Assembly (NCBI GenBank): GCA_027079305.1
Contig: JALWVU010000001.1
Location: forward strand, 1-64,000
DNA: 64,000 nucleotides
From: Aquificaceae bacterium
GTDB taxonomy: Bacteria > Aquificota > Aquificia > Aquificales > Aquificaceae
Reading direction: 5' to 3'
Translations under genes and position numbers: made by a program
Notes under the pieces: model-generated
The model's database searches: none
Seen by the model: only the letters and a program-made list of their open reading frames with translations
Told to the model about the DNA's origin: nothing
In this document: piece after piece, positions 1 to 64,000 of the stretch
Numbering within the stretch: the first letter of the stretch is position 1
Layout of the letters: each line of letters begins with the position of its first letter

Positions 1-2795
1 GTGAACTCTATATACCAGTCGCAGAAGTCGGACCAGAAGAAGTCGTATATGGCTTGGGAGGCTCTGGAGAAGTCGTAGCTCTCTAAAGCTCTGTTTACTT
101 TGTCCGCTGTCTCATTTAAAAGAGTCATTATCCACCTGTCCTCGGGTCTGAGGGGAGCCATGTGGGGGAGGGAGGAGAGGAAGTCCTCGGGTGTGTTCAT
201 AAGGACGAACCTGGAGGCGTTCCAGATCTTGTTGGCGAAGTGTTTGTATCCCTCGAACCTCTTTTCAGATAGCTTTATGTCCCTCCCCTGGACCGTGAGT
301 ATAGCGAGGGTGAACCTGAGGGCGTCCGCCCCGTATCTCTCTATTATGTCTAAAGGATCTATCACGTTCCCCTTGGTCTTGGACATCTTCTGGCCCTTCT
401 CGTCCCTCACGAGGGCGTGGACGTAAACGTCGTGGAAGGGAATGTCCCCCATGAAGTGGGTTCCCATCATTATCATCCTCGCCACCCAGAAGAAGATGAT
501 GTCAAAGCCCGTAACGAGGAGATCGGTTGGGTAGAGGTTCTTGAGGTCCTCAGTCTTTTCGGGCCAGCCGAAGACACCGAAGGGCCACAGGGCGGAGGAG
601 AACCAGGTGTCGAGAACGTCCTCCTCCTGCCTCAGGTTCTCGGAACCGCACTTCTTGCATCTCAGAACCATCCTCCACTTCTTTTTCTGAGAGTCGTACC
701 TGTATAAGCCTTTCGTGGAGACTCCTGGGGTGAGCATGGCCATGGGGTTGGCCTCCTGGGTGAAGAAGAGCCTTAGGGAGTTTGCGTCCATCTCGGTGGA
801 GTGGTATCTGTGGAAGACGAACCTCTTGTAAAAGTCGAGAACCGTCATCTCGGGATGGACGAAGTTGGGGGAGTGTAGGATCTCCTCTATCTCCTCGGGG
901 GTGAACTCGAGGCCTATCTTGCCGTCCGCTATCAGGTTGAAGATGATCTTGTCGTAGGCCCTGTCGAAGTCGTCGTCGGTGAAGACGTTCACCTCCCCGC
1001 AGTCCTGACAGTACCAGACCGGTATCCTATGGCCCCACCAGATCTGGCGGGAGATGCACCAGTCCCTGAGGTTGTGCATCCATTCCAAGTAGAACTTCTT
1101 CCAGTGCTCGGGGATGAAGCGGACCTTCCTCTCCTCCTCTATAACCTTCTTCTCCCTCTCCACCCTCACCTTTATAGACTTCTGGGCGGGCTCGAGCCTT
1201 GCCCTTCCCGTCTCTATGACCTGGAGGAACTCGTAAGAGCCGTCCTTCCAACTGTATAGGTTCAGCCTGTTTCCTTCCTGGACTATCAGATACCTCTCCT
1301 TCTCCAAGGTCTGCTGGGTTCCCATCCTGGCTATCGTTACCTCTCCCTCCACTCCTATGAGGAACTCCATTCCCGTAGGCCTTCTCATGAACTCGTAGGC
1401 GAGCTTCTTGGCTGTCTCGATATTCTCGGGTTTTCCCTCGGGGTAGTAGATGTAGGCGAGCTCTCCCTCTCTCACACCTGCGAGGAACTCTATTCCTTCC
1501 GTGAGGATCACCACCGCCTTGGTGTGTCCCGAGACCTCGTCCTCAACGGGGATGTTTATGGTAAGCCCCTGGACCTCCGCAAGCTGAAGGAAGATCTCCT
1601 TCTCCTCCCTCTCCTTTATACCTTCCTCCACCACCTTTATAGAAACGTCTTTTATCACTGGGTCTGAGACCTTCACGAACCACTGCTCGGAGACCATGGG
1701 CTCTATGACGGTCTTGCATCTGTAGCACCTTCCTAACGCATGGATGTGCTCTTCCTCTTTCTCTAAAAGTCCTTCTTCCCTCAGTTTTTCAACTATCCTC
1801 TTCCTCGCCTCGTATCTGTCGAGTCCCGCGAACTCCCCCGCGTTCTCGTTCATCACCGCTCTCTCGTCCATCACCTTCACGGAGGGGAGGTTGTGGGTCT
1901 TCCCTATCTCAAAGTCGTTGGGATCGTGGGCAGGGGTGATCTTGACCGCTCCCGTTCCGAACTCGGGCTTCACCCTCTCGTCCGCTATTATGGGGATGAG
2001 CTCGTCTATTTCCTCTCCCGAGAGGGTCTTCCTCTTCCAGCGTACGAGGGGGAGCCTGACCTTCTTTCCGATCAGGTGTTTATACCTCTCGTCCTCGGGA
2101 TGGACCGCTACCGCGGTGTCTCCCAGCATAGTCTCGGGCCTCGTGGTGGCGACCGTTATGTGCCCCGAGCCGTCCTCGAGGGGGTATCTGATATACCAGA
2201 GCTTCCCTTTCTCCTCCTCGTGCTCCACCTCAAGGTCCGAGAGGGCTGTTAAATCCTTTGGGCACCAGTTGACTATGTATTCGCTCCTGTATATGAGCCC
2301 CTTCTCGTATAGCTCCCTGAAGGCCTTTCTGACCGCCCTTGAAAAGCCCTCGTCCAGGGTGAACCTCTCCCTCTTCCAGTCAACCGAGACCCCAAGCTTT
2401 TCCAGCTGGGTTCTGATTGCGTTTCTCGACTTGGGAACCCACTCCCAGACCTTCTTCAGGAACTCCTCCCTTCCGAGCTCGAGCCTGCTTCTGCCTTTCT
2501 CCTGGAGCTGTTTGTCGACTACATACTGGGTCGCTATCCCCGCGTGGTCGAAGCCCGGGACCCAGACCACCTGTCTTCCCCTCATCCTCTGCCAGCGGGC
2601 TATTATGTCCTGGAGGGTGGAGTTGAGGGCATGCCCCATGTGGAGGGATCCCGTGACATTGGGAGGGGGGATGACCACGGAGAACTTTCTCCTTTTATCG
2701 GGCTTTTCGACGTGGTAGAGGGCTTTTTCTATCCAGAACCTGGACCACTTTTCCTCTATCTCCTTAGGGTTGTAGTCCTTGATCTCCTTTCTCAT
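1..2795 (-). CDS. valS: Valine--tRNA ligase, C-terminus beyond window edge, with two large insertions
   Basis: Class I aminoacyl-tRNA synthetase that charges tRNA-Val in the cytoplasm. Visible are the HIGH-type motif HMGHALN (about residue 52), the editing-domain segment TTRPETMLGDTAVAV, the DWCISRQIWWGHRIP block and KMSKTKGNVIDP (lysine at about residue 803). The reading frame is open to base 1 (DWYIEF), so the C-terminal anticodon-binding and coiled-coil part lies outside the window. KMSK normally sits near residue 530-555. Here about 145 extra residues lie between WFVKVSDP (about 392) and VRFIPEHW (about 558), and about 90 more lie inside the zinc knuckle between YCQDCGEVNV and RCKKCGS. 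ATG at 2795 is chosen. There is no Shine-Dalgarno (SD) sequence, and TATAAT ends 9 nt upstream of it. Identity is certain; the insertions are read directly from the frame. Confidence 0.97.
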   Translation of the reverse strand, partial: MRKEIKDYNPKEIEEKWSRFWIEKALYHVEKPDKRRKFSVVIPPPNVTGSLHMGHALNSTLQDIIARWQRMRGRQVVWVPGFDHAGIATQYVVDKQLQEKGRSRLELGREEFLKKVWEWVPKSRNAIRTQLEKLGVSVDWKRERFTLDEGFSRAVRKAFRELYEKGLIYRSEYIVNWCPKDLTALSDLEVEHEEEKGKLWYIRYPLEDGSGHITVATTRPETMLGDTAVAVHPEDERYKHLIGKKVRLPLVRWKRKTLSGEEIDELIPIIADERVKPEFGTGAVKITPAHDPNDFEIGKTHNLPSVKVMDERAVMNENAGEFAGLDRYEARKRIVEKLREEGLLEKEEEHIHALGRCYRCKTVIEPMVSEQWFVKVSDPVIKDVSIKVVEEGIKEREEKEIFLQLAEVQGLTINIPVEDEVSGHTKAVVILTEGIEFLAGVREGELAYIYYPEGKPENIETAKKLAYEFMRRPTGMEFLIGVEGEVTIARMGTQQTLEKERYLIVQEGNRLNLYSWKDGSYEFLQVIETGRARLEPAQKSIKVRVEREKKVIEEERKVRFIPEHWKKFYLEWMHNLRDWCISRQIWWGHRIPVWYCQDCGEVNVFTDDDFDRAYDKIIFNLIADGKIGLEFTPEEIEEILHSPNFVHPEMTVLDFYKRFVFHRYHSTEMDANSLRLFFTQEANPMAMLTPGVSTKGLYRYDSQKKKWRMVLRCKKCGSENLRQEEDVLDTWFSSALWPFGVFGWPEKTEDLKNLYPTDLLVTGFDIIFFWVARMIMMGTHFMGDIPFHDVYVHALVRDEKGQKMSKTKGNVIDPLDIIERYGADALRFTLAILTVQGRDIKLSEKRFEGYKHFANKIWNASRFVLMNTPEDFLSSLPHMAPLRPEDRWIMTLLNETADKVNRALESYDFSRASQAIYDFFWSDFCDWYIEF

Positions 2796-2813
2796 GGGAG
2801 AGATATTATAACC

Positions 2814-3791
2814 TTAGAGGTTTGAAGGCACTTCCATTCCCCCAATCCAATTCAAGATAAGGTTCACCACTTCCCGGTCCCTTCCCCAGAAGCCGTGATA
2901 GGTTCTGGCTTTACAAGGATTGCTCGAAACTTCGCTACCACCACTGACGGTAGTAAAACTTTTCTGGGGGGAGGAAAGGTTATCAAAAAGCTCCCGAGCA
3001 GATCTGTATTTAGACACAGGGCATCCGTCCTTCCTGTGGTGAACCATTAGAATTCTACCCGCATAGGAGTTCAAACCGGTGCAACCTAAGAAATCACTCG
3101 CGCCCGATGGACAGTAAGAGCTGTAATTCCCGCCGTCCGAAGATACCGTTGCAGTAAGGACTATGCCTTTAACTCCGGATATCTTATGAGACAGATAGGC
3201 AACAGCTAAGGTTCCCCTGCTCGTTCCCACCAGGAACAGATCCCGGATTGTTATACCGTATGTATTCTGTAGATCACTTACTATAGCAGAGATGTCGCTG
3301 ACTACATCGTCAGGCTCCTCCACCGAGTCTCCGTCCCAGTCTCCACCGACTCTGTAGGCGCTCCCAGTTATCTTGGCTGAAGTGGGAACGGATAATATAC
3401 GCTGTTTCACATCCTCGGGCATGTCCACGAGAACAACCGTATGTCCTTTTTCCATGAACCTGCCTGCGTTTCTGGCGAGGAAGTTGTAGCTGACCCAGAG
3501 GTTGAAACTTATGTCTATGGAGTTAGAAGAGCTTTTACCGCACTTATCCTTCTCATCCTGGTAGCCAAAGTGGCAGGTCCCGTCTCTTCCAGGGAAAAGA
3601 AATATGACTCTGTCCGAAGGCTCTGTCCCCTCATAGATCAGCATATATCGAATACGAGCGCCCCTGTCGGAAGAAATGCTCTCTATACGGTAGGTCAATC
3701 CACTATACTCAGGCTTTTTAAACCCTTGAACACCTCTACATGCTGTAAAAACAACGAGGGCTAATATGAGGAACGGTAAAATCAAGCTCAT
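2814..3791 (-). CDS. Alpha/beta-hydrolase-like lipoprotein of unknown substrate
   Basis: About 325 residues. A hydrophobic N-terminus ending in VVFTAC is a plausible lipoprotein signal with the cysteine near residue 19, so the protein is probably membrane-anchored outside the cytoplasm. A nucleophile-elbow motif GTSRGT (GxSxG type), a later Asp in HHRKDGCP and a His in TYHGFWG are in the right order for a Ser-Asp-His triad of an alpha/beta hydrolase. Extra cysteine pairs (CHFGYQDEKDKC, CPSGASDFLGC) suggest disulfides. It lies 66 nt downstream of porG on the same strand and may be read through from it. TTG at 3794 directly precedes ATG at 3791; I prefer the ATG, although no good SD is visible. 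The substrate (ester, peptide or polymer) is unknown. Confidence 0.75.
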   Translation of the reverse strand: MSLILPFLILALVVFTACRGVQGFKKPEYSGLTYRIESISSDRGARIRYMLIYEGTEPSDRVIFLFPGRDGTCHFGYQDEKDKCGKSSSNSIDISFNLWVSYNFLARNAGRFMEKGHTVVLVDMPEDVKQRILSVPTSAKITGSAYRVGGDWDGDSVEEPDDVVSDISAIVSDLQNTYGITIRDLFLVGTSRGTLAVAYLSHKISGVKGIVLTATVSSDGGNYSSYCPSGASDFLGCTGLNSYAGRILMVHHRKDGCPVSKYRSARELFDNLSSPQKSFTTVSGGSEVSSNPCKARTYHGFWGRDREVVNLILNWIGGMEVPSNL

Positions 3792-3857
3792 CAAAAACTC
3801 GCTGGAAGAAAAAACTTAACGAATAATAGTAAAACACGGGGCAGAACGCCCCTCGGA

Positions 3858-4580
3858 TTATACCTTTGCAACCTCTTGAGGTTTGGGGAGCCAAACCTCC
3901 ATGCCCTGGTCTCTCGCCCACTCTTGGGCCAGATCGTAGGCCGCTTTGGCGGTGTTTATGTTCTTCTCTATCAGCTCCAGCTTCTTCTTAAACTTCCTCT
4001 CTATAGCGGAGTCCAGAGACATAGTTCCTCCGGAAGCTACGAACTTCTTCAGGAACCTTGCCTTTATACCTTCCTCTATCGAGTCCATACCTACTATTTG
4101 GGTTGCCCCGAAGAAGGCTCCAAGCATAGCCATATTGGTGGCAAGCTCAGTTCCGGCTATCTCCATGGCAAACTTGGTGGCGGGGAAGTTGAAGACCTTG
4201 ACGTTAAGGGACTCCAGATACTCGTGATCCCTGTCGGTCAGAAGGTCCTCCTCGGTGTTAATTATTATCAGGCCGTTCTTCTTTATTCCAGAGTAGAAGG
4301 GCATGGTGTAGGACTTGCCCATCGTGATAACCTGGGAGTGGAAGACCATTATAACGTCAGGGTAAACCACCTCTCCCCTGTCGTAGATGGGGTCTATCCC
4401 GATCCTCACGTAGCTCTCCGCGGGAGCCATCCTCTTCTCCGCTCCGAAGAAGGGGTTAGAAACCGCGTAGTATCCCGCGTGGTCCGCAGCTGTGGCCATT
4501 ATATGGGCAGCGGTAACCGCACCCTGACCGCCTATTGCGGGCATCCTGACGTTGATCCTCCTTCTCTTAGGCTGGCTCAT
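3858..4580 (-). CDS. porG: 2-oxoacid:ferredoxin oxidoreductase gamma subunit
   Basis: 240 residues of the POR/KOR/VOR gamma family, the subunit that packs against alpha/beta and helps bind coenzyme A. The N-terminal segment RMPAIGGQGAVTAAHIMATAA is the family hallmark (GxGGQG type). It is last in a tight operon, and its ATG overlaps the stop of the beta gene (ATGA). The gene order E-D-A-B-G matches the porEDABG order I recall for pyruvate:ferredoxin oxidoreductase of Hydrogenobacter thermophilus, whereas the 2-oxoglutarate enzyme there has another order (forDABGE). Pyruvate is therefore preferred as substrate, but this is inference. The enzyme runs reductively in autotrophic carbon fixation. 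Confidence 0.85.
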   Translation of the reverse strand: MSQPKRRRINVRMPAIGGQGAVTAAHIMATAADHAGYYAVSNPFFGAEKRMAPAESYVRIGIDPIYDRGEVVYPDVIMVFHSQVITMGKSYTMPFYSGIKKNGLIIINTEEDLLTDRDHEYLESLNVKVFNFPATKFAMEIAGTELATNMAMLGAFFGATQIVGMDSIEEGIKARFLKKFVASGGTMSLDSAIERKFKKKLELIEKNINTAKAAYDLAQEWARDQGMEVWLPKPQEVAKV

Positions 4581-5437
4581 AGCAGACCCTCCTCTTTCTT
4601 CCTCTGTATGACCTCCTTGGCCTCGTCGGTCATGTATTCGAAGAACTTGAACCTCTCCTTGTCGGTCCTCCTCATCTCCTCGAGGCCGTCGTCGGAGTTG
4701 AGACCAATCTCGAGTATGCAGGGGGTGTAAAGGTGGATGTATGTGGGGCCTACCTCCCTTGCAACGTATATGGCCTGCTTTATAACCTTTTCAACCTTCT
4801 TGGGGGAGGAGACGGTCATCCTAACCACGTAGTGGCATCCTGAATCTATGGCCAGTTGCCACATGGGGACCTTGTCCCATTGCTTGCCCTTAGGAGCCAT
4901 CTTGAAGACGTGCCCCTTAACGGTCATTCCGCTCTCCTGTCCTCCTGTATTGGCGTAGACCTCGTTGTCAAAGCATATGGTCGTGATCTTCTCCTGCCTG
5001 AAGAAGGACTGGAGGGTCATGTCGAGACCTATATCGACTGTAGCACCGTCTCCGGCAAGAACCACAACGTCCTTAACCTTGTCGGGGAACCTCCACTCGA
5101 GAACCCTCTTTATCCCTGATGCTACCGCGTTCTGGTTTCCGAAGAGGGAGTGAACCGTGTGGAGGGCTATGTGGGGAAAGACAAGGGATGTGCATCCTGT
5201 AGAGTTTACGATTATAGTGTCCTCTGGGTTCGGAAGGGAGGCGAGTATGTATCTGAAGGCCGCGGACTCGGGACACCCCGCACATAGGGAGTGCTCCTCT
5301 ATAAGCTCCTTGGCGTAGGGAAGGTCCATAACTCCCCTCTTGGGGTTGCCCCAGGTTGCCTTCTCCTCGAGGTCTATAACCTCCTGAGGCATAAACTCCT
5401 TAAGGTCCTCGTTTATCTTGAAGATTTTATACGACAT
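4577..5437 (-). CDS. porB: 2-oxoacid:ferredoxin oxidoreductase beta subunit (thiamine diphosphate-binding)
   Basis: 286 residues. The thiamine diphosphate/Mg motif is clear: GDGATVDIG, followed about 30 residues on by DNEVYANTGGQESG. A CAGCPES motif near the N-terminus supplies cysteines typical of the cluster-binding beta subunits. The ATG at 5437 has a strong SD (GGAGGT, 5 nt away). It overlaps the end of alpha by 11 nt and the start of gamma by 4 nt, so translation is likely coupled. Together with alpha it forms the active site that joins CO2 to an acyl-CoA using reduced ferredoxin. Confidence 0.93.
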   Translation of the reverse strand: MSYKIFKINEDLKEFMPQEVIDLEEKATWGNPKRGVMDLPYAKELIEEHSLCAGCPESAAFRYILASLPNPEDTIIVNSTGCTSLVFPHIALHTVHSLFGNQNAVASGIKRVLEWRFPDKVKDVVVLAGDGATVDIGLDMTLQSFFRQEKITTICFDNEVYANTGGQESGMTVKGHVFKMAPKGKQWDKVPMWQLAIDSGCHYVVRMTVSSPKKVEKVIKQAIYVAREVGPTYIHLYTPCILEIGLNSDDGLEEMRRTDKERFKFFEYMTDEAKEVIQRKKEEGLL

Positions 5438-6632
5438 GCTTCACCTCCTTTCCGAGGAATTGGAGAATTTCCTTGACTATGAACTCGGGAGGCATGGTCA
5501 TTCCGCCCGCAACCCTCGGAGAACCTATGACAGGGACGTCCAGGTTCCCGTAAAGGGCGCGCCTTACCTCCCTTTCAAGCCATCCTATAACGTTGAACTC
5601 GGGAACGAAGACATATTTGGCGCCCCTGAGGGCTTCTATCAGCTCCTGAGTCGGGAAGGGCCTTATGGTCTTGAGCCTGACGACTCTGGCCTTTATACCC
5701 TCTTCGTGCAGGAGCATGAGCGTTGCCTCTTTGGCCTGAGCCGCAGCTGTTCCGGAAGCAACGAAGACTATCTCAGCCTCCGGATCCCCGAACTCCTCTA
5801 TCAGACCCCTCAGGTAGTGCTTGGCGTAGGGTCTGGACCTCTCTATGGCGGCCCTTACTTCGAACTGCCAGCTGGTGTGGGCCGCGTAGGATATGTAGTT
5901 GGACTTCATAACGTATGGGTCCCTCAGGAACCTTCCGGGTGCCATCTCCATGTCGAGGGGAACCATGGGAGACTTGTAGGGGTTGTATGGCGGAAGAGCT
6001 ATGTCGTCCGGAGGAAGCATGACCGCCTCTCTCGTATGGGATATGAAGAAACCGTCTATGGCTGTTATCAGGGGAACGTGGACATCGGGCTGTTCCGCCA
6101 CAACGAAACCAGCCAGTATCATGTCAAAAAGCTCTTGGGCGGTTTCCGCATGCCAGATCATACACCCTGTATCAAGCAAGAAAGATATTTCAAGGTTATC
6201 AGGCTGTATAGTAAGGGGAGCATTCACACCTCTCGCCATCAGGACAAGCTGTATCGGGAGCCTGGAGCCTGCCCACATGGGGAAGTTCTCCATAGCTCTT
6301 AGAGTTCCGGGACCGGATGTGGTTGTAATCGTCCTCGCTCCCGCCATTGCGCATCCCGCTATCTCGGACATGACGCCGAACTCGGACTCGCCTCTGAAGT
6401 AGACACCCACGTATCCCTCTACCCAGAGCTCTCCTATAAGGTGCGCGGCTTCGGACTGGGGTGTTATGGGGTAGGAAACGGAGGCATCCACGCTCGCTCT
6501 CTTGACAGCTTCTTTGACGACCTCGGATCCCGTCATGAACTGCTTCTCTCTGGGCGCTTCGAAGAGAAGGTAATCGGGAGAAACTACTCTCTGCCCCGCT
6601 CTATTGTATTGAACGTGCTCGGTCTTCTGCAT
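5427..6632 (-). CDS. porA: 2-oxoacid:ferredoxin oxidoreductase alpha subunit
   Basis: 401 residues of the POR alpha family. The pyrimidine-binding domain I begins with FMTGSEVVKEAVKRA and SYPITPQSE, with the family signature TTTSGPGTLRAMEN about 70 residues on. Domain II follows from about residue 260 (VFVASGTAAAQAKEA, VRLKTIRPFP). ATG at 6632 is chosen over GTG at 6635 because GGAGGT lies 6 nt before it; the ATG overlaps the Uma2 stop as TGATG. In the usual operon alpha follows delta directly, but here a Uma2-family gene is wedged between them. Confidence 0.93.
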   Translation of the reverse strand: MQKTEHVQYNRAGQRVVSPDYLLFEAPREKQFMTGSEVVKEAVKRASVDASVSYPITPQSEAAHLIGELWVEGYVGVYFRGESEFGVMSEIAGCAMAGARTITTTSGPGTLRAMENFPMWAGSRLPIQLVLMARGVNAPLTIQPDNLEISFLLDTGCMIWHAETAQELFDMILAGFVVAEQPDVHVPLITAIDGFFISHTREAVMLPPDDIALPPYNPYKSPMVPLDMEMAPGRFLRDPYVMKSNYISYAAHTSWQFEVRAAIERSRPYAKHYLRGLIEEFGDPEAEIVFVASGTAAAQAKEATLMLLHEEGIKARVVRLKTIRPFPTQELIEALRGAKYVFVPEFNVIGWLEREVRRALYGNLDVPVIGSPRVAGGMTMPPEFIVKEILQFLGKEVKHVV

Positions 6633-7186
6633 CACTGCACCTCCTTAAAAAGCTCTTCTAAATTTAGCTCAAAATCCTTTAAAAGGCAGGATTTTACCCT
6701 GCCGTTTTCATAACCGAAAGAGCACACCTCGTAACCATCACCTTTAAGTGAGAATACTTCGATGGCCTTCTCGCCAGGGAAAATCAGCCAGAGCTCTTTA
6801 ACTCCGAATCTCGCGTAGATCCTCTTTTTGTCTTCGGTATCCTTCTTGAGCGTGGAGGGAGATATTACCTCAACTACCAGATCCGGAGCGCCGAATATAC
6901 CTCTGTTCTGAACTATGTCCGATCTTTCCTTTGATACAAACACAAGATCCGGCTGGACCACGTTGGTGTCCGAGAGGATCACGTCTATTGGTGACACGAA
7001 GACCTCACCAAGAGACTTCTTCTCCACGAACTCGTCGAGTAATTTTAGCAACCTCTTAACAAGCCTCTGATGCGTTACACTCGGAGCTGGCGTCTCAATG
7101 AGCTCCCCCTCTATGATCTCGTATCTCTTGTCGTCCTCGAGCTTTAGGTAGTCCTCGTAAGTCCAGACCTTTGTCTGGGTAGCCAT
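6632..7186 (-). CDS. Uma2-family (DUF820) PD-(D/E)xK nuclease-like protein inside the por operon
   Basis: About 184 residues with the Uma2 fold signature: a YEIIEGELIETPAPS N-terminal block, VQPDLVFV, then PDLVVEVISPST and a later KRIYARFGVKELWLI. The Asp and Glu in PDLVVEV together with the downstream Lys are the presumed nuclease residues. Uma2 proteins are very numerous in cyanobacteria and some thermophiles, and their role is poorly known. It is joined to porD by a TGATG overlap (start ATG 7186 or GTG 7189) and to porA by another, so it is co-translated with a housekeeping enzyme. It is more AT-rich than its neighbours, which suggests later insertion into the operon. Confidence 0.85.
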   Translation of the reverse strand: MATQTKVWTYEDYLKLEDDKRYEIIEGELIETPAPSVTHQRLVKRLLKLLDEFVEKKSLGEVFVSPIDVILSDTNVVQPDLVFVSKERSDIVQNRGIFGAPDLVVEVISPSTLKKDTEDKKRIYARFGVKELWLIFPGEKAIEVFSLKGDGYEVCSFGYENGRVKSCLLKDFELNLEELFKEVQ

Positions 7187-7755
7187 CACTTGCCCAGCTC
7201 CTTCTTGACCTCTTCCGCCACCCTTATAAACTTCTCAAGCTCCTCTACGTGCTGGTCCCTGAGAGTTATCATCGCATCCTCGTGTCCCGAGTTACCGCAC
7301 ATCGCTATCGTAAAGCAGTCGGTTTCCGCCCTTATTATCTTCAGAGCCACGTTCGCGTAATGGCAGTGGACACCGACGAATATGCAGGCCTTTATGTTGT
7401 TGTGCCATATGGTGAGGTTCGGATGGTTGGGGTTTATCTCCTTCTCGGGATCGATCTTAGGATACTTGGGCCTGTAGTCGTACATGGGTATGATCTTTGC
7501 TCCTAAGGTTTCCGCTATCTTCCTCACCAGCTTTGCCTTCTCCTTCGCCTCCTCGTTCCAGGCGTAGAGGACCTGGGGGCCCGGGAATATGGTGGGATTT
7601 TCCCTGGTAAGCATCGCTTTGGCCGCCTCCCTCATAGCTATCTCCTCGTCCACTATCTCGTTGAAGAGAAGGGCCTTACCGGGAGGCGGTGTTAGTATCC
7701 CTTCATACATAGCGACGGGATAGGGTGAGTATCCCGACGGTCCAAGCTTAGCCAT
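7186..7755 (-). CDS. porD: 2-oxoacid:ferredoxin oxidoreductase delta-type subunit
   Basis: 189 residues matching the delta-like subunit found only in the five-subunit oxidoreductases of Aquificales and a few others. It has no ferredoxin-type CxxCxxC pattern. Scattered Cys/His occur in KACIFVGVHCHYANV and TIAMCGNSGH. The role in the complex is structural or unknown. ATG at 7755 is preceded by an SD (GGAGGT) 7 nt upstream. It follows porE by 17 nt. The assignment rests mainly on operon position and on my recollection of the Hydrogenobacter gene set. Confidence 0.75.
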   Translation of the reverse strand: MAKLGPSGYSPYPVAMYEGILTPPPGKALLFNEIVDEEIAMREAAKAMLTRENPTIFPGPQVLYAWNEEAKEKAKLVRKIAETLGAKIIPMYDYRPKYPKIDPEKEINPNHPNLTIWHNNIKACIFVGVHCHYANVALKIIRAETDCFTIAMCGNSGHEDAMITLRDQHVEELEKFIRVAEEVKKELGK

Positions 7756-7772
7756 AGTTTACCTCCTGAGAT

Positions 7773-8012
7773 TTATCTGACTCCCGCAACGTCCCTGTTT
7801 TCCGCGTAGACCATCTCTATAGAGTCCCTCTTGAGCAGGTTTGAGCACACGTAAACGCACAAGGCACACCCTTTACACCTTTCGGTCTGGACGTAGGCGT
7901 GATGCCCCTCATCGGTATACATAAGGGTGTTGGGTTCCGGACAGAAGAGGGTGCACTGCTTACAGTTGTATTTTGTGCATTCGTCCCGTATTACCTGAGC
8001 GACATAATACAT
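7773..8012 (-). CDS. porE: 2-oxoacid:ferredoxin oxidoreductase ferredoxin-like subunit (two 4Fe-4S clusters)
   Basis: 79 residues with eight cysteines in two clusters (CTKYNCKQCTLFCPEPN and CKGCALCVYVCSN), the pattern of a dicluster ferredoxin domain. It is first in the por operon and carries electrons between ferredoxin and the beta subunit. The start has a double SD (GAGGAGGCAGGAGA) directly before ATG. A good promoter lies upstream on the same strand (TTGTTT, 17 bp, TATATT). Confidence 0.9.
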   Translation of the reverse strand: MYYVAQVIRDECTKYNCKQCTLFCPEPNTLMYTDEGHHAYVQTERCKGCALCVYVCSNLLKRDSIEMVYAENRDVAGVR

Positions 8013-8045
8013 TCTCCTGCCTCCTCACGAGCGGTTGTGTTAAAC

Positions 8046-8074
8046 AATATAAGAAAATCCTTATAGGAAAACAA
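8046..8074 (-). promoter_or_regulatory. Promoter of the por operon
   Basis: On the minus strand TTGTTT (8069-8074) is followed after 17 bp by TATATT (8046-8051), leaving a leader of about 30 nt with a strong SD for porE. This is inference from consensus only. Confidence 0.55.
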
Positions 8075-8100
8075 GAGCTTACCTATGATATAGGTTAGAT

Positions 8101-9111
8101 ATGGACAAGCTTTACAGCTGGCTCATTCTGAAGTCTATCGAGGGCATCGGGGAGAGGAGCATTAAAAAACTCTGGGAAAGGTTCAAAAGTGCTGAAAGAA
8201 TACTGAACGCAAACACGGAAGAGCTCGAAAGCGTCTTGGGCAAAGGGAAGGCGAGGGCAGTTCTCGAGCGAAGAGGCCTGAAGGAAGAAGATATAGAACG
8301 TATCCTGAAGGCTGTGGAGAGAGAAGGGGTAGAGTTCACTACTTTGGAAGATGAAAAATACCCTGAAGGTCTGAAGAGCATACCGGATCCACCTCCCGTG
8401 CTCTTTTACAGAGGAGTGCTGAAAGATTTTCCCCTCTTCGGCCTCGTAGGACCCAGAAAACCTACCGGATACTCCCTCGGATGGACGGAGAGAGTGGTAG
8501 GAGAAGGTGTTAGGGCGGGATGGGGGGTGGTCTCCGGAGGCGCACCCGGAATAGATTCTAAAGCTCACCTCTCCGCGGTTGAAAAAGGTGGATACACCCT
8601 TTGCATTCTCGGTTTTGGGATTTTAAAAGCGACCTCTTCCCTTTTCAGGAAGATAGAAAAATCAAACGGCGTTTTGATAAGCGAGTTTGACCCCGAGGAG
8701 AGGGGAGACAGGTATACCTTCCCAAAGAGAAACAGGTTGATAGCTGGTATATCGGAGTTCCTCGTAATCCCTGAAGCGGGAAGCAAAAGCGGGGCTCTGA
8801 TAACCGCCAACTACGCATATGCATACCGCAAAAAGGTTTACGTCCACATAGGGATAGGAAGCTCTCCAAGCTGGGAAGGGTGCTACAGACTACTGAAGGA
8901 AGGCAAAGCTGAGCCCGTAAGGGATGCTGAGGATATCTTTACCACACATAAGAAGGGAGACGAACTTCATGAGTTCCTAAAAACACCCAGATCTCTTCAG
9001 GAGATAGCCTCCTTTCTTAGAAAGGATTCCAAAGGAACCCTCTCCCTGCTCACCGAGCTTGAGATGGAGGGCAAGATAAGGAGAGTTGGCCCCTTCTACA
9101 CCTCCTGTTAA
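8101..9111 (+). CDS. dprA: DNA processing protein DprA (DNA uptake / RecA loader)
   Basis: 336 residues. An N-terminal helix-hairpin-helix/SAM-like region (WLILKSIEGIGERSIKKLW) is followed by the Rossmann-like DprA core: LVGPRKPTGYS, VVSGGAPGIDSKAHLSA, LISEFDPEERGDRYTFPKRNRLIAGIS and EAGSKSGALITANYA. A C-terminal winged-helix-like end follows (SLQEIASFL). DprA binds incoming single-stranded DNA in natural transformation and loads RecA. No SD precedes the ATG; TATGAT ends 11 nt upstream. It is divergent from the por operon. Confidence 0.93.
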   Translation: MDKLYSWLILKSIEGIGERSIKKLWERFKSAERILNANTEELESVLGKGKARAVLERRGLKEEDIERILKAVEREGVEFTTLEDEKYPEGLKSIPDPPPVLFYRGVLKDFPLFGLVGPRKPTGYSLGWTERVVGEGVRAGWGVVSGGAPGIDSKAHLSAVEKGGYTLCILGFGILKATSSLFRKIEKSNGVLISEFDPEERGDRYTFPKRNRLIAGISEFLVIPEAGSKSGALITANYAYAYRKKVYVHIGIGSSPSWEGCYRLLKEGKAEPVRDAEDIFTTHKKGDELHEFLKTPRSLQEIASFLRKDSKGTLSLLTELEMEGKIRRVGPFYTSC

Positions 9112-9123
9112 AATTGATAACTG

Positions 9124-10665
9124 ATGAGTCAGTCAGTTCCTTTCAGCGGAGGTGAGCTTGTTATCCACACTCTCATAGTCATGGCGGGAGCCTTCATGGC
9201 TATCCTCGATACCACCATAGTAGATATAGCCCTTCCCAAGATGATAGCTCCCCTGAAGACGGATCTCTACGGGATACAGTGGGTGGTGACCGCTTACATG
9301 ATAGCTGCAGCGGTGACTTTGCCCCTGATAGAGTGGATGGAGAAGCTTATCGGTCTTAAAGTCATGTATGTGGTAGGGGTAGCCCTCTTTGCCCTCTCCA
9401 GTTATCTCTGCGGTGTGTCCACGGAACTGTATCAGATGATAATCTTCCGATCCGTTCAGGGGCTTGCGGAAGCGCTGATAATAGTCTCCGCCCAGGCGAT
9501 CCTCTTTACGATCTATCCGCCGGAGCAGAAGGGCGTGGCCATGGGAGTCTTCGGCCTCGGAGCATCCTTCGCACCTGCGGTTGGACCGACCCTCGGTGGG
9601 TGGCTCACGGAGCACCTCAACTGGAACTGGATCTTCTTCATAAACGTCCCCGTGGGAATTGTGCTTACAACCGCCTCCCTATTCTTCCTGAAAGAGGTCT
9701 CTACGGAAAGAAAGGTTCTGCCCTTTAACTTCATCTCCTTTACCTTTATATCAGTTGCGACAGTTTCCACCCTCGTGGTCCTCTCAAAAGGTCAGCAGTG
9801 GGGGTGGTTTACCTCAAACTCAATAACTTTCCTCACACTTCTCGCCCTAATGAGCTACGCTTTATATCTGGTCTCGGATCTTAAAGCAAGGAACAGACTG
9901 ATAGATCTCTCTATTTTCAAGAGGGTGAACTTCAGCGTGTCCTTCCTTGTATTCATGCTCGTGCTGGGTTTTTCCATGTATGCTCTCTTCTACGCCATAC
10001 CGCTCTACTTTGAGTTTCTGAAAGGCCTCAGCACACTCACTACCGGTATACTACTGCTCCCTTTCGCCCTTTCCATAGCTGTCTTTTCGGTCGTGGCGGG
10101 CGCTCTCAGCGATAGGTGGAGCGCAGGAGGAACCCTCCTGATAGCCATAGTGATCTACTTGGGATCGATTTTCCTCTTCATGAGACATTACGACATATAC
10201 ACGCCTAAGACGGAGGCTTCCCTCGAGCTCGCGTTCATGGGTATGGGAATGGGTCTCTTCTTCGCCCCTGTGACAGTTATAGCGCTCCGAGGCCTTGAGG
10301 AGAAGACCATACTGGTCATCAGCCTGCTCGACTACATAAGGTTCATAGGCGGGTCTTTCGGAACAGCGATAGCGACCAACATAATCAAGGGGAACTCCTC
10401 ATTTCACTACGACGAGATATCCGCCCTCCAGTCCATAAATTATCAGGAGGTGAAAAGCAGGATAGAAGCCCTCACCGAGCACTTTCTCGGAACCTCTCAC
10501 ATATTGGAGGAAGCGGTTGCCAAAGCCTACTATACCGTGGGTATGCTCCAGACAAAGTTAGCTTACTCCTACGCCTTCCAGGATCTCTTCGTATGGAGCG
10601 GTGCGTTTGCTATCCTCGGTCTTTTACCCCTTTTAGCCCTCTGGACTTACCCCAGGAGTTCCTGA
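9124..10665 (+). CDS. MFS multidrug exporter, DHA2 (EmrB/QacA) family, 14 membrane segments
   Basis: 513 residues, very hydrophobic. The DHA2 signature LDTTIVDIALP lies in TM1, with GIQWVVTAYMI and the motif C region GPTLGGWLTEHLNWNWIFFINVPVG. The length fits the 14-TM drug:proton antiporter subfamily. The start is 12 nt after the dprA stop, with no SD; TAAAAT ends 9 nt upstream and overlaps the dprA stop codon. No membrane-fusion partner (EmrA-like) is adjacent, so the substrate cannot be given. Confidence 0.88.
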   Translation: MSQSVPFSGGELVIHTLIVMAGAFMAILDTTIVDIALPKMIAPLKTDLYGIQWVVTAYMIAAAVTLPLIEWMEKLIGLKVMYVVGVALFALSSYLCGVSTELYQMIIFRSVQGLAEALIIVSAQAILFTIYPPEQKGVAMGVFGLGASFAPAVGPTLGGWLTEHLNWNWIFFINVPVGIVLTTASLFFLKEVSTERKVLPFNFISFTFISVATVSTLVVLSKGQQWGWFTSNSITFLTLLALMSYALYLVSDLKARNRLIDLSIFKRVNFSVSFLVFMLVLGFSMYALFYAIPLYFEFLKGLSTLTTGILLLPFALSIAVFSVVAGALSDRWSAGGTLLIAIVIYLGSIFLFMRHYDIYTPKTEASLELAFMGMGMGLFFAPVTVIALRGLEEKTILVISLLDYIRFIGGSFGTAIATNIIKGNSSFHYDEISALQSINYQEVKSRIEALTEHFLGTSHILEEAVAKAYYTVGMLQTKLAYSYAFQDLFVWSGAFAILGLLPLLALWTYPRSS

Positions 10666-10669
10666 AGGT

Positions 10670-11269
10670 CTACTTTTCCCCCTTGTTCCCTATAGTAGGC
10701 ACATCGATTATGCTTCCGTAAACGTAGTTGACCATGCCGTGTTTCCCCTTAACTCTAAGACCCACGTAGTCCACAAACTTTTTGTGTCCGAAGACTGCGT
10801 AATTCTGAGAGTCCTGCATTACCCTGTAGTTCTCGTCCTTCTTAAGTTCGTTGTATTTGTTTAGAACAACCTCCGAATCCCCTATAGGCATCTCGGACAC
10901 TATAAAGGCAAGTTGTTTCTGATAAGGATAGTAGACGATCAGACAGTGGTTCAACCTGTTGTCGTTGTTTATCACGATGTAGACGAACCTGTATTCGCTG
11001 TCGCTGAACTTTGACCTTGCCCACGAGGCGTTGCTTATCCAGAAAGCGAACCAGTTGTCTCCGAGGATGGGCTTTATCTTCTTATAGACCTTCAGCATCA
11101 ACTTCTCCTTGTCTACATCCATGCTTGTTATCCTAAGTTCATCAAACAGGACTCTCTCCATGAGCTTCCTCTCAGATGCACTCATTGTGGCGGTCTCGCT
11201 TATGGCAAAAGACATATAGGACCAGGCAAGCAAAAGCGTGAATACTAAGGTTCTGCAAAAGGTCGCCAT
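10670..11269 (-). CDS. Secreted protein of unknown function
   Basis: 199 residues that I do not recognise. A cleavable signal peptide is likely (hydrophobic residues about 8-20, ending near SFAISE). The remainder is a mixed alpha/beta soluble domain with many charged residues; a single Cys lies near NRLNHCLIVYYP. It is convergent with the MFS gene (4 nt apart) and divergent from the first SurA-like gene; the two promoters share the AT-rich stretch 11291-11304. An SD (GGAGGG) and TATAAT on the minus strand support ATG 11269. A periplasmic location is inferred. Confidence 0.7.
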   Translation of the reverse strand: MATFCRTLVFTLLLAWSYMSFAISETATMSASERKLMERVLFDELRITSMDVDKEKLMLKVYKKIKPILGDNWFAFWISNASWARSKFSDSEYRFVYIVINNDNRLNHCLIVYYPYQKQLAFIVSEMPIGDSEVVLNKYNELKKDENYRVMQDSQNYAVFGHKKFVDYVGLRVKGKHGMVNYVYGSIIDVPTIGNKGEK

Positions 11270-11304
11270 GCCTACCCTCCTGCAACTTTGCTTTAATTAT
11301 ATTA

Positions 11305-12123
11305 ATGCTCCTTTTTCTCATCCTGGTTCTGGCTTCATCAATATCCTTCTCGGACGTTGTGGCACGGGTGAACGGGAAGATACTGACCAAGGAGGAGTTC
11401 GAAAGGGCTTTCAGAAACTACTGGAAGGAGATACTTCACTTCAACCCCGGAAAACCGAGAAAAGAGGACAGGAGGAAGTTTCTCTTCGAGTATCTAAAGG
11501 GAATAATCATCGAAGATGTCGCCCTCGACCTGGGCATACGGGTCTCCGAAGAGGAGATTAGAGGACAGCTTCGCAGGTGGGGAGTTAGGAGACCGAGCGA
11601 TACCATTTTGAATATGGCAAGGTGGGAGATCTTAACACACAAGCTGGAGAACCACATAACCAAGGACGTGAGGGTGAAGGAGGAAGAGATAAGAGCTTAC
11701 TACCTGCTTAATAAAAGAGAGTTTCGCTATCCGGACCAGGTGAAACTTCTCAGAGTGGTAGCGGAGGACAGGAAAACCGCGGAGAAGGCATACAAGGCTC
11801 TCAAAGAGGGGAGAGAACTTCCAAAGACTGGCATAACCGTGGGCAGGGAGAGATGGTATTCCATACACGCCCTTCCCAAGAAGATAAGGAAGAAGCTGTG
11901 GCCCTACAGGGTGGGAAGGGTATCGAAGCCCATAAGATTCGAGGCTGGATACCTTATTCTCAAGGTGCTCGACAGGCGGAGGGCGGGCCAGCTACCCCTC
12001 TCGGAGGTTAGGGACAGGGTTAGGCAAAAGATCCTTAAAATGAAGAAGGAGGAGGTCTTTAAAAGATGGTTCAGAAGTGTTCTCAGAAACTACAGGCTAG
12101 AGGTCTACTTAAAGGAACTCTGA
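11305..12123 (+). CDS. SurA-like periplasmic chaperone / parvulin-type peptidyl-prolyl isomerase
   Basis: 272 residues. A short signal peptide (LFLILVLASSISF) is followed by DVVARVNGKILTKEEFERAF, the standard opening of the SurA_N domain. A helical region then leads to a parvulin-like segment (ITVGRERWYSIHALPKKIRKKLW, GRVSKPIRFEAGYLILKVLDRR). The parvulin core is short and degenerate, so it may be chaperone-only. SurA homologues escort outer-membrane proteins. It overlaps the next gene, a paralogue, by 58 nt. Confidence 0.82.
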   Translation: MLLFLILVLASSISFSDVVARVNGKILTKEEFERAFRNYWKEILHFNPGKPRKEDRRKFLFEYLKGIIIEDVALDLGIRVSEEEIRGQLRRWGVRRPSDTILNMARWEILTHKLENHITKDVRVKEEEIRAYYLLNKREFRYPDQVKLLRVVAEDRKTAEKAYKALKEGRELPKTGITVGRERWYSIHALPKKIRKKLWPYRVGRVSKPIRFEAGYLILKVLDRRRAGQLPLSEVRDRVRQKILKMKKEEVFKRWFRSVLRNYRLEVYLKEL

Positions 12124-12935
12124 TACTTCTACTGCTTGTCCTTAATATAGGCTTTGGCCAGCTACTGGACAGGGTGGTGGCCAACGTGAACGGTGAACCC
12201 ATCCTCGAAAGCGAGCTGAAGGTAGCGAGCATATTCTACGGGATAAAGGACAGAAAGAAGCTCATAGATATACTCGTAGAAAAACATCTTATAGCTCAGT
12301 TCCTCAGCAGGCAGGGCCTCAACATACCCGAAGATTACATAGATCAGCTTATAAAGGACATAGCTACCTCCAACAACAAGAGCGTGGAAGAACTTTACGA
12401 GGAACTGCGTAAGGAGAACCTCACAATCGAGGACCTCAGGAACTTCCTTAGAGTGGAGGTAGCTTCTACACTCGGACTCAGGGAGTATCTCTCGAGCAGG
12501 ATAGACGTTTCAGAGATAGAGATAGAACTTGAAAGGCTGAAGCATGGAGAGGTAAAGTTCCTAAAAGAGATAGAACTCCTCGTGATAGATAAAAAGGACA
12601 AGGAAAAACTCCTGAAGCTTATAGAGGAGAAGGGAACGAACCTAAAAGAGGTAGCTAAAGCCCTTGGAACTGAGGTGGAGAGGCTCAAAGTTAGAAGGGG
12701 TGATCTGGTGGATCCCCTCGACAGGGAGGTCTGGAGGGCCAGGGAAGGAGATCTCGCCATAGCGGAGGATGAAGATAGAATATACCTGGCGAAGGTTCTC
12801 AGAACCGTAAGGGTGTTTTCGGGTAGGAGCGAGGACGAGATAAGGAAAGAGATCCTCAGCAGAAAGATAGAGGAGGAAAAGAAGAGAATAATAAGTAAGC
12901 TCAAGAAAGAGAGTTTCGTTCAGATACTCGGCTGA
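12066..12935 (+). CDS. Second SurA-like periplasmic chaperone
   Basis: 289 residues. After a signal peptide (TLILLLLVLNIGFGQ) comes LDRVVANVNGEPILESELKVA, a typical SurA_N opening, then helices and a C-terminal domain with REGDLAIAEDEDRIYLAKVLR resembling the end of a parvulin domain. ATG at 12066 lies 58 nt inside the preceding gene. I accept it because a perfect SD (AAGGAGGAGG) sits about 10 nt upstream and no other in-frame ATG precedes the signal peptide. It is a tandem paralogue of the gene before it. Its 3' end overlaps murI by 35 nt, tail to tail. Confidence 0.82.
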   Translation: MVQKCSQKLQARGLLKGTLILLLLVLNIGFGQLLDRVVANVNGEPILESELKVASIFYGIKDRKKLIDILVEKHLIAQFLSRQGLNIPEDYIDQLIKDIATSNNKSVEELYEELRKENLTIEDLRNFLRVEVASTLGLREYLSSRIDVSEIEIELERLKHGEVKFLKEIELLVIDKKDKEKLLKLIEEKGTNLKEVAKALGTEVERLKVRRGDLVDPLDREVWRAREGDLAIAEDEDRIYLAKVLRTVRVFSGRSEDEIRKEILSRKIEEEKKRIISKLKKESFVQILG

Positions 12936-13689
12936 GATCTTCCCCGAGGATACGGGCCTTCGCAGGCTCACCCAGTATTATCTCCAGCAGGCTCTCCAAG
13001 TTCTGAGATCTGTCGGTAAAATAAAGCTCGGTTTCTCCGGAGCCTTCGTTCTTTACCACACTCTCAAGCTCCACAGCGACAGCTTCGGAGGAGTCCACCA
13101 CCCTTACGCCGGGGAGAAACTCCTGGATAAGCTTTTTAAGGAGCGGATAGTGGGTGCAACCGAGGATTAGGGTGTCTATTCCCTTTTCCTTAAACTCCTG
13201 AAGATACATGGCCACTACCTTTTCCGGTATCTCTCCCTCCAACAGCCCCTCTTCCACGAGGGGAACGAAGAGAGGACATGCCTTGGAAAAAACCTCCGCA
13301 CCCGACCTTTCCAAAAGTTTCTGATAGGCACCGCTCCTGACCGTCGCCTGAGTTCCTATAACACCGATCCTACCGCTGGTGCTTTCCAGGGCCTTTTTCA
13401 CGCCCGGTTCTACCACTCCCAAGACAGGAACAGGGAAGTTTTCCCTGAGAACATCTATCGCCTGGGAGCTCGCGGTATTACAGGCGACCACGAGGACCTC
13501 CACACCCTTGGATATCAAAAACTCCGCACATTCCAGGCTGTATCTTATAACCGTCTCCCGGGATCTGTTCCCGTAAGGGACCCTCGCGGTATCACCCAGG
13601 TAAACGAGATCCAGATTGCTGAACCTTTCTCTTATGGCCCTGAGAACGGTAAGGCCTCCTACGCCCGAGTCAAATATACCTACCTTCAA
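12901..13689 (-). CDS. murI: Glutamate racemase
   Basis: Makes D-glutamate for peptidoglycan. It shows [35 protein letters not shown] (first catalytic Cys), [12 protein letters not shown] and LGCTHYPLL (second Cys). A longer frame is open upstream, but homology starts at [11 protein letters not shown], so I set the start at TTG 13689, preceded by GGAGAGG. The length is then 262 residues, normal for MurI. It is divergent from ispA. The -10 boxes of both genes overlap in the palindrome TAAAATTTTA (13714-13723). Confidence 0.93.
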
Positions 13690-13713
13690 TCCGCCTCTCC
13701 CTAATGATCTCTG

Positions 13714-13723
13714 TAAAATTTTA
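13714..13723. promoter_or_regulatory. Overlapping divergent -10 boxes of ispA and murI
   Basis: TAAAATTTTA reads TAAAAT on both strands. On the plus strand it ends 10 nt before the ispA ATG (13730). On the minus strand it lies about 28 nt before the murI TTG (13689). Only one polymerase can use it at a time. The -35 boxes are not clear. Confidence 0.45.
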
Positions 13724-13729
13724 AAGCCT

Positions 13730-14530
13730 ATGGATAAGATTTCCCTCTGGAAAGAGAGGATAGAGAAAAGACTTAGAGAGCTGTTCAATCCGCCCGGACC
13801 AGAAATACTCAGGGAGGCCATGTCCTACTATCTGTTCCAGCAGGGGAAGAGGATAAGGCCCCTTTTTACCGTCGCGGTGGCGAGTGCTCTGGGAGGGAAC
13901 GAGGAGGACGCCATAACCGCAGGATGTGCCATAGAGATTATCCACAACTACTCGCTCATACACGACGACCTGCCAGCAATGGATAACGATCAATTTAGAA
14001 GGGGGCTTCCCACCTGCCATGTCAAATACGGGGAATCAATAGCCATACTTGCGGGAGATGCCCTGCTGAACTACGCCTTCGAGGTTCTATCAGACGTTCG
14101 GAACTTCAGAACGTTATCCGAATCCGAGGTGTTAAAGCTTATAAGCGTGATAGCGGGAAAGTCCGGGGCGGGCGGTATGGTCGGTGGTCAGGTGCTGGAC
14201 ATAACCGGCGAAAAGGACCTGGAAAGGGTGAATTTACTCAAGACCGCTGCCCTATTTGAAGCCTGCTTCATGTCCGCGGGCGTAGTTTCAAAGAGATCGG
14301 ACCTTTTACCGAATCTCGAACAGGCGGGAAGGATGGTAGGCCTGCTCTTCCAGATAACGGACGATATACTCGACAGGGATGGCCTCTGCGAAATTTTGGG
14401 AGAAAGAGATGCCAGGGACAAAGCGAAGCGGATTTATGAGGAGACCTTGACCATCCTTCGAGACCTCTTTGGCAAAGAACCTCCCGAACTAAAAAAACTC
14501 CTTGACAAGGTCTATCTAAGGATCACTTGA
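13730..14530 (+). CDS. ispA: Short-chain trans-prenyl diphosphate synthase (farnesyl/geranylgeranyl)
   Basis: 266 residues. The first Asp-rich motif DDLPAMDND follows HNYSLIHDD, the second is QITDDILD, and [18 protein letters not shown] begins the core. It condenses isopentenyl diphosphate with allylic diphosphates for quinone, undecaprenol or ether-lipid precursors. Homology and the overlapping -10 box place the start at ATG 13730; the frame open further upstream is not used. It is about 30 residues shorter than E. coli IspA, trimmed at the C-terminus. Tail-to-tail overlap with pilC is 8 nt. The window also holds ispE, uppP and a geranylgeranyl-reductase-like gene. Chain length cannot be read from sequence alone. 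Confidence 0.92.
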
Positions 14531-15764
14531 TCAGCTCACCCATCTTGAATATGGGCATGTAGAGAGCTATAAGTATAAGCCCTATTATGCTACCGAGAAC
14601 TACTATAAGGAGAGGTTCTATTAGTGTTATCAATCCTTCAACAGCTCTGTCCACCTCATCTTCGTAAAATCTCGCTATTGTGTCGAGCATTTCGTCGAGT
14701 CTTCCCGTTTCCTCCCCGACCTTAACCATCGCGATTATAAGCCTCGGAAAACGCTCTGTCTTCTCCATAGAAGCCCACATGGGTTGTCCTTCGGTAACAT
14801 CCTTCTGAACCCTATCAACAGCTTCCTTTATCACAAGGTTCCCCGCCACTTTGCCCGCTATCTCAAGGGCACGTTCTATAGAGACACCGCTTGCAAACAT
14901 GGTAGCCATGGTTCTGCCAAATTTGGCCATAGCACTCTTCAGAACAAGATCTCCAAACTTTGGTGCTCTAAGCATAAACGCATGAACCGCCTTTCTGAAA
15001 CCATAGCTCCTTGTGTAGGCTAATCTGAATGCAACTGAAAAAGCTACAATAAATCCAATTATGAAAAGCATATTGTTTCTGAGTGCGTTGGAAGCGTTTA
15101 TCAACATCTGAGTGGGCAGGGGGAGAGAACCGCCCAGGCTTTTATATATATCCGCAAATGTGGGAACAAGGAAGTATAGAATACCGACAACTATAGCAGT
15201 TGCAACTACAAGAACGAATACAGGATAGAAGGAGGCACTCTTTATCTTGCTCTTTATCATAGCGAGCTTTTCGTAATACTCAGAAGCCCTCAGGAGCGCC
15301 TTGTCGAGTTCACCGGTCTCCTCACCAACCGCTACAAGGTTTATCACAAGCTCCGGGAATACATCAGATCTGACAGCCATAGCGTCGGAAAGAGATCTCC
15401 CAGCACCAACATCTTGCGCGACCTCAGCCAAAGCTTCCGCTAATTTCTTATTAGGCATCTGGTCCGCGACTATCTCGAGGGCATCTATGATCCCCACACC
15501 CGCATTCACCATAGCTCCAAGCTGTCTACAGAAAAGGGCTATGTCTCTGTCGCCTATACCTCCGAATAGAGTTATCCCGGCCTTCTTCTTCTTCTCTTCC
15601 TTTTTCTCCTCCTTAGGAGCTTCCTCTGCGATCTCGTCCGCGTTTATAAAGTGAAGCCCCCTCTCCCTTACCTTCTCTACGAGATCATTAAAGCTGGGAG
15701 CCTCTATTACATCTTCGATAAGATTCCCCTCCTCCGTGTAGGCTTTAACCTTGTATCTCGGCAT
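14523..15764 (-). CDS. pilC: Type IV pilus inner-membrane platform protein
   Basis: 413 residues of the GspF/PilC family. A short N-terminal cytoplasmic part with a lysine-rich linker ([10 protein letters not shown]) precedes two tandem T2SSF domains: [25 protein letters not shown] and [25 protein letters not shown]. Three long hydrophobic segments (about 165-190, 220-245, 385-405) anchor it in the inner membrane. It is transcribed just after pilT (3 nt apart), so platform and retraction motor are made together. Pili could serve adhesion or DNA uptake with DprA. Confidence 0.92.
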
Positions 15765-15767
15765 CTA

Positions 15768-16868
15768 TCATGCCCCCCTCTTCATCCCGAGCATTCTTTC
15801 AAGCTCTTTTACATCGGGAGAAGCCCTCAGAGCTTGATCCAAAGTTATATATCCCGCCTTGTAGAGCTTGAATAGGCTCTGGTTCATCGTCTGCATACCG
15901 CTCTCTATCTGACCGCTCTGCATGAGGGAGTATATCTGCTGGAGCTTGTTCTCCCTTATCAGGTTTCTTATACCTGAGTTGGGAATAAGAAGCTCGTAGG
16001 CGAGAACCCTTCCACCCCCAACCTTGGGAAGAAGCCTCTGGGATATGACTCCCTGAAGGGTGAATGAAAGCTGGACTCTTATCTGCTCCTGTTGTTCCGC
16101 AGGGAATATGTCTACTATCCTCGTTATAGTTGATATAGCAGTGTTCGTGTGCAGGGTTCCAAAGACAAGGTGACCTGTTTCCGCAGCCCTGAGAGCGGTC
16201 TCTATGGTCTCTCTATCTCTCATTTCACCCACGAGGATGACGTCCGGGTCCTCCCTCAGAGCAGCCCTCAAAGCTTCCGCAAAGGAGTAGACGTCTTGCT
16301 CTATCTCCCTCTGGTTGACTATGCTCTTTCTATGCTGGAATATATATTCAACGGGATCCTCTATAGTGATTATATGGTAAGGGAAATTCTCATTAATGTA
16401 ATTTATCAACGCTGCAAGGGTTGTGGACTTACCAGATCCAGTTGGTCCTGTAACAAGAATAAGACCCATACTCTTGTGGCAAAGCTCTAAAACCTTTTCG
16501 GTCAGCCCCAGCTCGCTTACCGTTCTTATCTTATAGGGGAGCCTCCTAAAAGCAGCAGCCACGGAGCTTCTCTGATAGAAGACGTTAGCTCTAAATCTAC
16601 CTATATCTTTCACACCAAAAGAGAAATCTACCTGCCCTCTCTCTTCCAAAGTCTTCCTGTGCCTTTCAGACATAACCGAGTAAGCAAGTTTTTGTGTCAT
16701 ATCGGGCGTTAGAACAGGGAACTCATTTAGGAAGACTATGTTCCCATCTACACGGATAGCGGGTTTCGCCCCGGAGGTTATGTGTATATCGCTGGCATTC
16801 ATACGGACCGCCTTTTGGATTATGTCTATAAGCCTTACCTCTCTCGCCTGAACAGCCTGAGCTTCCAA
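15768..16868 (-). CDS. pilT: Type IV pilus retraction ATPase
   Basis: Hexameric cytoplasmic ATPase that powers pilus disassembly. It shows Walker A (GPTGSGKST), an Asp box (HIITIEDPVEYIF), Walker B (DVILVGEMRD), a His box (GHLVFGTLHTN), and AIRVDGNIVF at the N-terminal PAS-like domain. The longest frame begins at a TTG at 16910, but that codon sits on the -10 box TATAAT (16902-16907). A strong SD AAGGAGGGG followed by TTG at 16868 gives a 366-residue protein beginning LEAQAVQAREVRL, the usual PilT length. I choose that start. Confidence 0.94.
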   Translation of the reverse strand: MEAQAVQAREVRLIDIIQKAVRMNASDIHITSGAKPAIRVDGNIVFLNEFPVLTPDMTQKLAYSVMSERHRKTLEERGQVDFSFGVKDIGRFRANVFYQRSSVAAAFRRLPYKIRTVSELGLTEKVLELCHKSMGLILVTGPTGSGKSTTLAALINYINENFPYHIITIEDPVEYIFQHRKSIVNQREIEQDVYSFAEALRAALREDPDVILVGEMRDRETIETALRAAETGHLVFGTLHTNTAISTITRIVDIFPAEQQEQIRVQLSFTLQGVISQRLLPKVGGGRVLAYELLIPNSGIRNLIRENKLQQIYSLMQSGQIESGMQTMNQSLFKLYKAGYITLDQALRASPDVKELERMLGMKRGA

Positions 16869-16959
16869 TATACCCCTCCTTAAGCTCTTATTATTTGAAA
16901 AATTATACAAAAAGCTCGAGATGCAAAGGGACTTGTTAGAAGATTTTAAAGGCTTAATT

Positions 16960-16977
16960 TATGACATATATGTCATA
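16960..16977. promoter_or_regulatory. Perfect 18-bp palindrome upstream of moaE (candidate operator)
   Basis: TATGACATATATGTCATA reads the same on both strands and ends at the A of the first possible moaE ATG. With the preferred start at 16989 it lies 11 bp upstream of translation, where a repressor would block initiation. The binding protein is unknown. Confidence 0.6.
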
Positions 16978-16988
16978 TGGAGGCGGAT

Positions 16989-17411
16989 ATGGTTCCTAAG
17001 ATCTACTTGGGACACGAATGGTTTGGGGCGGAAAGGATACTCTCCCAATTTCAAGTTCCCCCCGAGTGCGGAGCTTCCGTGGTCTTTCTGGGCATTCCGC
17101 GCAGTGCACCCGAAGACGGAGACGTTAAGGAACTTCACTACGAAGCCTATCCCGAAATGGCCCTAAAAGAAATGAAGAGGATACGGGAAGAGACCCTGGA
17201 AAAGTTTGGAGTTAAAGAGGTTTTCATCCACCACAGGCTCGGCGTTGTTCCTGTAGGAGAACCTTCTTTCCTGGTGGTCGTTTTCGGAGGGCACAGGGAG
17301 GAGACTTTTAAGGCCTGCAGGTACGCGGTGGACGAGACCAAGAAGAGGGTTCCCATATGGAAGAAAGAAGTCTTCAACTCCGGTAAGGGTGAGTGGGTCT
17401 TAGGAGCCTGA
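16989..17411 (+). CDS. moaE: Molybdopterin synthase catalytic (large) subunit
   Basis: About 140 residues. It transfers sulfur from thiocarboxylated MoaD to precursor Z in molybdenum cofactor synthesis. Family blocks: [82 protein letters not shown]; the last contains the active-site lysines. ATG at 16977 gives four more residues, but GGAGG at 16979-16983 is correctly spaced only for ATG 16989. No moaD is nearby. It is followed 1 nt later by moaA. Confidence 0.92.
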
Positions 17412-17412
17412 T

Positions 17413-18402
17413 ATGATCGACAAACTCGGAAGGGAATTCAGGGATCTGAGGATCTCTGTAACGGACAGGTGCAACTTTAGATGTTTCTTCTGTATGCCCT
17501 CCGATAAGGACATAGAGTTCCTGGACAGAAAGGACCTTCTTACCTACGAAGAGATAACAAGGCTCGTAAAGCTTCTGATACCCCTTGGCTTGAAGAAGGT
17601 CAGGATAACCGGGGGAGAACCTCTCGTCAGGGCACACTTGGAGAACCTTGTGGAGATGCTGAGTAGTGTAGGTGGGATTAAAGATATAGCTCTGACAACG
17701 AACGGATACAGATTGGCTGAGAAGGCGGAGATTCTCAAGGAAAAAGGTCTGAAGAGGATAACCGTGAGCCTTCTGACTCTTAAAAGGGAGAAGTTCCCCA
17801 GGATTGTCGGCAAGTATGTAGACCTCGACAGAGTTTTAGAAGGTATAGATTCGGCAGTTGAAGCAGGTTTTTATCCCGTAAAGATAAACACAGTTGTAGT
17901 CAGGGGAGTGAACGAGGACGAGATACTGGATATAGCGGAATTCTGCAGGGAGAAGGGGCTTGTTTTGAGGTTCATAGAGTATATGGATGTGGGAACCCTC
18001 AACGGATGGAGCATGGACAGAGTGGTCACCGCGGAAGAGATAATAAACCTTATTTCTAAAAGGTATCCGGTGGAGGAGATCGGCAGAGAAGGGAGCGAGA
18101 CCGCTATCAGGTTCCGCTACAAGGACACGGGACTTGAGTTTGGCGTGGTGGCCTCAGTCTCAAGACCCTTCTGCAGGAGTTGCACGAGGCTCAGGCTGTC
18201 CGCGGACGGTCAGCTCTTTACATGCCTGTTTTCTCAGAAGGGTTTTGATGTAAAAGGTTTGCTCAGAAGCGGAGCGAGTGATGAAGAGATAATCAGTAGT
18301 CTGGAAGACATCTGGAAGAATAGGGAGGATAGATACTCCGAAATCAGGTTCTCTCTGAGGGAAAGGGCTCCCAAGGTGGAGATGTTCAGGGTCGGTGGAT
18401 AA
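17413..18402 (+). CDS. moaA: GTP 3',8-cyclase (molybdenum cofactor step 1)
   Basis: 329 residues. Radical-SAM cysteines C20, C24, C27 (DRCNFRCFFCMPSD), the SAM-binding GGEPLV, the C-terminal cluster cysteines in FCRSCTRLRLSADGQLFTC, and a C-terminal Gly-Gly (FRVGG) needed for activity. It makes 3',8-cyclo-dihydro-GTP from GTP. It is in an operon with moaE. The 3' end overlaps the tetR gene by 17 nt on the other strand. The modABC molybdate transporter lies elsewhere in the window. Confidence 0.95.
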   Translation: MIDKLGREFRDLRISVTDRCNFRCFFCMPSDKDIEFLDRKDLLTYEEITRLVKLLIPLGLKKVRITGGEPLVRAHLENLVEMLSSVGGIKDIALTTNGYRLAEKAEILKEKGLKRITVSLLTLKREKFPRIVGKYVDLDRVLEGIDSAVEAGFYPVKINTVVVRGVNEDEILDIAEFCREKGLVLRFIEYMDVGTLNGWSMDRVVTAEEIINLISKRYPVEEIGREGSETAIRFRYKDTGLEFGVVASVSRPFCRSCTRLRLSADGQLFTCLFSQKGFDVKGLLRSGASDEEIISSLEDIWKNREDRYSEIRFSLRERAPKVEMFRVGG

Positions 18403-18970
18403 CAAGGCCCTCGAGGAGCATCTTTTTAACCGACTCCCTGTCCTTGACGATCTTCCCTCTCCTCCCCCTTATGAACCACTGGAAGACCTTGGCCTGCATA
18501 AATCCTATGAAGGAGAAGCTGACCTCTTCCACATCTATGTCCTTCCTTATGGTCCCCTCCTGTATACCCTCGTATATAACATCTCCTACCTTACTTGCGT
18601 AAGCGTTCAGGAAGTCAAAGATCATCTTCTTTAGCTTCTTTTTGTTGCTCCTCGAGAACTCAAAGCAGAGAACCGGTGTGACGCCCCTCGTCTCTTCGAG
18701 GAGGTCTATGTGACCCTCTATTATCAGGGAGAGTTTCTCCACCGCGTCAGCCCCTTCCCTTATAGCCCTCTCAGTTCTCCTGAGGCATTCGGTAGTGTAT
18801 CTGCCTATTATCTCCTCCGCTATGCTGTCCATGCTGGGGAAGTGTTTGAAAATGGCAGCGTCCGATATACCGAGCCTCTCCCCTATCCTTTTCGCGGTGA
18901 ACATCTTCAGCCCTTCATGGGCTATTATCTGAGCGCCCGTTTTGATGATCTTCTCTCTCGTGCCCGCCAT
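18386..18970 (-). CDS. TetR-family transcriptional regulator, probable second gene of the sqr operon
   Basis: 194 residues. The N-terminal helix-turn-helix is typical (REKIIKTGAQIIAHEGLKMFTAKRIGERLGISDAAIFKHFPS). The C-terminal all-helical ligand domain has Cys in TECLRRT and VTPVLCFEFSR. It lies 33 nt downstream of sqr on the same strand with no terminator between, so it is probably cotranscribed. That makes it the best candidate to bind the TTAG-N6-CTAA sites in front of sqr and both oxidase operons, and to repress its own synthesis. The ligand is unknown; a sulfur or redox signal is speculation. Confidence 0.88.
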   Translation of the reverse strand: MAGTREKIIKTGAQIIAHEGLKMFTAKRIGERLGISDAAIFKHFPSMDSIAEEIIGRYTTECLRRTERAIREGADAVEKLSLIIEGHIDLLEETRGVTPVLCFEFSRSNKKKLKKMIFDFLNAYASKVGDVIYEGIQEGTIRKDIDVEEVSFSFIGFMQAKVFQWFIRGRRGKIVKDRESVKKMLLEGLVIHRP

Positions 18971-19003
18971 GGCTTATAAAGTATAAAGTGGAGGAAACCT
19001 CCC

Positions 19004-20296
19004 TCAACACCTTGAGCCGGGAGATCCCTCACACTCCCTACAGAGTTCCACCGGTTTCATGCGCAGAACCAGTTCCAGAACCTTTTCCTCGAACCAGGGG
19101 GCTATATCTCCTCTCTTCACCTTCCAGAGGAAGTATTTTTCGAAGGCGGTCTTGAGGTAGTGGACCCACTTGGCCTTCTTCGTTTTGACCCAAGCCCTAG
19201 GAGGTATAACGGGATTGGCTATGAAACCCGCCGCCTCCTTGCCCATGTCCGCTATGCATATCGCCGCCAAGGTAGGAGCGTATCTGTCGGGAGAGTTGTG
19301 TATGTCGTTCACTATGTTGAGCGCCACCGCCATGGCCATTCCCTCTATCATCTGGCCGGTCTTGGGTGCTCCGGTGGGCACGGGTGTCTTTTCCACCGGA
19401 GGTATGGCAGTAACTACGCCTACTCCGTATATGTTCTTGTAGGTAGGGTTTTGAAAGCACCTGTTCACTATGACCATCTTGTTGGCAGGGTTGGCCACCT
19501 TGTCTCCCGCGGAAGCTACCACGTCCGGCCCCTGAAATCTGGGCATAAACATGGTGAACTTGGCCTCTATCTCGTGGGTATTCCCGTTGAGATCTTCGTA
19601 AACAACCTTATCTTTATCTATCTTTGTAACCTTCACGTTCGTTATATACCTGATATCCTTCTCCGCGAAGAGGTCCTCCATCATCCTCCTGGAGGGACCT
19701 ACACCTCCGAGGCCGAGATGTCCTATGTAAGGTTCCGATGTTACGTAGGTTATGGGAACCTTATGCCTTATGCCTCTCTTCACAAGCTCGTAGTTCAGCA
19801 TGAAAGCGAACTCGTAGGCAGGCCCAAAACAGCTCACTCCCGGGATAGCACCTATCACCACAGGACCGGGATTCTGATAGAACTCCTCGAGCTTCTTCTG
19901 GGTTTCCATAGCGTGCTCCGCGGTGCACACGGAAGTAGAGTTTTCCTCTTGTCCCTCAGCACCAAATACGAGCTTAGGCCCCGTGGCTATGACCAGGTAG
20001 TCGTACTCAATCTCTTTACCGGATTTAGTCTTTACCTTGCCTGCGTCCGGATCTATGCTCTCCGCTGCTTCACTTACGAACTCGATTCCGAACTTAGAAA
20101 GCAGGGGAGCAAGAGGGACAGTTATGTCCTCGAACTTCCTCCATCCAAGGGCAAGATGCGGAAAGGCCGGAGTGAATCCGAAGTAGGGTCTGTTGGATAC
20201 TATTGTTATATTCAGGTTCCTGTCCAGCTTTCTCAGGTTGTAGGCTGTCGCTATGCCTCCTACACCGCCTCCTATTATCACTACCCGCTTGCTCAT
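19004..20296 (-). CDS. sqr: Sulfide:quinone oxidoreductase, type I
   Basis: 430 residues, the same length as I recall for the Aquifex aeolicus enzyme. FAD-binding GGGVGGIATAYNLRK at the N-terminus. The three redox cysteines fall at 124 (STSVCTAEHAM), 156 (IPGVSCFGPAYEFA) and 347 (LAAICIADMG). The C-terminal amphipathic helices (VHYLKTAFEKYFLWKVKRG) anchor it at the periplasmic membrane face. It oxidises sulfide to polysulfide or sulfur and reduces quinone. In A. aeolicus it is reported in a supercomplex with bc1 and ba3 oxidase, whose genes are next door here. SD GGAGGTG precedes ATG. TATAAT lies at 20335-20340 (minus), with the operator between. Confidence 0.97.
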   Translation of the reverse strand: MSKRVVIIGGGVGGIATAYNLRKLDRNLNITIVSNRPYFGFTPAFPHLALGWRKFEDITVPLAPLLSKFGIEFVSEAAESIDPDAGKVKTKSGKEIEYDYLVIATGPKLVFGAEGQEENSTSVCTAEHAMETQKKLEEFYQNPGPVVIGAIPGVSCFGPAYEFAFMLNYELVKRGIRHKVPITYVTSEPYIGHLGLGGVGPSRRMMEDLFAEKDIRYITNVKVTKIDKDKVVYEDLNGNTHEIEAKFTMFMPRFQGPDVVASAGDKVANPANKMVIVNRCFQNPTYKNIYGVGVVTAIPPVEKTPVPTGAPKTGQMIEGMAMAVALNIVNDIHNSPDRYAPTLAAICIADMGKEAAGFIANPVIPPRAWVKTKKAKWVHYLKTAFEKYFLWKVKRGDIAPWFEEKVLELVLRMKPVELCRECEGSPGSRC

Positions 20297-20315
20297 CTCA
20301 CACCTCCGGTTTTGC

Positions 20316-20329
20316 TTAGTAAGTGCTAA
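20316..20329. promoter_or_regulatory. Operator copy 1 (TTAG-N6-CTAA) in the sqr leader
   Basis: TTAGTAAGTGCTAA, a dyad with perfect 4-bp arms. It lies 5 bp downstream of the sqr -10 box (TATAAT, 20335-20340 minus), over the expected transcription start and just before the SD. The same dyad occurs at 20454-20467 (one arm TTAA) and 24673-24686. Confidence 0.65.
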
Positions 20330-20334
20330 CTTTA

Positions 20335-20365
20335 ATTATATAGCCACACGAGATCTTTAGCCAAA
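20335..20365 (-). promoter_or_regulatory. Promoter of sqr
   Basis: TATAAT on the minus strand at 20335-20340, with a weak -35 candidate TTTGGC at 20360-20365 (19-bp spacing). The weak -35 suggests an activator or only basal strength. Confidence 0.5.
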
Positions 20366-20374
20366 TAAAATTTA

Positions 20375-20398
20375 CAAGCCCTAAATATCCAGGGCTTG
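20375..20398. promoter_or_regulatory. Perfect inverted repeat in the sqr/coxC intergenic region
   Basis: CAAGCCCT, 8-base loop, AGGGCTTG. On the minus strand it is followed by the T-rich run TAAATTTTATTT, so it could terminate an upstream minus-strand transcript, or it may be a second protein-binding site. It sits between the sqr promoter and the first coxC promoter. Confidence 0.45.
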
Positions 20399-20420
20399 AA
20401 AGCATATATTAGTGCAATTT

Positions 20421-20467
20421 TTGTAGCTTTTAAAGTGACTTATATATGGATCGTTAATACATACTAA
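20421..20467 (+). promoter_or_regulatory. Distal promoter of the cox operon with operator copy 2
   Basis: TTGTAG (20421) and TATATG (20443, 16-bp spacing) are followed by TTAATACATACTAA at 20454-20467, the same dyad with one mismatch in the left arm. The extension ATACTAACTAAC (20461-20472) is repeated exactly at the third site (24680-24691). The leader to coxC would be about 165 nt. Confidence 0.5.
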
Positions 20468-20529
20468 CTAACATACTTTTTCAACCTTCACATCCAGGGA
20501 AAAAGAATTATTGACTTTATACTCAGTTT

Positions 20530-20581
20530 TTGACAAAAAGTGCTTGCATGAAAGACTCCCAAAGGATATGATATTTGTCAA
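20530..20581 (+). promoter_or_regulatory. Proximal promoter of the cox operon, bracketed by TTGACAAA inverted repeats
   Basis: TTGCAT (20544-20549), 17 bp, TATGAT (20567-20572) is a good promoter. It is exactly bracketed by TTGACAAA (20530-20537) and TTTGTCAA (20574-20581), 44 bp centre to centre, about four helical turns. A dimer or looping regulator could grip both. The cox cluster thus seems to have two separately regulated promoters. Confidence 0.55.
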
Positions 20582-20618
20582 CTGATTTAGGTCAGGTTTC
20601 TGGTAAGGAGGGACTGAG

Positions 20619-21398
20619 ATGGCACATGAGGCTGTTCATCATCCGCACCACGAAACCAGTATCTGGCCCTTCCCGATAGGGATAGGGACCCTGCTCATAC
20701 CAATAGCCTTTACCCTCTTTTTCCACTACGGCATGCAGATGCCCGGACTAGTCCTTGGGGGGATAGGTCTGGTGTTCATCTTGGTGGGAGCTGCCGGATG
20801 GGCCAACGAACACTTCCAGGTGGACAGGGACGAGGGCTATGGCTGGCTCGGAATACTCTCCTTCATCCTATCGGAGATAGTCATATTCGGAACCATATTC
20901 GCCTACTTCTGGATGGCAAGAACCGCACACGCGGACAAGTGGCACGAGTGGGTCCCGGAGGGTATAAGCCTCGGTATGGCCGGTATACTGACCCTCATAC
21001 TTTGGGCTTCGAGTTTCACTATATTCAAGGCCGAACTCGCCCTTGAGGAGGAGGGTGACAACGGAAAGGCTCTCATGTGGACTTTCATAACCTTCGTTCT
21101 GGGTGGACTCTTCGTAGTCCTGCACATGAGGGAATGGATGCACCTGTGGAGTGAGGGTTTCACACTCAGCGCGAACGCTTATGGAACCGGATTCTACGCG
21201 CTTACCGGACTGCACACCTCTCACGTTCTCGTGGGACTTATAACGCAGATCTACGCCATGTGGCTCCTCGCTACCGGTAAAATGAACAAAGACAAGCCTA
21301 CCATGATGAAGGCGGTCTCCGCATACTGGCACTTTGTAGACGTTATGTGGATGCTCGTTGCGGGAACCGCATACCTGGTAGGGTCTGCGGCGATATGA
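20619..21398 (+). CDS. coxC: Cytochrome c oxidase subunit III
   Basis: 259 residues with about seven membrane helices. Family blocks: GYGWLGILSFILSEIVIFGTIFAYFWM, ALTGLHTSHVLVGLI and SAYWHFVDVMWMLV at the end. A His-rich N-terminus (HEAVHHPHHE) is unusual. It is first of the four-gene coxC-sco-coxB-coxA operon; its stop overlaps the sco start. An SD (AAGGAGGGACTGAG) precedes ATG. Subunit III stabilises the A-type oxidase and its oxygen or proton paths. Confidence 0.95.
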   Translation: MAHEAVHHPHHETSIWPFPIGIGTLLIPIAFTLFFHYGMQMPGLVLGGIGLVFILVGAAGWANEHFQVDRDEGYGWLGILSFILSEIVIFGTIFAYFWMARTAHADKWHEWVPEGISLGMAGILTLILWASSFTIFKAELALEEEGDNGKALMWTFITFVLGGLFVVLHMREWMHLWSEGFTLSANAYGTGFYALTGLHTSHVLVGLITQIYAMWLLATGKMNKDKPTMMKAVSAYWHFVDVMWMLVAGTAYLVGSAAI

Positions 21399-22198
21399 TG
21401 GTGAATCTGCTGATAGCTCTCCTTATAAGTGCGGGTGCGGTGCTTGCGGAAGCGGTGGGTGCTAACAACGTGCTTAGGGAAGACTTCTTCGATCCTGCGA
21501 TGCTGAAGATAGACGAGAAAAAGTATCTCGGAGGTTTTGTGGCTAACACAGATGTGATTCTGGAGAACGGGAAGAGAATTAAATTGTATGACCTTCTTTC
21601 AGGTAAGCCGACGATATTGCTCTTTTCCTACTATACCTGCGAAGGATCCTGTCCTATAAGGATAGACAACCTCAACAAACTCGTAAAGAGTTCAGAATCC
21701 CTCCGGAACAGAGATTTCAACGTTCTGGTCCTCTCCTTTGACAGGAGGGATACCCTCGAAACCCTGAAGAAGTTCAAGGAAATCCACGGTCCCTTCACAG
21801 CTCAGTGGGTTTTCGGTCTGATTCCCGAAGATGATGTAGAAACGCTAACAAACAGCGTAGGGTTCAAGTTCTTCTACTCGGAGAGGGACAAAACCTTCGT
21901 TCACACTAACGTTTACATCTTCCTCGCTCCAGACGGGAGAATTACAAGATACCTTTTCGGAATAAACCCCAAAGAGAGGGACATAAGGATAGCTCTCGCG
22001 GAGGCGGAAGGCGGAAGGATATCTACAAATTCGGTGGTGGATCTTGCCCTACTGGTTTGCTACACCTACGATCCTTCGAGGAGTACCTTTGTGGTCAATC
22101 CTACGATCATCTTCGGCGGTGTGGGGTTTGCCGCTCTTGGAAGCGTGATCCTGCTCGCTTTTATATCGAGCAAGTTAGTTAAAAGGGAGGTGCAGTGA
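21395..22198 (+). CDS. SCO1/SenC-type copper chaperone for the CuA site
   Basis: About 267 residues from ATG 21395 (ATGA overlap with coxC). Signal peptide (LLIALLISAGAVLAEA), copper motif YYTCEGSCPIR (CxxxC) and the distal His in KTFVHTNVYIFLAPDG. A C-terminal membrane helix (VNPTIIFGGVGFAALGSVILLAFIS) is shared with the second SCO gene in this window. It delivers copper to subunit II, encoded next. It overlaps coxB by 4 nt. Confidence 0.92.
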   Translation: MMVNLLIALLISAGAVLAEAVGANNVLREDFFDPAMLKIDEKKYLGGFVANTDVILENGKRIKLYDLLSGKPTILLFSYYTCEGSCPIRIDNLNKLVKSSESLRNRDFNVLVLSFDRRDTLETLKKFKEIHGPFTAQWVFGLIPEDDVETLTNSVGFKFFYSERDKTFVHTNVYIFLAPDGRITRYLFGINPKERDIRIALAEAEGGRISTNSVVDLALLVCYTYDPSRSTFVVNPTIIFGGVGFAALGSVILLAFISSKLVKREVQ

Positions 22199-22908
22199 TG
22201 GAGCAGGTGTTTGCCTATCCTGCCAAGTGGTGGAGTGAAGCGGTAACCGTGTGGCTTGTGGTCGCGGTGGTTATCTACGTGATCGTGGCCATACCGGGCC
22301 TGTATTTCATAATGAAGTATAGGTTCAAACCCGGCGTTAGGGAGATAGGAGACCACGAGAAGCACGGCCACTGGGGACTGGAAGCCCTCTGGACAATAGT
22401 CCCTACCATAATAGTCCTCGTCCTCGCTACATATTCCTTTGCGGTTTTCAAAAAGCAGAGAACCGCTCCCCCGGATGCCATGACCATCAAGGTTACGGGT
22501 TTCATGTGGGGATGGCAGGTTGAGTATCTCGATGAGAAGGGAAACACCATAAAGACGGTGGTTACATCCTTTAACCCCTCAAGCTACGAGATTCCCGAAG
22601 ATCAAAAGATAGTCGTCCCCGCAGGGAAACCTGTGAAGGCCCTTCTTACCTCCTTGGATGTAATACACTCATTCTACGTTAAGCCCGCGAGAATAACTGA
22701 AGACATGGTCCCCGGTAGGATCACACACCTCTGGTTCCAGATCAACAAGCCCGGTGAGTACTGGGTCTTTTGCAGGGAATTCTGTGGAACAGGACACTCC
22801 CACATGTTCACCAAGCTAAAGGTGGTTCCTCCGGAGCAGTTCGCCCTCTGGCTGAAGAGCGAAACCAACGTCGCTAACAAGCCTTCTCAAATAGATGGGA
22901 ATCTTTAA
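22195..22908 (+). CDS. coxB: Cytochrome c oxidase subunit II (CuA), A-type oxidase
   Basis: 237 residues. Two N-terminal membrane helices (VWLVVAVVIYVIVAIPGLYFI; LWTIVPTIIVLVLATYSFAVF) precede a cupredoxin domain. CuA ligands are visible: DVIHSFYVK, then CREFCGTGHSHM. It accepts electrons from a c-type cytochrome on the periplasmic side. No fused haem c domain follows, so this is not a caa3-type chain. It overlaps sco by 4 nt; subunit I starts 12 nt downstream. Confidence 0.96.
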   Translation: MMEQVFAYPAKWWSEAVTVWLVVAVVIYVIVAIPGLYFIMKYRFKPGVREIGDHEKHGHWGLEALWTIVPTIIVLVLATYSFAVFKKQRTAPPDAMTIKVTGFMWGWQVEYLDEKGNTIKTVVTSFNPSSYEIPEDQKIVVPAGKPVKALLTSLDVIHSFYVKPARITEDMVPGRITHLWFQINKPGEYWVFCREFCGTGHSHMFTKLKVVPPEQFALWLKSETNVANKPSQIDGNL

Positions 22909-22920
22909 GGAGGTTGTGAG

Positions 22921-24534
22921 ATGAGAGAGGCTATACCGGTTCCCTACTTCGGTGCAGGTTTAAAGGAGTGGCTCTTTACCACAGACCACAAGAAGATAGG
23001 TATCCTCTACCTGACCACCTCCTACATCTTCTTCCTGGTGGCTGGTCTCTTCGGCCTGATCATAAGGCTCGAGCAGACCTCTCCCGGTATCCAGTATGTC
23101 CAGCCCGACTTCTACAACTACCTGCTGACGGGACACGGTGCGGTCCTGCTCCTGTGGTGGGCGATAGCCTCCCACATAGGTGGTTTCGGGAACTTCCTGC
23201 TACCGCTGATGATAGGTGCCAAGGATGTGGCCTTCCCGAGGCTCAATGCCCTCAGCTGGTGGGCCTTCTTCGGAGCGAGCGTTCTCGTCCTTCTGACCCT
23301 CATACCCGGAAACCACATAAAGATGATGTGGACCGGATACCCCCCCTACTCCACCACTGGTGATGCGGGCGTCACCGCTATGTATGTGTTCATAATCCAC
23401 CTGATCGGTATCTCCTCCATAGCTACCGCGGTGAACTTTATAACCACCTACATAAAGATGAGGGCGCCCGGCATCCACTTCTGGAACACGAACATGTTCG
23501 TCCACTGTCTCATAGCGGCGAACGTGATACAGCTCGTCGGAGTGCCCTCCCTCGCAGGTGCGGTTACCATGCTCCTCCTGGACAAGTATCTCGGAACTAA
23601 CTTCTACAATCCCGCGAAAGGCGGTGATCCCCTCCTCTACCAGAACGTCTTCTGGTTCTACTCCCACCCGGTCGTTTACGTTCAGATACTTCCTGTATTC
23701 GGTTTCTTCTCCGAGATAGTTCCCACCTTTGCGAGAAGACCCCTATTCGGATACAAGACCATGATCTTCGCCGTGTGGGGCATAACGCTTCTCAGCTTTA
23801 TGGTCTGGATACACCACATGTTCGTTTCGGGAGTTCCCGACTGGATAAGGGTGATAATGTCCTACACCACCATACTAATAGCGGTTCCCACAGGTATAAA
23901 GATCTTCAACTGGATGGGAACTCTCCATGGCGGGGCAATAATACTCAGGTCCCCCATGCTCTATGCTCTCGGTGGAATATTCATGTTCCTGATCGGTGGT
24001 CTGACCGGTATACCCAACGCTATGGTTGCCATAGACCTGGGAATATCCGATTCCCTCTTCATAGTTGGGCACTTCCATTACGTTCTTGGAATGGCTTTAA
24101 CCCTCGGACTTTTCGGAGCGATAATCTACTGGTTCCCAAAGATGACCGGAAAGATGTATCCCGAAGGCTTCGGAAAGCTTTCCTTCTGGCTTGTGTTCAT
24201 AGGGGCCAACCTTTTCTACTTCTTCCAGATGGTAGTCGGTATGCTCGGCAATCCCAGAAGGTATCCTGACTATCCTCCCATACCCGAGTGGGTTACCCTC
24301 CACCATATACAGACCGTGGGTGCTTTTATACTCGGTCTCGGAGTTCTCGTATTCACAATAGGGATCATCAAAGGTCTCCTCAGTGGTGAGAAGGCTCCGG
24401 ACAACCCGTGGAATTCTCAGTCTCTTGAATGGAGGATAGCATCTCCCGCTCCCGTGGACAACTTCGGTGAGGAGCACCCCAAGGTAGAACCCGACTACCA
24501 CCCTTACAAATACGGTGCGCCTCCCGCCTTTTAG
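22921..24534 (+). CDS. coxA: Cytochrome c oxidase subunit I, A2-type haem-copper oxidase
   Basis: 537 residues, about 12 membrane helices. CuB and haem ligands: LTGHGAVLLLWW, FWFYSHPVVYVQILPVFGF, WIHHMFVSG, VGHFHYVLGMA. The Glu usual before the CuB-linked Tyr (HPEVY) is Val here, while YSHP supplies the Tyr-Ser pair of A2-type oxidases, which replaces the D-channel Glu. This suggests an A2 proton path. ATG 22921 has GGAGG about 7 nt upstream. A terminator-like hairpin follows at 24566. Confidence 0.96.
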   Translation: MREAIPVPYFGAGLKEWLFTTDHKKIGILYLTTSYIFFLVAGLFGLIIRLEQTSPGIQYVQPDFYNYLLTGHGAVLLLWWAIASHIGGFGNFLLPLMIGAKDVAFPRLNALSWWAFFGASVLVLLTLIPGNHIKMMWTGYPPYSTTGDAGVTAMYVFIIHLIGISSIATAVNFITTYIKMRAPGIHFWNTNMFVHCLIAANVIQLVGVPSLAGAVTMLLLDKYLGTNFYNPAKGGDPLLYQNVFWFYSHPVVYVQILPVFGFFSEIVPTFARRPLFGYKTMIFAVWGITLLSFMVWIHHMFVSGVPDWIRVIMSYTTILIAVPTGIKIFNWMGTLHGGAIILRSPMLYALGGIFMFLIGGLTGIPNAMVAIDLGISDSLFIVGHFHYVLGMALTLGLFGAIIYWFPKMTGKMYPEGFGKLSFWLVFIGANLFYFFQMVVGMLGNPRRYPDYPPIPEWVTLHHIQTVGAFILGLGVLVFTIGIIKGLLSGEKAPDNPWNSQSLEWRIASPAPVDNFGEEHPKVEPDYHPYKYGAPPAF

Positions 24535-24565
24535 ATCCCGAGCAACCTCCTGAGCCGTTCCCTTT

Positions 24566-24593
24566 GAGGGGCGCTCAGCCCCTCTCTTCTTTC
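24566..24593 (+). terminator. Rho-independent terminator after coxA
   Basis: GAGGGG, loop of 7, CCCCTC (24566-24584), then TCTTCTTTC. It separates the A2 and ba3 oxidase operons. Confidence 0.7.
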
Positions 24594-24635
24594 AAAAAAA
24601 CTAATTTGTGATTAAAAAATCAGCTTAAAATCTCC

Positions 24636-24686
24636 TTGAATTTTTACATTACAAGCTTATAATTTTAATCAGTTAGGTAATACTAA
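24636..24686 (+). promoter_or_regulatory. Promoter of the ba3 oxidase operon with operator copy 3
   Basis: TTGAAT (24636-24641), 16 bp, TATAAT (24658-24663), then TTAGGTAATACTAA (24673-24686) over the expected start of transcription. The geometry is the same as in front of sqr, and the flanking 12-mer ATACTAACTAAC matches the distal cox site. Confidence 0.65.
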
Positions 24687-24704
24687 CTAACAGGAGGTTG
24701 CACC

Positions 24705-24824
24705 ATGGGAGAGAGAGAGGACTTCTTTCCATCAGGAGCGGTGAGCTTCTTCTTGCTGATGATAGGTTTTTACGTCTTCCTGTGGGGACTGGTTTACCTT
24801 TTGCTTCTCTCCTTCGCGGACTGA
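24705..24824 (+). CDS. Small subunit IIa of the ba3-type oxidase
   Basis: A 39-residue single-span membrane protein (MGEREDFFPSGAVSFFLLMI, then FYVFLWGLVYLLLLSFAD). Position directly before subunit II, size and topology match subunit IIa known from Thermus ba3 and from Aquifex. SD CAGGAGG lies 9 nt before ATG. It replaces the first helix that B-type subunit II lacks. It is too short for most gene finders. Confidence 0.85.
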   Translation: MGEREDFFPSGAVSFFLLMIGFYVFLWGLVYLLLLSFAD

Positions 24825-24836
24825 GGAGGTGTGGAG

Positions 24837-25286
24837 ATGGACAGGGCGGAGAGAAACGCTTTAACGATTGCTGTAATTCTCCTTCTATTCTTTTTCACGC
24901 TGATAGTCTATGCGGCTAAGGGCCTCAAGATCGACCTGCCCACATGCATAACGGACGTCCAGCCCTTCAAGGAAGGCAGGCTTATAAAACACGCTCCTGA
25001 CAGATACGAACTTCACGTTGTGGCAAGGATGTGGTATTTCGACTTCAACCAAGGAAGCACGGAGATAGAGATACCCGCTGGCTCTGTGGTGGATATATAC
25101 CTTACCTCCGCGGATGTGGTCCACGGCATGCACATAAACGGGACCACAGTAAATCTTATGGCCATACCCGGAACCGTGAACTACGCCAGATACAGGTTTG
25201 AAAAACCGGGCGTTTACCACGTAGTCTGCCACGAATTTTGCGGTGTGGGGCACCAGGCCATGCAGGGAAGGATAGTTGTCAGATAA
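24837..25286 (+). CDS. coxB2: ba3-type oxidase subunit II (CuA)
   Basis: 149 residues. One membrane helix (TIAVILLLFFFTLIVYAAKG) and a cupredoxin domain with DVVHGMHINGTTVN and CHEFCGVGHQAM as CuA ligands. GTG at 24831 is in frame but touches the SD (AGGAGGT, 24824-24830); ATG 24837 is correctly spaced. Short length and a single helix are typical of B-type oxidases. Confidence 0.94.
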   Translation: MDRAERNALTIAVILLLFFFTLIVYAAKGLKIDLPTCITDVQPFKEGRLIKHAPDRYELHVVARMWYFDFNQGSTEIEIPAGSVVDIYLTSADVVHGMHINGTTVNLMAIPGTVNYARYRFEKPGVYHVVCHEFCGVGHQAMQGRIVVR

Positions 25287-25298
25287 GGAGGTGAGAAG

Positions 25299-27050
25299 AT
25301 GAGAGTAGAAGGAGGCATAAGGTTCATAATACTCAGCGAAATAGTTTTTCCCATACTTCTTCTCATTTTCGGTATATACCACGGAGTTATGCAGGTTCTA
25401 TACAGAGCGGGCATAATCAAGGCGGACTCCTTTTTAGGGATAGACTACTATCAGGGCCTCACCCTACACGGGGTTATAAACGCGATAGTTTTCACAACCT
25501 TCTTTGCGGTTGCCTTCGGAAACGCTGTTGTTCTTTACCTTTTGAAGAAACCTCTAAGGCCTGCGGTCCAGTGGCTCTCCTGGATCCTGATGGTGGGCGG
25601 AACACTCATGGCCGCCTGGGCCATGTTTACAAAGAAGGCAACCGTTCTATACACCTTCTACCCTCCCCTCATAGCCCACTGGACCTTCTACATAGGAACC
25701 GTTGTTTTGGTGGTAGGGTCATTGATTCCCTTCTTCCTTGATTGGATACCGAACGCGATCTCTTGGAAGAAAGAGAACCCGGATAAAAAGCTCCCTCTCG
25801 CCGTGTTCGGAGTTTTCGTGAACCACATACTCTGGACCATAATGGTTATCCCCGTTGCCATAGAGATACTGTTTCAGCTTTTCCCCCTCTCGGTGGGCTG
25901 GGTGGAGGAGATAAATCCCCTGCTGGCAAGGACCCTCTTCTGGTTTTTCGGACACCCTGTAGTTTACTTCTGGCTTCTACCCGCATACGTGATGCTATAC
26001 ACCATGCTTCCCAAGATAGCCTCCGAGAAGGGTAAGCTCTATTCGGACCCAGCGGCGAGGCTGGCCTTCATACTCTTTCTTCTATTCTCCTTACCTGTAG
26101 GACTACACCATCAGTTCACCGAACCGGGAATAAGCAACGCCTGGAAGCTGATACATGCGATATTTACCTTCTGTGTTGCCCTCCCGAGCCTGATAACCGC
26201 CTTCACCGTTGCCGCCTCCCTCGAATATTCCGCCAAGGCTGAAGATCCTTCCGTCAGAGACTCCAAGTTCTACTGGTGGACACGCCTGCCCTACCTGAGA
26301 CTCGAAGGAGATAAATGGCTCTTCTCCTACTTCTTTGCTGGTCTTGTTCTCTTCTTTTTCGGAGGTATAACCGGAATAGTTAACGCCTCCTACAATCTGA
26401 ACCTTGCGGTTCACAACACAGCCTACGTTCCGGGGCACTTTCACACCACGGTGGGAGGTCTCGTGCTTCTGACCTTCCTCGGAATGTCCCTCTACATGGT
26501 TTCAAAGCTCAGGGGAACGGATGTGAAGTTTAAAGGCCTCGCAGCCTTGGCTCCTTACTTCTGGATGCAGGGGATGTTCATGTTCTCCTACGCCATGATG
26601 GTTGGGGGTGCCCTCGAAGGCTTCCCGAGGCGGACCAACGCTGGACTGACCTACCTGAACCCTGACTCCCCCCTATACAGACCCGAGTGGGTTGGTTATG
26701 CCCAACTCTCGGTGGTCGGCGGTGCACTGCTGGGCATAGGTTTTGTCCTGTTCCTGGTAGCCTTCTTCGGAACCCTCCTCTCCCGCAGGGTCAGGGAACC
26801 TCAGATAGAATTCCCCATAGCACAGGCCTACCACGACGCTCCCACGCCTGTTTTGAACAACCTCAAGGGCTGGACGGTAGCGGCGGTCCTACTGGCGGTT
26901 CTTTCTTACATACCGCCCCTCTACGACGTCACCCAGAGGGGAGTCTTCTACAACTCGCCCGCTTACAACGAGAAGTTTCCCCTTCCCCTAAAACAGATCC
27001 AGCAGACCGAGGCTGAAACCAAGGAGCTTTCCATGAAGGAGGGTAATTAA
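25299..27050 (+). CDS. coxA2: ba3-type oxidase subunit I (B-type haem-copper oxidase)
   Basis: 583 residues, about 13 membrane helices. TLHGVINAIVF for the low-spin haem, FWFFGHPVVYFWLLPAYVMLY, GLHHQFTEPG and YVPGHFHTTVGG for CuB and the high-spin haem. The GHPVVYFWLLPAY block is diagnostic of ba3/B-type enzymes with high oxygen affinity. A perfect SD (AAGGAGGTGAGAAG) precedes ATG. In A. aeolicus this enzyme associates with bc1 and SQR for sulfide oxidation; the same pairing is implied by the shared operators here. Confidence 0.96.
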   Translation: MRVEGGIRFIILSEIVFPILLLIFGIYHGVMQVLYRAGIIKADSFLGIDYYQGLTLHGVINAIVFTTFFAVAFGNAVVLYLLKKPLRPAVQWLSWILMVGGTLMAAWAMFTKKATVLYTFYPPLIAHWTFYIGTVVLVVGSLIPFFLDWIPNAISWKKENPDKKLPLAVFGVFVNHILWTIMVIPVAIEILFQLFPLSVGWVEEINPLLARTLFWFFGHPVVYFWLLPAYVMLYTMLPKIASEKGKLYSDPAARLAFILFLLFSLPVGLHHQFTEPGISNAWKLIHAIFTFCVALPSLITAFTVAASLEYSAKAEDPSVRDSKFYWWTRLPYLRLEGDKWLFSYFFAGLVLFFFGGITGIVNASYNLNLAVHNTAYVPGHFHTTVGGLVLLTFLGMSLYMVSKLRGTDVKFKGLAALAPYFWMQGMFMFSYAMMVGGALEGFPRRTNAGLTYLNPDSPLYRPEWVGYAQLSVVGGALLGIGFVLFLVAFFGTLLSRRVREPQIEFPIAQAYHDAPTPVLNNLKGWTVAAVLLAVLSYIPPLYDVTQRGVFYNSPAYNEKFPLPLKQIQQTEAETKELSMKEGN

Positions 27051-27051
27051 A

Positions 27052-27759
27052 ATGCGCTTTCTCGCTCCCTTCGTCCCCCTCCTTCTACTTTTCCTCTCCT
27101 TCCTATTCGCACAGACGGGAGGCACAGGCATACCTCCCAACGAGGACAGAACATTGGGGAACCCTGTCCCCGATGTGATCCTTGTAGACTCCAGCGGTAA
27201 AAAGTTCCACCTTTACCAGCTCAAGGGAAAGCCGGTTATCCTCAGTCCCATATATACCCACTGCACCTCCGCCTGCCCGATAATAACGGAAAGCCTGAAG
27301 AAAACGATAAAACTCTTTGGACAGCCGGGAAGAGATTTCTACCTTATCAGCCTGACCTTCGATCCGAAGGATACGGTGGAGGATCTAAAAAGGTTTAAGA
27401 GGGAGCACGGACTCGGAGAAGGCTGGACGGTTGTTCTGGTTAAGGACAAATCCAAGCTCTTTGAACTTCTCGATGCCATAGACTTTCGCTTTGCTACCCT
27501 TCCGGATAGGCAGTTCGTTCATCCCAACCTCATAGTCTTCCTGGATAAGGACATGATCATACGCAAGTATATGTATGGTGTCAGTTTTGATAGGATCGAG
27601 TTCGCAAACGCCCTAAGAATTGCAAGAGGTGAGATAGCCCTACCGGAGAAGTTCAGGGGGCATCTCTTCCTCGTGGGTATGCTCGGCTTCGTGGGAACGG
27701 TGGTGTTTACGATAGTGAAGCTCTCCCGGATCCGCTACAGGAGGAAGATGACCGCGTAG
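27052..27759 (+). CDS. SCO-type copper chaperone serving the ba3 operon
   Basis: 235 residues. Signal peptide (LLLLFLSFLFAQT), copper motif YTHCTSACPII (CxxxC), His in RQFVHPNLIVFLDKD and a C-terminal membrane anchor (LFLVGMLGFVGTVVFTIV). Each of the two oxidase operons therefore has its own SCO. It starts 1 nt after coxA2 with an SD GGAGGG. Its 3' end overlaps uppP by 25 nt, tail to tail. Confidence 0.9.
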   Translation: MRFLAPFVPLLLLFLSFLFAQTGGTGIPPNEDRTLGNPVPDVILVDSSGKKFHLYQLKGKPVILSPIYTHCTSACPIITESLKKTIKLFGQPGRDFYLISLTFDPKDTVEDLKRFKREHGLGEGWTVVLVKDKSKLFELLDAIDFRFATLPDRQFVHPNLIVFLDKDMIIRKYMYGVSFDRIEFANALRIARGEIALPEKFRGHLFLVGMLGFVGTVVFTIVKLSRIRYRRKMTA

Positions 27760-28505
27760 AGAACAGCTACCACCATCCTGTACACACCGAAGATAGTAAA
27801 TCCGTGGGAATTGAGAAATCTAAGAAAGGCCTTTACGGTCAGCATGGCGGTTATAAAGGCGGTCAAAAAGCCCACTCCCAGAAGCTCCCACTGATCTCCC
27901 TCAAAACTGCCTCCCGTCTTGAGAAGATCGTATAAAGTTGCGGCAAGCATCGTGGGAACAGCGAGGATGAAGGAAAACTCCGCAGCGCTCTTCCTCGATA
28001 GTCCCATCAGCATACCACCTACTATGGTTGCCCCCGAACGGGAAACGCCCGGAACCACCGCAAGGGCCTGGAAGAGACCTATAAGGGGAGCTCTCGTTAA
28101 AGGCAGTTCTCCAATGTCCCGCAGATAGCAGAACCTTTCACAGTATCTATCCGCCAGTATCAGCACTATACCGCCGAGGAAGAGGTTTATCACAACGATT
28201 AGATCGTTCCCTATCAGGTATCCCTTTATGACCTTGTAAAGGGCAAAGCCTACAAGGCCCGTGGGAATGAAGGCGAGCATGATCCTCTTCCATGTCTCGA
28301 AGTCCCTTATAAAACGTTCCATATAGAGGAATACAACCGCCAGGATCGAGCCGAGCTGGATGGCTATCTCGAAGCTCTTGGTAAATTCATCGTGGGGAAT
28401 TCCGAGTATGTGAGCTGTAAGGATCAGATGTCCGGTCGAAGAGACAGGGAGGAACTCCGTAAGTCCTTCCACAACACCCAGTATCACCGCGTCTCTTATG
28501 TCCAT
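27735..28505 (-). CDS. uppP: Undecaprenyl-diphosphatase
   Basis: 256 residues, about eight membrane helices. It carries GVVEGLTEFLPVSSTGHLIL and PGVSRSGATIVGGMLMGLSR, the two conserved regions of the UppP/BacA family. It recycles the lipid carrier of cell-wall synthesis. There is no SD; TATAAT (28514-28519 minus) ends 8 nt before ATG. The 5' end overlaps the divergent flavoprotein gene by 8 nt, so the two promoters must lie inside each other's genes. Confidence 0.95.
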   Translation of the reverse strand: MDIRDAVILGVVEGLTEFLPVSSTGHLILTAHILGIPHDEFTKSFEIAIQLGSILAVVFLYMERFIRDFETWKRIMLAFIPTGLVGFALYKVIKGYLIGNDLIVVINLFLGGIVLILADRYCERFCYLRDIGELPLTRAPLIGLFQALAVVPGVSRSGATIVGGMLMGLSRKSAAEFSFILAVPTMLAATLYDLLKTGGSFEGDQWELLGVGFLTAFITAMLTVKAFLRFLNSHGFTIFGVYRMVVAVLYAVIFLL

Positions 28506-29670
28506 GGGGGATAATTATAGGGCTGTGAGGTTCGATGCGGTTGTTGTAGGAGGAGGCCCGGCGGGAGCGAGCACAGCCCGCTTCCTGGCCCAGCAGGGAG
28601 TAAAGGTCCTTCTTATAGAGAAAAAAAGACTTCCCCGGTTCAAGCTCTGTGCGGGTTGTCTCTCCGCAAGGATAGCTCCTCTACTACCGGAAGGTTGGGA
28701 GGCGGAAGTTCTTAACACCATAAGGGGAGGGTTTTTGGGATTCAGGGGAGAGAGATTTCACCAGATAGTTCGCAAAGAGCCCGTCGCCTACATAATCGAC
28801 AGGGCGAGCTTCGACCACTTTCTCGTGAAGAGCGCCTCCGAAGCGGGAGCAGATGTATGGGAGGGAACGGAGTTTTTAGAATTCGAAGAGGAGAAAGACA
28901 GCATCCTTGTCAGAACGAGTGCGGGAGTTGTAAAGACGGACTTCCTCGTGGGCGCGGACGGATTCTACACTAAGGTGGGAAAACAGCTCGGATTGAGGAA
29001 GAGAAGATTTTTTAGATCTGTGGAGCTCTGGACGGAAGCGGATCTGAGGGAAGAGGTTGTAATAGACGTGGGTGTAGTCCGCAGGGGATACGGCTGGATC
29101 TTTCCTAAAGGGGACAGGGTAAGCGTGGGGCTTGCCACCACAGGGAAGGAAAACACCTTGGAGGTTCTGAAAAGATACGTAAACGATCATAGTTTTCTTA
29201 AGAACAAAGATATCGGAGGCGTTAAAGGGTGGATGATACCCTTTGCCCTCCGGGAGGAGAATCTCCATCTGGGGAGAAGCAGGATACTTCTCGTAGGTGA
29301 TTCCGCAAACATGGTGGATCCGTTACTCGGGGAGGGCATATACTACGGTGTTCTCGGAGGCAAGCTCCTGGCGGAAGCGATCGTCAGGAATACCGAAAAC
29401 GTTTATGAAGAGTATGCAAGGAGTGTTAAAGATAAGATCCTGCCGGAGCTGTTCTACGCGGGAAAGATAGCCAAGCTGGCCTACACCTTCCAGAGGGTAG
29501 CCTTCAGTATGGGAGGCGGGCACGCGGTAGAGAGATTTTTGGACCTGCTTTCCGGTAAGAGATCTTACAAGGATCTTTATATAAAAGGTCTAAAGGAGTT
29601 TGTTATCTCCCTCTTGCATTTTGAAAATTTTTCGCATATAATAATAGATAAAATCCTAAGGAGGAGGTGA
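28498..29670 (+). CDS. Geranylgeranyl-reductase-family FAD oxidoreductase
   Basis: 390 residues. N-terminal FAD motif DAVVVGGGPAGASTARFLA, then RFKLCAGCLSARIAPLLP (family Cys pair), a mid GADG motif (LVGADGFYTKVGKQLG) and GDSANMVDPLLGEGIYYG near the end. Family members saturate geranylgeranyl chains of lipids, quinones or chlorophyll precursors. Here a role in lipid or quinone side-chain saturation is plausible, given ispA in the window, but the substrate is not proven. ATG 28498 or ATG 28504 are both possible. It ends inside the leader of the rubrerythrin gene. Confidence 0.85.
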   Translation: MSMGDNYRAVRFDAVVVGGGPAGASTARFLAQQGVKVLLIEKKRLPRFKLCAGCLSARIAPLLPEGWEAEVLNTIRGGFLGFRGERFHQIVRKEPVAYIIDRASFDHFLVKSASEAGADVWEGTEFLEFEEEKDSILVRTSAGVVKTDFLVGADGFYTKVGKQLGLRKRRFFRSVELWTEADLREEVVIDVGVVRRGYGWIFPKGDRVSVGLATTGKENTLEVLKRYVNDHSFLKNKDIGGVKGWMIPFALREENLHLGRSRILLVGDSANMVDPLLGEGIYYGVLGGKLLAEAIVRNTENVYEEYARSVKDKILPELFYAGKIAKLAYTFQRVAFSMGGGHAVERFLDLLSGKRSYKDLYIKGLKEFVISLLHFENFSHIIIDKILRRR

Positions 29671-29675
29671 AAGCC

Positions 29676-30113
29676 ATGAGCAAGAGCCTGTCAGGAACCA
29701 AGACCCTTGAGAACCTCAAGGCAGCTTTCGCTGGAGAGTCCCAGGCCAACAGAAGGTATCTCTACTTTGCAAGGGAAGCTGACATACAGGGATACCCCGA
29801 CATAGCCAACATCTTCAGGGAGACCGCGGAAGGTGAGACGGGACACGCCTTCGGGCACCTCGACATGATGAGGAAGTACGGCGGAGTGGACCCCGCCACC
29901 GAGAAGACCATAAACTCCCTTGAGGAGATGCTCGAATCCGCCATAGCGGGAGAAACTTACGAGTATACCGAGATGTATCCCGGCTTCGCTAAGGTCGCGA
30001 GGGAAGAGGGCTTTGACGAGATAGCGGAGTGGTTCGAGACCCTCGCAAGGGCCGAGAAGTCCCATGCCGGCAGGTTCCAAAAGGCCCTCGAGCAGTATAA
30101 GGCTTCCGCCTAA
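29676..30113 (+). CDS. Rubrerythrin-type diiron protein lacking the rubredoxin domain
   Basis: 145 residues. Four-helix diiron motifs: [47 protein letters not shown] and [13 protein letters not shown]. The usual C-terminal rubredoxin CxxC pair is absent, as in sulerythrin/erythrin. It probably reduces peroxide, with electrons from a partner. SD AGGAGGAGGTG selects ATG 29676. It heads a conserved-looking cluster with an HdrD/GlpC-like Fe-S protein and DUF3501. Confidence 0.92.
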
Positions 30114-30120
30114 GATCTTT

Positions 30121-30140
30121 GAGGGGGATCTTTCCCCCTC
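30121..30140 (+). terminator. Strong hairpin after rubrerythrin without a T-run
   Basis: GAGGGGGA, loop TCTT, TCCCCCTC, a perfect 8-bp stem 8 nt after the stop. With no U tract it is more likely an mRNA-stabilising or attenuating hairpin that lets rubrerythrin be made in excess over the downstream genes. Confidence 0.5.
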
Positions 30141-30166
30141 CCATACGATAACAAGGAGAAGGGATA

Positions 30167-31462
30167 ATGTATGAATCCAGCATAGGTGGAGTAAAGGAGT
30201 TTAACTTCGATATCAAAGATCCTAAGTTCTACGACGAAGAAGCAATCTGGGAGGAGGCGAGAAGGGTCTACTCCAAGTGCAAAGACTGCCGCATGTGCGT
30301 GAGTTTCTGCCCCTCCTTCCCAACTCTGTTCGATGCGGTGGACGCCAAAGACGACGATGTAAACAAGCTGACCAAAGAGGAGCTTGCCAAACCCCTCGAG
30401 CTTTGCTTCCACTGCAAGCAGTGCTACTTCAGATGCCCCTACACACCTCCCCACGAGTGGAAGATAGACTTCCCCCACCTGTCCCTTAGATACAAGGCTT
30501 GGAAGTTCAAGACTAAAGGGGCAAAGTTTACCGACAAGCTGATGGTGAACACGGATCTGAACGGCAAACTCAACGTGGGGCCTCAGGCACATGTGGTAAA
30601 CGCTCTGATGGACACAAAGCCCGTGAGGGTCATCTTAGAAAACTTCATGGGTATAGATCAGAGGGCAAAGCTTCCCAAGTTCAACACCGAAAGCTTCACT
30701 TCCTGGTTCAGGAAGAACAGAAGGCCTGTCAGGGGTGAGAACGGAAGGGTGGTCCTCTTCTCCACCTGTCTGCTCAACTACAACTTCCTCCAGAAGGGTA
30801 TAGCCCTTACAAGGGTATTGGAGAAGAACGACATTCACATAGAGCTCCCCGAAAGTCAGGAGTGTTGCGGTATACCCTACTTCGATATAGGAGATCTCGA
30901 CTCAGCTATCGAGAAAGCAAAGAGGAACATTCAAAGGCTCAAGCCTTACGTAGAAGCCGGCTTTGACATAATAGTGCCCATACCGACCTGCGCTCTTCAG
31001 ATAAAGTATGAGTATCCCCTCCTCCTTCCCGACGATCCGGACGCGAAGGCGGTTGCGGAAAAGGTCTACGACGTTCACGAGTATCTCTGGAAGCTGAACG
31101 AAGAGGGCAAGTTCAACAAGGACTTCAAAGTCTCTATGGGGAATATCGCCTATCACATCCCCTGCCACCTCAAGTCCCTAAACGTGGGATACAAAGGAGT
31201 GGCTCTTCTGAGGCTCATACCCGATACCAAGGTCCGTGTAGTGGACAGGTGTTCCGGACACGACGGGACCTTCGGTGTTAAGAAGGAGACCTTCGATTAC
31301 GCTTACAAGGTGGGCTCCAGACTCTTTGATGACCTCAAGGCTCAGGAGGCGGACCTCTACGTTTCCGACTGTCCCCTGGCGAGCCACATGATAGAGCTGG
31401 GAACGGGAAAACAGCCCCTTCACCCCATAGAGGTCCTCTACAGGGCCTACGGAGGAGGATAA
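30167..31462 (+). CDS. HdrD/GlpC-like iron-sulfur oxidoreductase with CCG-type domain
   Basis: 431 residues. Two 4Fe-4S motifs (CKDCRMCVSFCPSFP and CFHCKQCYFRCPYTPP) are followed by two cysteine-rich blocks: ECCGIPYFDIGD (canonical CCG) and DRCSGHDGTFG (a variant in which CCG reads CSG). It is related to heterodisulfide reductase subunit D and anaerobic glycerol-3-phosphate dehydrogenase subunit C. No glpA/glpB is present. The neighbourhood (rubrerythrin before, DUF3501 after) suggests it passes electrons to the rubrerythrin from the quinone pool or a thiol; this is inference. ATG has SD AAGGAGAAGG. Confidence 0.88.
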   Translation: MYESSIGGVKEFNFDIKDPKFYDEEAIWEEARRVYSKCKDCRMCVSFCPSFPTLFDAVDAKDDDVNKLTKEELAKPLELCFHCKQCYFRCPYTPPHEWKIDFPHLSLRYKAWKFKTKGAKFTDKLMVNTDLNGKLNVGPQAHVVNALMDTKPVRVILENFMGIDQRAKLPKFNTESFTSWFRKNRRPVRGENGRVVLFSTCLLNYNFLQKGIALTRVLEKNDIHIELPESQECCGIPYFDIGDLDSAIEKAKRNIQRLKPYVEAGFDIIVPIPTCALQIKYEYPLLLPDDPDAKAVAEKVYDVHEYLWKLNEEGKFNKDFKVSMGNIAYHIPCHLKSLNVGYKGVALLRLIPDTKVRVVDRCSGHDGTFGVKKETFDYAYKVGSRLFDDLKAQEADLYVSDCPLASHMIELGTGKQPLHPIEVLYRAYGGG

Positions 31463-31669
31463 GTGTTTCTTAAGAAGTCTACAAAGTTTGAGCTCGGTAA
31501 GGGCTTTATAAATCTGAGCCTTGCCTTTTTTATTTTTTCGATAATACAACCTGTAGTTCAAGAAGAGGTGTCTGTTAAGTCCTTTGGCTTCGGCATTCTC
31601 GGATTTATAACCTCAGGAGCGATCGGAATTATCTTATTAGAAGCGGGAGGAGATAGAAATGAAGATTAG
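31463..31669 (+). CDS. Small two-span membrane protein in the rubrerythrin cluster
   Basis: 68 residues starting at a GTG directly after the previous stop, with GGAGGAGG just upstream. Two hydrophobic segments (FINLSLAFFIFSIIQPVV; FGILGFITSGAIGIILLEAG). Not recognised. Its position between the Fe-S protein and DUF3501 suggests a membrane anchor for the Fe-S protein, which has no membrane helix of its own. It overlaps the next small ORF by 11 nt. Confidence 0.65.
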   Translation: MFLKKSTKFELGKGFINLSLAFFIFSIIQPVVQEEVSVKSFGFGILGFITSGAIGIILLEAGGDRNED

Positions 31670-31766
31670 TCCTGATACCGCAGTGCTTATTCTTGTTCTT
31701 GTCGTTCTTGTCCTTGGTGCCTTCCTGATCCTGATACCCACTAAAAAAGGCGAGGTTTCCAATTAA
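31659..31766 (+). CDS. 35-residue single-span membrane peptide
   Basis: Begins MKISPDTAVLILVLVVLVLG and continues AFLILIPTKKGEVSN. One membrane helix, with a positively charged tail. SD GGGAGGAG lies 7 nt before ATG. Too short for usual annotation; supported by the SD, tight packing and topology. The function is unknown; it may anchor the Fe-S protein together with the 68-residue neighbour. Confidence 0.6.
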   Translation: MKISPDTAVLILVLVVLVLGAFLILIPTKKGEVSN

Positions 31767-31787
31767 TACTCTGTGAGGTGTGTGGAA

Positions 31788-32375
31788 ATGAGAAAAGTAG
31801 AGAGAAAAGACATACTGAACCTTTACGAATACGAGAAGGTCAGGCCAGAGAAGATAAAGGAGATAACCCAGCTCAAGAAGAGGAGAAGGGTTCACGTGGG
31901 GGATAAGGTCACCTTCGTCTTTGAGAACTTCGACACCGTCTGGTTTCAGATACAGGAGATGATAAGAGCGGAGCGGATGGTGAAGGAAGAGGACATCCAG
32001 TTCGAGATAGACACCTACAACGAGCTTATACCGGAAAAGAATCAGCTTTCAGCCACCATGTTCATTGAGATACCTGACCAGAAGGAGAGGAGGGAAACAC
32101 TCCCGAAGCTCGTCGGTATACACGATACCGTTTACATGCATATCGGAAACAAGTATACGGTGAAGGCGGAAGCGGATGAGAAGAGCCAGATGGACTACGA
32201 GGAGGGTAAGGCCTCGGTGGTTCACTTCCTCAAGTGGACACTCACTCCCGAGCAGGTGGAGACCTTCAAGCGGGAACCTGTCAGGATAGAGATCAACCAC
32301 GAGAACTACAAGGCCATGGCGGAGATCCCTCCCGAGGTGAAGGAGGAGCTGATAAAGGATCTGGAGAGCGATTGA
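31788..32375 (+). CDS. DUF3501-family protein
   Basis: 195 residues, soluble and highly charged. Family blocks: RKDILNLYEYEKVRPEKI, RRVHVGDKVTFVFENFDTVWFQI and KNQLSATMFIEIPDQKERR. DUF3501 genes are, to my knowledge, often next to rubrerythrin and GlpC-like Fe-S genes in many bacteria; the function is unknown. A longer frame from GTG 31773 exists, but GAGGTG is spaced for ATG 31788. Confidence 0.82.
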   Translation: MRKVERKDILNLYEYEKVRPEKIKEITQLKKRRRVHVGDKVTFVFENFDTVWFQIQEMIRAERMVKEEDIQFEIDTYNELIPEKNQLSATMFIEIPDQKERRETLPKLVGIHDTVYMHIGNKYTVKAEADEKSQMDYEEGKASVVHFLKWTLTPEQVETFKREPVRIEINHENYKAMAEIPPEVKEELIKDLESD

Positions 32376-32382
32376 CTCCTCC

Positions 32383-33129
32383 ATGCCCGTCCGCCTCAAT
32401 AAATACCTCTCTATGTGTGGAGTAACATCCCGCAGGAAGGCGGATCAGCTTATAAAGGAAGGTAGGGTAAAGGTAAACGGGGAGGTTGTTCGGGAGCTGG
32501 GTGTCAAGATCGATCCTGAAGTCGATAGGGTGGAGGTGGACGGAAAGGAGGTAAAACCTCCCCAGAAGAGATACATAATCCTAAACAAACCCTGCTGTTA
32601 TCTGACACAGCTCGGCAGATCCCAGAGTGGGAAGAAAACAATAGAGGAGCTGATAAAGGACGTTCCCGTGAGAGTTTTCCCCGTAGGAAGGCTCGATTAC
32701 AACACGGAGGGGCTTCTGCTACTGACCAACGACGGGGAGCTCGCCAACAGAGTTCTGCATCCGAGATACAAACTCCCCAAGGTCTATCTTGCCCTCGTTA
32801 AGGGAAAAGTTTCAAAGAACACTCTCAGAAAGATGAAACATGGAACGGAACTCGAGGACGGATTCGCCGAACCCGACGACGTGAGAATCGTCCGCTACGA
32901 GGGAGAAAACACACTCCTTGAAATAGTTTTTCATGAGGGAAGAAAGCACATAGTCAAGAGGTTCTTGGGAAGTTTTGGGCATCCTGTCCTGAGGCTCAAG
33001 CGTGTCGCTCTGGGCCCCTTAAAGCTCGGAAAGCTGTCCCCCGGTAAATGGAGAGACCTTAGCGAGAGGGAGCTCAGACAGCTCTTCTCCGCCGTTGGTT
33101 TAAAATATTCCAAGGGATGGAGTTTTTGA
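32383..33129 (+). CDS. rluB: 23S rRNA pseudouridine synthase of the RsuA/RluB family
   Basis: 248 residues. S4 RNA-binding domain (RLNKYLSMCGVTSRRKADQLIKEGRVKVNG), then the catalytic GRLDYNTEGLLLLTNDG (Asp nucleophile) and KVYLALVKG. It forms pseudouridine in 23S rRNA helix 89 if RluB, or in 16S if RsuA; RluB is slightly preferred. No SD is seen. The 3' end overlaps the next gene by 13 nt. Confidence 0.9.
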   Translation: MPVRLNKYLSMCGVTSRRKADQLIKEGRVKVNGEVVRELGVKIDPEVDRVEVDGKEVKPPQKRYIILNKPCCYLTQLGRSQSGKKTIEELIKDVPVRVFPVGRLDYNTEGLLLLTNDGELANRVLHPRYKLPKVYLALVKGKVSKNTLRKMKHGTELEDGFAEPDDVRIVRYEGENTLLEIVFHEGRKHIVKRFLGSFGHPVLRLKRVALGPLKLGKLSPGKWRDLSERELRQLFSAVGLKYSKGWSF

Positions 33130-33494
33130 AGATATTTCTGATAGGCGTCGCAGGCACAATAGCGGTAATGTTTGGTCTCCAGCTTTTTGCCCGATGGAGG
33201 ACAAAAAAGCTCGTAGGAAGGGAAATCCCCAAGAAATTTGGCAAGGAGGGCATTCTCTACTTCTACTCACCCAGCTGCGGGATTTGTAAAAGGATGGAAC
33301 CGGTCATAGAAAGCTTGTCCGGCAAGGTAAAGGTGAAGAAGGTGGACATCTCTCAAAGGGACGGTCTTCAGCTCGCCCGCGATTTCGGTATCCTGGGGAC
33401 ACCCACAACCGTAATATTCAGAGAGGGGAAGGTGGTAAAGGTGTTCTTAGGATTTCAAAAGGAAGAAAAACTTCTTCAGGAGGTAAGGTCATGA
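33117..33494 (+). CDS. Membrane-anchored thioredoxin-like protein
   Basis: 125 residues. N-terminal membrane helix ([21 protein letters not shown]), then a thioredoxin fold with [12 protein letters not shown] (CxxC = CGIC) and the cis-proline region [11 protein letters not shown]. It is probably a thiol reductase or oxidase near the membrane. Start ATG 33117 overlaps rluB; TAAAAT ends 10 nt upstream and there is no SD. It overlaps tal by 4 nt (ATGA). Confidence 0.88.
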
Positions 33495-34144
33495 AGTTCT
33501 TTCTCGACACCGCGGACATAGAGCAGATAAGGACAGCCAACAGCTGGGGAATACTGGACGGAGTTACCACGAATCCGACGCTGATCTCAAAGACAGGAAG
33601 ACCCTTTAAAGAGGTGGTAAAGGAGATCCTCGAAGAGGTAGACGGACCTGTAAGCCTCGAAACTGTCTCTCTTGATGCGGAAGGTATGGTTAAGGAGGGA
33701 AGGCTCCTCGCGGAACTTGGCGAGAACGTGGTGGTCAAGATACCGATGACTCCGGAGGGAATGAAGGCGGTCCAGATGCTCGAGGCTGAGGGCATACCCA
33801 CTAACGTCACCCTCGTCTTTTCCCCCATGCAGGCCCTCATAGCAGCGAAGGCGGGAGCCTCTTACGTCTCACCGTTTGTGGGCAGGCTCGACGACATATC
33901 GGGCGAAGGCATGAAGCTCATAAGAGAGATAAAGGAGATCTTCTACAACTACGAGGTGGACACGGAGATAATCGTTGCCAGCGTCAGGCATCCCATGCAC
34001 GTCCTGGAGGCCTCTCTCATAGGTGCGGACATATGCACCATGCCCTTTGCGGTCATGGAAAAACTCTTCAAGCATCCTCTAACGGACAAGGGCATAGAAC
34101 TCTTCCTCAAGGACTGGGAAAAGGTTCCCGAGAAGCCCTTCTAA
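33491..34144 (+). CDS. tal: Transaldolase (small, type-3B / TalC-like)
   Basis: 217 residues. [31 protein letters not shown] at the N-terminus, Schiff-base lysine in [16 protein letters not shown], and [14 protein letters not shown]. Small transaldolases move dihydroxyacetone units between sugar phosphates in the pentose phosphate pathway. The fructose-6-phosphate aldolase alternative cannot be excluded from sequence alone. Confidence 0.92.
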
Positions 34145-34164
34145 GCTCCATGGGATTATTAACG

Positions 34165-34193
34165 TTAAATTCACAATTAGAAACTCTTATACT
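34165..34193 (+). promoter_or_regulatory. Promoter of the HAMP/Roadblock-like operon
   Basis: TTAAAT (34165-34170), 17 bp, TATACT (34188-34193), about 40 nt upstream of the first HAMP gene and after the tal stop. Confidence 0.45.
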
Positions 34194-34233
34194 AAGCCCG
34201 AAGCTTCCGGTGTTATCTTCTTATTGAGGGAAG

Positions 34234-34611
34234 ATGACTCTGCTGAACAAGGTTTCTCTTATAGTCTTAGGGGGTGCGGTTGTAGGGGCTGTGTTTACAA
34301 TTCTTGCTCTCTACGTAGTTCTCGTCATGGCGGGAGTTCCTCCAGACGAAGCTACGGGTAGGGCGCTCTTTTACGGAGCCATAATAGGTCTTTCATTCCT
34401 GATCCCGGTCTACATGATAAGAGTTATGGTTGATAAGTTCATCCTATCAAAGGTAAGGCACATGACCGAGGTTATTACGAGGATAACGAACGGAGAGGTG
34501 GACGCTAAGGTAGAGATCGAGTCGGACGATGAGATAGGTAAGATGGCGGAGGCCTTTGAGAGGATGAGAAGAAGCCTTAAACTTCTCATGAGCAAGGCGG
34601 GAGGAACATGA
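34234..34611 (+). CDS. Two-span membrane protein ending in a HAMP domain (first copy)
   Basis: 125 residues. TM1 about 7-32, a very short outer loop (AGVPPDEATGR), TM2 about 44-65, then a HAMP domain (KVRHMTEVITRITNGEVDAKVEIESDDEIGKMAEAFERMRRSLK). No kinase, methyl-accepting or cyclase output domain follows: the chain stops after HAMP. It is coupled by ATGA to a paralogue, which is coupled by ATGA to a soluble protein. It may form a membrane signalling stub for a partner in trans. Confidence 0.8.
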   Translation: MTLLNKVSLIVLGGAVVGAVFTILALYVVLVMAGVPPDEATGRALFYGAIIGLSFLIPVYMIRVMVDKFILSKVRHMTEVITRITNGEVDAKVEIESDDEIGKMAEAFERMRRSLKLLMSKAGGT

Positions 34612-34991
34612 AGAAGAACAGTATAGTTACGAAGATAATGCTCATAGTTCTCCTCGGATCCTTTATGGGAGCAGCCTTCGTCGGCCTTATGACCTACATA
34701 GCCTTAATCCAAAGCGGTGTAAGCTCTGTAACTGCCCTTAAATACGCGGTTGGTCTCGCTGTCTTTATGGAACTCTCCTGGATAATCGGGCCGATACTGG
34801 GGATAAAAATCCTGATAGAGAAGCTGATCCTTTCAAAAATACTCCATATAACCGAACTTATGGACAGGGTCAGCACAGGGGACGTGGATGCAAGCATAGA
34901 GGTGAAAGGAGACGACGAGATAGCCCAGCTTGCGGACGCCTTTGAGAAGATGAGGCTGAGCATAAAGGCCCTTTACGAAGTGGTGAAATGA
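34608..34991 (+). CDS. Two-span membrane protein ending in a HAMP domain (second copy)
   Basis: 127 residues, a paralogue of the preceding gene. TM1 about 9-32, short loop (QSGVSSVTALKY), TM2 about 46-70, HAMP about 72-122 (KILHITELMDRVSTGDVDASIEVKGDDEIAQLADAFEKM). Tandem paralogues suggest a hetero-oligomer. It overlaps both neighbours by 4 nt. Confidence 0.8.
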   Translation: MKKNSIVTKIMLIVLLGSFMGAAFVGLMTYIALIQSGVSSVTALKYAVGLAVFMELSWIIGPILGIKILIEKLILSKILHITELMDRVSTGDVDASIEVKGDDEIAQLADAFEKMRLSIKALYEVVK

Positions 34992-35665
34992 ACGCGAGCA
35001 GTGAGAGGGAAATAGTAGATTTTCTCGGTCGAGAGAGGGAGCTTGCCAAGGCGAAAGCTCTGATCCTATTTGACAGGAGCGGTTTCGTCAAGCTCGGCAG
35101 TTACGCGATTCCGGAAGAAGAGGCTGATCAGATAGTTAGTACCTTTTGCAGAGTGGCCTCCGAACTGAAAGAGCTTGAAGGAAGTTCAGCTAAAGGTGAA
35201 GGGTTCCTTATAGGAAAGCTCAAAGACTACCTTGTTTACATAGCTTCCGTTTCGCCTAACATGTGTCTTCTTGGCGTTTTCCCCCAGGATACGAACTTCC
35301 TCAAACTGTATCAGTCCATGGGCGTCCTCTCGGAGGTGTTTAAGGAAAAGAGCCAAGAGCTGGAAGATCTCCTAAAAACCAGAAAAACAGAATTCATAAG
35401 CGAGAGTGAAAAGAAGGCCAAACCTTCTAAGACCGCATACCTGGAACCTTACAAGGTAGATGCTATACTTGAGGAGCTTAAGAATGAGATAGGACCTGCC
35501 TCCGAGCTTGTATTCAAGCTGGTTGCCAAGGACATGGGCATAGACACGAGGCAGATGAGCAAAGAGCAGGCCTACGCTTTTGTAAACAGGCTGGCGGAAA
35601 AGATCGGTTCTTTGGAAAGAAAACAGAAGTTTCTGAAGAGAACCTACGGGATAATAGAATCTTAG
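34988..35665 (+). CDS. Unknown protein with a Roadblock/LC7-like N-terminal domain
   Basis: 225 residues, soluble. Residues about 15-125 fit the Roadblock/LC7 pattern (KALILFDRSGFVKLGSY; DYLVYIASVSPNMCLLGVFPQDTNFLKLYQSM). A charged linker (SESEKKAKPSK) leads to a helical C-terminal domain of about 75 residues (DAILEELKNEIGPASELVFKLVAKDMGID) that I do not recognise. Roadblock proteins regulate small GTPases such as MglA, which sets pilus polarity, and the next gene is a pilus-type ATPase on the other strand. Domain assignment is tentative. Confidence 0.65.
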   Translation: MNASSEREIVDFLGRERELAKAKALILFDRSGFVKLGSYAIPEEEADQIVSTFCRVASELKELEGSSAKGEGFLIGKLKDYLVYIASVSPNMCLLGVFPQDTNFLKLYQSMGVLSEVFKEKSQELEDLLKTRKTEFISESEKKAKPSKTAYLEPYKVDAILEELKNEIGPASELVFKLVAKDMGIDTRQMSKEQAYAFVNRLAEKIGSLERKQKFLKRTYGIIES

Positions 35666-37071
35666 CTTCGCACCACGCTTAGCAGTTCACCGGAGGTTGT
35701 TATGCCCTTTTTGACCTTCTCTATTCCGTCTTCCATCATAGTCCTGTATCCTTTCTCTCTGGCGATCTTCCTTATCTCGTTAGAATCCTGAGTCTTCGTT
35801 ATCAGGGACTTAAGATCCTCATCCAGTTCGAGAACCTCAAACACCCCTATCCTGCCCCTGTATCCGGTCCCGAGGCAGTGCTCGCATCCCTTGCCTCTGT
35901 AGAACTCTCCCTCGAAGTCCTCTAAACCAAGCTCCCTGAGCTCCTCCTTATCCGGTCTGTAAGGTTCCCTACAGTGTTCGCATATTCTCCTCACGAGCCT
36001 CTGGGCTATCACTCCTTCAAGGGAACTCGCTATCAGGAAAGGCTCTATCTCCATATCCGAGAGTCTCGTTATTGCGGAGGGAGCATCGTTGGTATGGAGG
36101 GTGGAAAGAACCAGATGCCCCGTGAGAGCCGCATGAACAGCTATGTCCGCTGTCTCCGCATCTCTTATCTCACCAACCATTATGATGTCTGGATCCTGTC
36201 TGAGCACCGATCTGAGTCCGCTTGCGAAGGTGAGGCCTACTTTGGGATTTACCTGTATCTGGCTTATGCCCTTTATCTGGTATTCGACAGGATCCTCTAT
36301 GGTGATTATGTTTTTTTGGGGACCCTTTATGTAAAGGAGCATCGCATACAGCGTGGTGGACTTTCCTGCTCCGGTGGGCCCGGTGACGAGGACTATGCCG
36401 TAGGGTTTTTTGGCAAGCCTCTCCACCTTCTTCCTGTCCTCTTCCGAAAGCCCCAGTTGTTCGAGCGTAAGTAGAGCACCGGTCTTGTCCAGTAGCCTGA
36501 GAACCACTCTCTCACCGAATACGGTAGGAACTACCGAAACCCTTATGTCCAGGTCCTTGTTCCCAATTTTTACCCGTATGCGCCCGTCCTGGGGTATTCG
36601 CTTCTCCGCAACGTTAAGGTTGGACATTACCTTTATCCTCGAAACCACGTTCTGATAAGTCGAAATGGGAACCTTCAGTATGTCGTGCAGGACACCATCC
36701 ATCCTCAGGCGCACTATCGCCTCATCCTCGTAAGGTTCAAAGTGTATGTCCGAGGCTCCAACTGCGCTTGCCTTAATAAGAACCTGGTTCACGAGGCTTA
36801 CCGCTGGACTGTCGTCCTGGGCGTGAAGGAGGTCCAGTCCCTCCTGTCTCTCTTCCTCCTCCCCTTCAATCCTTATGTCCTCCGCGGAGAGTCTTTCCTG
36901 AAGTTTTTTTGCAAACTCCTCATCAGGAAGAACCTCAAGCTCCACATCCTTCCCCGTCCTGAACCTTATCTCCTCCACGACTTCTTCTCTGAAGGACTCA
37001 GGAACGAGTAGCTTAAGAGTCCCGTTCCGCTCCTCAAGGGGGATCAGCCTGTATTCCTTAAGTATGTTCAT
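35662..37071 (-). CDS. pilB: Type IV pilus assembly / type II secretion ATPase
   Basis: 469 residues of the GspE/PilB family. Short N-terminal domain, then ASDIHFEPYEDEAIVRLRMDG, Walker A GPTGAGKST, IITIEDPVEY, Walker B DIIMVGEIRD, GHLVLSTLHTND and a tetracysteine zinc site (ICEHCREPY ... GCEHCLGTGYRG). It provides energy for pilus or pseudopilus extension. GspE is the alternative; pilC and pilT in the window favour pili. Only 17 bp separate its ATG from that of queC. Confidence 0.92.
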   Translation of the reverse strand: MNILKEYRLIPLEERNGTLKLLVPESFREEVVEEIRFRTGKDVELEVLPDEEFAKKLQERLSAEDIRIEGEEEERQEGLDLLHAQDDSPAVSLVNQVLIKASAVGASDIHFEPYEDEAIVRLRMDGVLHDILKVPISTYQNVVSRIKVMSNLNVAEKRIPQDGRIRVKIGNKDLDIRVSVVPTVFGERVVLRLLDKTGALLTLEQLGLSEEDRKKVERLAKKPYGIVLVTGPTGAGKSTTLYAMLLYIKGPQKNIITIEDPVEYQIKGISQIQVNPKVGLTFASGLRSVLRQDPDIIMVGEIRDAETADIAVHAALTGHLVLSTLHTNDAPSAITRLSDMEIEPFLIASSLEGVIAQRLVRRICEHCREPYRPDKEELRELGLEDFEGEFYRGKGCEHCLGTGYRGRIGVFEVLELDEDLKSLITKTQDSNEIRKIAREKGYRTMMEDGIEKVKKGITTSGELLSVVRS

Positions 37072-37088
37072 GGTTTAAAATTTAAGCC
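37072..37088. promoter_or_regulatory. 17-bp divergent promoter region between pilB and queC
   Basis: GGTTTAAAATTTAAGCC lies between two outward-facing ATG codons and is nearly palindromic, including the CAT/ATG ends. TAAAAT (37076-37081) ends 7 nt before the queC ATG. There is no room for an SD on either side, so both messages would be leaderless or start inside the opposite gene. Confidence 0.5.
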
Positions 37089-37736
37089 ATGAATAAGGTT
37101 ATAGTTCTTCTATCCGGAGGGATGGACTCCGCCACGCTTCTGTGGCTCGCAAATAGAGAGTTTGATAAGGTCTGGGCCATCTCCTTTGACTACGGACAGA
37201 GGCACAGGGTAGAACTTAAGTATGCAAAAGAGCTCGCAAAACTCGCAGGCGTAGAGGATCATATAATCGTAAATCTTCCCATATACCAGAGCATAAAGGG
37301 AAGCGCCCTCATAGACGAAAGTGTTGAGGTTCCCTCAGAGGACTATCCCGAGAACGAGCCCCCTATAACAACGGTTCCCATGAGGAACCTTAACTTCCTC
37401 GCAATAGCAAGTGCTTTCGCGGACTTTCTCGAGATTGAGCATATAGGCATAGGTGTCCACGCTTTGGATACCCCTTACCCCGACTGCAGGCCCGAGTTCG
37501 TAACAGCAGCGGAGTCGGCCATAAACGCGGGCTCAATCTTAACAGCCAAGAAGAAAATCAGGATCCACATCTGGGCGCCCTTTCTCGGGATGACCAAAAG
37601 GGATATAGCCCTCCTTGGGAAGGAGCTTGGAGTCCCCTATGAAAAGACCTACTCCTGCTACAGGGGAACGGAGCCCCCCTGCGGTGAGTGTCCCACCTGC
37701 AGACAGAGGGAAGAAGCGTTGAGGGGATTATACTAA
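37089..37736 (+). CDS. queC: 7-cyano-7-deazaguanine synthase
   Basis: 215 residues. PP-loop VLLSGGMDSATLLW, TTVPMRNLNFLAIASAFA, and the C-terminal zinc cysteines CYRGTEPPCGECPTCRQREEA. It makes preQ0 on the way to queuosine in tRNA. It stands alone here, without queD or queE. Confidence 0.96.
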   Translation: MNKVIVLLSGGMDSATLLWLANREFDKVWAISFDYGQRHRVELKYAKELAKLAGVEDHIIVNLPIYQSIKGSALIDESVEVPSEDYPENEPPITTVPMRNLNFLAIASAFADFLEIEHIGIGVHALDTPYPDCRPEFVTAAESAINAGSILTAKKKIRIHIWAPFLGMTKRDIALLGKELGVPYEKTYSCYRGTEPPCGECPTCRQREEALRGLY

Positions 37737-37741
37737 GAGGT

Positions 37742-38953
37742 ATGCAGGCTACCCTCTACATTGCGGATGCACGCTCCATGCACGAGCTTAAAGAGGAGAG
37801 CGTAGACCTCGTCGTAACATCACCTCCCTACTGGCACATAAAGGATTACGGAGTTGAAAATCAGATAGGCTACGGACAGAGCCTTCACGAGTATCTGAGG
37901 GATCTATACAGGGTGTTCAGAGAGTGCTTCCGTGTCCTTAAGGGGGGTTCTCGCATATGCATAAACATAGGTGATCAATTTGCCAGAAGCGTTGTTTACG
38001 GAAGATACAAGGTAATACCCCTTCATGCCGAGATAATATCCATGTGCGAGGACATAGGCTTCGATTACATGGGAGCTATAATTTGGCAGAAGAAAACAAC
38101 CATGAACACCACGGGCGGTGCAGTGGTAATGGGAAGTTTCCCCTATCCTCCCAACGGCATAGTTGAGATAGATTACGAGTTCATTCTGATATTCAAGAAG
38201 GAAGGTAAAAGGAAAGTAGACAAAGCTGTGAAGGAGCGCTCAAAGCTGACTAAAGAAGAGTGGAAGGAATTCTTCTCCGGACACTGGAACATAGGAGGAG
38301 CTCGCCAGATAGATCATGAAGCTGTGTTCCCAGAGGAAATACCAAGGCGCCTGATAAAGATGTTCTCCTTCCATGGAGATACTGTTCTAGATCCCTTCTC
38401 GGGAAGCGGGACTACTCTAAAGGTCGCCCTACAGCTGGGCAGGAAAGCGGTCGGATATGAAGTGAACCCCAAGTTCCTGAACATCATCAAGGATAAGGTT
38501 GGATCCTTGAATCTGAAAGTGGTGGAAAGAAAAGATGAAACACCGCTCACACCTGTGAACTACGAACCCAGGATAAAGGATGCGAAACCCGTTGCGGATG
38601 AGAGTAAGCTAAAGCCTGACGGAGAGAAACTTTACAAGGTTGTCGATGTCCTTTCTGAGCGGGAAATACTCTTGGACACAGGCCTTAAGGTCAGACTCTT
38701 GGGCGTTAGCGTGCCCAAGGAAAAGAAGCAAGATGCGATTTCTTATCTCAAAAAATACGTAAAAGGCAAGCGCGTTTTCTTAAAGTTCGACTCATCGGTA
38801 AAAGCTGGGGGCAAAGGTTTCATAGAAGCCTACGTTTATCTGAAAAACAAGATCTTTATAAACCGCAAGATGATACAGATGGGTCTGGCGGAGGTGGATA
38901 CGAGCAGAGAATTTCTATACAAGAAGAAATTTACGGAGGTAGCAGGTGGCTAA
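37742..38953 (+). CDS. Type II DNA methyltransferase (beta-class, SPPY) fused to a degenerate SNase-like domain
   Basis: 403 residues from ATG 37742. Residues 1-255: beta-class order with motif IV TSPPYWHIKDY (27-30 SPPY) before motif I LDPFSGSGTT (216-225). SPPY favours N4-cytosine methylation. Residues about 295-400 resemble staphylococcal nuclease: KVRLLGVSVPKEKKQDAISY aligns with the RLLxxDTPE block, then YLKKYVKGKRVFLKFD, AYVYLKNKIFINRKMIQMGLAEV. The catalytic Asp and Glu of that block are Ser and Lys here, and the later Arg is missing, so the domain is probably an inactive DNA-binding OB fold. It pairs with a MjaI-like endonuclease. Confidence 0.88.
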   Translation: MQATLYIADARSMHELKEESVDLVVTSPPYWHIKDYGVENQIGYGQSLHEYLRDLYRVFRECFRVLKGGSRICINIGDQFARSVVYGRYKVIPLHAEIISMCEDIGFDYMGAIIWQKKTTMNTTGGAVVMGSFPYPPNGIVEIDYEFILIFKKEGKRKVDKAVKERSKLTKEEWKEFFSGHWNIGGARQIDHEAVFPEEIPRRLIKMFSFHGDTVLDPFSGSGTTLKVALQLGRKAVGYEVNPKFLNIIKDKVGSLNLKVVERKDETPLTPVNYEPRIKDAKPVADESKLKPDGEKLYKVVDVLSEREILLDTGLKVRLLGVSVPKEKKQDAISYLKKYVKGKRVFLKFDSSVKAGGKGFIEAYVYLKNKIFINRKMIQMGLAEVDTSREFLYKKKFTEVAGG

Positions 38954-39623
38954 GGAGTGGATACTCAACATGGCTACGAACAGGTGGCAACTGAATAGAC
39001 CAAAATACGTAGGAAAAGTTTCTGAAGAGATAAGAAGATGCCAGCCCAGAACCCTCGAGGATTGGAAGAGATTTTACATGGAAGAAGTAGAACCTGAGAA
39101 ATTTGCTGAAATGAAAAGACATATAAAGTCCTTAACAAAGGATCAGTATCTGGAATGGCTTGGTATGGAACTGTGCAAGAAGATCCATGAAGTTATGAAA
39201 AAGGAAATAGAAGAGGTAAGCGAGGAGGATTGTAAAAGCTACATAAAAAAACTCATATTTGAAAGGACCTACGAAGGATACAAAACTGAAATAGAAACTA
39301 TATACGGAGAGCTTGAAAAAGAACTCGGGGTGCATATAGAACCTGCTCCAGATGAGTGGGACAGGAAGTATAACATCGACTTTTTCATACAGGCGAAAGA
39401 AGGGATAATAGGCTTGCAGATAAAGCCTATAACCTATAATCAAACTCCCGAGATACACAATTGGATGAACTGGTTAAAAGAGAGCCACGCTAAATTCGAG
39501 AAAGATATAGGTGGAAAGGCATTTGTCATCTTTTCCATAAAAAAGGACCGCAGAAAAGAGATATACAACAAAGAGGTTATAGACGACATTAGAAGGGCTA
39601 TTGAAGAGCTTGGAGGAACCTAA
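38946..39623 (+). CDS. MjaI-family type II restriction endonuclease
   Basis: 225 residues. The opening [20 protein letters not shown] and [19 protein letters not shown] match my memory of the RE_MjaI family, whose prototype cuts CTAG. The centre [20 protein letters not shown] fits a PD-(D/E)xK-type site with QxK. GTG 38946 is chosen because GGAGGT lies 5 nt before it; it overlaps the methyltransferase stop by 8 nt, so protection and cutting are cotranslated. The gene is visibly more AT-rich than pyrD downstream, a sign of transfer. The recognition site is inferred from the family. Confidence 0.82.
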
Positions 39624-39625
39624 GA

Positions 39626-40558
39626 ATGGTAGATCTCTCCATAGAACTCTTCGGCATAAAGTTCAAAAATCCTGTATGGACCGCAAGCGGAACCTTCGGA
39701 TACGGCCTTGAGGCAAGGGAGATATACGATCTATCCAAGCTCGGAGCGGTAGTCACCAAGGGAATATCTTTGAAGCCGAGGAAGGGAAACGAAACACCTA
39801 GAATAGTTGAAACTCCCTGTGGAATGCTTAATTCCATAGGACTCCAGAACCCCGGGGTGGAGAAGTTCCTGAAGGAGCTTTATCCCGAAATAGAAAAGGT
39901 AGATACCCATTTCATAGTTAACGTCTTCGGAGAAACTGAAGAAGAATACGTGGAGGTTTGTAAGGCTCTCGAATCCGCGGATAAGGTAGTAGCATACGAG
40001 TTGAACGTATCATGCCCTAATGTAAAGAAGGGTGGGATAGTCTTCGGACACGATCCTATCATCCTCGGGAGTCTGGTAGAGAATATAAAAAAGAACATAA
40101 AGAAACCTTTACTCGTAAAACTATCACCCAACGTCACGGACGTTACAGAGTTCGCTAAGGTCTGTGTAGACTCGGGCGCGGATGGTCTCGTTCTCATAAA
40201 TACACTTTTAGGGATGAGGATAAACATACACAAAGAAAGGCCGGAGCTTTTTACAAAAACGGGAGGACTTTCGGGACCCGCCATATTGCCGATAGCAGTC
40301 AGGATGATATGGCAGACTTTCGAGAAGTTCGGCCACCTGATTCCCATAATCGGCGTTGGGGGAATAACAACCTACGAGGATGCCCTTGAACACGTATACG
40401 CGGGAGCTTCCGCGATTCAGGTGGGGACAGCCAACTTTTACGATCCCCTCGCTCCACTAAAGATAATAGAGGGTATAGAAGAATTCATGAAACGTAAAGG
40501 TGTGAGCAAGTTCAAAGAACTCGTGGGACGAGCGCACAGACTCGACGTGAAGGTCTGA
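39626..40558 (+). CDS. pyrD: Dihydroorotate dehydrogenase, class 1B catalytic subunit
   Basis: 310 residues. [22 protein letters not shown], catalytic Cys in [16 protein letters not shown]-binding [28 protein letters not shown]. It oxidises dihydroorotate to orotate in pyrimidine synthesis. Class 1B normally uses an electron-transfer subunit (PyrK), which is not in this window. SD GGAGGA precedes ATG by 8 nt; the stop of the restriction gene is 2 nt upstream. Confidence 0.95.
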
Positions 40559-40590
40559 ACCTACCTAAAACTCAGGCTATAATTTTCCCC

Positions 40591-41613
40591 ATGGGCTACA
40601 GGGTAGCTGTAGTAGGTGCAACCGGCGAGGTAGGGAGAACATTCCTCAAAGTTTTGGAAGAAAGAAACTTTCCCGTTGACGATCTTGTCCTCTTTGCCTC
40701 CGAGCGCTCGGAGGGGACAAAGCTCACCTTTAAAGGAAAAGAGTATGAGGTAAAGGCCCTCAGCAAACAGAGCTCCTTCAGGGGAATAGACATAGCCCTC
40801 TTCTCCGCGGGAGGGTCCGTCAGTAAGGAATACGCTCCCAGGTTCGCTCAGGACGGGGTGGTGGTGGTGGACAACTCCTCCGCCTGGAGGATGGACCCGG
40901 AGGTCCCCCTCATAGTCCCCGAGGTAAATCCCGAGGACATAAAGCTCTTTGAGAGAAAGAGAATCATCGCCAACCCCAACTGCTCCACTATACAGATGGT
41001 CGTTGCCCTAAAGCCCATATACGACGAGGTGGGTGTAAGCAGGGTGGTTGTGGCCACCTACCAGTCGGTCTCGGGGGCGGGAGCCAAGGCTATAAGGGAA
41101 CTGGAAGAGCAGACCAGAGCCTGGTGCGAGGGAAGGGAATTCCCCGAACCCAAATACATAGCGAAAAGGATAGCCTTCAACGCGGTTCCCCACATAGACG
41201 TCTTCATGGACCGGGACTACACGAAGGAAGAGCTGAAGATGCTCAACGAGACGAGGAAGATAATGCACGACGATAGCATAAAGGTCTCCGCCACCGCGGT
41301 CAGGGTTCCCGTCTTCTACTCACACTCGGAAGCGGTCCACATGGAGACCAAAAAGGTCATCTCCCCCGAAAGGGCAAGGGAGGTCCTCTCGAGGGCTCCC
41401 GGAGTTGTTGTGATGGACGATCCGGAGAAGGGGATCTACCCCACCGCCATAGACGCTCAGGGAAGGGATGAGGTCTTCGTGGGGAGGATAAGGGAGGATC
41501 TGGTCTTCACGCCGGGCCTTGCCATGTGGGTGGTAGCGGACAACATAAGGAAGGGTGCGGCCACCAACACGGTCCAGATAGCGGAGCTTCTCGTGAAAGA
41601 GGGTCTTGTTTAG
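40591..41613 (+). CDS. asd: Aspartate-semialdehyde dehydrogenase
   Basis: 340 residues. NADP motif VAVVGATGEVGRTFLKVLEE, active-site Cys in ANPNCSTIQMVVALKPI, SVSGAGAKAIRELEEQT, and catalytic His in RVPVFYSHSEAVHMET. It makes aspartate semialdehyde for lysine/diaminopimelate, threonine and methionine. There is no SD; TATAAT (40578-40583) ends 7 nt before ATG. Confidence 0.97.
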   Translation: MGYRVAVVGATGEVGRTFLKVLEERNFPVDDLVLFASERSEGTKLTFKGKEYEVKALSKQSSFRGIDIALFSAGGSVSKEYAPRFAQDGVVVVDNSSAWRMDPEVPLIVPEVNPEDIKLFERKRIIANPNCSTIQMVVALKPIYDEVGVSRVVVATYQSVSGAGAKAIRELEEQTRAWCEGREFPEPKYIAKRIAFNAVPHIDVFMDRDYTKEELKMLNETRKIMHDDSIKVSATAVRVPVFYSHSEAVHMETKKVISPERAREVLSRAPGVVVMDDPEKGIYPTAIDAQGRDEVFVGRIREDLVFTPGLAMWVVADNIRKGAATNTVQIAELLVKEGLV

Positions 41614-41650
41614 TGGAAGGAGTATTCTATCTTTATTTCGGGAGGAAGTG

Positions 41651-42154
41651 ATGAGGAGGCTGATCCTTCTCCTTTTGCCCTTGATTCTTCTGGTGGGATG
41701 TGAGAGCAGGAAGGCGGAAGTGAAGGCACCCGCGGGTGAGGAGAAGGTGGAGAAGAAGGTTCTCATACCCAAGAAGGACTACGCCCTCCTGATAGTAGAG
41801 AGCAAGAGCTGTATATACTGCAAACAGCTGGATAAGGACATAAAAACGGAAAAGAGCCTCCAGGAGGCCCTGAAGGACATAGACCTCTTCAGGATACTCT
41901 ACGAGAGCTACTCTCCCGTTGAGGCCAACTTCGGGGGTAAGCTGATCGAAACCTCCGAAAACGAGCTGGCAAAGATGCTGAACGCCCTCTCCTTTCCCAA
42001 TCTTATCTTCTACGACAAGCAGGGGAACATAATCCTCCAGATCCCCGGCTACGTTTACCCCTCCCAGCTGGTCTGCATAATCGACTTCGTGAAGACGGGA
42101 GCCTACAAGGAGGAGGACATAAACACGTACGTTAAGAGGAGAAACTGTGCCTAA
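41651..42154 (+). CDS. Thioredoxin-like lipoprotein (SoxW/DsbC-like)
   Basis: 167 residues from ATG 41651 (SD GGGAGG). Lipoprotein signal LILLLLPLILLVGCESR with the lipid Cys near residue 17, a charged linker, then a thioredoxin fold with ESKSCIYCKQLDKDI (CIYC) and LSFPNLIFYDKQGN. A lone Cys precedes the C-terminus. It probably reduces periplasmic disulfides; a role in sulfur oxidation or cytochrome maturation is possible but unproven. Confidence 0.82.
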   Translation: MRRLILLLLPLILLVGCESRKAEVKAPAGEEKVEKKVLIPKKDYALLIVESKSCIYCKQLDKDIKTEKSLQEALKDIDLFRILYESYSPVEANFGGKLIETSENELAKMLNALSFPNLIFYDKQGNIILQIPGYVYPSQLVCIIDFVKTGAYKEEDINTYVKRRNCA

Positions 42155-42213
42155 AGTGCCCCCTCTTCCCAGCTTTCACAGTAATGCTATTTCAGCATAC
42201 ACGGAGGGGACTA

Positions 42214-42984
42214 ATGTCTGCAAACGTAGAAGCAAAGGCTATCTACGAGGACGAGAACCACAGGTTTATCTGGCTCGGCTGGGAGGAGGATGAGGACGAG
42301 GGTCTCGTCCAGACCAACCAGTACCTGATCATCAACGACGGGGTTGGCGTTCTGCTCGATCCCGGGGGTGCCCATGTCTTCCCGAGGGTGGTGGCCGAGA
42401 CCGCCCGCTTCATAGCTCTGGACAGGATCAGATTCATCTTCTACTCCCACCAGGATCCGGACGTGAGCTCGGGCCTCCCCCTCTGGCTTGCGGTAACACC
42501 GGCAAAGGTCTACATCTCCAAGCTCTGGATCAGGTTCGTCCCCCACTTCGGAAGAGCTGACATAAGCAGGGTAGAGCCCATAGAGGACCACGGGGGGAGC
42601 ATAGATCTGCCCACAGGGGACAGGCTCGAGTTCATCCCCGCCCACTACCTCCACAGCGTAGGCAACTTCTCCGTATACGATCAGAGGTCGGGGATCCTCT
42701 TTTCGGGGGACATAGGGGCCTCCGCCTTCCCGCCGGGGAAAAGATACCTTTTCGTGGAGGACTTCGACTCCCACGTGAAGTTCATGGAGGGCTTCCACAG
42801 AAGGTATATGAAGAGCAACAGAATTCTAAGAAAGTGGGTCCAGCTGGTGAGAGAGAAAAGACCGAAAATTATAGCCCCCCAGCACGGAGCCATATTCGAC
42901 GAGAGGACCGTAGAGAGATTCCTCTCCTGGCTCGAGAGCTTAAAGTGTGGTGAGGATCTTATAGATCAGATCTACGGGAGGTAA
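42214..42984 (+). CDS. ODP/FprA-like diiron metallo-beta-lactamase-fold protein (probable O2/Fe sensor)
   Basis: 256 residues from ATG 42214 (SD GGAGGGG). Diiron ligand candidates in order: SHQDPDVSSGLPLWL (HxDxD instead of the usual HxExD), AHYLHSVGNFSVYD, LFSGDIGASAF and APQHGAIF. There is no flavodoxin domain, so unlike FprA it is not a full flavodiiron reductase. Stand-alone ODP proteins act as oxygen or iron sensors for chemotaxis in Treponema denticola. The next gene, 6 nt away, is a soluble chemoreceptor, which supports the same job here. Confidence 0.82.
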   Translation: MSANVEAKAIYEDENHRFIWLGWEEDEDEGLVQTNQYLIINDGVGVLLDPGGAHVFPRVVAETARFIALDRIRFIFYSHQDPDVSSGLPLWLAVTPAKVYISKLWIRFVPHFGRADISRVEPIEDHGGSIDLPTGDRLEFIPAHYLHSVGNFSVYDQRSGILFSGDIGASAFPPGKRYLFVEDFDSHVKFMEGFHRRYMKSNRILRKWVQLVREKRPKIIAPQHGAIFDERTVERFLSWLESLKCGEDLIDQIYGR

Positions 42985-42990
42985 TTAAAG

Positions 42991-43848
42991 GTGTTCTTCA
43001 GGCTCAGGAGGAATAACCCGAAAAAAGAAGAAAAGCCATACATATACGAGGCGGTAAAGCCCATCTCGGACGAGCTGATAAACTGCTACGACAGGGTCGC
43101 CATCTTAGAGAGGTCCGAGAAGCTCCTGAGGGATCTCGTTATAAAGAGCAAGGAGGGGATAGGTGGCATCTCCACCGCCCTCGAGGAGTTCTCTTCCACC
43201 CTGAACATGCTCAACTCGAACGTGGGCTCCCTGAGCAAGGATGTCTCGGGAATGAAGGAGGAGATAGCCAAAAGGCACGAGCGGTTCGAGGAGAAGCTCT
43301 CCCAGATTCTCGAGAAGGTCAGGATAGTGGAGAGGCTCATAGAGAGTGTTAGGAGTTTCCAGAGCATAGCTGAGAAGGTCATATACATGGTCGGGGGTAT
43401 ATCCAGCATAGCGGAGCAGACGGGTATGCTGGCCCTGAACGCCACCATAGAGGCCGCCAGGGCAGGTGAGCACGGGAAGGGCTTCTCGGTAGTTGCGGAG
43501 GAGATAGGCAGGCTCGCCTCCAAGACCGAGTCCTTCACCAAGGAGATACAGGAGCTTATGGGAGAGTTCATAAAGAGCCTGAACGCCATGGAGGAGAACA
43601 TAGAAAGCATAAGGGATCTGGTGATGGAGATAGCCAGAGACATGGAGGAGGTGAAGGAGTTTCTGGGTTACGTTAGAAATTTCTCAGACAAGGTGAACTC
43701 TTCCATCAGCGAGGTGGCCAGTGCTGTGGACGAGCAGGCCCAGGTGATAAGGGGGATAGAGCAAAGCGTATCCTCCCTCAACTCTGAGCTGGAGACCATC
43801 TTAGGCATGGTGGATGCCCTCTCGCATATAAACGAAAACTTCAGGTAG
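42991..43848 (+). CDS. Soluble methyl-accepting chemotaxis-type receptor without a sensor domain
   Basis: 285 residues, all helical, no membrane segment. The receptor tip is clear: [20 protein letters not shown] and [20 protein letters not shown], flanked by coiled-coil arms. The N-terminal 60 residues hold no known sensor domain. GTG 42991 start. Cotranscribed with the ODP-like protein, which probably supplies the input. It should bind CheA/CheW, encoded elsewhere. It is convergent with ftsY. Confidence 0.9.
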
Positions 43849-43849
43849 A

Positions 43850-45232
43850 TCACTCAAAGAGGGCCTCTACGTAATCCTCCACCTTAAAGGGTTGGAGATC
43901 CTCTATCCCTTCACCCACACCCACAAGCTTTACGGGCACTCCGAGCTCCCTGCATATGGCCACAACAGCCCCACCCTTTGCGGAGCCGTCGAGCTTGGTT
44001 ATCACTATCCCGCTTATGTCCACAGCTTCTTTAAAGACTTTAGCCTGCTGGATGGAGTTCTGGCCTACGGTTGCGTCCAGAACGAGGAGTGTCTCCGAAG
44101 GCTCCTCGGGGAGCAGTTTCTGGATAACCTTCTTTATCTTCCTCAGCTCCCTTATCAGGGGCTCTTTTGTGTGAAGCCTCCCCGCTGTGTCCACGAGGAC
44201 GATGTCGTATCCTTCCTTTATGGCTCTCTCAACGCCCTCGTATACCACGGAAGCGGGATCCGCCCCCTCCTGCCTCTTGGTTATGTCCGCTCCGGAGCGC
44301 TGGGCCCACACCTCGAGCTGTTCTATGGCTGCGGCCCTGAAGGTGTCCGCGGCGACGAGCATGACTTTCTTCCCTTCCCCTCCAAACCTGTGAGCGAGCT
44401 TTCCTATGGTGGTGGTCTTCCCCGAGCCGTTCACCCCTAAGAAGAGGATAACTACGGGCTTCCTGCCCTCGGGCAGGTTCAGCTCACCTTCACAGCCTTT
44501 CAGGAGCTCCTTTACCTTTTCTTTGGTTACATCCTTCAGCTCCTCGGAGGTCTTTATGTTCTTTCTGATGGCGGTCTTCCTCAGATCCTCCACCAGATTG
44601 ACCGCGGTCTTCACCCCCATATCCGCCCTGACGAGGAGTTCCTCAAGCTCCTCGAAGAGCTCCTCGTCCACCTTCCTCCCCCTGAAGATGACACCGAGCT
44701 CCACGCTCTCTTTGGTTTTTTTGAGCCCTTTCCTCAGCTTCTCTAAGAGGCTCTCCTTCTTCTCTTCAACGAGGCCCAACTCCTTTTTAACCTGATAGAT
44801 CTTCCCCTCCACCTCCTCCCTCTTTGTGGGGGGAGCTATCTTCAGGGCTCTTTCCAGAACCTCTAAGGCCTTTTCCTTGTTTCCGGTGGCGTAGAGGATG
44901 CTTCCCGCCCTGTAGAGGCTCTCGAAATCCCCTACCTTCATATACTCCTCAATTGCCTTGGTGTAATTCCCCGCCTTCTCGTAAACTAAGGCCCTCTCCT
45001 TTGCACTTCCCAGCTCCTCTCCGTATCTCTCCAGAAGCCTGTAGGCCTGGAGGTAGTTTTCCTCCTCCAAGTAGAGGTCGAAGAGGACCTTCCTAAGGTC
45101 CGGATCCTCTTCGTGTTTTTCCAGGAGCTTTTTTGCCTTGTCCTTTTTCCCTTTTCTGAGAAGCTCAAGGATGGCACTCTTGTCCCCTTTTTCCGCCTTC
45201 TTTTCCAGGTCGGACTTTTTGAAGAAGAGCAT
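43850..45232 (-). CDS. ftsY: Signal recognition particle receptor FtsY with an N-terminal TPR-like extension
   Basis: 460 residues. The NG GTPase spans about 165-460: GVNGSGKTTTIGKLA, VAADTFRAAAIEQL, VDTAGRLHTKEPLI, ITKLDGSAKGGAVVA. The first 150 residues are not the acidic A domain of E. coli but helical repeats (YLQAYRLLERYGEELG; NYTKAIEEYMKVGDFESLYR; NKEKALEVLERALKIAPPTK), a TPR-like array. The start codon lies just downstream of the TnpB-type element, whose insertion may have replaced the native promoter. Confidence 0.94.
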   Translation of the reverse strand: MLFFKKSDLEKKAEKGDKSAILELLRKGKKDKAKKLLEKHEEDPDLRKVLFDLYLEEENYLQAYRLLERYGEELGSAKERALVYEKAGNYTKAIEEYMKVGDFESLYRAGSILYATGNKEKALEVLERALKIAPPTKREEVEGKIYQVKKELGLVEEKKESLLEKLRKGLKKTKESVELGVIFRGRKVDEELFEELEELLVRADMGVKTAVNLVEDLRKTAIRKNIKTSEELKDVTKEKVKELLKGCEGELNLPEGRKPVVILFLGVNGSGKTTTIGKLAHRFGGEGKKVMLVAADTFRAAAIEQLEVWAQRSGADITKRQEGADPASVVYEGVERAIKEGYDIVLVDTAGRLHTKEPLIRELRKIKKVIQKLLPEEPSETLLVLDATVGQNSIQQAKVFKEAVDISGIVITKLDGSAKGGAVVAICRELGVPVKLVGVGEGIEDLQPFKVEDYVEALFE

Positions 45233-45245
45233 AGTAATATGCTGG

Positions 45246-46373
45246 TTACCCGAACTGTGCAGAACTGCACAGCTCAGGTGCCGGGCTATTTATACCCCGC
45301 CTCTTCAGGGTGCCCATGTGCCCGGCAGGCGGCTTTTGGACACCCATAGATCCTGTTCCAGGTAATAGGGTCTCGCGCCCTTTTAGGGTTCCTCCCAAGT
45401 CCCTTGAAATTAGTAATAACTTCAGGGGTGAGAGACATCCGGATGCTTTTTGTCCCTCGGGGGAGAGCGCAGTTAGCCCCCTGCCCTTCGGGCGCCAGCC
45501 ACACCCCGTTACCCCCAGCACTCGCCACAGATTATACGGAGACCTTCTCAGGTTCTCCGCAGTGCTTGAGTTCCTTCCATCGGTTGACTCAGGCACCGTT
45601 CCTGACTCACGCTGAGAGTTTTCAGCTACCTGAAGAAACACCCTGTAACTTTTGGGCACTCCTTCAGATAGCCCCAATCCTCTACGAGCTATTACCCAGG
45701 CAGAAGCTATGTCTTTGGTAAGTGATAATTGTGGTGCGTATTTGAGCATACCTATCACGCTCGTGTAGACGGGATTTACTTCCTTTACAGCTACACTGTA
45801 TCTCCTCGCCAATTGGTGAGCATATTGCCACGCCCAGCAATCTCTCTTTACTTTCCTACCGTCAAAAAGGTGTGGTGTGGGAATCTCCCCGTAGCTTATC
45901 AGATTTCTGTTTCCAACGTTCACTCTAAGGTAGTGTTTCTTTCCCTCCTTGACTATTCTAAGGTTCAGGTTCCCGTTCTTCCTTCTGTCTCCTCTTGAGT
46001 AGGCGTTGCACTGCCGTCTCTCTTTCCATTCTCTTTTGAGCATCTTCTTTTGTTTATCCGACAGGCGGTTTTTGGAGAGTTTCTTAAACAGGTCCCTTCC
46101 ACCGAAAATAACTTTTTCGGGTTTTCCGCCGAGTTCCTTAGAAAGGTTGATGATACTTTGAGCTTCCAAGACAGCATCATCTACATAGCGGGAGTTGAGA
46201 CCGAACTTGTTTTGAAGTTCTCTCTTGAGTTCGTTCTTTACCCTACCTACCAGAAGCCTCTTATATGCAAGTCTCTTACAGGAAGACCATTTTCTCATGA
46301 GGTCGTCAAGGGTTTTCTTTTCTTCTCCTTTGACCTTAAGCCTTGCCTGGATGGCAGTCATGCTCTTGGGCAT
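45246..46373 (-). pseudogene. Decayed TnpB-type (IS200/IS605 accessory) nuclease gene
   Basis: About 375 codons from ATG 46373 (TATAAT ends 9 nt upstream; the frame is open to ATG 46466). The N-terminal TnpB-like helical part is intact (MTAIQARLKVKGEEKKTLDD, DDAVLEAQSIINLSKEL). KEVNPVYTSVIGMLKYAPQL and ASAWVIARRGLGLSEG match the C-terminal end of the TnpB-related family that lacks the zinc finger. Between them only about 40 residues remain where RuvC-I (GIDxN) and RuvC-II (catalytic Glu) should lie, so the nuclease core is deleted in frame. The last 120 codons look like translated structured RNA rather than protein. Confidence 0.7.
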
Positions 46374-46455
46374 TTTGCTTTTATTATATGCGCTGTGATA
46401 GTTTACGCTTTTTGTCTGCCACGTTCCACAGTTCACTTTTGCACAGAACTGCACA
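45256..46455. mobile_element. Remnant IS200/IS605-type element between ftsY and ispE
   Basis: The 12-mer CAGAACTGCACA occurs at both ends (45260-45271 and 46444-46455). At the ftsY end it lies within a hairpin (TGTGCAG-AA-CTGCACA, 45256-45271), as expected for subterminal hairpins of this family. No tnpA is present. The GC-rich, structured segment 45280-45560 downstream of the conserved coding part is where an omega RNA would be. Exact ends are not determined. Confidence 0.6.
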
Positions 46456-46516
46456 TTGTTCCTCAATTGTTGCTAATCTCCTAATTTCAACCTCACAAGG
46501 TAGTAAATTATAAGTT

Positions 46517-47329
46517 GTGAGAAGAGTTCTGGCACCTGCGAAGGTGAACCTTGGCCTTTGGATACTTGGAAAGCGTCCTGACGGATATCATGAGATACTT
46601 ACTATCTTCCATTCCGTAGATCTATGTGACGAGATAACTATTAAAGAAGGTCCTCTCGACGTTCAGACGAGCACCGGTATTCCGCGCGAGGAGAACCTTG
46701 TTTACAGAGCACTTCTGGAGTTCGGTAGGAGAATAGGAAAAATGCCTGAAGTGTCCGTATTTATTCATAAGAACATACCCGAAGGTTCCGGCCTCGGGGG
46801 AGGAAGCTCAAACGTAGCGGTGGTCCTTAAGGCGGTAAACGAGATGATGGGAGAGCCTTTGGATACAGAAGAGCTTAAGGAGATAGCAGGTCTTATATCC
46901 TCCGATGCGCCCTTTTTCTTCGAGTGTGGGACAGCTGTCGGGAGGGGCCGGGGAGAGTTGATCGAGAAGGTAGAAGCTCTCAATCTCACAGTAACGCTCG
47001 TGATACCACCAGTTAAATCCTCTACGAAAGCGGTTTACTCCAACGTGAAGGAAGACCACTTTTCGAGCATGGACATAAAAAAGGTCCTTGAAGCACTGAA
47101 AGAAGGGAGCTTTGATCTTCTGGAAAACAAGCTGGGAGAGCTCGCCTGCGAGATGTATCCTGAGATAGGAGAGGTAGTCAGATTCCTTAGGTTTCTTGGT
47201 CTCAAACCTCTTGTCAGTGGAAGTGGTTCTGCTGTATTCTATATAGGTAGTTCCTCCCCGGAGCTGGAGAGGGGTGCAAGGCTTCGGGGGTGGAGAGTTG
47301 TGGAAGTTAAAAGTTGGCCTGGGGTGTAG
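46517..47329 (+). CDS. ispE: 4-diphosphocytidyl-2-C-methyl-D-erythritol kinase
   Basis: 270 residues of the GHMP kinase fold. LAPAKVNLGLWILGKRPDGYHE, the ATP loop PEGSGLGGGSSNVAVVL, SSDAPFFFECGTAVGRGRGE and GSGSAVFYIG near the end. It is the fourth step of the MEP isoprenoid pathway. GTG 46517 is the start; TAAATT ends 7 nt before it, with no SD. The TAG stop (47327-47329) belongs to the following tRNA gene: the two overlap by 10 nt. Confidence 0.95.
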   Translation: MRRVLAPAKVNLGLWILGKRPDGYHEILTIFHSVDLCDEITIKEGPLDVQTSTGIPREENLVYRALLEFGRRIGKMPEVSVFIHKNIPEGSGLGGGSSNVAVVLKAVNEMMGEPLDTEELKEIAGLISSDAPFFFECGTAVGRGRGELIEKVEALNLTVTLVIPPVKSSTKAVYSNVKEDHFSSMDIKKVLEALKEGSFDLLENKLGELACEMYPEIGEVVRFLRFLGLKPLVSGSGSAVFYIGSSSPELERGARLRGWRVVEVKSWPGV

Positions 47330-47395
47330 CTCAACTGGCAGAGCACCGGACTTTGGATCCGGGGGTTCCTGGTTCGAGTCCAGGCACCCCAGCCA
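47320..47395 (+). tRNA. tRNA-Gln (anticodon UUG), CCA encoded
   Basis: Full cloverleaf. Acceptor TGGGGTG pairs with CACCCCA; D stem GCTC/GAGC; anticodon stem CCGGA/TCCGG with loop CTTTGGA (anticodon TTG); T arm CCTGG-TTCGAGT-CCAGG; discriminator G and encoded CCA (47393-47395). Its first ten bases are the end of ispE. prs starts 11 nt downstream, so the tRNA is punctuation in an ispE-tRNA-prs transcript. Confidence 0.97.
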
Positions 47396-47406
47396 TTTAA
47401 AAAACC

Positions 47407-48345
47407 ATGAACAGGCCTCTTAAGCTTCTCACGGGAACTTCCAACAGGGAGCTGGCTGAGGAAGTCTCTAACTACCTGGGCGTAAAGATCTCAGATATGC
47501 TCGTTACCAAGTTCAGCGACGGCGAGGTCCGGGTTCAGATAAACGAGTCCATAAGGGGTGCTGACGTTTACGTCTTCCAGTCCCTCTCTTATCCTGCCAA
47601 CCAGCATATAATGGAGCTTCTCCTCATAATAGATGCCCTCAAACGCTCCTCCGCGGGAAGGATAACAGCGGTCATCCCCTACTTCGCCTACGCCAGACAG
47701 GATAGACAGGACAGACCCAGAACACCTGTCAGCGCCAGATTGCTGGCGGATCTGATAACGGTTGCGGGGGCTAACAGGGTGGTAGCTATAGACCTGCACT
47801 CTCCTCAGATACAGGGCTTTTTTGATATACCTGTGGACCATCTCTCCGCCCTGCCGGTTCTACACGACTATATAAAGAAGAACCTGATAGTTGAAAATCC
47901 CATAGTTGTATCTCCCGATGCGGGAGGGGTTGAGAGGGCACGCCAGCTTGCCAACAGGCTTGGATGCGGTATCGCGATAATCTACAAAAGGAGGCCGGAA
48001 CCCAACAAGGCGGAGGTTCTCGATGTGGTGGGTGAAATAGAAGGGAAGGAAGCCATAATCATAGACGATCTCGTAGACACCGCGGGAACGATGGTAGCTG
48101 CAGCCAACATGCTTATAAACAGGGGTGCAAAGAGAGTTATAGCCTGTGCCACCCACGGGGTTCTTTCCGGACCTGCGGTAGAGAGGCTCACCAACTCGCC
48201 CATAGAGCAAGTGATAATAACAAACACTATCCCCGTCGGAGATAAGATGTTCAACAAACTCAAGGTCGTTTCTGTGGCTCCTCTCCTGGGAGAGGCTATA
48301 AAGAGAATTCACGAGGAGGAGTCCGTAAGTTCCCTTTTCGTTTAA
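47407..48345 (+). CDS. prs: Ribose-phosphate pyrophosphokinase
   Basis: 312 residues. LKLLTGTSNRELAEEVSNYLG, the ATP/ribose-5-P region YFAYARQDRQDRPRTPVSA, DLHSPQIQGFFDIPVDHL and the PRPP loop IIDDLVDTAGTMVAAANML. It makes PRPP for nucleotide, His and Trp synthesis. No SD is seen; the message may be released by 3' processing of the tRNA just upstream. Confidence 0.97.
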   Translation: MNRPLKLLTGTSNRELAEEVSNYLGVKISDMLVTKFSDGEVRVQINESIRGADVYVFQSLSYPANQHIMELLLIIDALKRSSAGRITAVIPYFAYARQDRQDRPRTPVSARLLADLITVAGANRVVAIDLHSPQIQGFFDIPVDHLSALPVLHDYIKKNLIVENPIVVSPDAGGVERARQLANRLGCGIAIIYKRRPEPNKAEVLDVVGEIEGKEAIIIDDLVDTAGTMVAAANMLINRGAKRVIACATHGVLSGPAVERLTNSPIEQVIITNTIPVGDKMFNKLKVVSVAPLLGEAIKRIHEEESVSSLFV

Positions 48346-48355
48346 AATTTTCTAC

Positions 48356-48709
48356 ATGTATTACGCCTTGCTGACGATCTTCGTGATAGTTTCGATCCTG
48401 ATAATAGTTCTTTCCCTCCTTCAGAAGGGAAGGGGGGATGTGGGCGCCGCCTTCGGGGGAGGAATGGGACAGTCCATATTCGGTGCTGGAGGCGTGGACA
48501 CCATCCTTACCAAGGCAACCTACTGGCTCGGAGGGATATTCCTGTTCCTGGCGGTTCTCCTATCCATAGTTCCGAAGGAGGAGAAGGTGTCTATCTTAGA
48601 GAAAGAGATCGGGAATGAAGCTCCGACAGCTCCTGCAGAGCCTACCCCCCCGCCTCAGAAGGGACGGGGAGATAATACTGGCGCACCTTCTAAGAAAAAG
48701 ACCGAGTGA
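48356..48709 (+). CDS. secG: Protein translocase subunit SecG
   Basis: 117 residues. Two membrane helices (LLTIFVIVSILIIVLSLLQ; TYWLGGIFLFLAVLLSIVP) around the conserved QKGRGDVGAAFGGGMGQSIFGAGG. The C-terminal 40 residues are a Pro/Ala/Lys-rich tail, the part that overlaps prmC by 95 nt. TAAAAT ends 7 nt before ATG and there is no SD. Confidence 0.93.
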   Translation: MYYALLTIFVIVSILIIVLSLLQKGRGDVGAAFGGGMGQSIFGAGGVDTILTKATYWLGGIFLFLAVLLSIVPKEEKVSILEKEIGNEAPTAPAEPTPPPQKGRGDNTGAPSKKKTE

Positions 48710-49433
48710 TCTACACCTCCTCGCGGAGGAAGAGGTTCCCCCCTGGGTGGAAGAGAAGTTTACACAGCTTGTGCACAAGAGGAGGGAAGGCGTCTCCACC
48801 GCCCACCTGATAGGGGAGTGGGACTTCTTCGGAAGAACCTTCAAGGTGATGGAAGGTGTCCTCGTCCCGAGGCCCGAGACGGAACTACTCGTCGAAAAAG
48901 CTTTAGAACTTATCCCCGAGAACGAGAGGCTCGAAGGCTTCGAGGTAGGAGGCGGAACGGGAGCCATATCGATAACACTCCTCTTAGAGAGACCACTTCT
49001 TAGTATGACCGTGGACGACGTGAACCCTAAGGCGGTAAGTTTAATGAGGGAGAACGCAAAGCTCCATGGAGTAGAAGACAGGATAGAGATCCTCGAAGGA
49101 AGTATCTTCGAGCCCGTCAGGGGAAGGGTGTTCGACTTCCTTATCTCCAACCCCCCTTACATACCCGAGAGCGCCTGGGAGAGCCTGCCCCCGGAGGTCA
49201 AGAGGGAGGGAAAACTTTCTCTGATAGGGGGTAAAAGGGGAACCGAGTTTTACGAGGAGATCGCCGGGGAGGCCAAGAGGCATCTTAAGAGGGGAGGGTT
49301 CGTGGCCCTTGAAATAGGACACGATCAGGGGGAGGTGGTTAAGAGGCTCCTGGAGGAGGCGGGTTTTGAGGGAGTTATGATATATAAGGATTACTCGGGA
49401 CAGGACAGAGTGGCGGTGGGATGGAACTTATAG
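48615..49433 (+). CDS. prmC: Release-factor glutamine methyltransferase
   Basis: 272 residues. Helical N-terminal domain (KLRQLLQSLPPRLRRDGEII), SAM motif EVGGGTGAISI (usually D-x-GTGSG), DDVNPKAVSLMRENA and the catalytic NPPYIPESAWESLPPEV. It methylates the GGQ Gln of release factors. The N-terminal domain is needed for homology, so the ATG at 48615 inside secG seems real. The first motif varies from the consensus but keeps its Gly. Confidence 0.92.
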   Translation: MKLRQLLQSLPPRLRRDGEIILAHLLRKRPSDLHLLAEEEVPPWVEEKFTQLVHKRREGVSTAHLIGEWDFFGRTFKVMEGVLVPRPETELLVEKALELIPENERLEGFEVGGGTGAISITLLLERPLLSMTVDDVNPKAVSLMRENAKLHGVEDRIEILEGSIFEPVRGRVFDFLISNPPYIPESAWESLPPEVKREGKLSLIGGKRGTEFYEEIAGEAKRHLKRGGFVALEIGHDQGEVVKRLLEEAGFEGVMIYKDYSGQDRVAVGWNL

Positions 49434-50662
49434 GCTTTTTTATAGGCGTTGCCTTCTTTATAGCCCTCGAGGGTTTCTTCGCGGGCTCGGAGATAGCTCT
49501 CCTGAGCGCGGACAAGGGGACACTGAAGGCCATAGTCAGGAAGAAGAAGTATAAGTTCGTGGAACACTTTCTTGAAAATCCAGAGGAATACATAACCCTT
49601 ACCATGCTCGGCTACACGGTGAGCATAGTCTTTGCCGCCACACTCTACACCCTGGCCCTCATGTCCCTCTCCAGATACTTCCCCGCCATAGGAGGATACG
49701 AGGTGCTTCTGGCAGAGACCCTCGTGATCTTCACCATAACCTTCGGAGAGATAATACCCAAGAGCCTCTTCCAGCACTACGCCAACAGGATATCGGTGCC
49801 CAGCCTCTACATCCTCGACAAGCTTAGGGTCCCCCTAAAGCCCTTCTTAGTTCTCTCGAGGGTCATAAGCAGGTTCATATCGAGCAGGTTCGCCCGCTCC
49901 CACGTGAGCGTGAAGAGGGAGGACATAATAGCGCTTCTGAGAGAGAAGAAGACCTTCGACGAATACGAGGGTCTGATAGTCTCGAACATCCTTTCTTTCA
50001 AGGAGCGGAGGGTGGGAGAGATAGTAAAACCCCTCTACGAGATAGTTATGATCTCCGAGAACGCAAGCGTCTCCCAGGCCATAGAGAAGATAAAGGAGAG
50101 CGGATACTCGAGGATACCCGTCTACAGGGTGAGGGTGGACGACATAGTGGGATACATAAGTGCCTACGACCTCTTAAAAGCCCAGCCCCAAGAACCGGTA
50201 AAGAAGTATGTGAGAGAGATACTAATATTCTCCGAATACATGCCTCTGCCTAAGGTTATAGAGGAGTTCAAGAACAGGAGGGAGCACATAGCGGTGGTGG
50301 TGGACGAGAGGGGTGTGATCATAGGGATAGTTACTCTGGAGGACATCCTCAGGGAGATCATAGGGAACATACAGACTGACAAGGGGGAGGAGGAGCTGAT
50401 AAAGGAGATCTCTAAGGACAGGTGGATAGTGGACGGAAAGTTGGAGCTGAACGAACTAATCAGAATCACCGGGGTTAAACTCCCTGAAGGGAACTACAGC
50501 ACGGTGGGAGGGTTCCTCTCCTACCTGGCGGGCAGGGTCCCGAGGGAGGGAGAGAGCTTCCAGGTGGACGGTTTTCTATTTAAAGTGGTTTCAAGCGACG
50601 AGAGAAAAGTCAAAAAGGTCCTCGTGGAAAAAGCGAAGGCAGAGGATAAGGGTGAGGTATAA
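49421..50662 (+). CDS. CorC/HlyC-family transporter-associated protein (DUF21-CBS-CorC_HlyC)
   Basis: 413 residues. DUF21 membrane domain with several helices (IGFFIGVAFFIALEGFFAGSE; LAETLVIFTITFGEIIPKSL), two CBS domains (about 195-315, IVKPLYEIVMISENASVSQA; EHIAVVVDERGVIIGIVTLED) and a C-terminal CorC_HlyC domain (KLPEGNYSTVGGFLSYLAGRVP). The family is linked to Mg/Co efflux. It overlaps prmC by 13 nt and radC by 11 nt. Confidence 0.92.
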   Translation: MELIGFFIGVAFFIALEGFFAGSEIALLSADKGTLKAIVRKKKYKFVEHFLENPEEYITLTMLGYTVSIVFAATLYTLALMSLSRYFPAIGGYEVLLAETLVIFTITFGEIIPKSLFQHYANRISVPSLYILDKLRVPLKPFLVLSRVISRFISSRFARSHVSVKREDIIALLREKKTFDEYEGLIVSNILSFKERRVGEIVKPLYEIVMISENASVSQAIEKIKESGYSRIPVYRVRVDDIVGYISAYDLLKAQPQEPVKKYVREILIFSEYMPLPKVIEEFKNRREHIAVVVDERGVIIGIVTLEDILREIIGNIQTDKGEEELIKEISKDRWIVDGKLELNELIRITGVKLPEGNYSTVGGFLSYLAGRVPREGESFQVDGFLFKVVSSDERKVKKVLVEKAKAEDKGEV

Positions 50663-51326
50663 GATCAGGGACATCAAGAGCCTTCCCGAAGAGCTCAGGC
50701 CGAGGGAGAAGCTCATCCGCCACGGTGCCCGGAAACTCTCCGACGAAGAGCTTCTGGCGGTTATCCTCGGCTCGGGAACCAAGGGAAAGGACGTTCTCGC
50801 CCTCTCGAGGGAAATAGTCAGGATAGGCTGGAAGAGTCTCGAGAGCATGAGTCTGCACGAGCTCGTCCGTCTGAAGGGAATGGGCAAGGTCAAAGCCCTC
50901 CAGATCAAGGCCCTCTTGGAACTCTCTAAGAGGATAAGGGAGCCTTTCGGAAGCACCCGGGTGCTCTCACCCGAGGAGGCCCACAGGATACTCGCGGAGC
51001 ACTTTCACAGCGGGAAGGAGGTTCTCGTAGCCCTGTATCTCGACCTGAGCCACAGAGTCCTGGGAACGGAGATAGTAGCCATAGGATCTCTCAACAGGGT
51101 TTACTCCCATCCGAAGGACATTCTCAAGCCTGCGGTAGAGCTCTCCGCTTACGGCATCATAGTCGGACACAACCATCCTCAGGGAGACCTTGAGCCTTCC
51201 GAGGAGGACGTTAAGTTCACCGAGAGACTAAACCAGGCCTGCGGGATACTCGGCTTCGAGCTGGTGGACCACATCATCTTCGATCGGGAGAGCTACTTCT
51301 CTTTCAGGGAAAGGGAACTCCTATAA
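50652..51326 (+). CDS. radC: RadC / JAB-domain (UPF0758) protein
   Basis: 224 residues. N-terminal helix-hairpin-helix (LHELVRLKGMGKVKALQIKA), then a JAMM metal site (IIVGHNHPQGDLEPSEEDVKFT). It starts at GTG 50652 within corC. Although named for DNA repair, its biochemical role is unsettled; the JAMM residues are all present. Nearby dprA and pili make a link to DNA uptake conceivable but unproven. Confidence 0.93.
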   Translation: MRYKIRDIKSLPEELRPREKLIRHGARKLSDEELLAVILGSGTKGKDVLALSREIVRIGWKSLESMSLHELVRLKGMGKVKALQIKALLELSKRIREPFGSTRVLSPEEAHRILAEHFHSGKEVLVALYLDLSHRVLGTEIVAIGSLNRVYSHPKDILKPAVELSAYGIIVGHNHPQGDLEPSEEDVKFTERLNQACGILGFELVDHIIFDRESYFSFRERELL

Positions 51327-51337
51327 TTAATTCCCCC

Positions 51338-52054
51338 ATGAGGCTGATCTTAGCTTTTCTGATACTGCTGTCCGTATCTTTCGCGGAGAGTATTACCGTG
51401 GCGGTTGCCTCGAGCCTACGACCTCCGGTGGAGGAGATAGCCAGGATCTTTGAGAAGAAAAAGGGGGTAAGGGTAAGGCTCTCCTTCGGTTCCTCGGGAA
51501 CGCTGTATAGACAGATTCTCGGCGGAGCACCCTACGACCTATTCCTCTCTGCAAGCAAGGTTTATGCGGAGGAGCTTGTAAAAAGAGGATCCGCTATAAA
51601 GGGGTCTCTGAGGATCTTCGCAAGGGGGAAGCTCGCTGTCTTCAGCCTGAGCGGGGAGGCCGACAGCCTTGAGTCCCTTTTAAAAGCGAATAGGATCGCG
51701 GTGGCCAACCCCAGGTTCGCTCCCTACGGAAAGGCTGCGGTGGAGACTCTAAAGAAGGCGGGCCTCTACCAAAAACTGAAGGGCAGGCTCGTATACGGCT
51801 CTAACGTGGGTCAGGCCTTTCAGTTCGTAGTTTCAGGAGGGGCGGACTACGGTCTGGTGTCCCTTTCTCTGATAAAAGCTTTCGGAAAGGGTAATTACTG
51901 GATAGTCCCTCAGGACCTCTACTCTCCAATAGATCACGCGGTCATCATAACGGATAAGGGTTCGAGAAATAAGCTGTCTTACGAGTTCCTCGATTTTCTC
52001 AAAAGCACGGAGGCCAAAGAGATTCTGAGCAGATTCGGATTCGAGGTTCCCTGA
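51338..52054 (+). CDS. modA: Molybdate ABC transporter periplasmic binding protein
   Basis: 238 residues. Signal peptide (LILAFLILLSVSFAES), then VAVASSLRPPVEEIARIFEKKKGVRV, SFGSSGTLYRQILGGAPYDLFLSA and VVSGGADYGLVSLSL. It binds molybdate or tungstate. No SD; TATAAT (51322-51327) ends 10 nt before ATG. First of modABC. Supplies metal for the moa pathway. Confidence 0.93.
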   Translation: MRLILAFLILLSVSFAESITVAVASSLRPPVEEIARIFEKKKGVRVRLSFGSSGTLYRQILGGAPYDLFLSASKVYAEELVKRGSAIKGSLRIFARGKLAVFSLSGEADSLESLLKANRIAVANPRFAPYGKAAVETLKKAGLYQKLKGRLVYGSNVGQAFQFVVSGGADYGLVSLSLIKAFGKGNYWIVPQDLYSPIDHAVIITDKGSRNKLSYEFLDFLKSTEAKEILSRFGFEVP

Positions 52055-52713
52055 TGGAAGAAGCCCTTCTGATAAGCGTTAAGCTTGCTCTAATAACAAC
52101 TCCGCTCCTGATGATAATCTCGGTGGTAATCTCCTACCTTCTCGTGTTTGTAAAGCTACCCCTGAAGGGACTTTTAGAGGCGCTCATACTTATGCCCGTG
52201 GTCCTCCCTCCCACGGTCCTCGGATTCTACCTCCTGCTCCTATTTGGGAGGGGTTCGCCCTTAGGCGATTTCATCGAATCCTTGCTCGGGAGATCAATCC
52301 TATTCTCCTTCGAGGGTCTCGTTCTGGCATCCCTCGTATACTCTCTGCCCTTCGGTGTTTTCCCCGTAAGGGAGGCCTTCCAGGACATTCCCAGGAGGTA
52401 TCTGGAGATAGCCTACGTCTTCGGATACTCCAAATTCGAAACCTTTATAAGGGTTGTCCTGCCAAACAGCTGGAGGGGAATACTGACTTCCTGTGCTCTC
52501 GTCTTTGCCCACACTATGGGAGAGTTCGGAGTGGTTCTCATGGTGGGAGGGAACATACCAGGTGAGACAAGGACCCTCTCAATCTACATATACGACGAGG
52601 TTCAAGCTCTGAACTACTCTGAGGCCGGCAGAGCCTCCCTGCTACTGCTCACTGTATCCGCGGTAGCACTTCTTCTGATACTCACGCTGAGGAGAAGATG
52701 GGTAAAAGTATAG
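52054..52713 (+). CDS. modB: Molybdate ABC transporter permease
   Basis: 219 residues, about five membrane helices. LPLKGLLEALILMPVVLPPTVLGFYLLLLFG and the coupling loop EIAYVFGYSKFETFIRVVLPNSW. TGATG overlap with modA; 16-nt overlap with modC. Confidence 0.94.
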   Translation: MEEALLISVKLALITTPLLMIISVVISYLLVFVKLPLKGLLEALILMPVVLPPTVLGFYLLLLFGRGSPLGDFIESLLGRSILFSFEGLVLASLVYSLPFGVFPVREAFQDIPRRYLEIAYVFGYSKFETFIRVVLPNSWRGILTSCALVFAHTMGEFGVVLMVGGNIPGETRTLSIYIYDEVQALNYSEAGRASLLLLTVSAVALLLILTLRRRWVKV

Positions 52714-53384
52714 AGCTCAGCTTCAGGAAGAGCTACGGGAACTTCAGTGTAGAGGCGGAGTTCTATTTCGAGGTAGGCGTGAACGTCATACTGGGACCAT
52801 CCGGATGCGGTAAGACCACGACACTCAGAGTGATGTGCGGTCTGGAACGTCCCGAAAGAGGTTTTATGAGATGCTGTGGGGAAGTGTTTTTCGACATGGA
52901 CAGGGAGATCTTTCTACCTCCACAGAAGAGGAGGCTCGGTATAGTCTTTCAGGAGGACAACCTCCTCCCGCACCTGACGGTTAGGGAAAACGTAGAGTTC
53001 GCACTGAGAAAGTCCAGGGGAGAGATGGATCTGGAAGGTGTCCTCGAAAGGTTCGGAATACACCACCTTCAAACCAGGTATCCCCACGAGCTTTCGGGGG
53101 GTGAGAGGCAGAGGGTGGCCATAGTTAGGGCGATAGCCTACGATCCGAGGGCACTTTTGATGGATGAACCCTTCGCGAGCCTCGATTTTAAAAGGAAGTT
53201 CAGCGTGATCGAGTTTATAAAGGGATTGAAACTCAAGGTGCCCGTGGTGATAGTGACCCACGATCCCTTCGAAGCCTGGCTCCTTGCGGACAAGGTCTTT
53301 GTGATGGAGGAAGGAAGAAAGGTGGCGGAAGGTGATAAAGAGCTTGTGAAAGAGTTCTTCAGCTTCCTTCCTGAAGTTTTTTAA
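52698..53384 (+). CDS. modC: Molybdate ABC transporter ATPase (short form)
   Basis: 228 residues. Walker [15 protein letters not shown], signature [15 protein letters not shown], Walker [13 protein letters not shown], His loop [11 protein letters not shown]. It lacks the C-terminal MOP (molybdate-sensing) domain of longer ModC proteins, so trans-inhibition by that route is not expected. The 3' end overlaps rnc by 26 nt. Confidence 0.94.
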
Positions 53385-54027
53385 CGAGCTTCTTGGCCGC
53401 CTCCTGCTCAGCCTCCTTCTTACTCTTGCCCTTTCCTACCGCGGAGAGGCCCCTTATGGAGCTTTCTACGGTGAATATCTTGGCGTGCTCTGGACCTTCC
53501 ACGCTTATCACCCTGTAGGTGGGCCTCTCCCTCCATCGCTTCTGGGTTATCTCTTGAAGCATGGTCTTGTAATCCTTCTTGATCTTGTGGTTTTTAACCG
53601 TCTCCACTATCCTTTCCTTGAACAACCTCTTGAAGAGGTCCTTTACCAGGTTGCAGTCCCTTCCGCTGTCCACGTAGACCGCTGCCCAGAGAGCCTCAAA
53701 CACGTCCCCCACTATGGAAACGTTCTTCTTGCCCCTGCTTATGAGAATGTATTCGGGAAGCTCGAGCTCCTTGGCAAGCTCATAGAAGAACTCTTCGCTT
53801 ATCAGGTAGGCTTTCAGAGATGCCAGGGTCCCTTCCCTCTTTCCCGGAAACTCCTCCACCAGTATATCCACCACTATAAAGTTCAATAGGGCGTCCCCGA
53901 GGAACTCTAAGGTCTCGTAATGGGAGGTTCCCTTCTCCCTTGCGTAGGAGACGTGGGTGAAGGCCTGCTTGAGGAGATCCTTGTTTTTGAAGGTGTAACC
54001 TATTCTGCTCTCGAGCTTTTCATACAT
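53359..54027 (-). CDS. rnc: Ribonuclease III
   Basis: 222 residues. Catalytic [36 protein letters not shown], and a C-terminal double-stranded RNA-binding domain ([34 protein letters not shown]). Last of fabG-acpP-fabF-rnc, an order common in bacteria. Its start overlaps fabF by 8 nt. Confidence 0.96.
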
Positions 54028-55270
54028 CCTCCACCTTTTTAAATACGAGGCAGGCGTTGGTTCCTCCGAAGCCGAAGGAGTTGGACAGGACCACCTTCAC
54101 ATCAGCCTCCACGGATTTATTGGGAACGTAGTCCAGATCGCACTCGGGATCGGGGTTCTCCAGGTTTATGGTGGGAGGTATAACTCCGGTTTCTATGGTC
54201 TTGACCGAGGCAACCGCCTCCACCGCTCCCGCAGCACCGAGAAGATGTCCTATCATGGACTTGTTGGAGCTGATCTTTAGCCTGTAGGCGTGGTCTTTGA
54301 AGAGCTGTTTTATGGCCATGGTCTCCACCTTGTCGTTGAGGGGGGTGGAGGTTCCGTGGGCGTTTATGTAGTCAACCTCTTCGGGGTTCAGACCCGCATC
54401 CTCAAGGGCCAGCTTCATGCACTCGTAGGCACCCTCACCGCACTCGTGAGGGGCGGTTATGTGGTAAGCATCGTCCGTGGCCCCGTATCCCACGAGCTCC
54501 GCGTATATCTTGGCGCCTCTCGCCTTGGCATGTTCATACTCTTCCAGAACGAGAATGCCCGCCCCCTCTCCCATCACGAAGCCATCCCTATCCTTGTCGA
54601 AGGGCCTCGAAGCCTTCTGGGGCTCGTCGTTCCTCGTAGAGAGTGCCCTCATCACCGCAAAGCCCGCCACTCCGAGGGGTGTTATAGCCGCCTCCGTCCC
54701 ACCCGCTATAGCCGCATCTATGTCCCCCGCCTGTATCATCCTGAAGGCGTCCCCTATGGCGTGGTTCCCGGTAGCACAGGCGGAAACGACACAGTAGTTG
54801 GGACCCTTGAAGCCATGTTTTATGGCCACGTATCCCGCAGCCATGTTCGAAATCCCGTAGGGTATGAAGAAGGGGGAGACTCTCCTTCCTCCCTTATTGA
54901 GCAGAACAGAATGCTCCCTCTCTATGTCAGCAAGGCCTCCTATGCCGGTTCCTATTATCACACCAACCTTGAGGGGATCGTAACCCGCCTCCTTTATTCC
55001 GCTGTCCCTTACCGCCTCTTCAACCCCGGCCACCGCATACTGGATGAACAGGGAGAGCCTGCTCGCCTCCTTTTTGTCCATGAAATCGAGAGGATCGAAG
55101 TCCTTTACCTGGGCCGCTATCTTTACGGTCAGGCCGAACTCATCGGGATCGAAGCCCTTTATGCGATCTATACCGCTTACGCCTCTTACAAGATTTTCCC
55201 AGAATCTATCCACACCGGTCCCTATGGGGGTTACCGCCCCCAGACCGGTTATGACTACCCTTCTCCTCAT
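54020..55270 (-). CDS. fabF: Beta-ketoacyl-ACP synthase II
   Basis: 416 residues. Catalytic Cys in [17 protein letters not shown], His in [17 protein letters not shown] and [21 protein letters not shown]. Elongates fatty acids. It overlaps acpP by 4 nt. Confidence 0.97.
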
Positions 55271-55503
55271 CCACCTACCTTTTCCTTAAGGTAGTTGATC
55301 ACGTCCCCGACGGTCTGGATCTTTTCCGCATCCTCGTCGGGTATCTCTATCCCGAACTCCTCCTCGAAGGCCATTATCAGCTCAACCACGTCGAGGGAGT
55401 CCGCACCGAGGTCTTCGATGAACTTGGCTTCGGGTGTGACCTTCTCCACCTCCACACCCAGCTGATCCGCTATGATCTCCTTGATCCTCTCTTCGATAGC
55501 CAT
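55267..55503 (-). CDS. acpP: Acyl carrier protein
   Basis: 78 residues from ATG 55503 (SD GAGGTG; a longer in-frame start at 55518 is less likely). Phosphopantetheine serine S36 in [20 protein letters not shown]. Acidic and helical, of normal length. Its activating enzyme acpS is encoded at 58732. Confidence 0.97.
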
Positions 55504-55530
55504 CTTCTTCACCTCCAAACCAGATTTTAT

Positions 55531-56274
55531 CTAAAAGAGTCCTCCGTTAACATGAATTACCTCACCCGTTATGTAGCTTGAAAGATCCGAAGCCAGAAAG
55601 AGGACTACATTTGCCACGTCCTCGGGCTTTCCGAACCTCCCCGCGGGTATCTGCTTGAGGTAGCTCTCCTTTATGTCATCGGGAAGAACATCCGTCATGT
55701 CGGTCTCTATGAAGCCCGGTGCTATCGCGTTCACCGTTATGTTCCTCGAGGCGAGCTCTTTGGCAAGGGTCTTGGTGAAGCCTATCAGTCCCGCCTTGGC
55801 GGAAGAGTAGTTGGCCTGCCCCACGTTCCCCATAAAGGCGACCACGGAGGACATGTTTATCACCCTTCCCCACCTTTTCTTTATCATGCCCTTAATAGCC
55901 TGCTGGGTGACGAGAAAGGTTCCGGTCAGATTTACCCTGATTACCTCCTCCCAGTCCTCGAGCTTCATCCTGAGGAAGAGGGTGTCCCTGGTCATGCCCG
56001 CGTTGTTCACGAGGATGTCCACACTCCCGAACCTTTCGGATATCCTTTTGAAAGCCTCCTCGACCGACTCCTTAACGCCTATGTCCATGCTGACCGCGAA
56101 GGTCTCACTCCCCGTCTTCTCCTTTATCTCTTTCGCAACCTCGACCGCCCTATCCTCGCTCCTCCCGGTGATTATCACCGTGGCTCCCGCCTGGGCGAGT
56201 CTCTCTGCGGTGGCTCTGCCTATACCACGGGTTGATCCTGTAACAAGGGCTACTTTACCGGAGAGATTTAACAT
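55531..56274 (-). CDS. fabG: 3-oxoacyl-ACP reductase
   Basis: 247 residues, a short-chain dehydrogenase. NADPH motif VTGSTRGIGRATAERL, LVNNAGMTRDTLF, catalytic Ser-Tyr-Lys in NMSSVVAFMGNVGQANYSSA and KAGLIGFTKTLA, C-terminal TGEVIHVNGG. First gene of the fatty-acid operon. TATAAT (56286-56291 minus) ends 11 nt before ATG, with no SD; divergent from flgH. Confidence 0.97.
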   Translation of the reverse strand: MLNLSGKVALVTGSTRGIGRATAERLAQAGATVIITGRSEDRAVEVAKEIKEKTGSETFAVSMDIGVKESVEEAFKRISERFGSVDILVNNAGMTRDTLFLRMKLEDWEEVIRVNLTGTFLVTQQAIKGMIKKRWGRVINMSSVVAFMGNVGQANYSSAKAGLIGFTKTLAKELASRNITVNAIAPGFIETDMTDVLPDDIKESYLKQIPAGRFGKPEDVANVVLFLASDLSSYITGEVIHVNGGLF

Positions 56275-56325
56275 GATTGCGAGAAATTATAGCAGATTTG
56301 CCTCCGAATTGCTATATTAGAGACG

Positions 56326-56997
56326 ATGGGGAGGTTTTTGAGTTTAACAGTAGCCCTTTTAACGCTACTTATCCTCTCCTGTTCGGAAAAACCTAAGGAT
56401 CTGAAAACCTACGAGAAAGAGAATCCCTTCCCGAAAGAGGAGTATAGAATTTCCAGATCTCCGGGGAGTCTCTTTTCCAGCGAAGGATGGATAGATCTAT
56501 ATAGTGAGAACAGAGCCTCAAAGCCGGGAGATCTGATCTTTATCCAAGTTTCAGAAAGTATAAACGCTGTAGAGAGCGTATCTAACCAAATGGGAAGAAA
56601 CAGCGCCTTTTCAAACGCTATAAGCTCTTTTTTTGGAGTTCCCCAGAACACGTTGGCCAATCTTGGATCCGAGGGGAAAGGGGGTGTGAGCTCCAAAGGT
56701 TCAAGTAAGGTCCAGCAAAGTGGATTACTCACTACCCGTCTCGCCGGTAGGGTGGTAAAAGTTTATCCCAACAGGACGATGTTAATAGAAGCTAAGAAGT
56801 ATATAGTGGTAAACGGAATGAGAAGGGAGTTCATCCTGAGAGGGATCATCAGGCCCGAGGACATAGACAGCAACAATACGGTGACGAGCGACAAGATAGC
56901 CAACATGGAGATATTCTTAGACGGCAAGGGATACATGGCGGAAGGAGGAAAGCCGGGATGGTTGGCAAGGATATTCGCAATTATCTTCCCCTTCTGA
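56326..56997 (+). CDS. flgH: Flagellar L-ring lipoprotein
   Basis: 223 residues. Lipoprotein signal LTLLILSCSEK (lipid Cys near 19), then GSLFSSEGWIDLYSENRASKPGDLIFIQVSE, TRLAGRVVKVYPNRTMLIEAKKYIVVNG and GIIRPEDIDSNNTVTSDKIANMEI, all typical of FlgH. It forms the outer-membrane ring of the flagellum, implying a diderm cell. No SD; TATATT ends 7 nt before ATG. Confidence 0.95.
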   Translation: MGRFLSLTVALLTLLILSCSEKPKDLKTYEKENPFPKEEYRISRSPGSLFSSEGWIDLYSENRASKPGDLIFIQVSESINAVESVSNQMGRNSAFSNAISSFFGVPQNTLANLGSEGKGGVSSKGSSKVQQSGLLTTRLAGRVVKVYPNRTMLIEAKKYIVVNGMRREFILRGIIRPEDIDSNNTVTSDKIANMEIFLDGKGYMAEGGKPGWLARIFAIIFPF

Positions 56998-58046
56998 TAC
57001 TTCTCCTCTTTGGACTCTCCTTCGGTGAGAGGATAAAGGACATAGCCACCATAGAAGGAAACAGGATAAACTACCTTCAGGGATACGGCCTCGTGGTGGG
57101 CCTGAGGGGAACCGGAGACGGTAAGGCCACCCAGTTCACGGTAAAGAGCCTCGCCAACGCCCTCCAGAAGATGGGGATAGTGGTGGATCCCAACAGGATA
57201 ACGGTGAAGAACGTGGCCGCTGTCATGGTGACCGCCAAGGTTCCTCCCTACGCCAAGGCGGGTATGAGATTCGACGTGAGCGTATCCTCCATAGGAGACG
57301 CCAAGAGTCTGGAGGGCGGAACACTTCTTCTCACACCTCTGAGAGGCCCGGACGGGAAGATATACGCCCTCGCCCAGGGACAGGTTATAGTAGGCGGTTA
57401 TGAGGCGAGGGGAAGGGGAGCGAGGCAGATAAAGAACGTTCCAACCGTGGGAAGGATACCCAACGGTGCTGTTCTGGAGAGGGATCTTCCCTTCGATATG
57501 AACGTGAGCGAGGTTAACATAATCCTCGACTATCCTGACTTCACCACCGCAAAGGAGATACAGGACGCTATAAACAGAAGGTTCGGATACGAGATAGCAA
57601 AGGCTCTCGACAGCGCCACCGTTAAGGTTAGGATACCTAAGGATACCAATCCGGTAGACTTCCTCGCCACCGTAGAGAACCTGGAGATCAGAACCTCCCA
57701 GGTTGCAAAGGTGGTAGTGGACGGAAGAACGGGAACGATAGTCCTCGGTGGAAATGTAAAGATAAGCCCTGTGGCGGTTGCAGTAGGAAGCCTCGTGGTC
57801 AAGGTAAAGGAGATGCCCCAGGTTGTCCAGCCTCCTCCCCTGTCCCCGGGAGAGACAAAGGTAGTCCCGAGAACGGAGGTCCAGATAGAGGAAGAGAATA
57901 GGAGGATAGTTCCTCTGAGGGGAACGACCGTGGGCGAGCTGGTAAACTCCCTCAACAGGATAGGAGCTACACCGAGGGAGATAATCTCCGTCCTCCAGGC
58001 CATAAAGGAGGCGGGAGCACTCAAGGCCAAGCTGGAGGTGTTATGA
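56958..58046 (+). CDS. flgI: Flagellar P-ring protein
   Basis: 362 residues. Signal peptide (LPLLILLLFGLSFGE), then RIKDIATIEGNRINYLQGYG, LVVGLRGTGDGKATQFTVKS and a C-terminal TVGELVNSLNRIGATPREII. It builds the periplasmic ring around the rod. It overlaps flgH by 40 nt; SD GGAGG lies in flgH. Confidence 0.96.
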   Translation: MVGKDIRNYLPLLILLLFGLSFGERIKDIATIEGNRINYLQGYGLVVGLRGTGDGKATQFTVKSLANALQKMGIVVDPNRITVKNVAAVMVTAKVPPYAKAGMRFDVSVSSIGDAKSLEGGTLLLTPLRGPDGKIYALAQGQVIVGGYEARGRGARQIKNVPTVGRIPNGAVLERDLPFDMNVSEVNIILDYPDFTTAKEIQDAINRRFGYEIAKALDSATVKVRIPKDTNPVDFLATVENLEIRTSQVAKVVVDGRTGTIVLGGNVKISPVAVAVGSLVVKVKEMPQVVQPPPLSPGETKVVPRTEVQIEEENRRIVPLRGTTVGELVNSLNRIGATPREIISVLQAIKEAGALKAKLEVL

Positions 58047-58735
58047 GGGTATTCTTTACAAGCCCTTCCTACAACTACAGGGAACTCCTCAAAAAGGACA
58101 TAAAGGAGGTGGCCAAGGAGTTCGAAGCGGTTATGATAAAGCAGATCTTGAAGGAGGCCTACAGGCCTATCCTGAAAAATAAGAGCTTCTATCAGAGGCT
58201 TTACTACGATATGTTCCTGGAGAGCGTGAGCGAGAAGCTCGCGGAGGGAGGAGGCATAGGCATTGCCAGGTTCATAGTGGAGAGCTATCAGAAAAATTCT
58301 CCCAGCAAAGAAGAACTTAAAGAACACGTTCGGAGCGTTCTGAAAAGGGAAAACCTTCCTGAGTGGCTCGCTCTGATCCCCGAGGTCGAGAGCGGATACG
58401 ACCCGAAGGCGGTATCTCCCAAGGGCGCGGCTGGCCTGTGGCAACTGATGCCCGATACCGCGAGAGCCCTCGGTCTTAGGGTGGACGGAGAGGTGGACGA
58501 GAGGCTTGATCCCATCAAGTCCACCGAGGCTGCGGTTAGGTATCTGAAGTATCTCAGGAGAAGGTTCAAAAGCTGGCTTGCGGTCCTTATAGCCTACAAC
58601 TGGGGAGAGGGCAATCTGATTAAATACGGGGAGGAAGAGGTTCTGAAAGACCTCAGGAGGCTTCCTCCCGAGACAAGAAATTATGTTAGGCGCTTCCTCG
58701 ATCTGGTCGGATCTGATAACCTTATCTCTTCATGA
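58043..58735 (+). CDS. flgJ: FlgJ-type rod-binding protein fused to a lytic transglycosylase (SLT) domain
   Basis: 230 residues. Residues about 10-85: rod-binding domain (EVAKEFEAVMIKQILKEAYR; LYYDMFLESVSEKLAEGGGIGIA). Residues about 105-225: SLT fold with the catalytic Glu in PEVESGYDPKAVSPKGAAGL, WQLMPDTARALG and AYNWGEGNL. E. coli FlgJ carries a glucosaminidase domain there instead, so the wall-opening enzyme differs. It follows flgI with a 4-nt overlap and precedes acpS likewise. Confidence 0.9.
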   Translation: MRVFFTSPSYNYRELLKKDIKEVAKEFEAVMIKQILKEAYRPILKNKSFYQRLYYDMFLESVSEKLAEGGGIGIARFIVESYQKNSPSKEELKEHVRSVLKRENLPEWLALIPEVESGYDPKAVSPKGAAGLWQLMPDTARALGLRVDGEVDERLDPIKSTEAAVRYLKYLRRRFKSWLAVLIAYNWGEGNLIKYGEEEVLKDLRRLPPETRNYVRRFLDLVGSDNLISS

Positions 58736-59091
58736 TAGGTGTGGACATAGTAAAGAACTCGAGGATAGAGGAGGCCATAAACAGGTTCGGGGACAGATTT
58801 CTGAAAAGGATATACACACCAAAGGAGCTTGAATACTGCAACTCTCAGGAGGGTTCTATCCCCTGCCTCGCAGCAAGGTGGGCCTGCAAGGAGGCGGTCC
58901 TTAAGGCCTTCTACACAGAGTTCGGTGTGCTTTTGAGGTTCAAAGAGATAGAGGTCCTCGGAAACAGAGGGAAACCCGCCAGGGTAATCATACACCGGGA
59001 CGGTGTGGAGAACATACTGAAAGGAAGGGAGGTCGTGGTATCCCTCTCCCACGAAAGGGACTACTCGGTCGCGGTAGCCTGCATAAGATGA
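58732..59091 (+). CDS. acpS: Holo-ACP synthase
   Basis: 119 residues. IGVDIVKNSRIEEAI, ARWACKEAVLKAF and VVSLSHERDYSVAVA. Transfers phosphopantetheine from CoA to AcpP. It is cotranscribed with flagellar genes by 4-nt overlaps, an odd pairing typical of scrambled Aquificales operons. Confidence 0.95.
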   Translation: MIGVDIVKNSRIEEAINRFGDRFLKRIYTPKELEYCNSQEGSIPCLAARWACKEAVLKAFYTEFGVLLRFKEIEVLGNRGKPARVIIHRDGVENILKGREVVVSLSHERDYSVAVACIR

Positions 59092-59630
59092 GCTATTCAA
59101 AAAAGCTCGAAGAGTTTATCCTGCATCTGAAAGGAGGTGTCTTCTTCCTATCCCCCCGGGAAAAGATCTTTTTGAGGTTCCTTGAAGAGCTTGGAGTCCC
59201 GGAGAGTATCGTGAGGACAGGTGTAGAAGAGTGCTACAGGGCTGTGAATCCCATGAAAAGGAGCAAACATCCACTTTTTTTGTGCTTCAGGAGCATAATG
59301 GAGGCCTACGAGAATCATCTGAGGTTGGAGGCCCAAAAAATCGATATAGACTGGAGGAAGAGGTTTAGGAAAAAGCTGGATCTTGTAAAGGACTTGATCA
59401 AGACGAGTGTAAAGGAGCCGGAAAGTGAGGAGGAAGCTCAGAAGATCCTTAAAGAGATAGAAACCCGGATAGTCAGAGATCTTTGGAAAAGGCTGAGCAA
59501 AGAGGAAAAGAAAAGAATAAAGGAGAAATACAAGGATCTTGAAAAAAACAAGGAAATTTACGGAGAACTTATAAAGGCGGAGGTAAAGAAGCTCTTCGGT
59601 ATCCCGGACCTATCTCTCTACACCGATTGA
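59088..59630 (+). CDS. Conserved-looking unknown, helical and highly charged
   Basis: 180 residues, soluble, mostly helical with many Lys/Glu (RLSKEEKKRIKEKYKDLEKN). No motif recognised. An N-terminal segment (FFLSPREKIFLRFLEELGVPESIVRTGVEECY) looks like a small folded domain. ATGA overlap with acpS and a 21-nt tail overlap with trpE support a real gene. Function not assigned. Confidence 0.65.
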   Translation: MSYSKKLEEFILHLKGGVFFLSPREKIFLRFLEELGVPESIVRTGVEECYRAVNPMKRSKHPLFLCFRSIMEAYENHLRLEAQKIDIDWRKRFRKKLDLVKDLIKTSVKEPESEEEAQKILKEIETRIVRDLWKRLSKEEKKRIKEKYKDLEKNKEIYGELIKAEVKKLFGIPDLSLYTD

Positions 59631-61097
59631 TACCGCGGTGTCTACCGCCTTCATAAGGGCCTTTGCCTTGTTAACCGTCTCCTCCCACTCTCTCTCGGGG
59701 ACCGAGTCCGCCACTATGCCCGCCCCCGCCTGAACGAAGATCTCCCGGTCCCTGAGGACCGCGGTCCTTATGGCTATGGCCATGTCCATATTCCCCTGGA
59801 AGGAGACGTAGCCCACGCTCCCCGCGTATATTCCCCTTCTCTCTCTCTCGAGCTCCTCTATTATCTGCATGGCCCTGACCTTGGGAGCACCCGAGACGGT
59901 TCCCGCAGGGAAGGTGGCTCTCAGGACATCGAGGGCGGTGAGCCCCTCCCTCAGCGTTCCCACCACGTCGCTCACTATGTGCATCACGTGGGAGTATCTT
60001 TCGATCCTCATAAAGTCTTCCACTTTAACCGAGCCCGTCTCGGAGACCCTCCCCAGGTCGTTCCTGGCAAGGTCCACGAGCATCAGATGCTCCGCCCTTT
60101 CCTTCTCATCACCCAGAAGCTCCTCCTCAAGCCTTCTATCCTCCTCCAGCGTCCTCCCTCTTGGCCTCGTCCCCGCAATGGGCCTCGTCTCTATCCTCCT
60201 GCCTTCTACCCTTACGAGAACCTCCGGCGAGGAACCTATAACCTTAAGCTCCCTCAGATCGAGGTAATACATGTAGGGAGATGGGTTCAGGTATCTTAAG
60301 ACCCTGTATATGTTCTCCGGATCGCCCTCGAAGACCCTCCTGAACCTCTGGGAGAGAACCACCTGGATAACGTCCCCCCGGGCTATGTATTCCTTGGCTT
60401 TCAGGACTATCTTCTCAAACTCCTCCTTAGAGAAGTTGGACTCCCAGAGGGAGAGGTCTGGATCCCTCTCCTCGAAGGAGATGTGATCCGCACTCCTGTT
60501 TCTGAGCCTGTCGATAGTTTTTCTTATAAACTCCTCAGCCTTCCTATACTCACTCTCCACACCTCTATCGGTCAGTATCGGATAGACTACCTTTATCTTC
60601 CCGGTCAGGTTGTCGTGGATCACCACCCCGTCTGTCAGAACCATGTAGAGATCGCAGGCACCTATGGGATCCGGGTTCTCATCCCCCACAGGCTCGTAGA
60701 ACTTCACCACATCGTAGGCTATGTAGCCCACAAGACCTCCCCAGAATCTGAGAAGACCCGGATCGTTGTAAGGCTTGAATCTCTTTATCACATCTTCAAC
60801 CGCTCCCGCGGGATCCTTGGTTTCAAAAAATTTGACCCTTCCCCTGTCGTAGATCTCTCCGTAAGGACCCTTCGTTCTGACGTAGAAGGATGATCCGCTT
60901 ATGATGAAGGAGAACCTCCCCCACTTCTCACCCCCCTCCGCACTTTCCAGAAGGAAGTTGAACTTTCCCTTTTCCTGAAGCTTCAGGAAGATCGAGAGAG
61001 GAGTTTCCACGTCCGCGAGTATCTCCGTGTAGACGGGTATCACGTTGTATTCTTTGGAGAGCTCCTTTACCTCCTCTTCCTTGAGGCTCAACCGCAT
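59610..61097 (-). CDS. trpE: Anthranilate synthase component I
   Basis: 495 residues. N-terminal feedback site FNFLLESAEGGEKWGRFSFI, then the chorismate-binding domain: GDVIQVVLSQRFRR, IGSSPEVLVRVEGRRIETRPIAGTRPRGRT, HLMLVDLARNDLGRV, TFPAGTVSGAPKVRAM. Makes anthranilate, with a glutaminase TrpG not in the window. TATAAT lies about 13 nt before ATG on the minus strand; no SD and no leader peptide of the attenuation type is seen. Confidence 0.96.
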   Translation of the reverse strand: MRLSLKEEEVKELSKEYNVIPVYTEILADVETPLSIFLKLQEKGKFNFLLESAEGGEKWGRFSFIISGSSFYVRTKGPYGEIYDRGRVKFFETKDPAGAVEDVIKRFKPYNDPGLLRFWGGLVGYIAYDVVKFYEPVGDENPDPIGACDLYMVLTDGVVIHDNLTGKIKVVYPILTDRGVESEYRKAEEFIRKTIDRLRNRSADHISFEERDPDLSLWESNFSKEEFEKIVLKAKEYIARGDVIQVVLSQRFRRVFEGDPENIYRVLRYLNPSPYMYYLDLRELKVIGSSPEVLVRVEGRRIETRPIAGTRPRGRTLEEDRRLEEELLGDEKERAEHLMLVDLARNDLGRVSETGSVKVEDFMRIERYSHVMHIVSDVVGTLREGLTALDVLRATFPAGTVSGAPKVRAMQIIEELERERRGIYAGSVGYVSFQGNMDMAIAIRTAVLRDREIFVQAGAGIVADSVPEREWEETVNKAKALMKAVDTAVSIGVER

Positions 61098-61143
61098 GCT
61101 TGCAGGAAGTATTATAAAAGAAGCCTCAGAAAGGTGGTGAAAT

Positions 61144-61272
61144 ATGAAGTCGACCTTCTGGTGGGCTGTGGCGGGGTATATAGACGAGCCCCGGGGTAAG
61201 GCAGAACTGCAGCTATACGGAAGGAGAATACCCGGGATCTTCCTCGATATCTGTATATGTATATACAGCTGA
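61144..61272 (+). CDS. Possible truncated small gene between trpE and the toxin gene
   Basis: 42 codons with a reasonable ribosome site (GGTGGTGAAAT) before ATG. It starts MKSTFWWAVAGYIDEPRGKA, looks like a folded-protein opening, then runs into low-complexity residues near its stop, inside the 3' end of the toxin gene on the other strand. It may be the 5' stump of a gene cut off when the toxin locus arrived. Not recognised; it may be spurious. Confidence 0.35.
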   Translation: MKSTFWWAVAGYIDEPRGKAELQLYGRRIPGIFLDICICIYS

Positions 61273-61860
61273 GCGGAAATAGTCCTTTACTCTTTCCCAG
61301 ACGGGATCTATATCCTCGTGAATTTCATGTTCAGCATCGTCGAAGTAAGTTAGTGCTCGCAGAAAGATGCCGAAATTCCACGATGGGTATTTAGCACGAA
61401 TAAATCTTTCAAGATCTCCCAGATTCCACCCGTGTTCGTGCATTAGGAACCACAAATCAAAGAAGTCTTTTTTGCTTCCTCTTTGAGCTATGGCAACTGC
61501 TTTCATAGCTACTATATCCATATCTGAGGCAAGAACGACCCTGTTCCTGTATACTTCTCCTTCTCCAATAAGCGGGACATCATACTTGAAAAACAAAACT
61601 TTAACCTGTTCCGGTTGCGAGTAAAAAATCAGAGTGTCTGGCTGGACAACTACCACCTCTACCTTACCAGCTGATTGAAGTATGCGTTCCATATTAAAGT
61701 TATTACTTTGGGAAAGTGTAAAAAAGCCCAGATCGTCAGATCTTCGGTGATTGTATTTCAAGGCTATCGCCGTTCCACCGGCGAGGTAAAACCCTTCAGT
61801 AGTTCCAGATCTTACAAGCTTCTCTAAAGTTTGAAGAAGACGCTTTGGCAACTTCCTCAT
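61213..61860 (-). CDS. AbiEii-like nucleotidyltransferase-fold toxin
   Basis: 215 residues. YLAGGTAIALKYNHRRSDDLGFF is the family signature (GGTALA ... HR.S.DLDFF), but the second catalytic Asp is Gly here (DLG). Further blocks DIVAMKAVAIAQRGSKKDFFDLWFL are typical. The family comprises toxins or abortive-infection proteins that modify nucleotides or tRNA. The gene overlaps its upstream partner by about 65 nt and is more AT-rich than the surrounding DNA. It may be inactive or altered. Confidence 0.82.
   Translation of the reverse strand: MRKLPKRLLQTLEKLVRSGTTEGFYLAGGTAIALKYNHRRSDDLGFFTLSQSNNFNMERILQSAGKVEVVVVQPDTLIFYSQPEQVKVLFFKYDVPLIGEGEVYRNRVVLASDMDIVAMKAVAIAQRGSKKDFFDLWFLMHEHGWNLGDLERFIRAKYPSWNFGIFLRALTYFDDAEHEIHEDIDPVWERVKDYFRSAVYTYTDIEEDPGYSPSV
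61251..61268. repeat. Inverted repeat at the 3' end of the toxin gene
   Basis: CTGTATAT-GT-ATATACAG, perfect 8-bp arms. It lies within the coding end of the toxin gene. It could be a weak terminator or an insertion scar. Confidence 0.4.
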
Positions 61861-62110
61861 CGCTTACTTTCAAGACGAGCTTCCAGAAGGACCTGTTTCT
61901 TTTATCGAACCTGTGTATGTGTTTGAGGAAGATTTTGCGGAGCTTTTCCTTTCCATGCTTTCTCAATACCTTTCTGGGGTCTTCATAGAGCATCTCCCTG
62001 ATGGTGATTTCCCTGGCGCTCTTTACTCCGTCCCACGCAAGGTTCATAGGAATAAGATAGATCAGCGCCGGTTCACGGACAAGGTGGATCTGACATTCCT
62101 GAAGCTTCAT
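61796..62110 (-). CDS. Upstream partner (probable antitoxin) of the AbiEii-like toxin
   Basis: About 104 residues from ATG 62110 (frame open to 62188; a shorter start at 62047 is possible). Basic and helical: REITIREMLYEDPRKVLRKH and GKEKLRKIFLKHIHRFDKRN. In size, position and general pattern (short helical gene overlapping an AbiEii-type gene) it resembles the small DUF6922-like partners of such toxins. The assignment is mainly from context. TATTAT lies 12 nt before ATG. Confidence 0.6.
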   Translation of the reverse strand: MKLQECQIHLVREPALIYLIPMNLAWDGVKSAREITIREMLYEDPRKVLRKHGKEKLRKIFLKHIHRFDKRNRSFWKLVLKVSDEEVAKASSSNFREACKIWNY

Positions 62111-62128
62111 AAACCATCGTGCTATAAT
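62099..62128 (+). promoter_or_regulatory. Promoter of the 62157 gene, facing the antitoxin gene
   Basis: CTGAAG (62099-62104), 18 bp, TATAAT (62123-62128). The reverse strand reads TATTAT at the same place, giving a shared divergent promoter with the antitoxin. Confidence 0.5.
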
Positions 62129-62156
62129 ATGCATTCTCTCCGAGGAGGTGGAAGGA

Positions 62157-62546
62157 ATGGAACTCTGGGCGAAGATAGGGAGATCCAAGAAGAAGTTTCA
62201 GGGTTCTTTCAGGAGTGTGATGGAGGAAATAGTAAAGGAAGGTAAGGGGAAAAAGACGGTTCAGCTACTTTCTTTCCACGCGGGACAGAAGGAGAGAAGA
62301 AGGCTCAAAAGAGAGCTGAGGGCCAACGATAAGGACCTCCTCAAGACCGCCAGCTCCATAGCGAGGTGGTTCTATCTTTCTGACATGAGGAGGATAAGAA
62401 GAAGGATAAAGGAGCTTAAGAAGAGGGCAAGATACATATCCAAAGGTGAGGTTCTTTACTGCCCGAAGACCATGGAGCAGGTGAGGGAGCTGGAAAGTAG
62501 GCTTGAGGAGATAAAGAACAAACTCGAGGAGCTGAAGGTAAACTGA
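62157..62546 (+). CDS. Unknown basic, helical protein
   Basis: 129 residues from ATG 62157 (SD GGAGGTGG). Very rich in Lys and Arg ([30 protein letters not shown]), with a C-terminal coiled coil ([19 protein letters not shown]). One Cys. It may bind nucleic acid. Not recognised. It is followed 1 nt later by a YjbQ gene. Confidence 0.7.
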
Positions 62547-62547
62547 G

Positions 62548-62961
62548 TTGAAGTCCTACACCAAGTATCTAACATTTAAAACGGAAAAGAGAAGGGAGCT
62601 CATAAGGATAACGGATACCGTTAAGGAAGCGGTTAAAGAGTCCGGTGTAAAGGAAGGCTTATGCCTCGTCTCCGCCATGCACCTGACCGCGGCGGTGATA
62701 ATTCAGGATGACGAGGAGGGTCTCCACGAGGATATATGGGAGTGGCTCGAGAAGTTAGCTCCTTTCAGAGAGGATTACAAGCACCACCTCACGGGGGAGG
62801 ACAACGGGGACGCCCACCTAAAAAACCTCCTGGTTCACCTTCGGGTCGTTCTCCCCATAACCAACGGGAAGCTGGACCTGGGACCTTGGCAGGAGATCTT
62901 CTACGCGGAGTTTGATGGCCAAAGGCCCAAGAGAGTCATTATCAAGATAATAGGTGAGTAA
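62548..62961 (+). CDS. YjbQ / UPF0047 family protein
   Basis: 137 residues from TTG 62548. Family blocks: [60 protein letters not shown]. The conserved His and Asp/Glu form a metal-like site; some members have a secondary thiamine-phosphate synthase activity. The true role is unclear. Confidence 0.92.
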
Positions 62962-62971
62962 AAAGGAGCCC

Positions 62972-62987
62972 CCTCCCGACCGGGAGG
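62972..62987. terminator. Hairpin between convergent genes
   Basis: CCTCCCG-AC-CGGGAGG, perfect 7-bp stem 11 nt after the YjbQ stop and 16 nt before the end of the outer-membrane gene. No clear T-run, but it may act in both directions. Confidence 0.5.
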
Positions 62988-63002
62988 AAGCGCAGGGACT
63001 TC

Positions 63003-64000
63003 TTAGAACTTCCAGTTCAGGCCGACGGAGAGGGAATCCTGGGCGTTTTTAGCAGATATAGAACAGTTGTAAGGTCCCCCCATCATACCACCTGTTAAAG
63101 CGGGACAGAATCCAGAAGATGTCACCTTTTTGTTGAAAGCGTGAACATAAGAAACATCTACTCCGAAGGTCTTGGTGAATTCGTATCCCGCACCGAGGGT
63201 TATATGCTGTTCAGAAATCGCCGGGAAACCTACAAGATTAAAAAGAGCTAACATGTCATCTGTGAAGGTAACACCTCCTCTAGAGCTTGAGAAGGTAGCA
63301 GCATTAGCTCCTGTAAGATTTTTACCCCTTATAGGAGACTTACCATAGTTATATCCAACTCTTAGAGAGAGCTTATCCATGGGTTTATATTCCGCACCTA
63401 TAGCTATAACCCACTGATCCTTCCATCCAAACTTTTTGTATCCTTTAGCATTTTTCCAGTCTATCCACCTTGCATCAATTCCGACTTTAAGACCATCTAA
63501 AGGCGCAGCACCTACACCTATTGCAAACTCCTGGGGTTGTTCCAGCTTAAAGTCTTCAAAGATACCATCACATCCACTCGATGAGTGACAATCAAAATCG
63601 TATACACGCTTATAGGTCATGGGAACAGAGGTCTGATATGTTATACCTCCGTATAGGAAATCCCCAAAGTTGAGAGAAGCTCCTACCTGAGCACCCAGTC
63701 CAAGAGCTTGAGACTGTCCTTGTCCCATATCAAGAGATCCCCAAGCTCCATGAAGTGCACCGGATACTGTTATCATTTCGTTTATCTGGAAAGCAACTGC
63801 AGGAATTATCCTCATGAACTGAAAAGTAGTATGCATCCCTGCAAAAGGAGCGGGATTCCCTGTAGAGTCTTTTGCGTTCCTATAATCAACACCCATACCG
63901 GAAACACCAAAGGCTCCAAGACCGAATACGAGCCTATCACTAAGCCTATGAACTATCCCTATTTCTGGAACAACAAATGTATCTGCTTTGCTTTTTACAT
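63003..64000 (-). CDS. FadL/TodX-family outer-membrane protein, N-terminus beyond window edge
   Basis: Partial; the frame is open through base 64000, so the first part including the signal peptide is outside. Beta-barrel character: alternating residues, aromatic girdle and C-terminal Phe (SVGLNWKF). Blocks FVVPEIGIVHRLSDRLVFGLG, KVGIDARWIDWKNAKGYKKF, DKLSLRVGYNYGKSPI and QHITLGAGYEF match OMPP1/FadL. Cys pairs (CHSSSGC; CPALTGGMMGGPYNC) may be disulfide-bonded loops. It takes up hydrophobic compounds; in an autotroph the substrate is open. ATG 63896 is internal, not the start. Confidence 0.88.
   Translation of the reverse strand, partial: VKSKADTFVVPEIGIVHRLSDRLVFGLGAFGVSGMGVDYRNAKDSTGNPAPFAGMHTTFQFMRIIPAVAFQINEMITVSGALHGAWGSLDMGQGQSQALGLGAQVGASLNFGDFLYGGITYQTSVPMTYKRVYDFDCHSSSGCDGIFEDFKLEQPQEFAIGVGAAPLDGLKVGIDARWIDWKNAKGYKKFGWKDQWVIAIGAEYKPMDKLSLRVGYNYGKSPIRGKNLTGANAATFSSSRGGVTFTDDMLALFNLVGFPAISEQHITLGAGYEFTKTFGVDVSYVHAFNKKVTSSGFCPALTGGMMGGPYNCSISAKNAQDSLSVGLNWKF

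Follow-up and report, generated by a model that had tools for sequence, protein, structure and literature searches.

The window, a stretch of 64,000 nucleotides from an Aquificaceae bacterium (assembly GCA_027079305.1, contig JALWVU010000001.1, positions 1 to 64,000), carries two adjacent open reading frames on its forward strand. The first (42214-42984, + strand) starts with ATG and encodes a predicted oxygen-binding di-iron protein (ODP) of 256 aa with a metallo-β-lactamase fold and no flavodoxin domain. The second (42991-43848, + strand) starts with GTG and encodes an MCP of 285 aa, a cytoplasmic signaling hairpin without an input domain. The gene order and the spacing of exactly 6 nt reported by the first-pass annotation were both recovered in our reading of the frames. 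A Shine-Dalgarno-like GGAGGGG (42203-42209, + strand) lies 5' of the ODP gene, and that of the receptor gene, GGGAGGT (42976-42982, + strand), sits within the last codons of the ODP gene, which suggests that translation of the two genes is likely coupled. A thioredoxin-like gene lies 59 nt upstream of the ODP gene on the same strand, and the receptor gene is followed by a converging gene that we take, by eye, to be ftsY. A scan for promoters and terminators returned no signal above chance.

Profile searches place the first protein in the ODP family. It matches Pfam ODP (PF19583) over profile positions 1-194 of 194 with 253.4 bits (cut-off 27.2; E = 2e-75), compared with 75 bits for the generic Lactamase_B profile. 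These are its only Pfam domains; no flavodoxin domain is matched and the protein stops after the metallo-β-lactamase domain, such that it does not have the fused flavodoxin and diiron domains of a flavodiiron protein. The nearest solved structures are the ODPs of Treponema denticola (6qnm, E = 8.9e-100, 57% identity) and Thermotoga maritima (6qrq, E = 1.7e-96, 55% identity), followed by flavodiiron proteins at E = 3.5e-06 and approximately 25% identity. An AlphaFold2 model of the protein (pLDDT 91) gives the same ranking, with all ten ODP chains first (TM 0.87-0.93) and flavodiiron proteins after them at approximately 0.7. The titles of the matched ODP entries name a chemotaxis sensor ODP, and that of 6r9n a peroxy di-iron species. 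The proposal of a flavodoxin-less, ODP-like metallo-β-lactamase protein is thus borne out by Pfam, PDB identity and the model, and, judged by sequence and predicted fold, the protein is a true ODP rather than merely ODP-like. No relative was found in viral contigs.

All of the metal-ligand motifs named in the first-pass annotation are present: SHQDPD (H79, D81, D83), YLHSVGN (H147), SGDIGA (D166), and PQHG (Q223, H224). The putative ligands comprise H79-Q-D81-P-D83 (42448-42462, + strand), H147 (YLHS; 42652-42654, + strand), D166, a putative bridging ligand (42709-42711, + strand), and the Q223-H224 pair (42880-42885, + strand). Residues H79, Q80, D81, D83, H147, D166, Q223, and H224 are unchanged in 26 of 26 aligned ODPs, and the window protein therefore carries the full ODP-family ligand set of HxDxD, His, Asp, and QH with its extra Gln. 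A superfamily study reports that glutamine replaces histidine at motif 5 of the T. maritima ODP (PMC7785958), and by alignment Q223 fits this glutamine ligand. The T. maritima protein shares the full set of ligands, with a Gln preceding the final His. The earlier suggestion that Asp replaces the usual Glu holds insofar as Asp81 occupies the position of a Glu in flavodiiron proteins (HTEPD in 4dik, HQDPD in ODPs), but it is no local peculiarity. All 26 ODPs, the two with solved structures among them, carry HQDPD, so Asp81 is a feature of the family, and we reject it as a special trait of the window protein. Sequence cannot discriminate between iron and zinc in this site, and 6qwo is a zinc-reconstituted form of the T. 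maritima ODP.

The receptor matches MCPsignal (PF00015, E = 1.6e-32); its remaining Pfam matches are weak and mostly to coiled-coil models, and neither an input domain nor a HAMP domain was matched. Its predicted structure consists solely of two helices (17-157 and 159-284) folded into an antiparallel hairpin, with low confidence in the first 15 residues only. Because PF00015 is found without an input domain and the model has only two helices, the description of a sensor-less soluble receptor is confirmed, and the ODP gene adjoins an MCP without a transmembrane or sensing module. Among receptors paired with an ODP, strong conservation is confined to the 39-residue hairpin tip (43399-43515, + strand), the expected CheA/CheW contact region. 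Outside the tip divergence is fast, and the window receptor is 18-29% identical to all receptors in the alignment except its nearest relatives; consequently, the ODP contact site could not be located. The solved structures searched include no ODP-receptor complex.

To assess conservation of the pair across Aquificae, as proposed in the first-pass annotation, we examined gene order around related ODPs, and the outcome was positive. An MCP frame adjoins the ODP on the same strand in 77 of the 80 closest relatives drawn from named genomes, usually within 20 nt of it and 275-300 aa long. The three exceptions comprise a 289 aa frame and a 166 aa frame, each without an MCP profile match, and a locus with no such frame. 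These loci come from Aquificota, Thermotogota, Spirochaetota, Nitrospirota, Synergistota, and other phyla, and were picked by ODP similarity alone, a choice that is blind to MCP pairing but favors the nearest clade. Of the 20 Aquificota loci initially retrieved for close homologues, 14 are also paired, and three close relatives within the phylum (G016, G011, and G021) keep the pair at the same site beside ftsY. A receptor-only search of Aquificota matched mostly ordinary MCPs and was used for adjacency alone. In a tree of 120 ODPs, whose backbone is poorly resolved, the window protein sits in a wholly MCP-paired set of seven rows (support 100/100), while 6qnm falls beside Treponema putidum and 6qrq among Thermotogota, whose ODPs likewise have MCP partners. 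Together, the profile scores and the conserved pairing exclude a chance origin of the pair. The design is not an unusual one, being the common arrangement in close ODP relatives of several phyla.

The 2.0 Mb genome (75 contigs) also encodes a CheA/CheW system and flagella. Three CheW domains lie in one cluster on contig 55, in CheW, in CheV (CheW plus receiver), and in a putative CheA, a 628 aa frame assigned from the CheW domain that it contains; two CheR and two flagellin-type matches are found elsewhere. The same cluster includes CheZ and a protoglobin-MCP-CZB receptor (L018:7606-9606), likely a second oxygen sensor for the same CheA. Given this receptor, the ODP-MCP pair may be secondary in aerotaxis. 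Across Aquificota, CheW is present in 17 of 17 genomes with a close ODP orthologue (at least 57% identity), a co-occurrence with a chance of approximately 3e-4 under independence of the genomes, an assumption that does not hold. The single-contig genome G057 gave no match to CheW or MCP; its MCP-type ODP is broken by a frame change and the loss of its middle part (L077:5600-6256), and no receptor adjoins it; here the sensor has decayed where chemotaxis genes are absent. In another genome (L080:16-4302, G030:C70), an ODP gene truncated at the edge of the contig immediately precedes CheW-CheV-CheA, an order that directly links ODP with core chemotaxis genes.

The arrangement has precedents. Muok et al. 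(2019) reportedly described the ODP-MCP module, its operon layout, and its sensing of oxygen and Fe(II). That work also catalogued operons that combine ODP and MCP genes in either of two orders, a result that the TREND paper (PMC7319448) derived anew. In T. denticola, the receptor TDE2496 is without transmembrane or sensing modules yet modulates CheA, with ODP (TDE2498) as the chemotaxis oxygen sensor (PMC7666581), and the ODP-receptor interaction depends on conformation (PMC6978683). The window pair resembles this system (6qnm, 6r9n) in its flavodoxin-less ODP with the same ligands and in its partner MCP without transmembrane and sensing modules, so that the original comparison with T. denticola was right and, by sequence, model, and gene order, is stronger than claimed. 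It differs in the receptor sequence outside the hairpin tip, and T. denticola has an F2-type chemotaxis system with a special CheW-CheR-like protein (PMC7666581). From T. maritima (6qrq, apo; 6qwo, zinc) it differs in host and receptor sequence. Flavodiiron proteins (T. maritima TM0755, 1vme/4dik; ROO; flavorubredoxin) share the fold and a similar position of the di-metal site; unlike ODPs, they carry a flavodoxin domain and are enzymes rather than sensors.

On this basis, the two genes very probably form an ODP-MCP sensor module that feeds the CheA system and senses O2, possibly also Fe(II). By orthology with the T. denticola and T. maritima proteins, ODP would load two Fe(II), bind O2 as a peroxo di-iron species, change conformation, and bind a dedicated soluble receptor without a sensor of its own. 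The receptor would join the chemosensory array and, bound by ODP, would shift CheA activity and hence flagellar behavior, with O2 and possibly Fe(II) as the cue.

The same ODP-receptor coupling could serve a different physiological ligand, such as labile Fe(II), nitric oxide, or another small oxidant. Flavodiiron relatives of ODP reduce NO, and the che cluster already holds the protoglobin receptor. A title cited in later papers calls the T. denticola ODP an Fe(II) and oxygen sensor. Nonetheless, the ligand set is the same as in ODPs that trap an O2-derived peroxo species, and we consider a ligand other than O2 improbable. Even less credit can be given to the idea that ODP scavenges O2 or NO enzymatically while the receptor is uninvolved or responds to another signal. 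Flavodiiron proteins are enzymes of this kind and ODP paralogues without an MCP occur in this genome and phylum, but the pair has neither a flavodoxin domain nor an adjacent electron donor gene, nearly all close relatives keep the pairing, and the relative without chemotaxis genes carries a disrupted copy. That the first protein is a zinc metallo-hydrolase and a mere neighbor of the receptor gene is scarcely credible despite its fold and the zinc reconstitution possible for the T. maritima ODP, as a generic zinc hydrolase is rejected on the profile scores (253 against 75 bits) and the gene context, with closest PDB matches to ODPs and then flavodiiron proteins and an MCP neighbor kept across several phyla.

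This genome encodes further ODP-related proteins. A second ODP (L017:7113-7910), 47% identical to the window ODP and with all ligands, has no MCP partner and stands first in an ODP-SCO1/SenC-PCuAC-redoxin group (L017:7113-9372; contig 55, about 551,100-553,400), of which a near-copy exists (L016:24-2249); the SCO1/SenC-PCuAC genes are a group for copper delivery to cytochrome oxidase. The second ODP belongs to a separate clade of unpaired ODPs (support 100/99) that is also represented in Aquificota for which neither CheW nor MCP was matched, and its role is therefore probably unrelated to chemotaxis, with oxidase assembly or an oxygen response as possibilities. A 554 aa protein (L021:4021-5685, contig 73) combines, by eye, a receiver-like N-terminus with an ODP-like domain that has lost HQDPD and the other ligand residues, and is possibly a metal-free signaling relative of ODP.

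The window pair is thus, by its sequence, a typical representative of a two-gene module that is already known, and it extends this oxygen/iron sensor to the Aquificaceae; by analogy, it most likely allows the bacterium to direct its motility in response to oxygen or iron. The gene neighborhood presents ODP-MCP as a stable module in several phyla, disrupted in a relative that lacks chemotaxis genes. There is a slim chance that the pair has been retuned in this lineage, where in an aerobic or microaerobic autotroph it could serve low-oxygen attraction or report iron or NO alongside the protoglobin receptor, in which case two chemically different gas sensors would act on one CheA array. The unpaired paralogue is more interesting than the pair itself, and a version of the pair from this heat-loving group could aid in solving the ODP-receptor complex.
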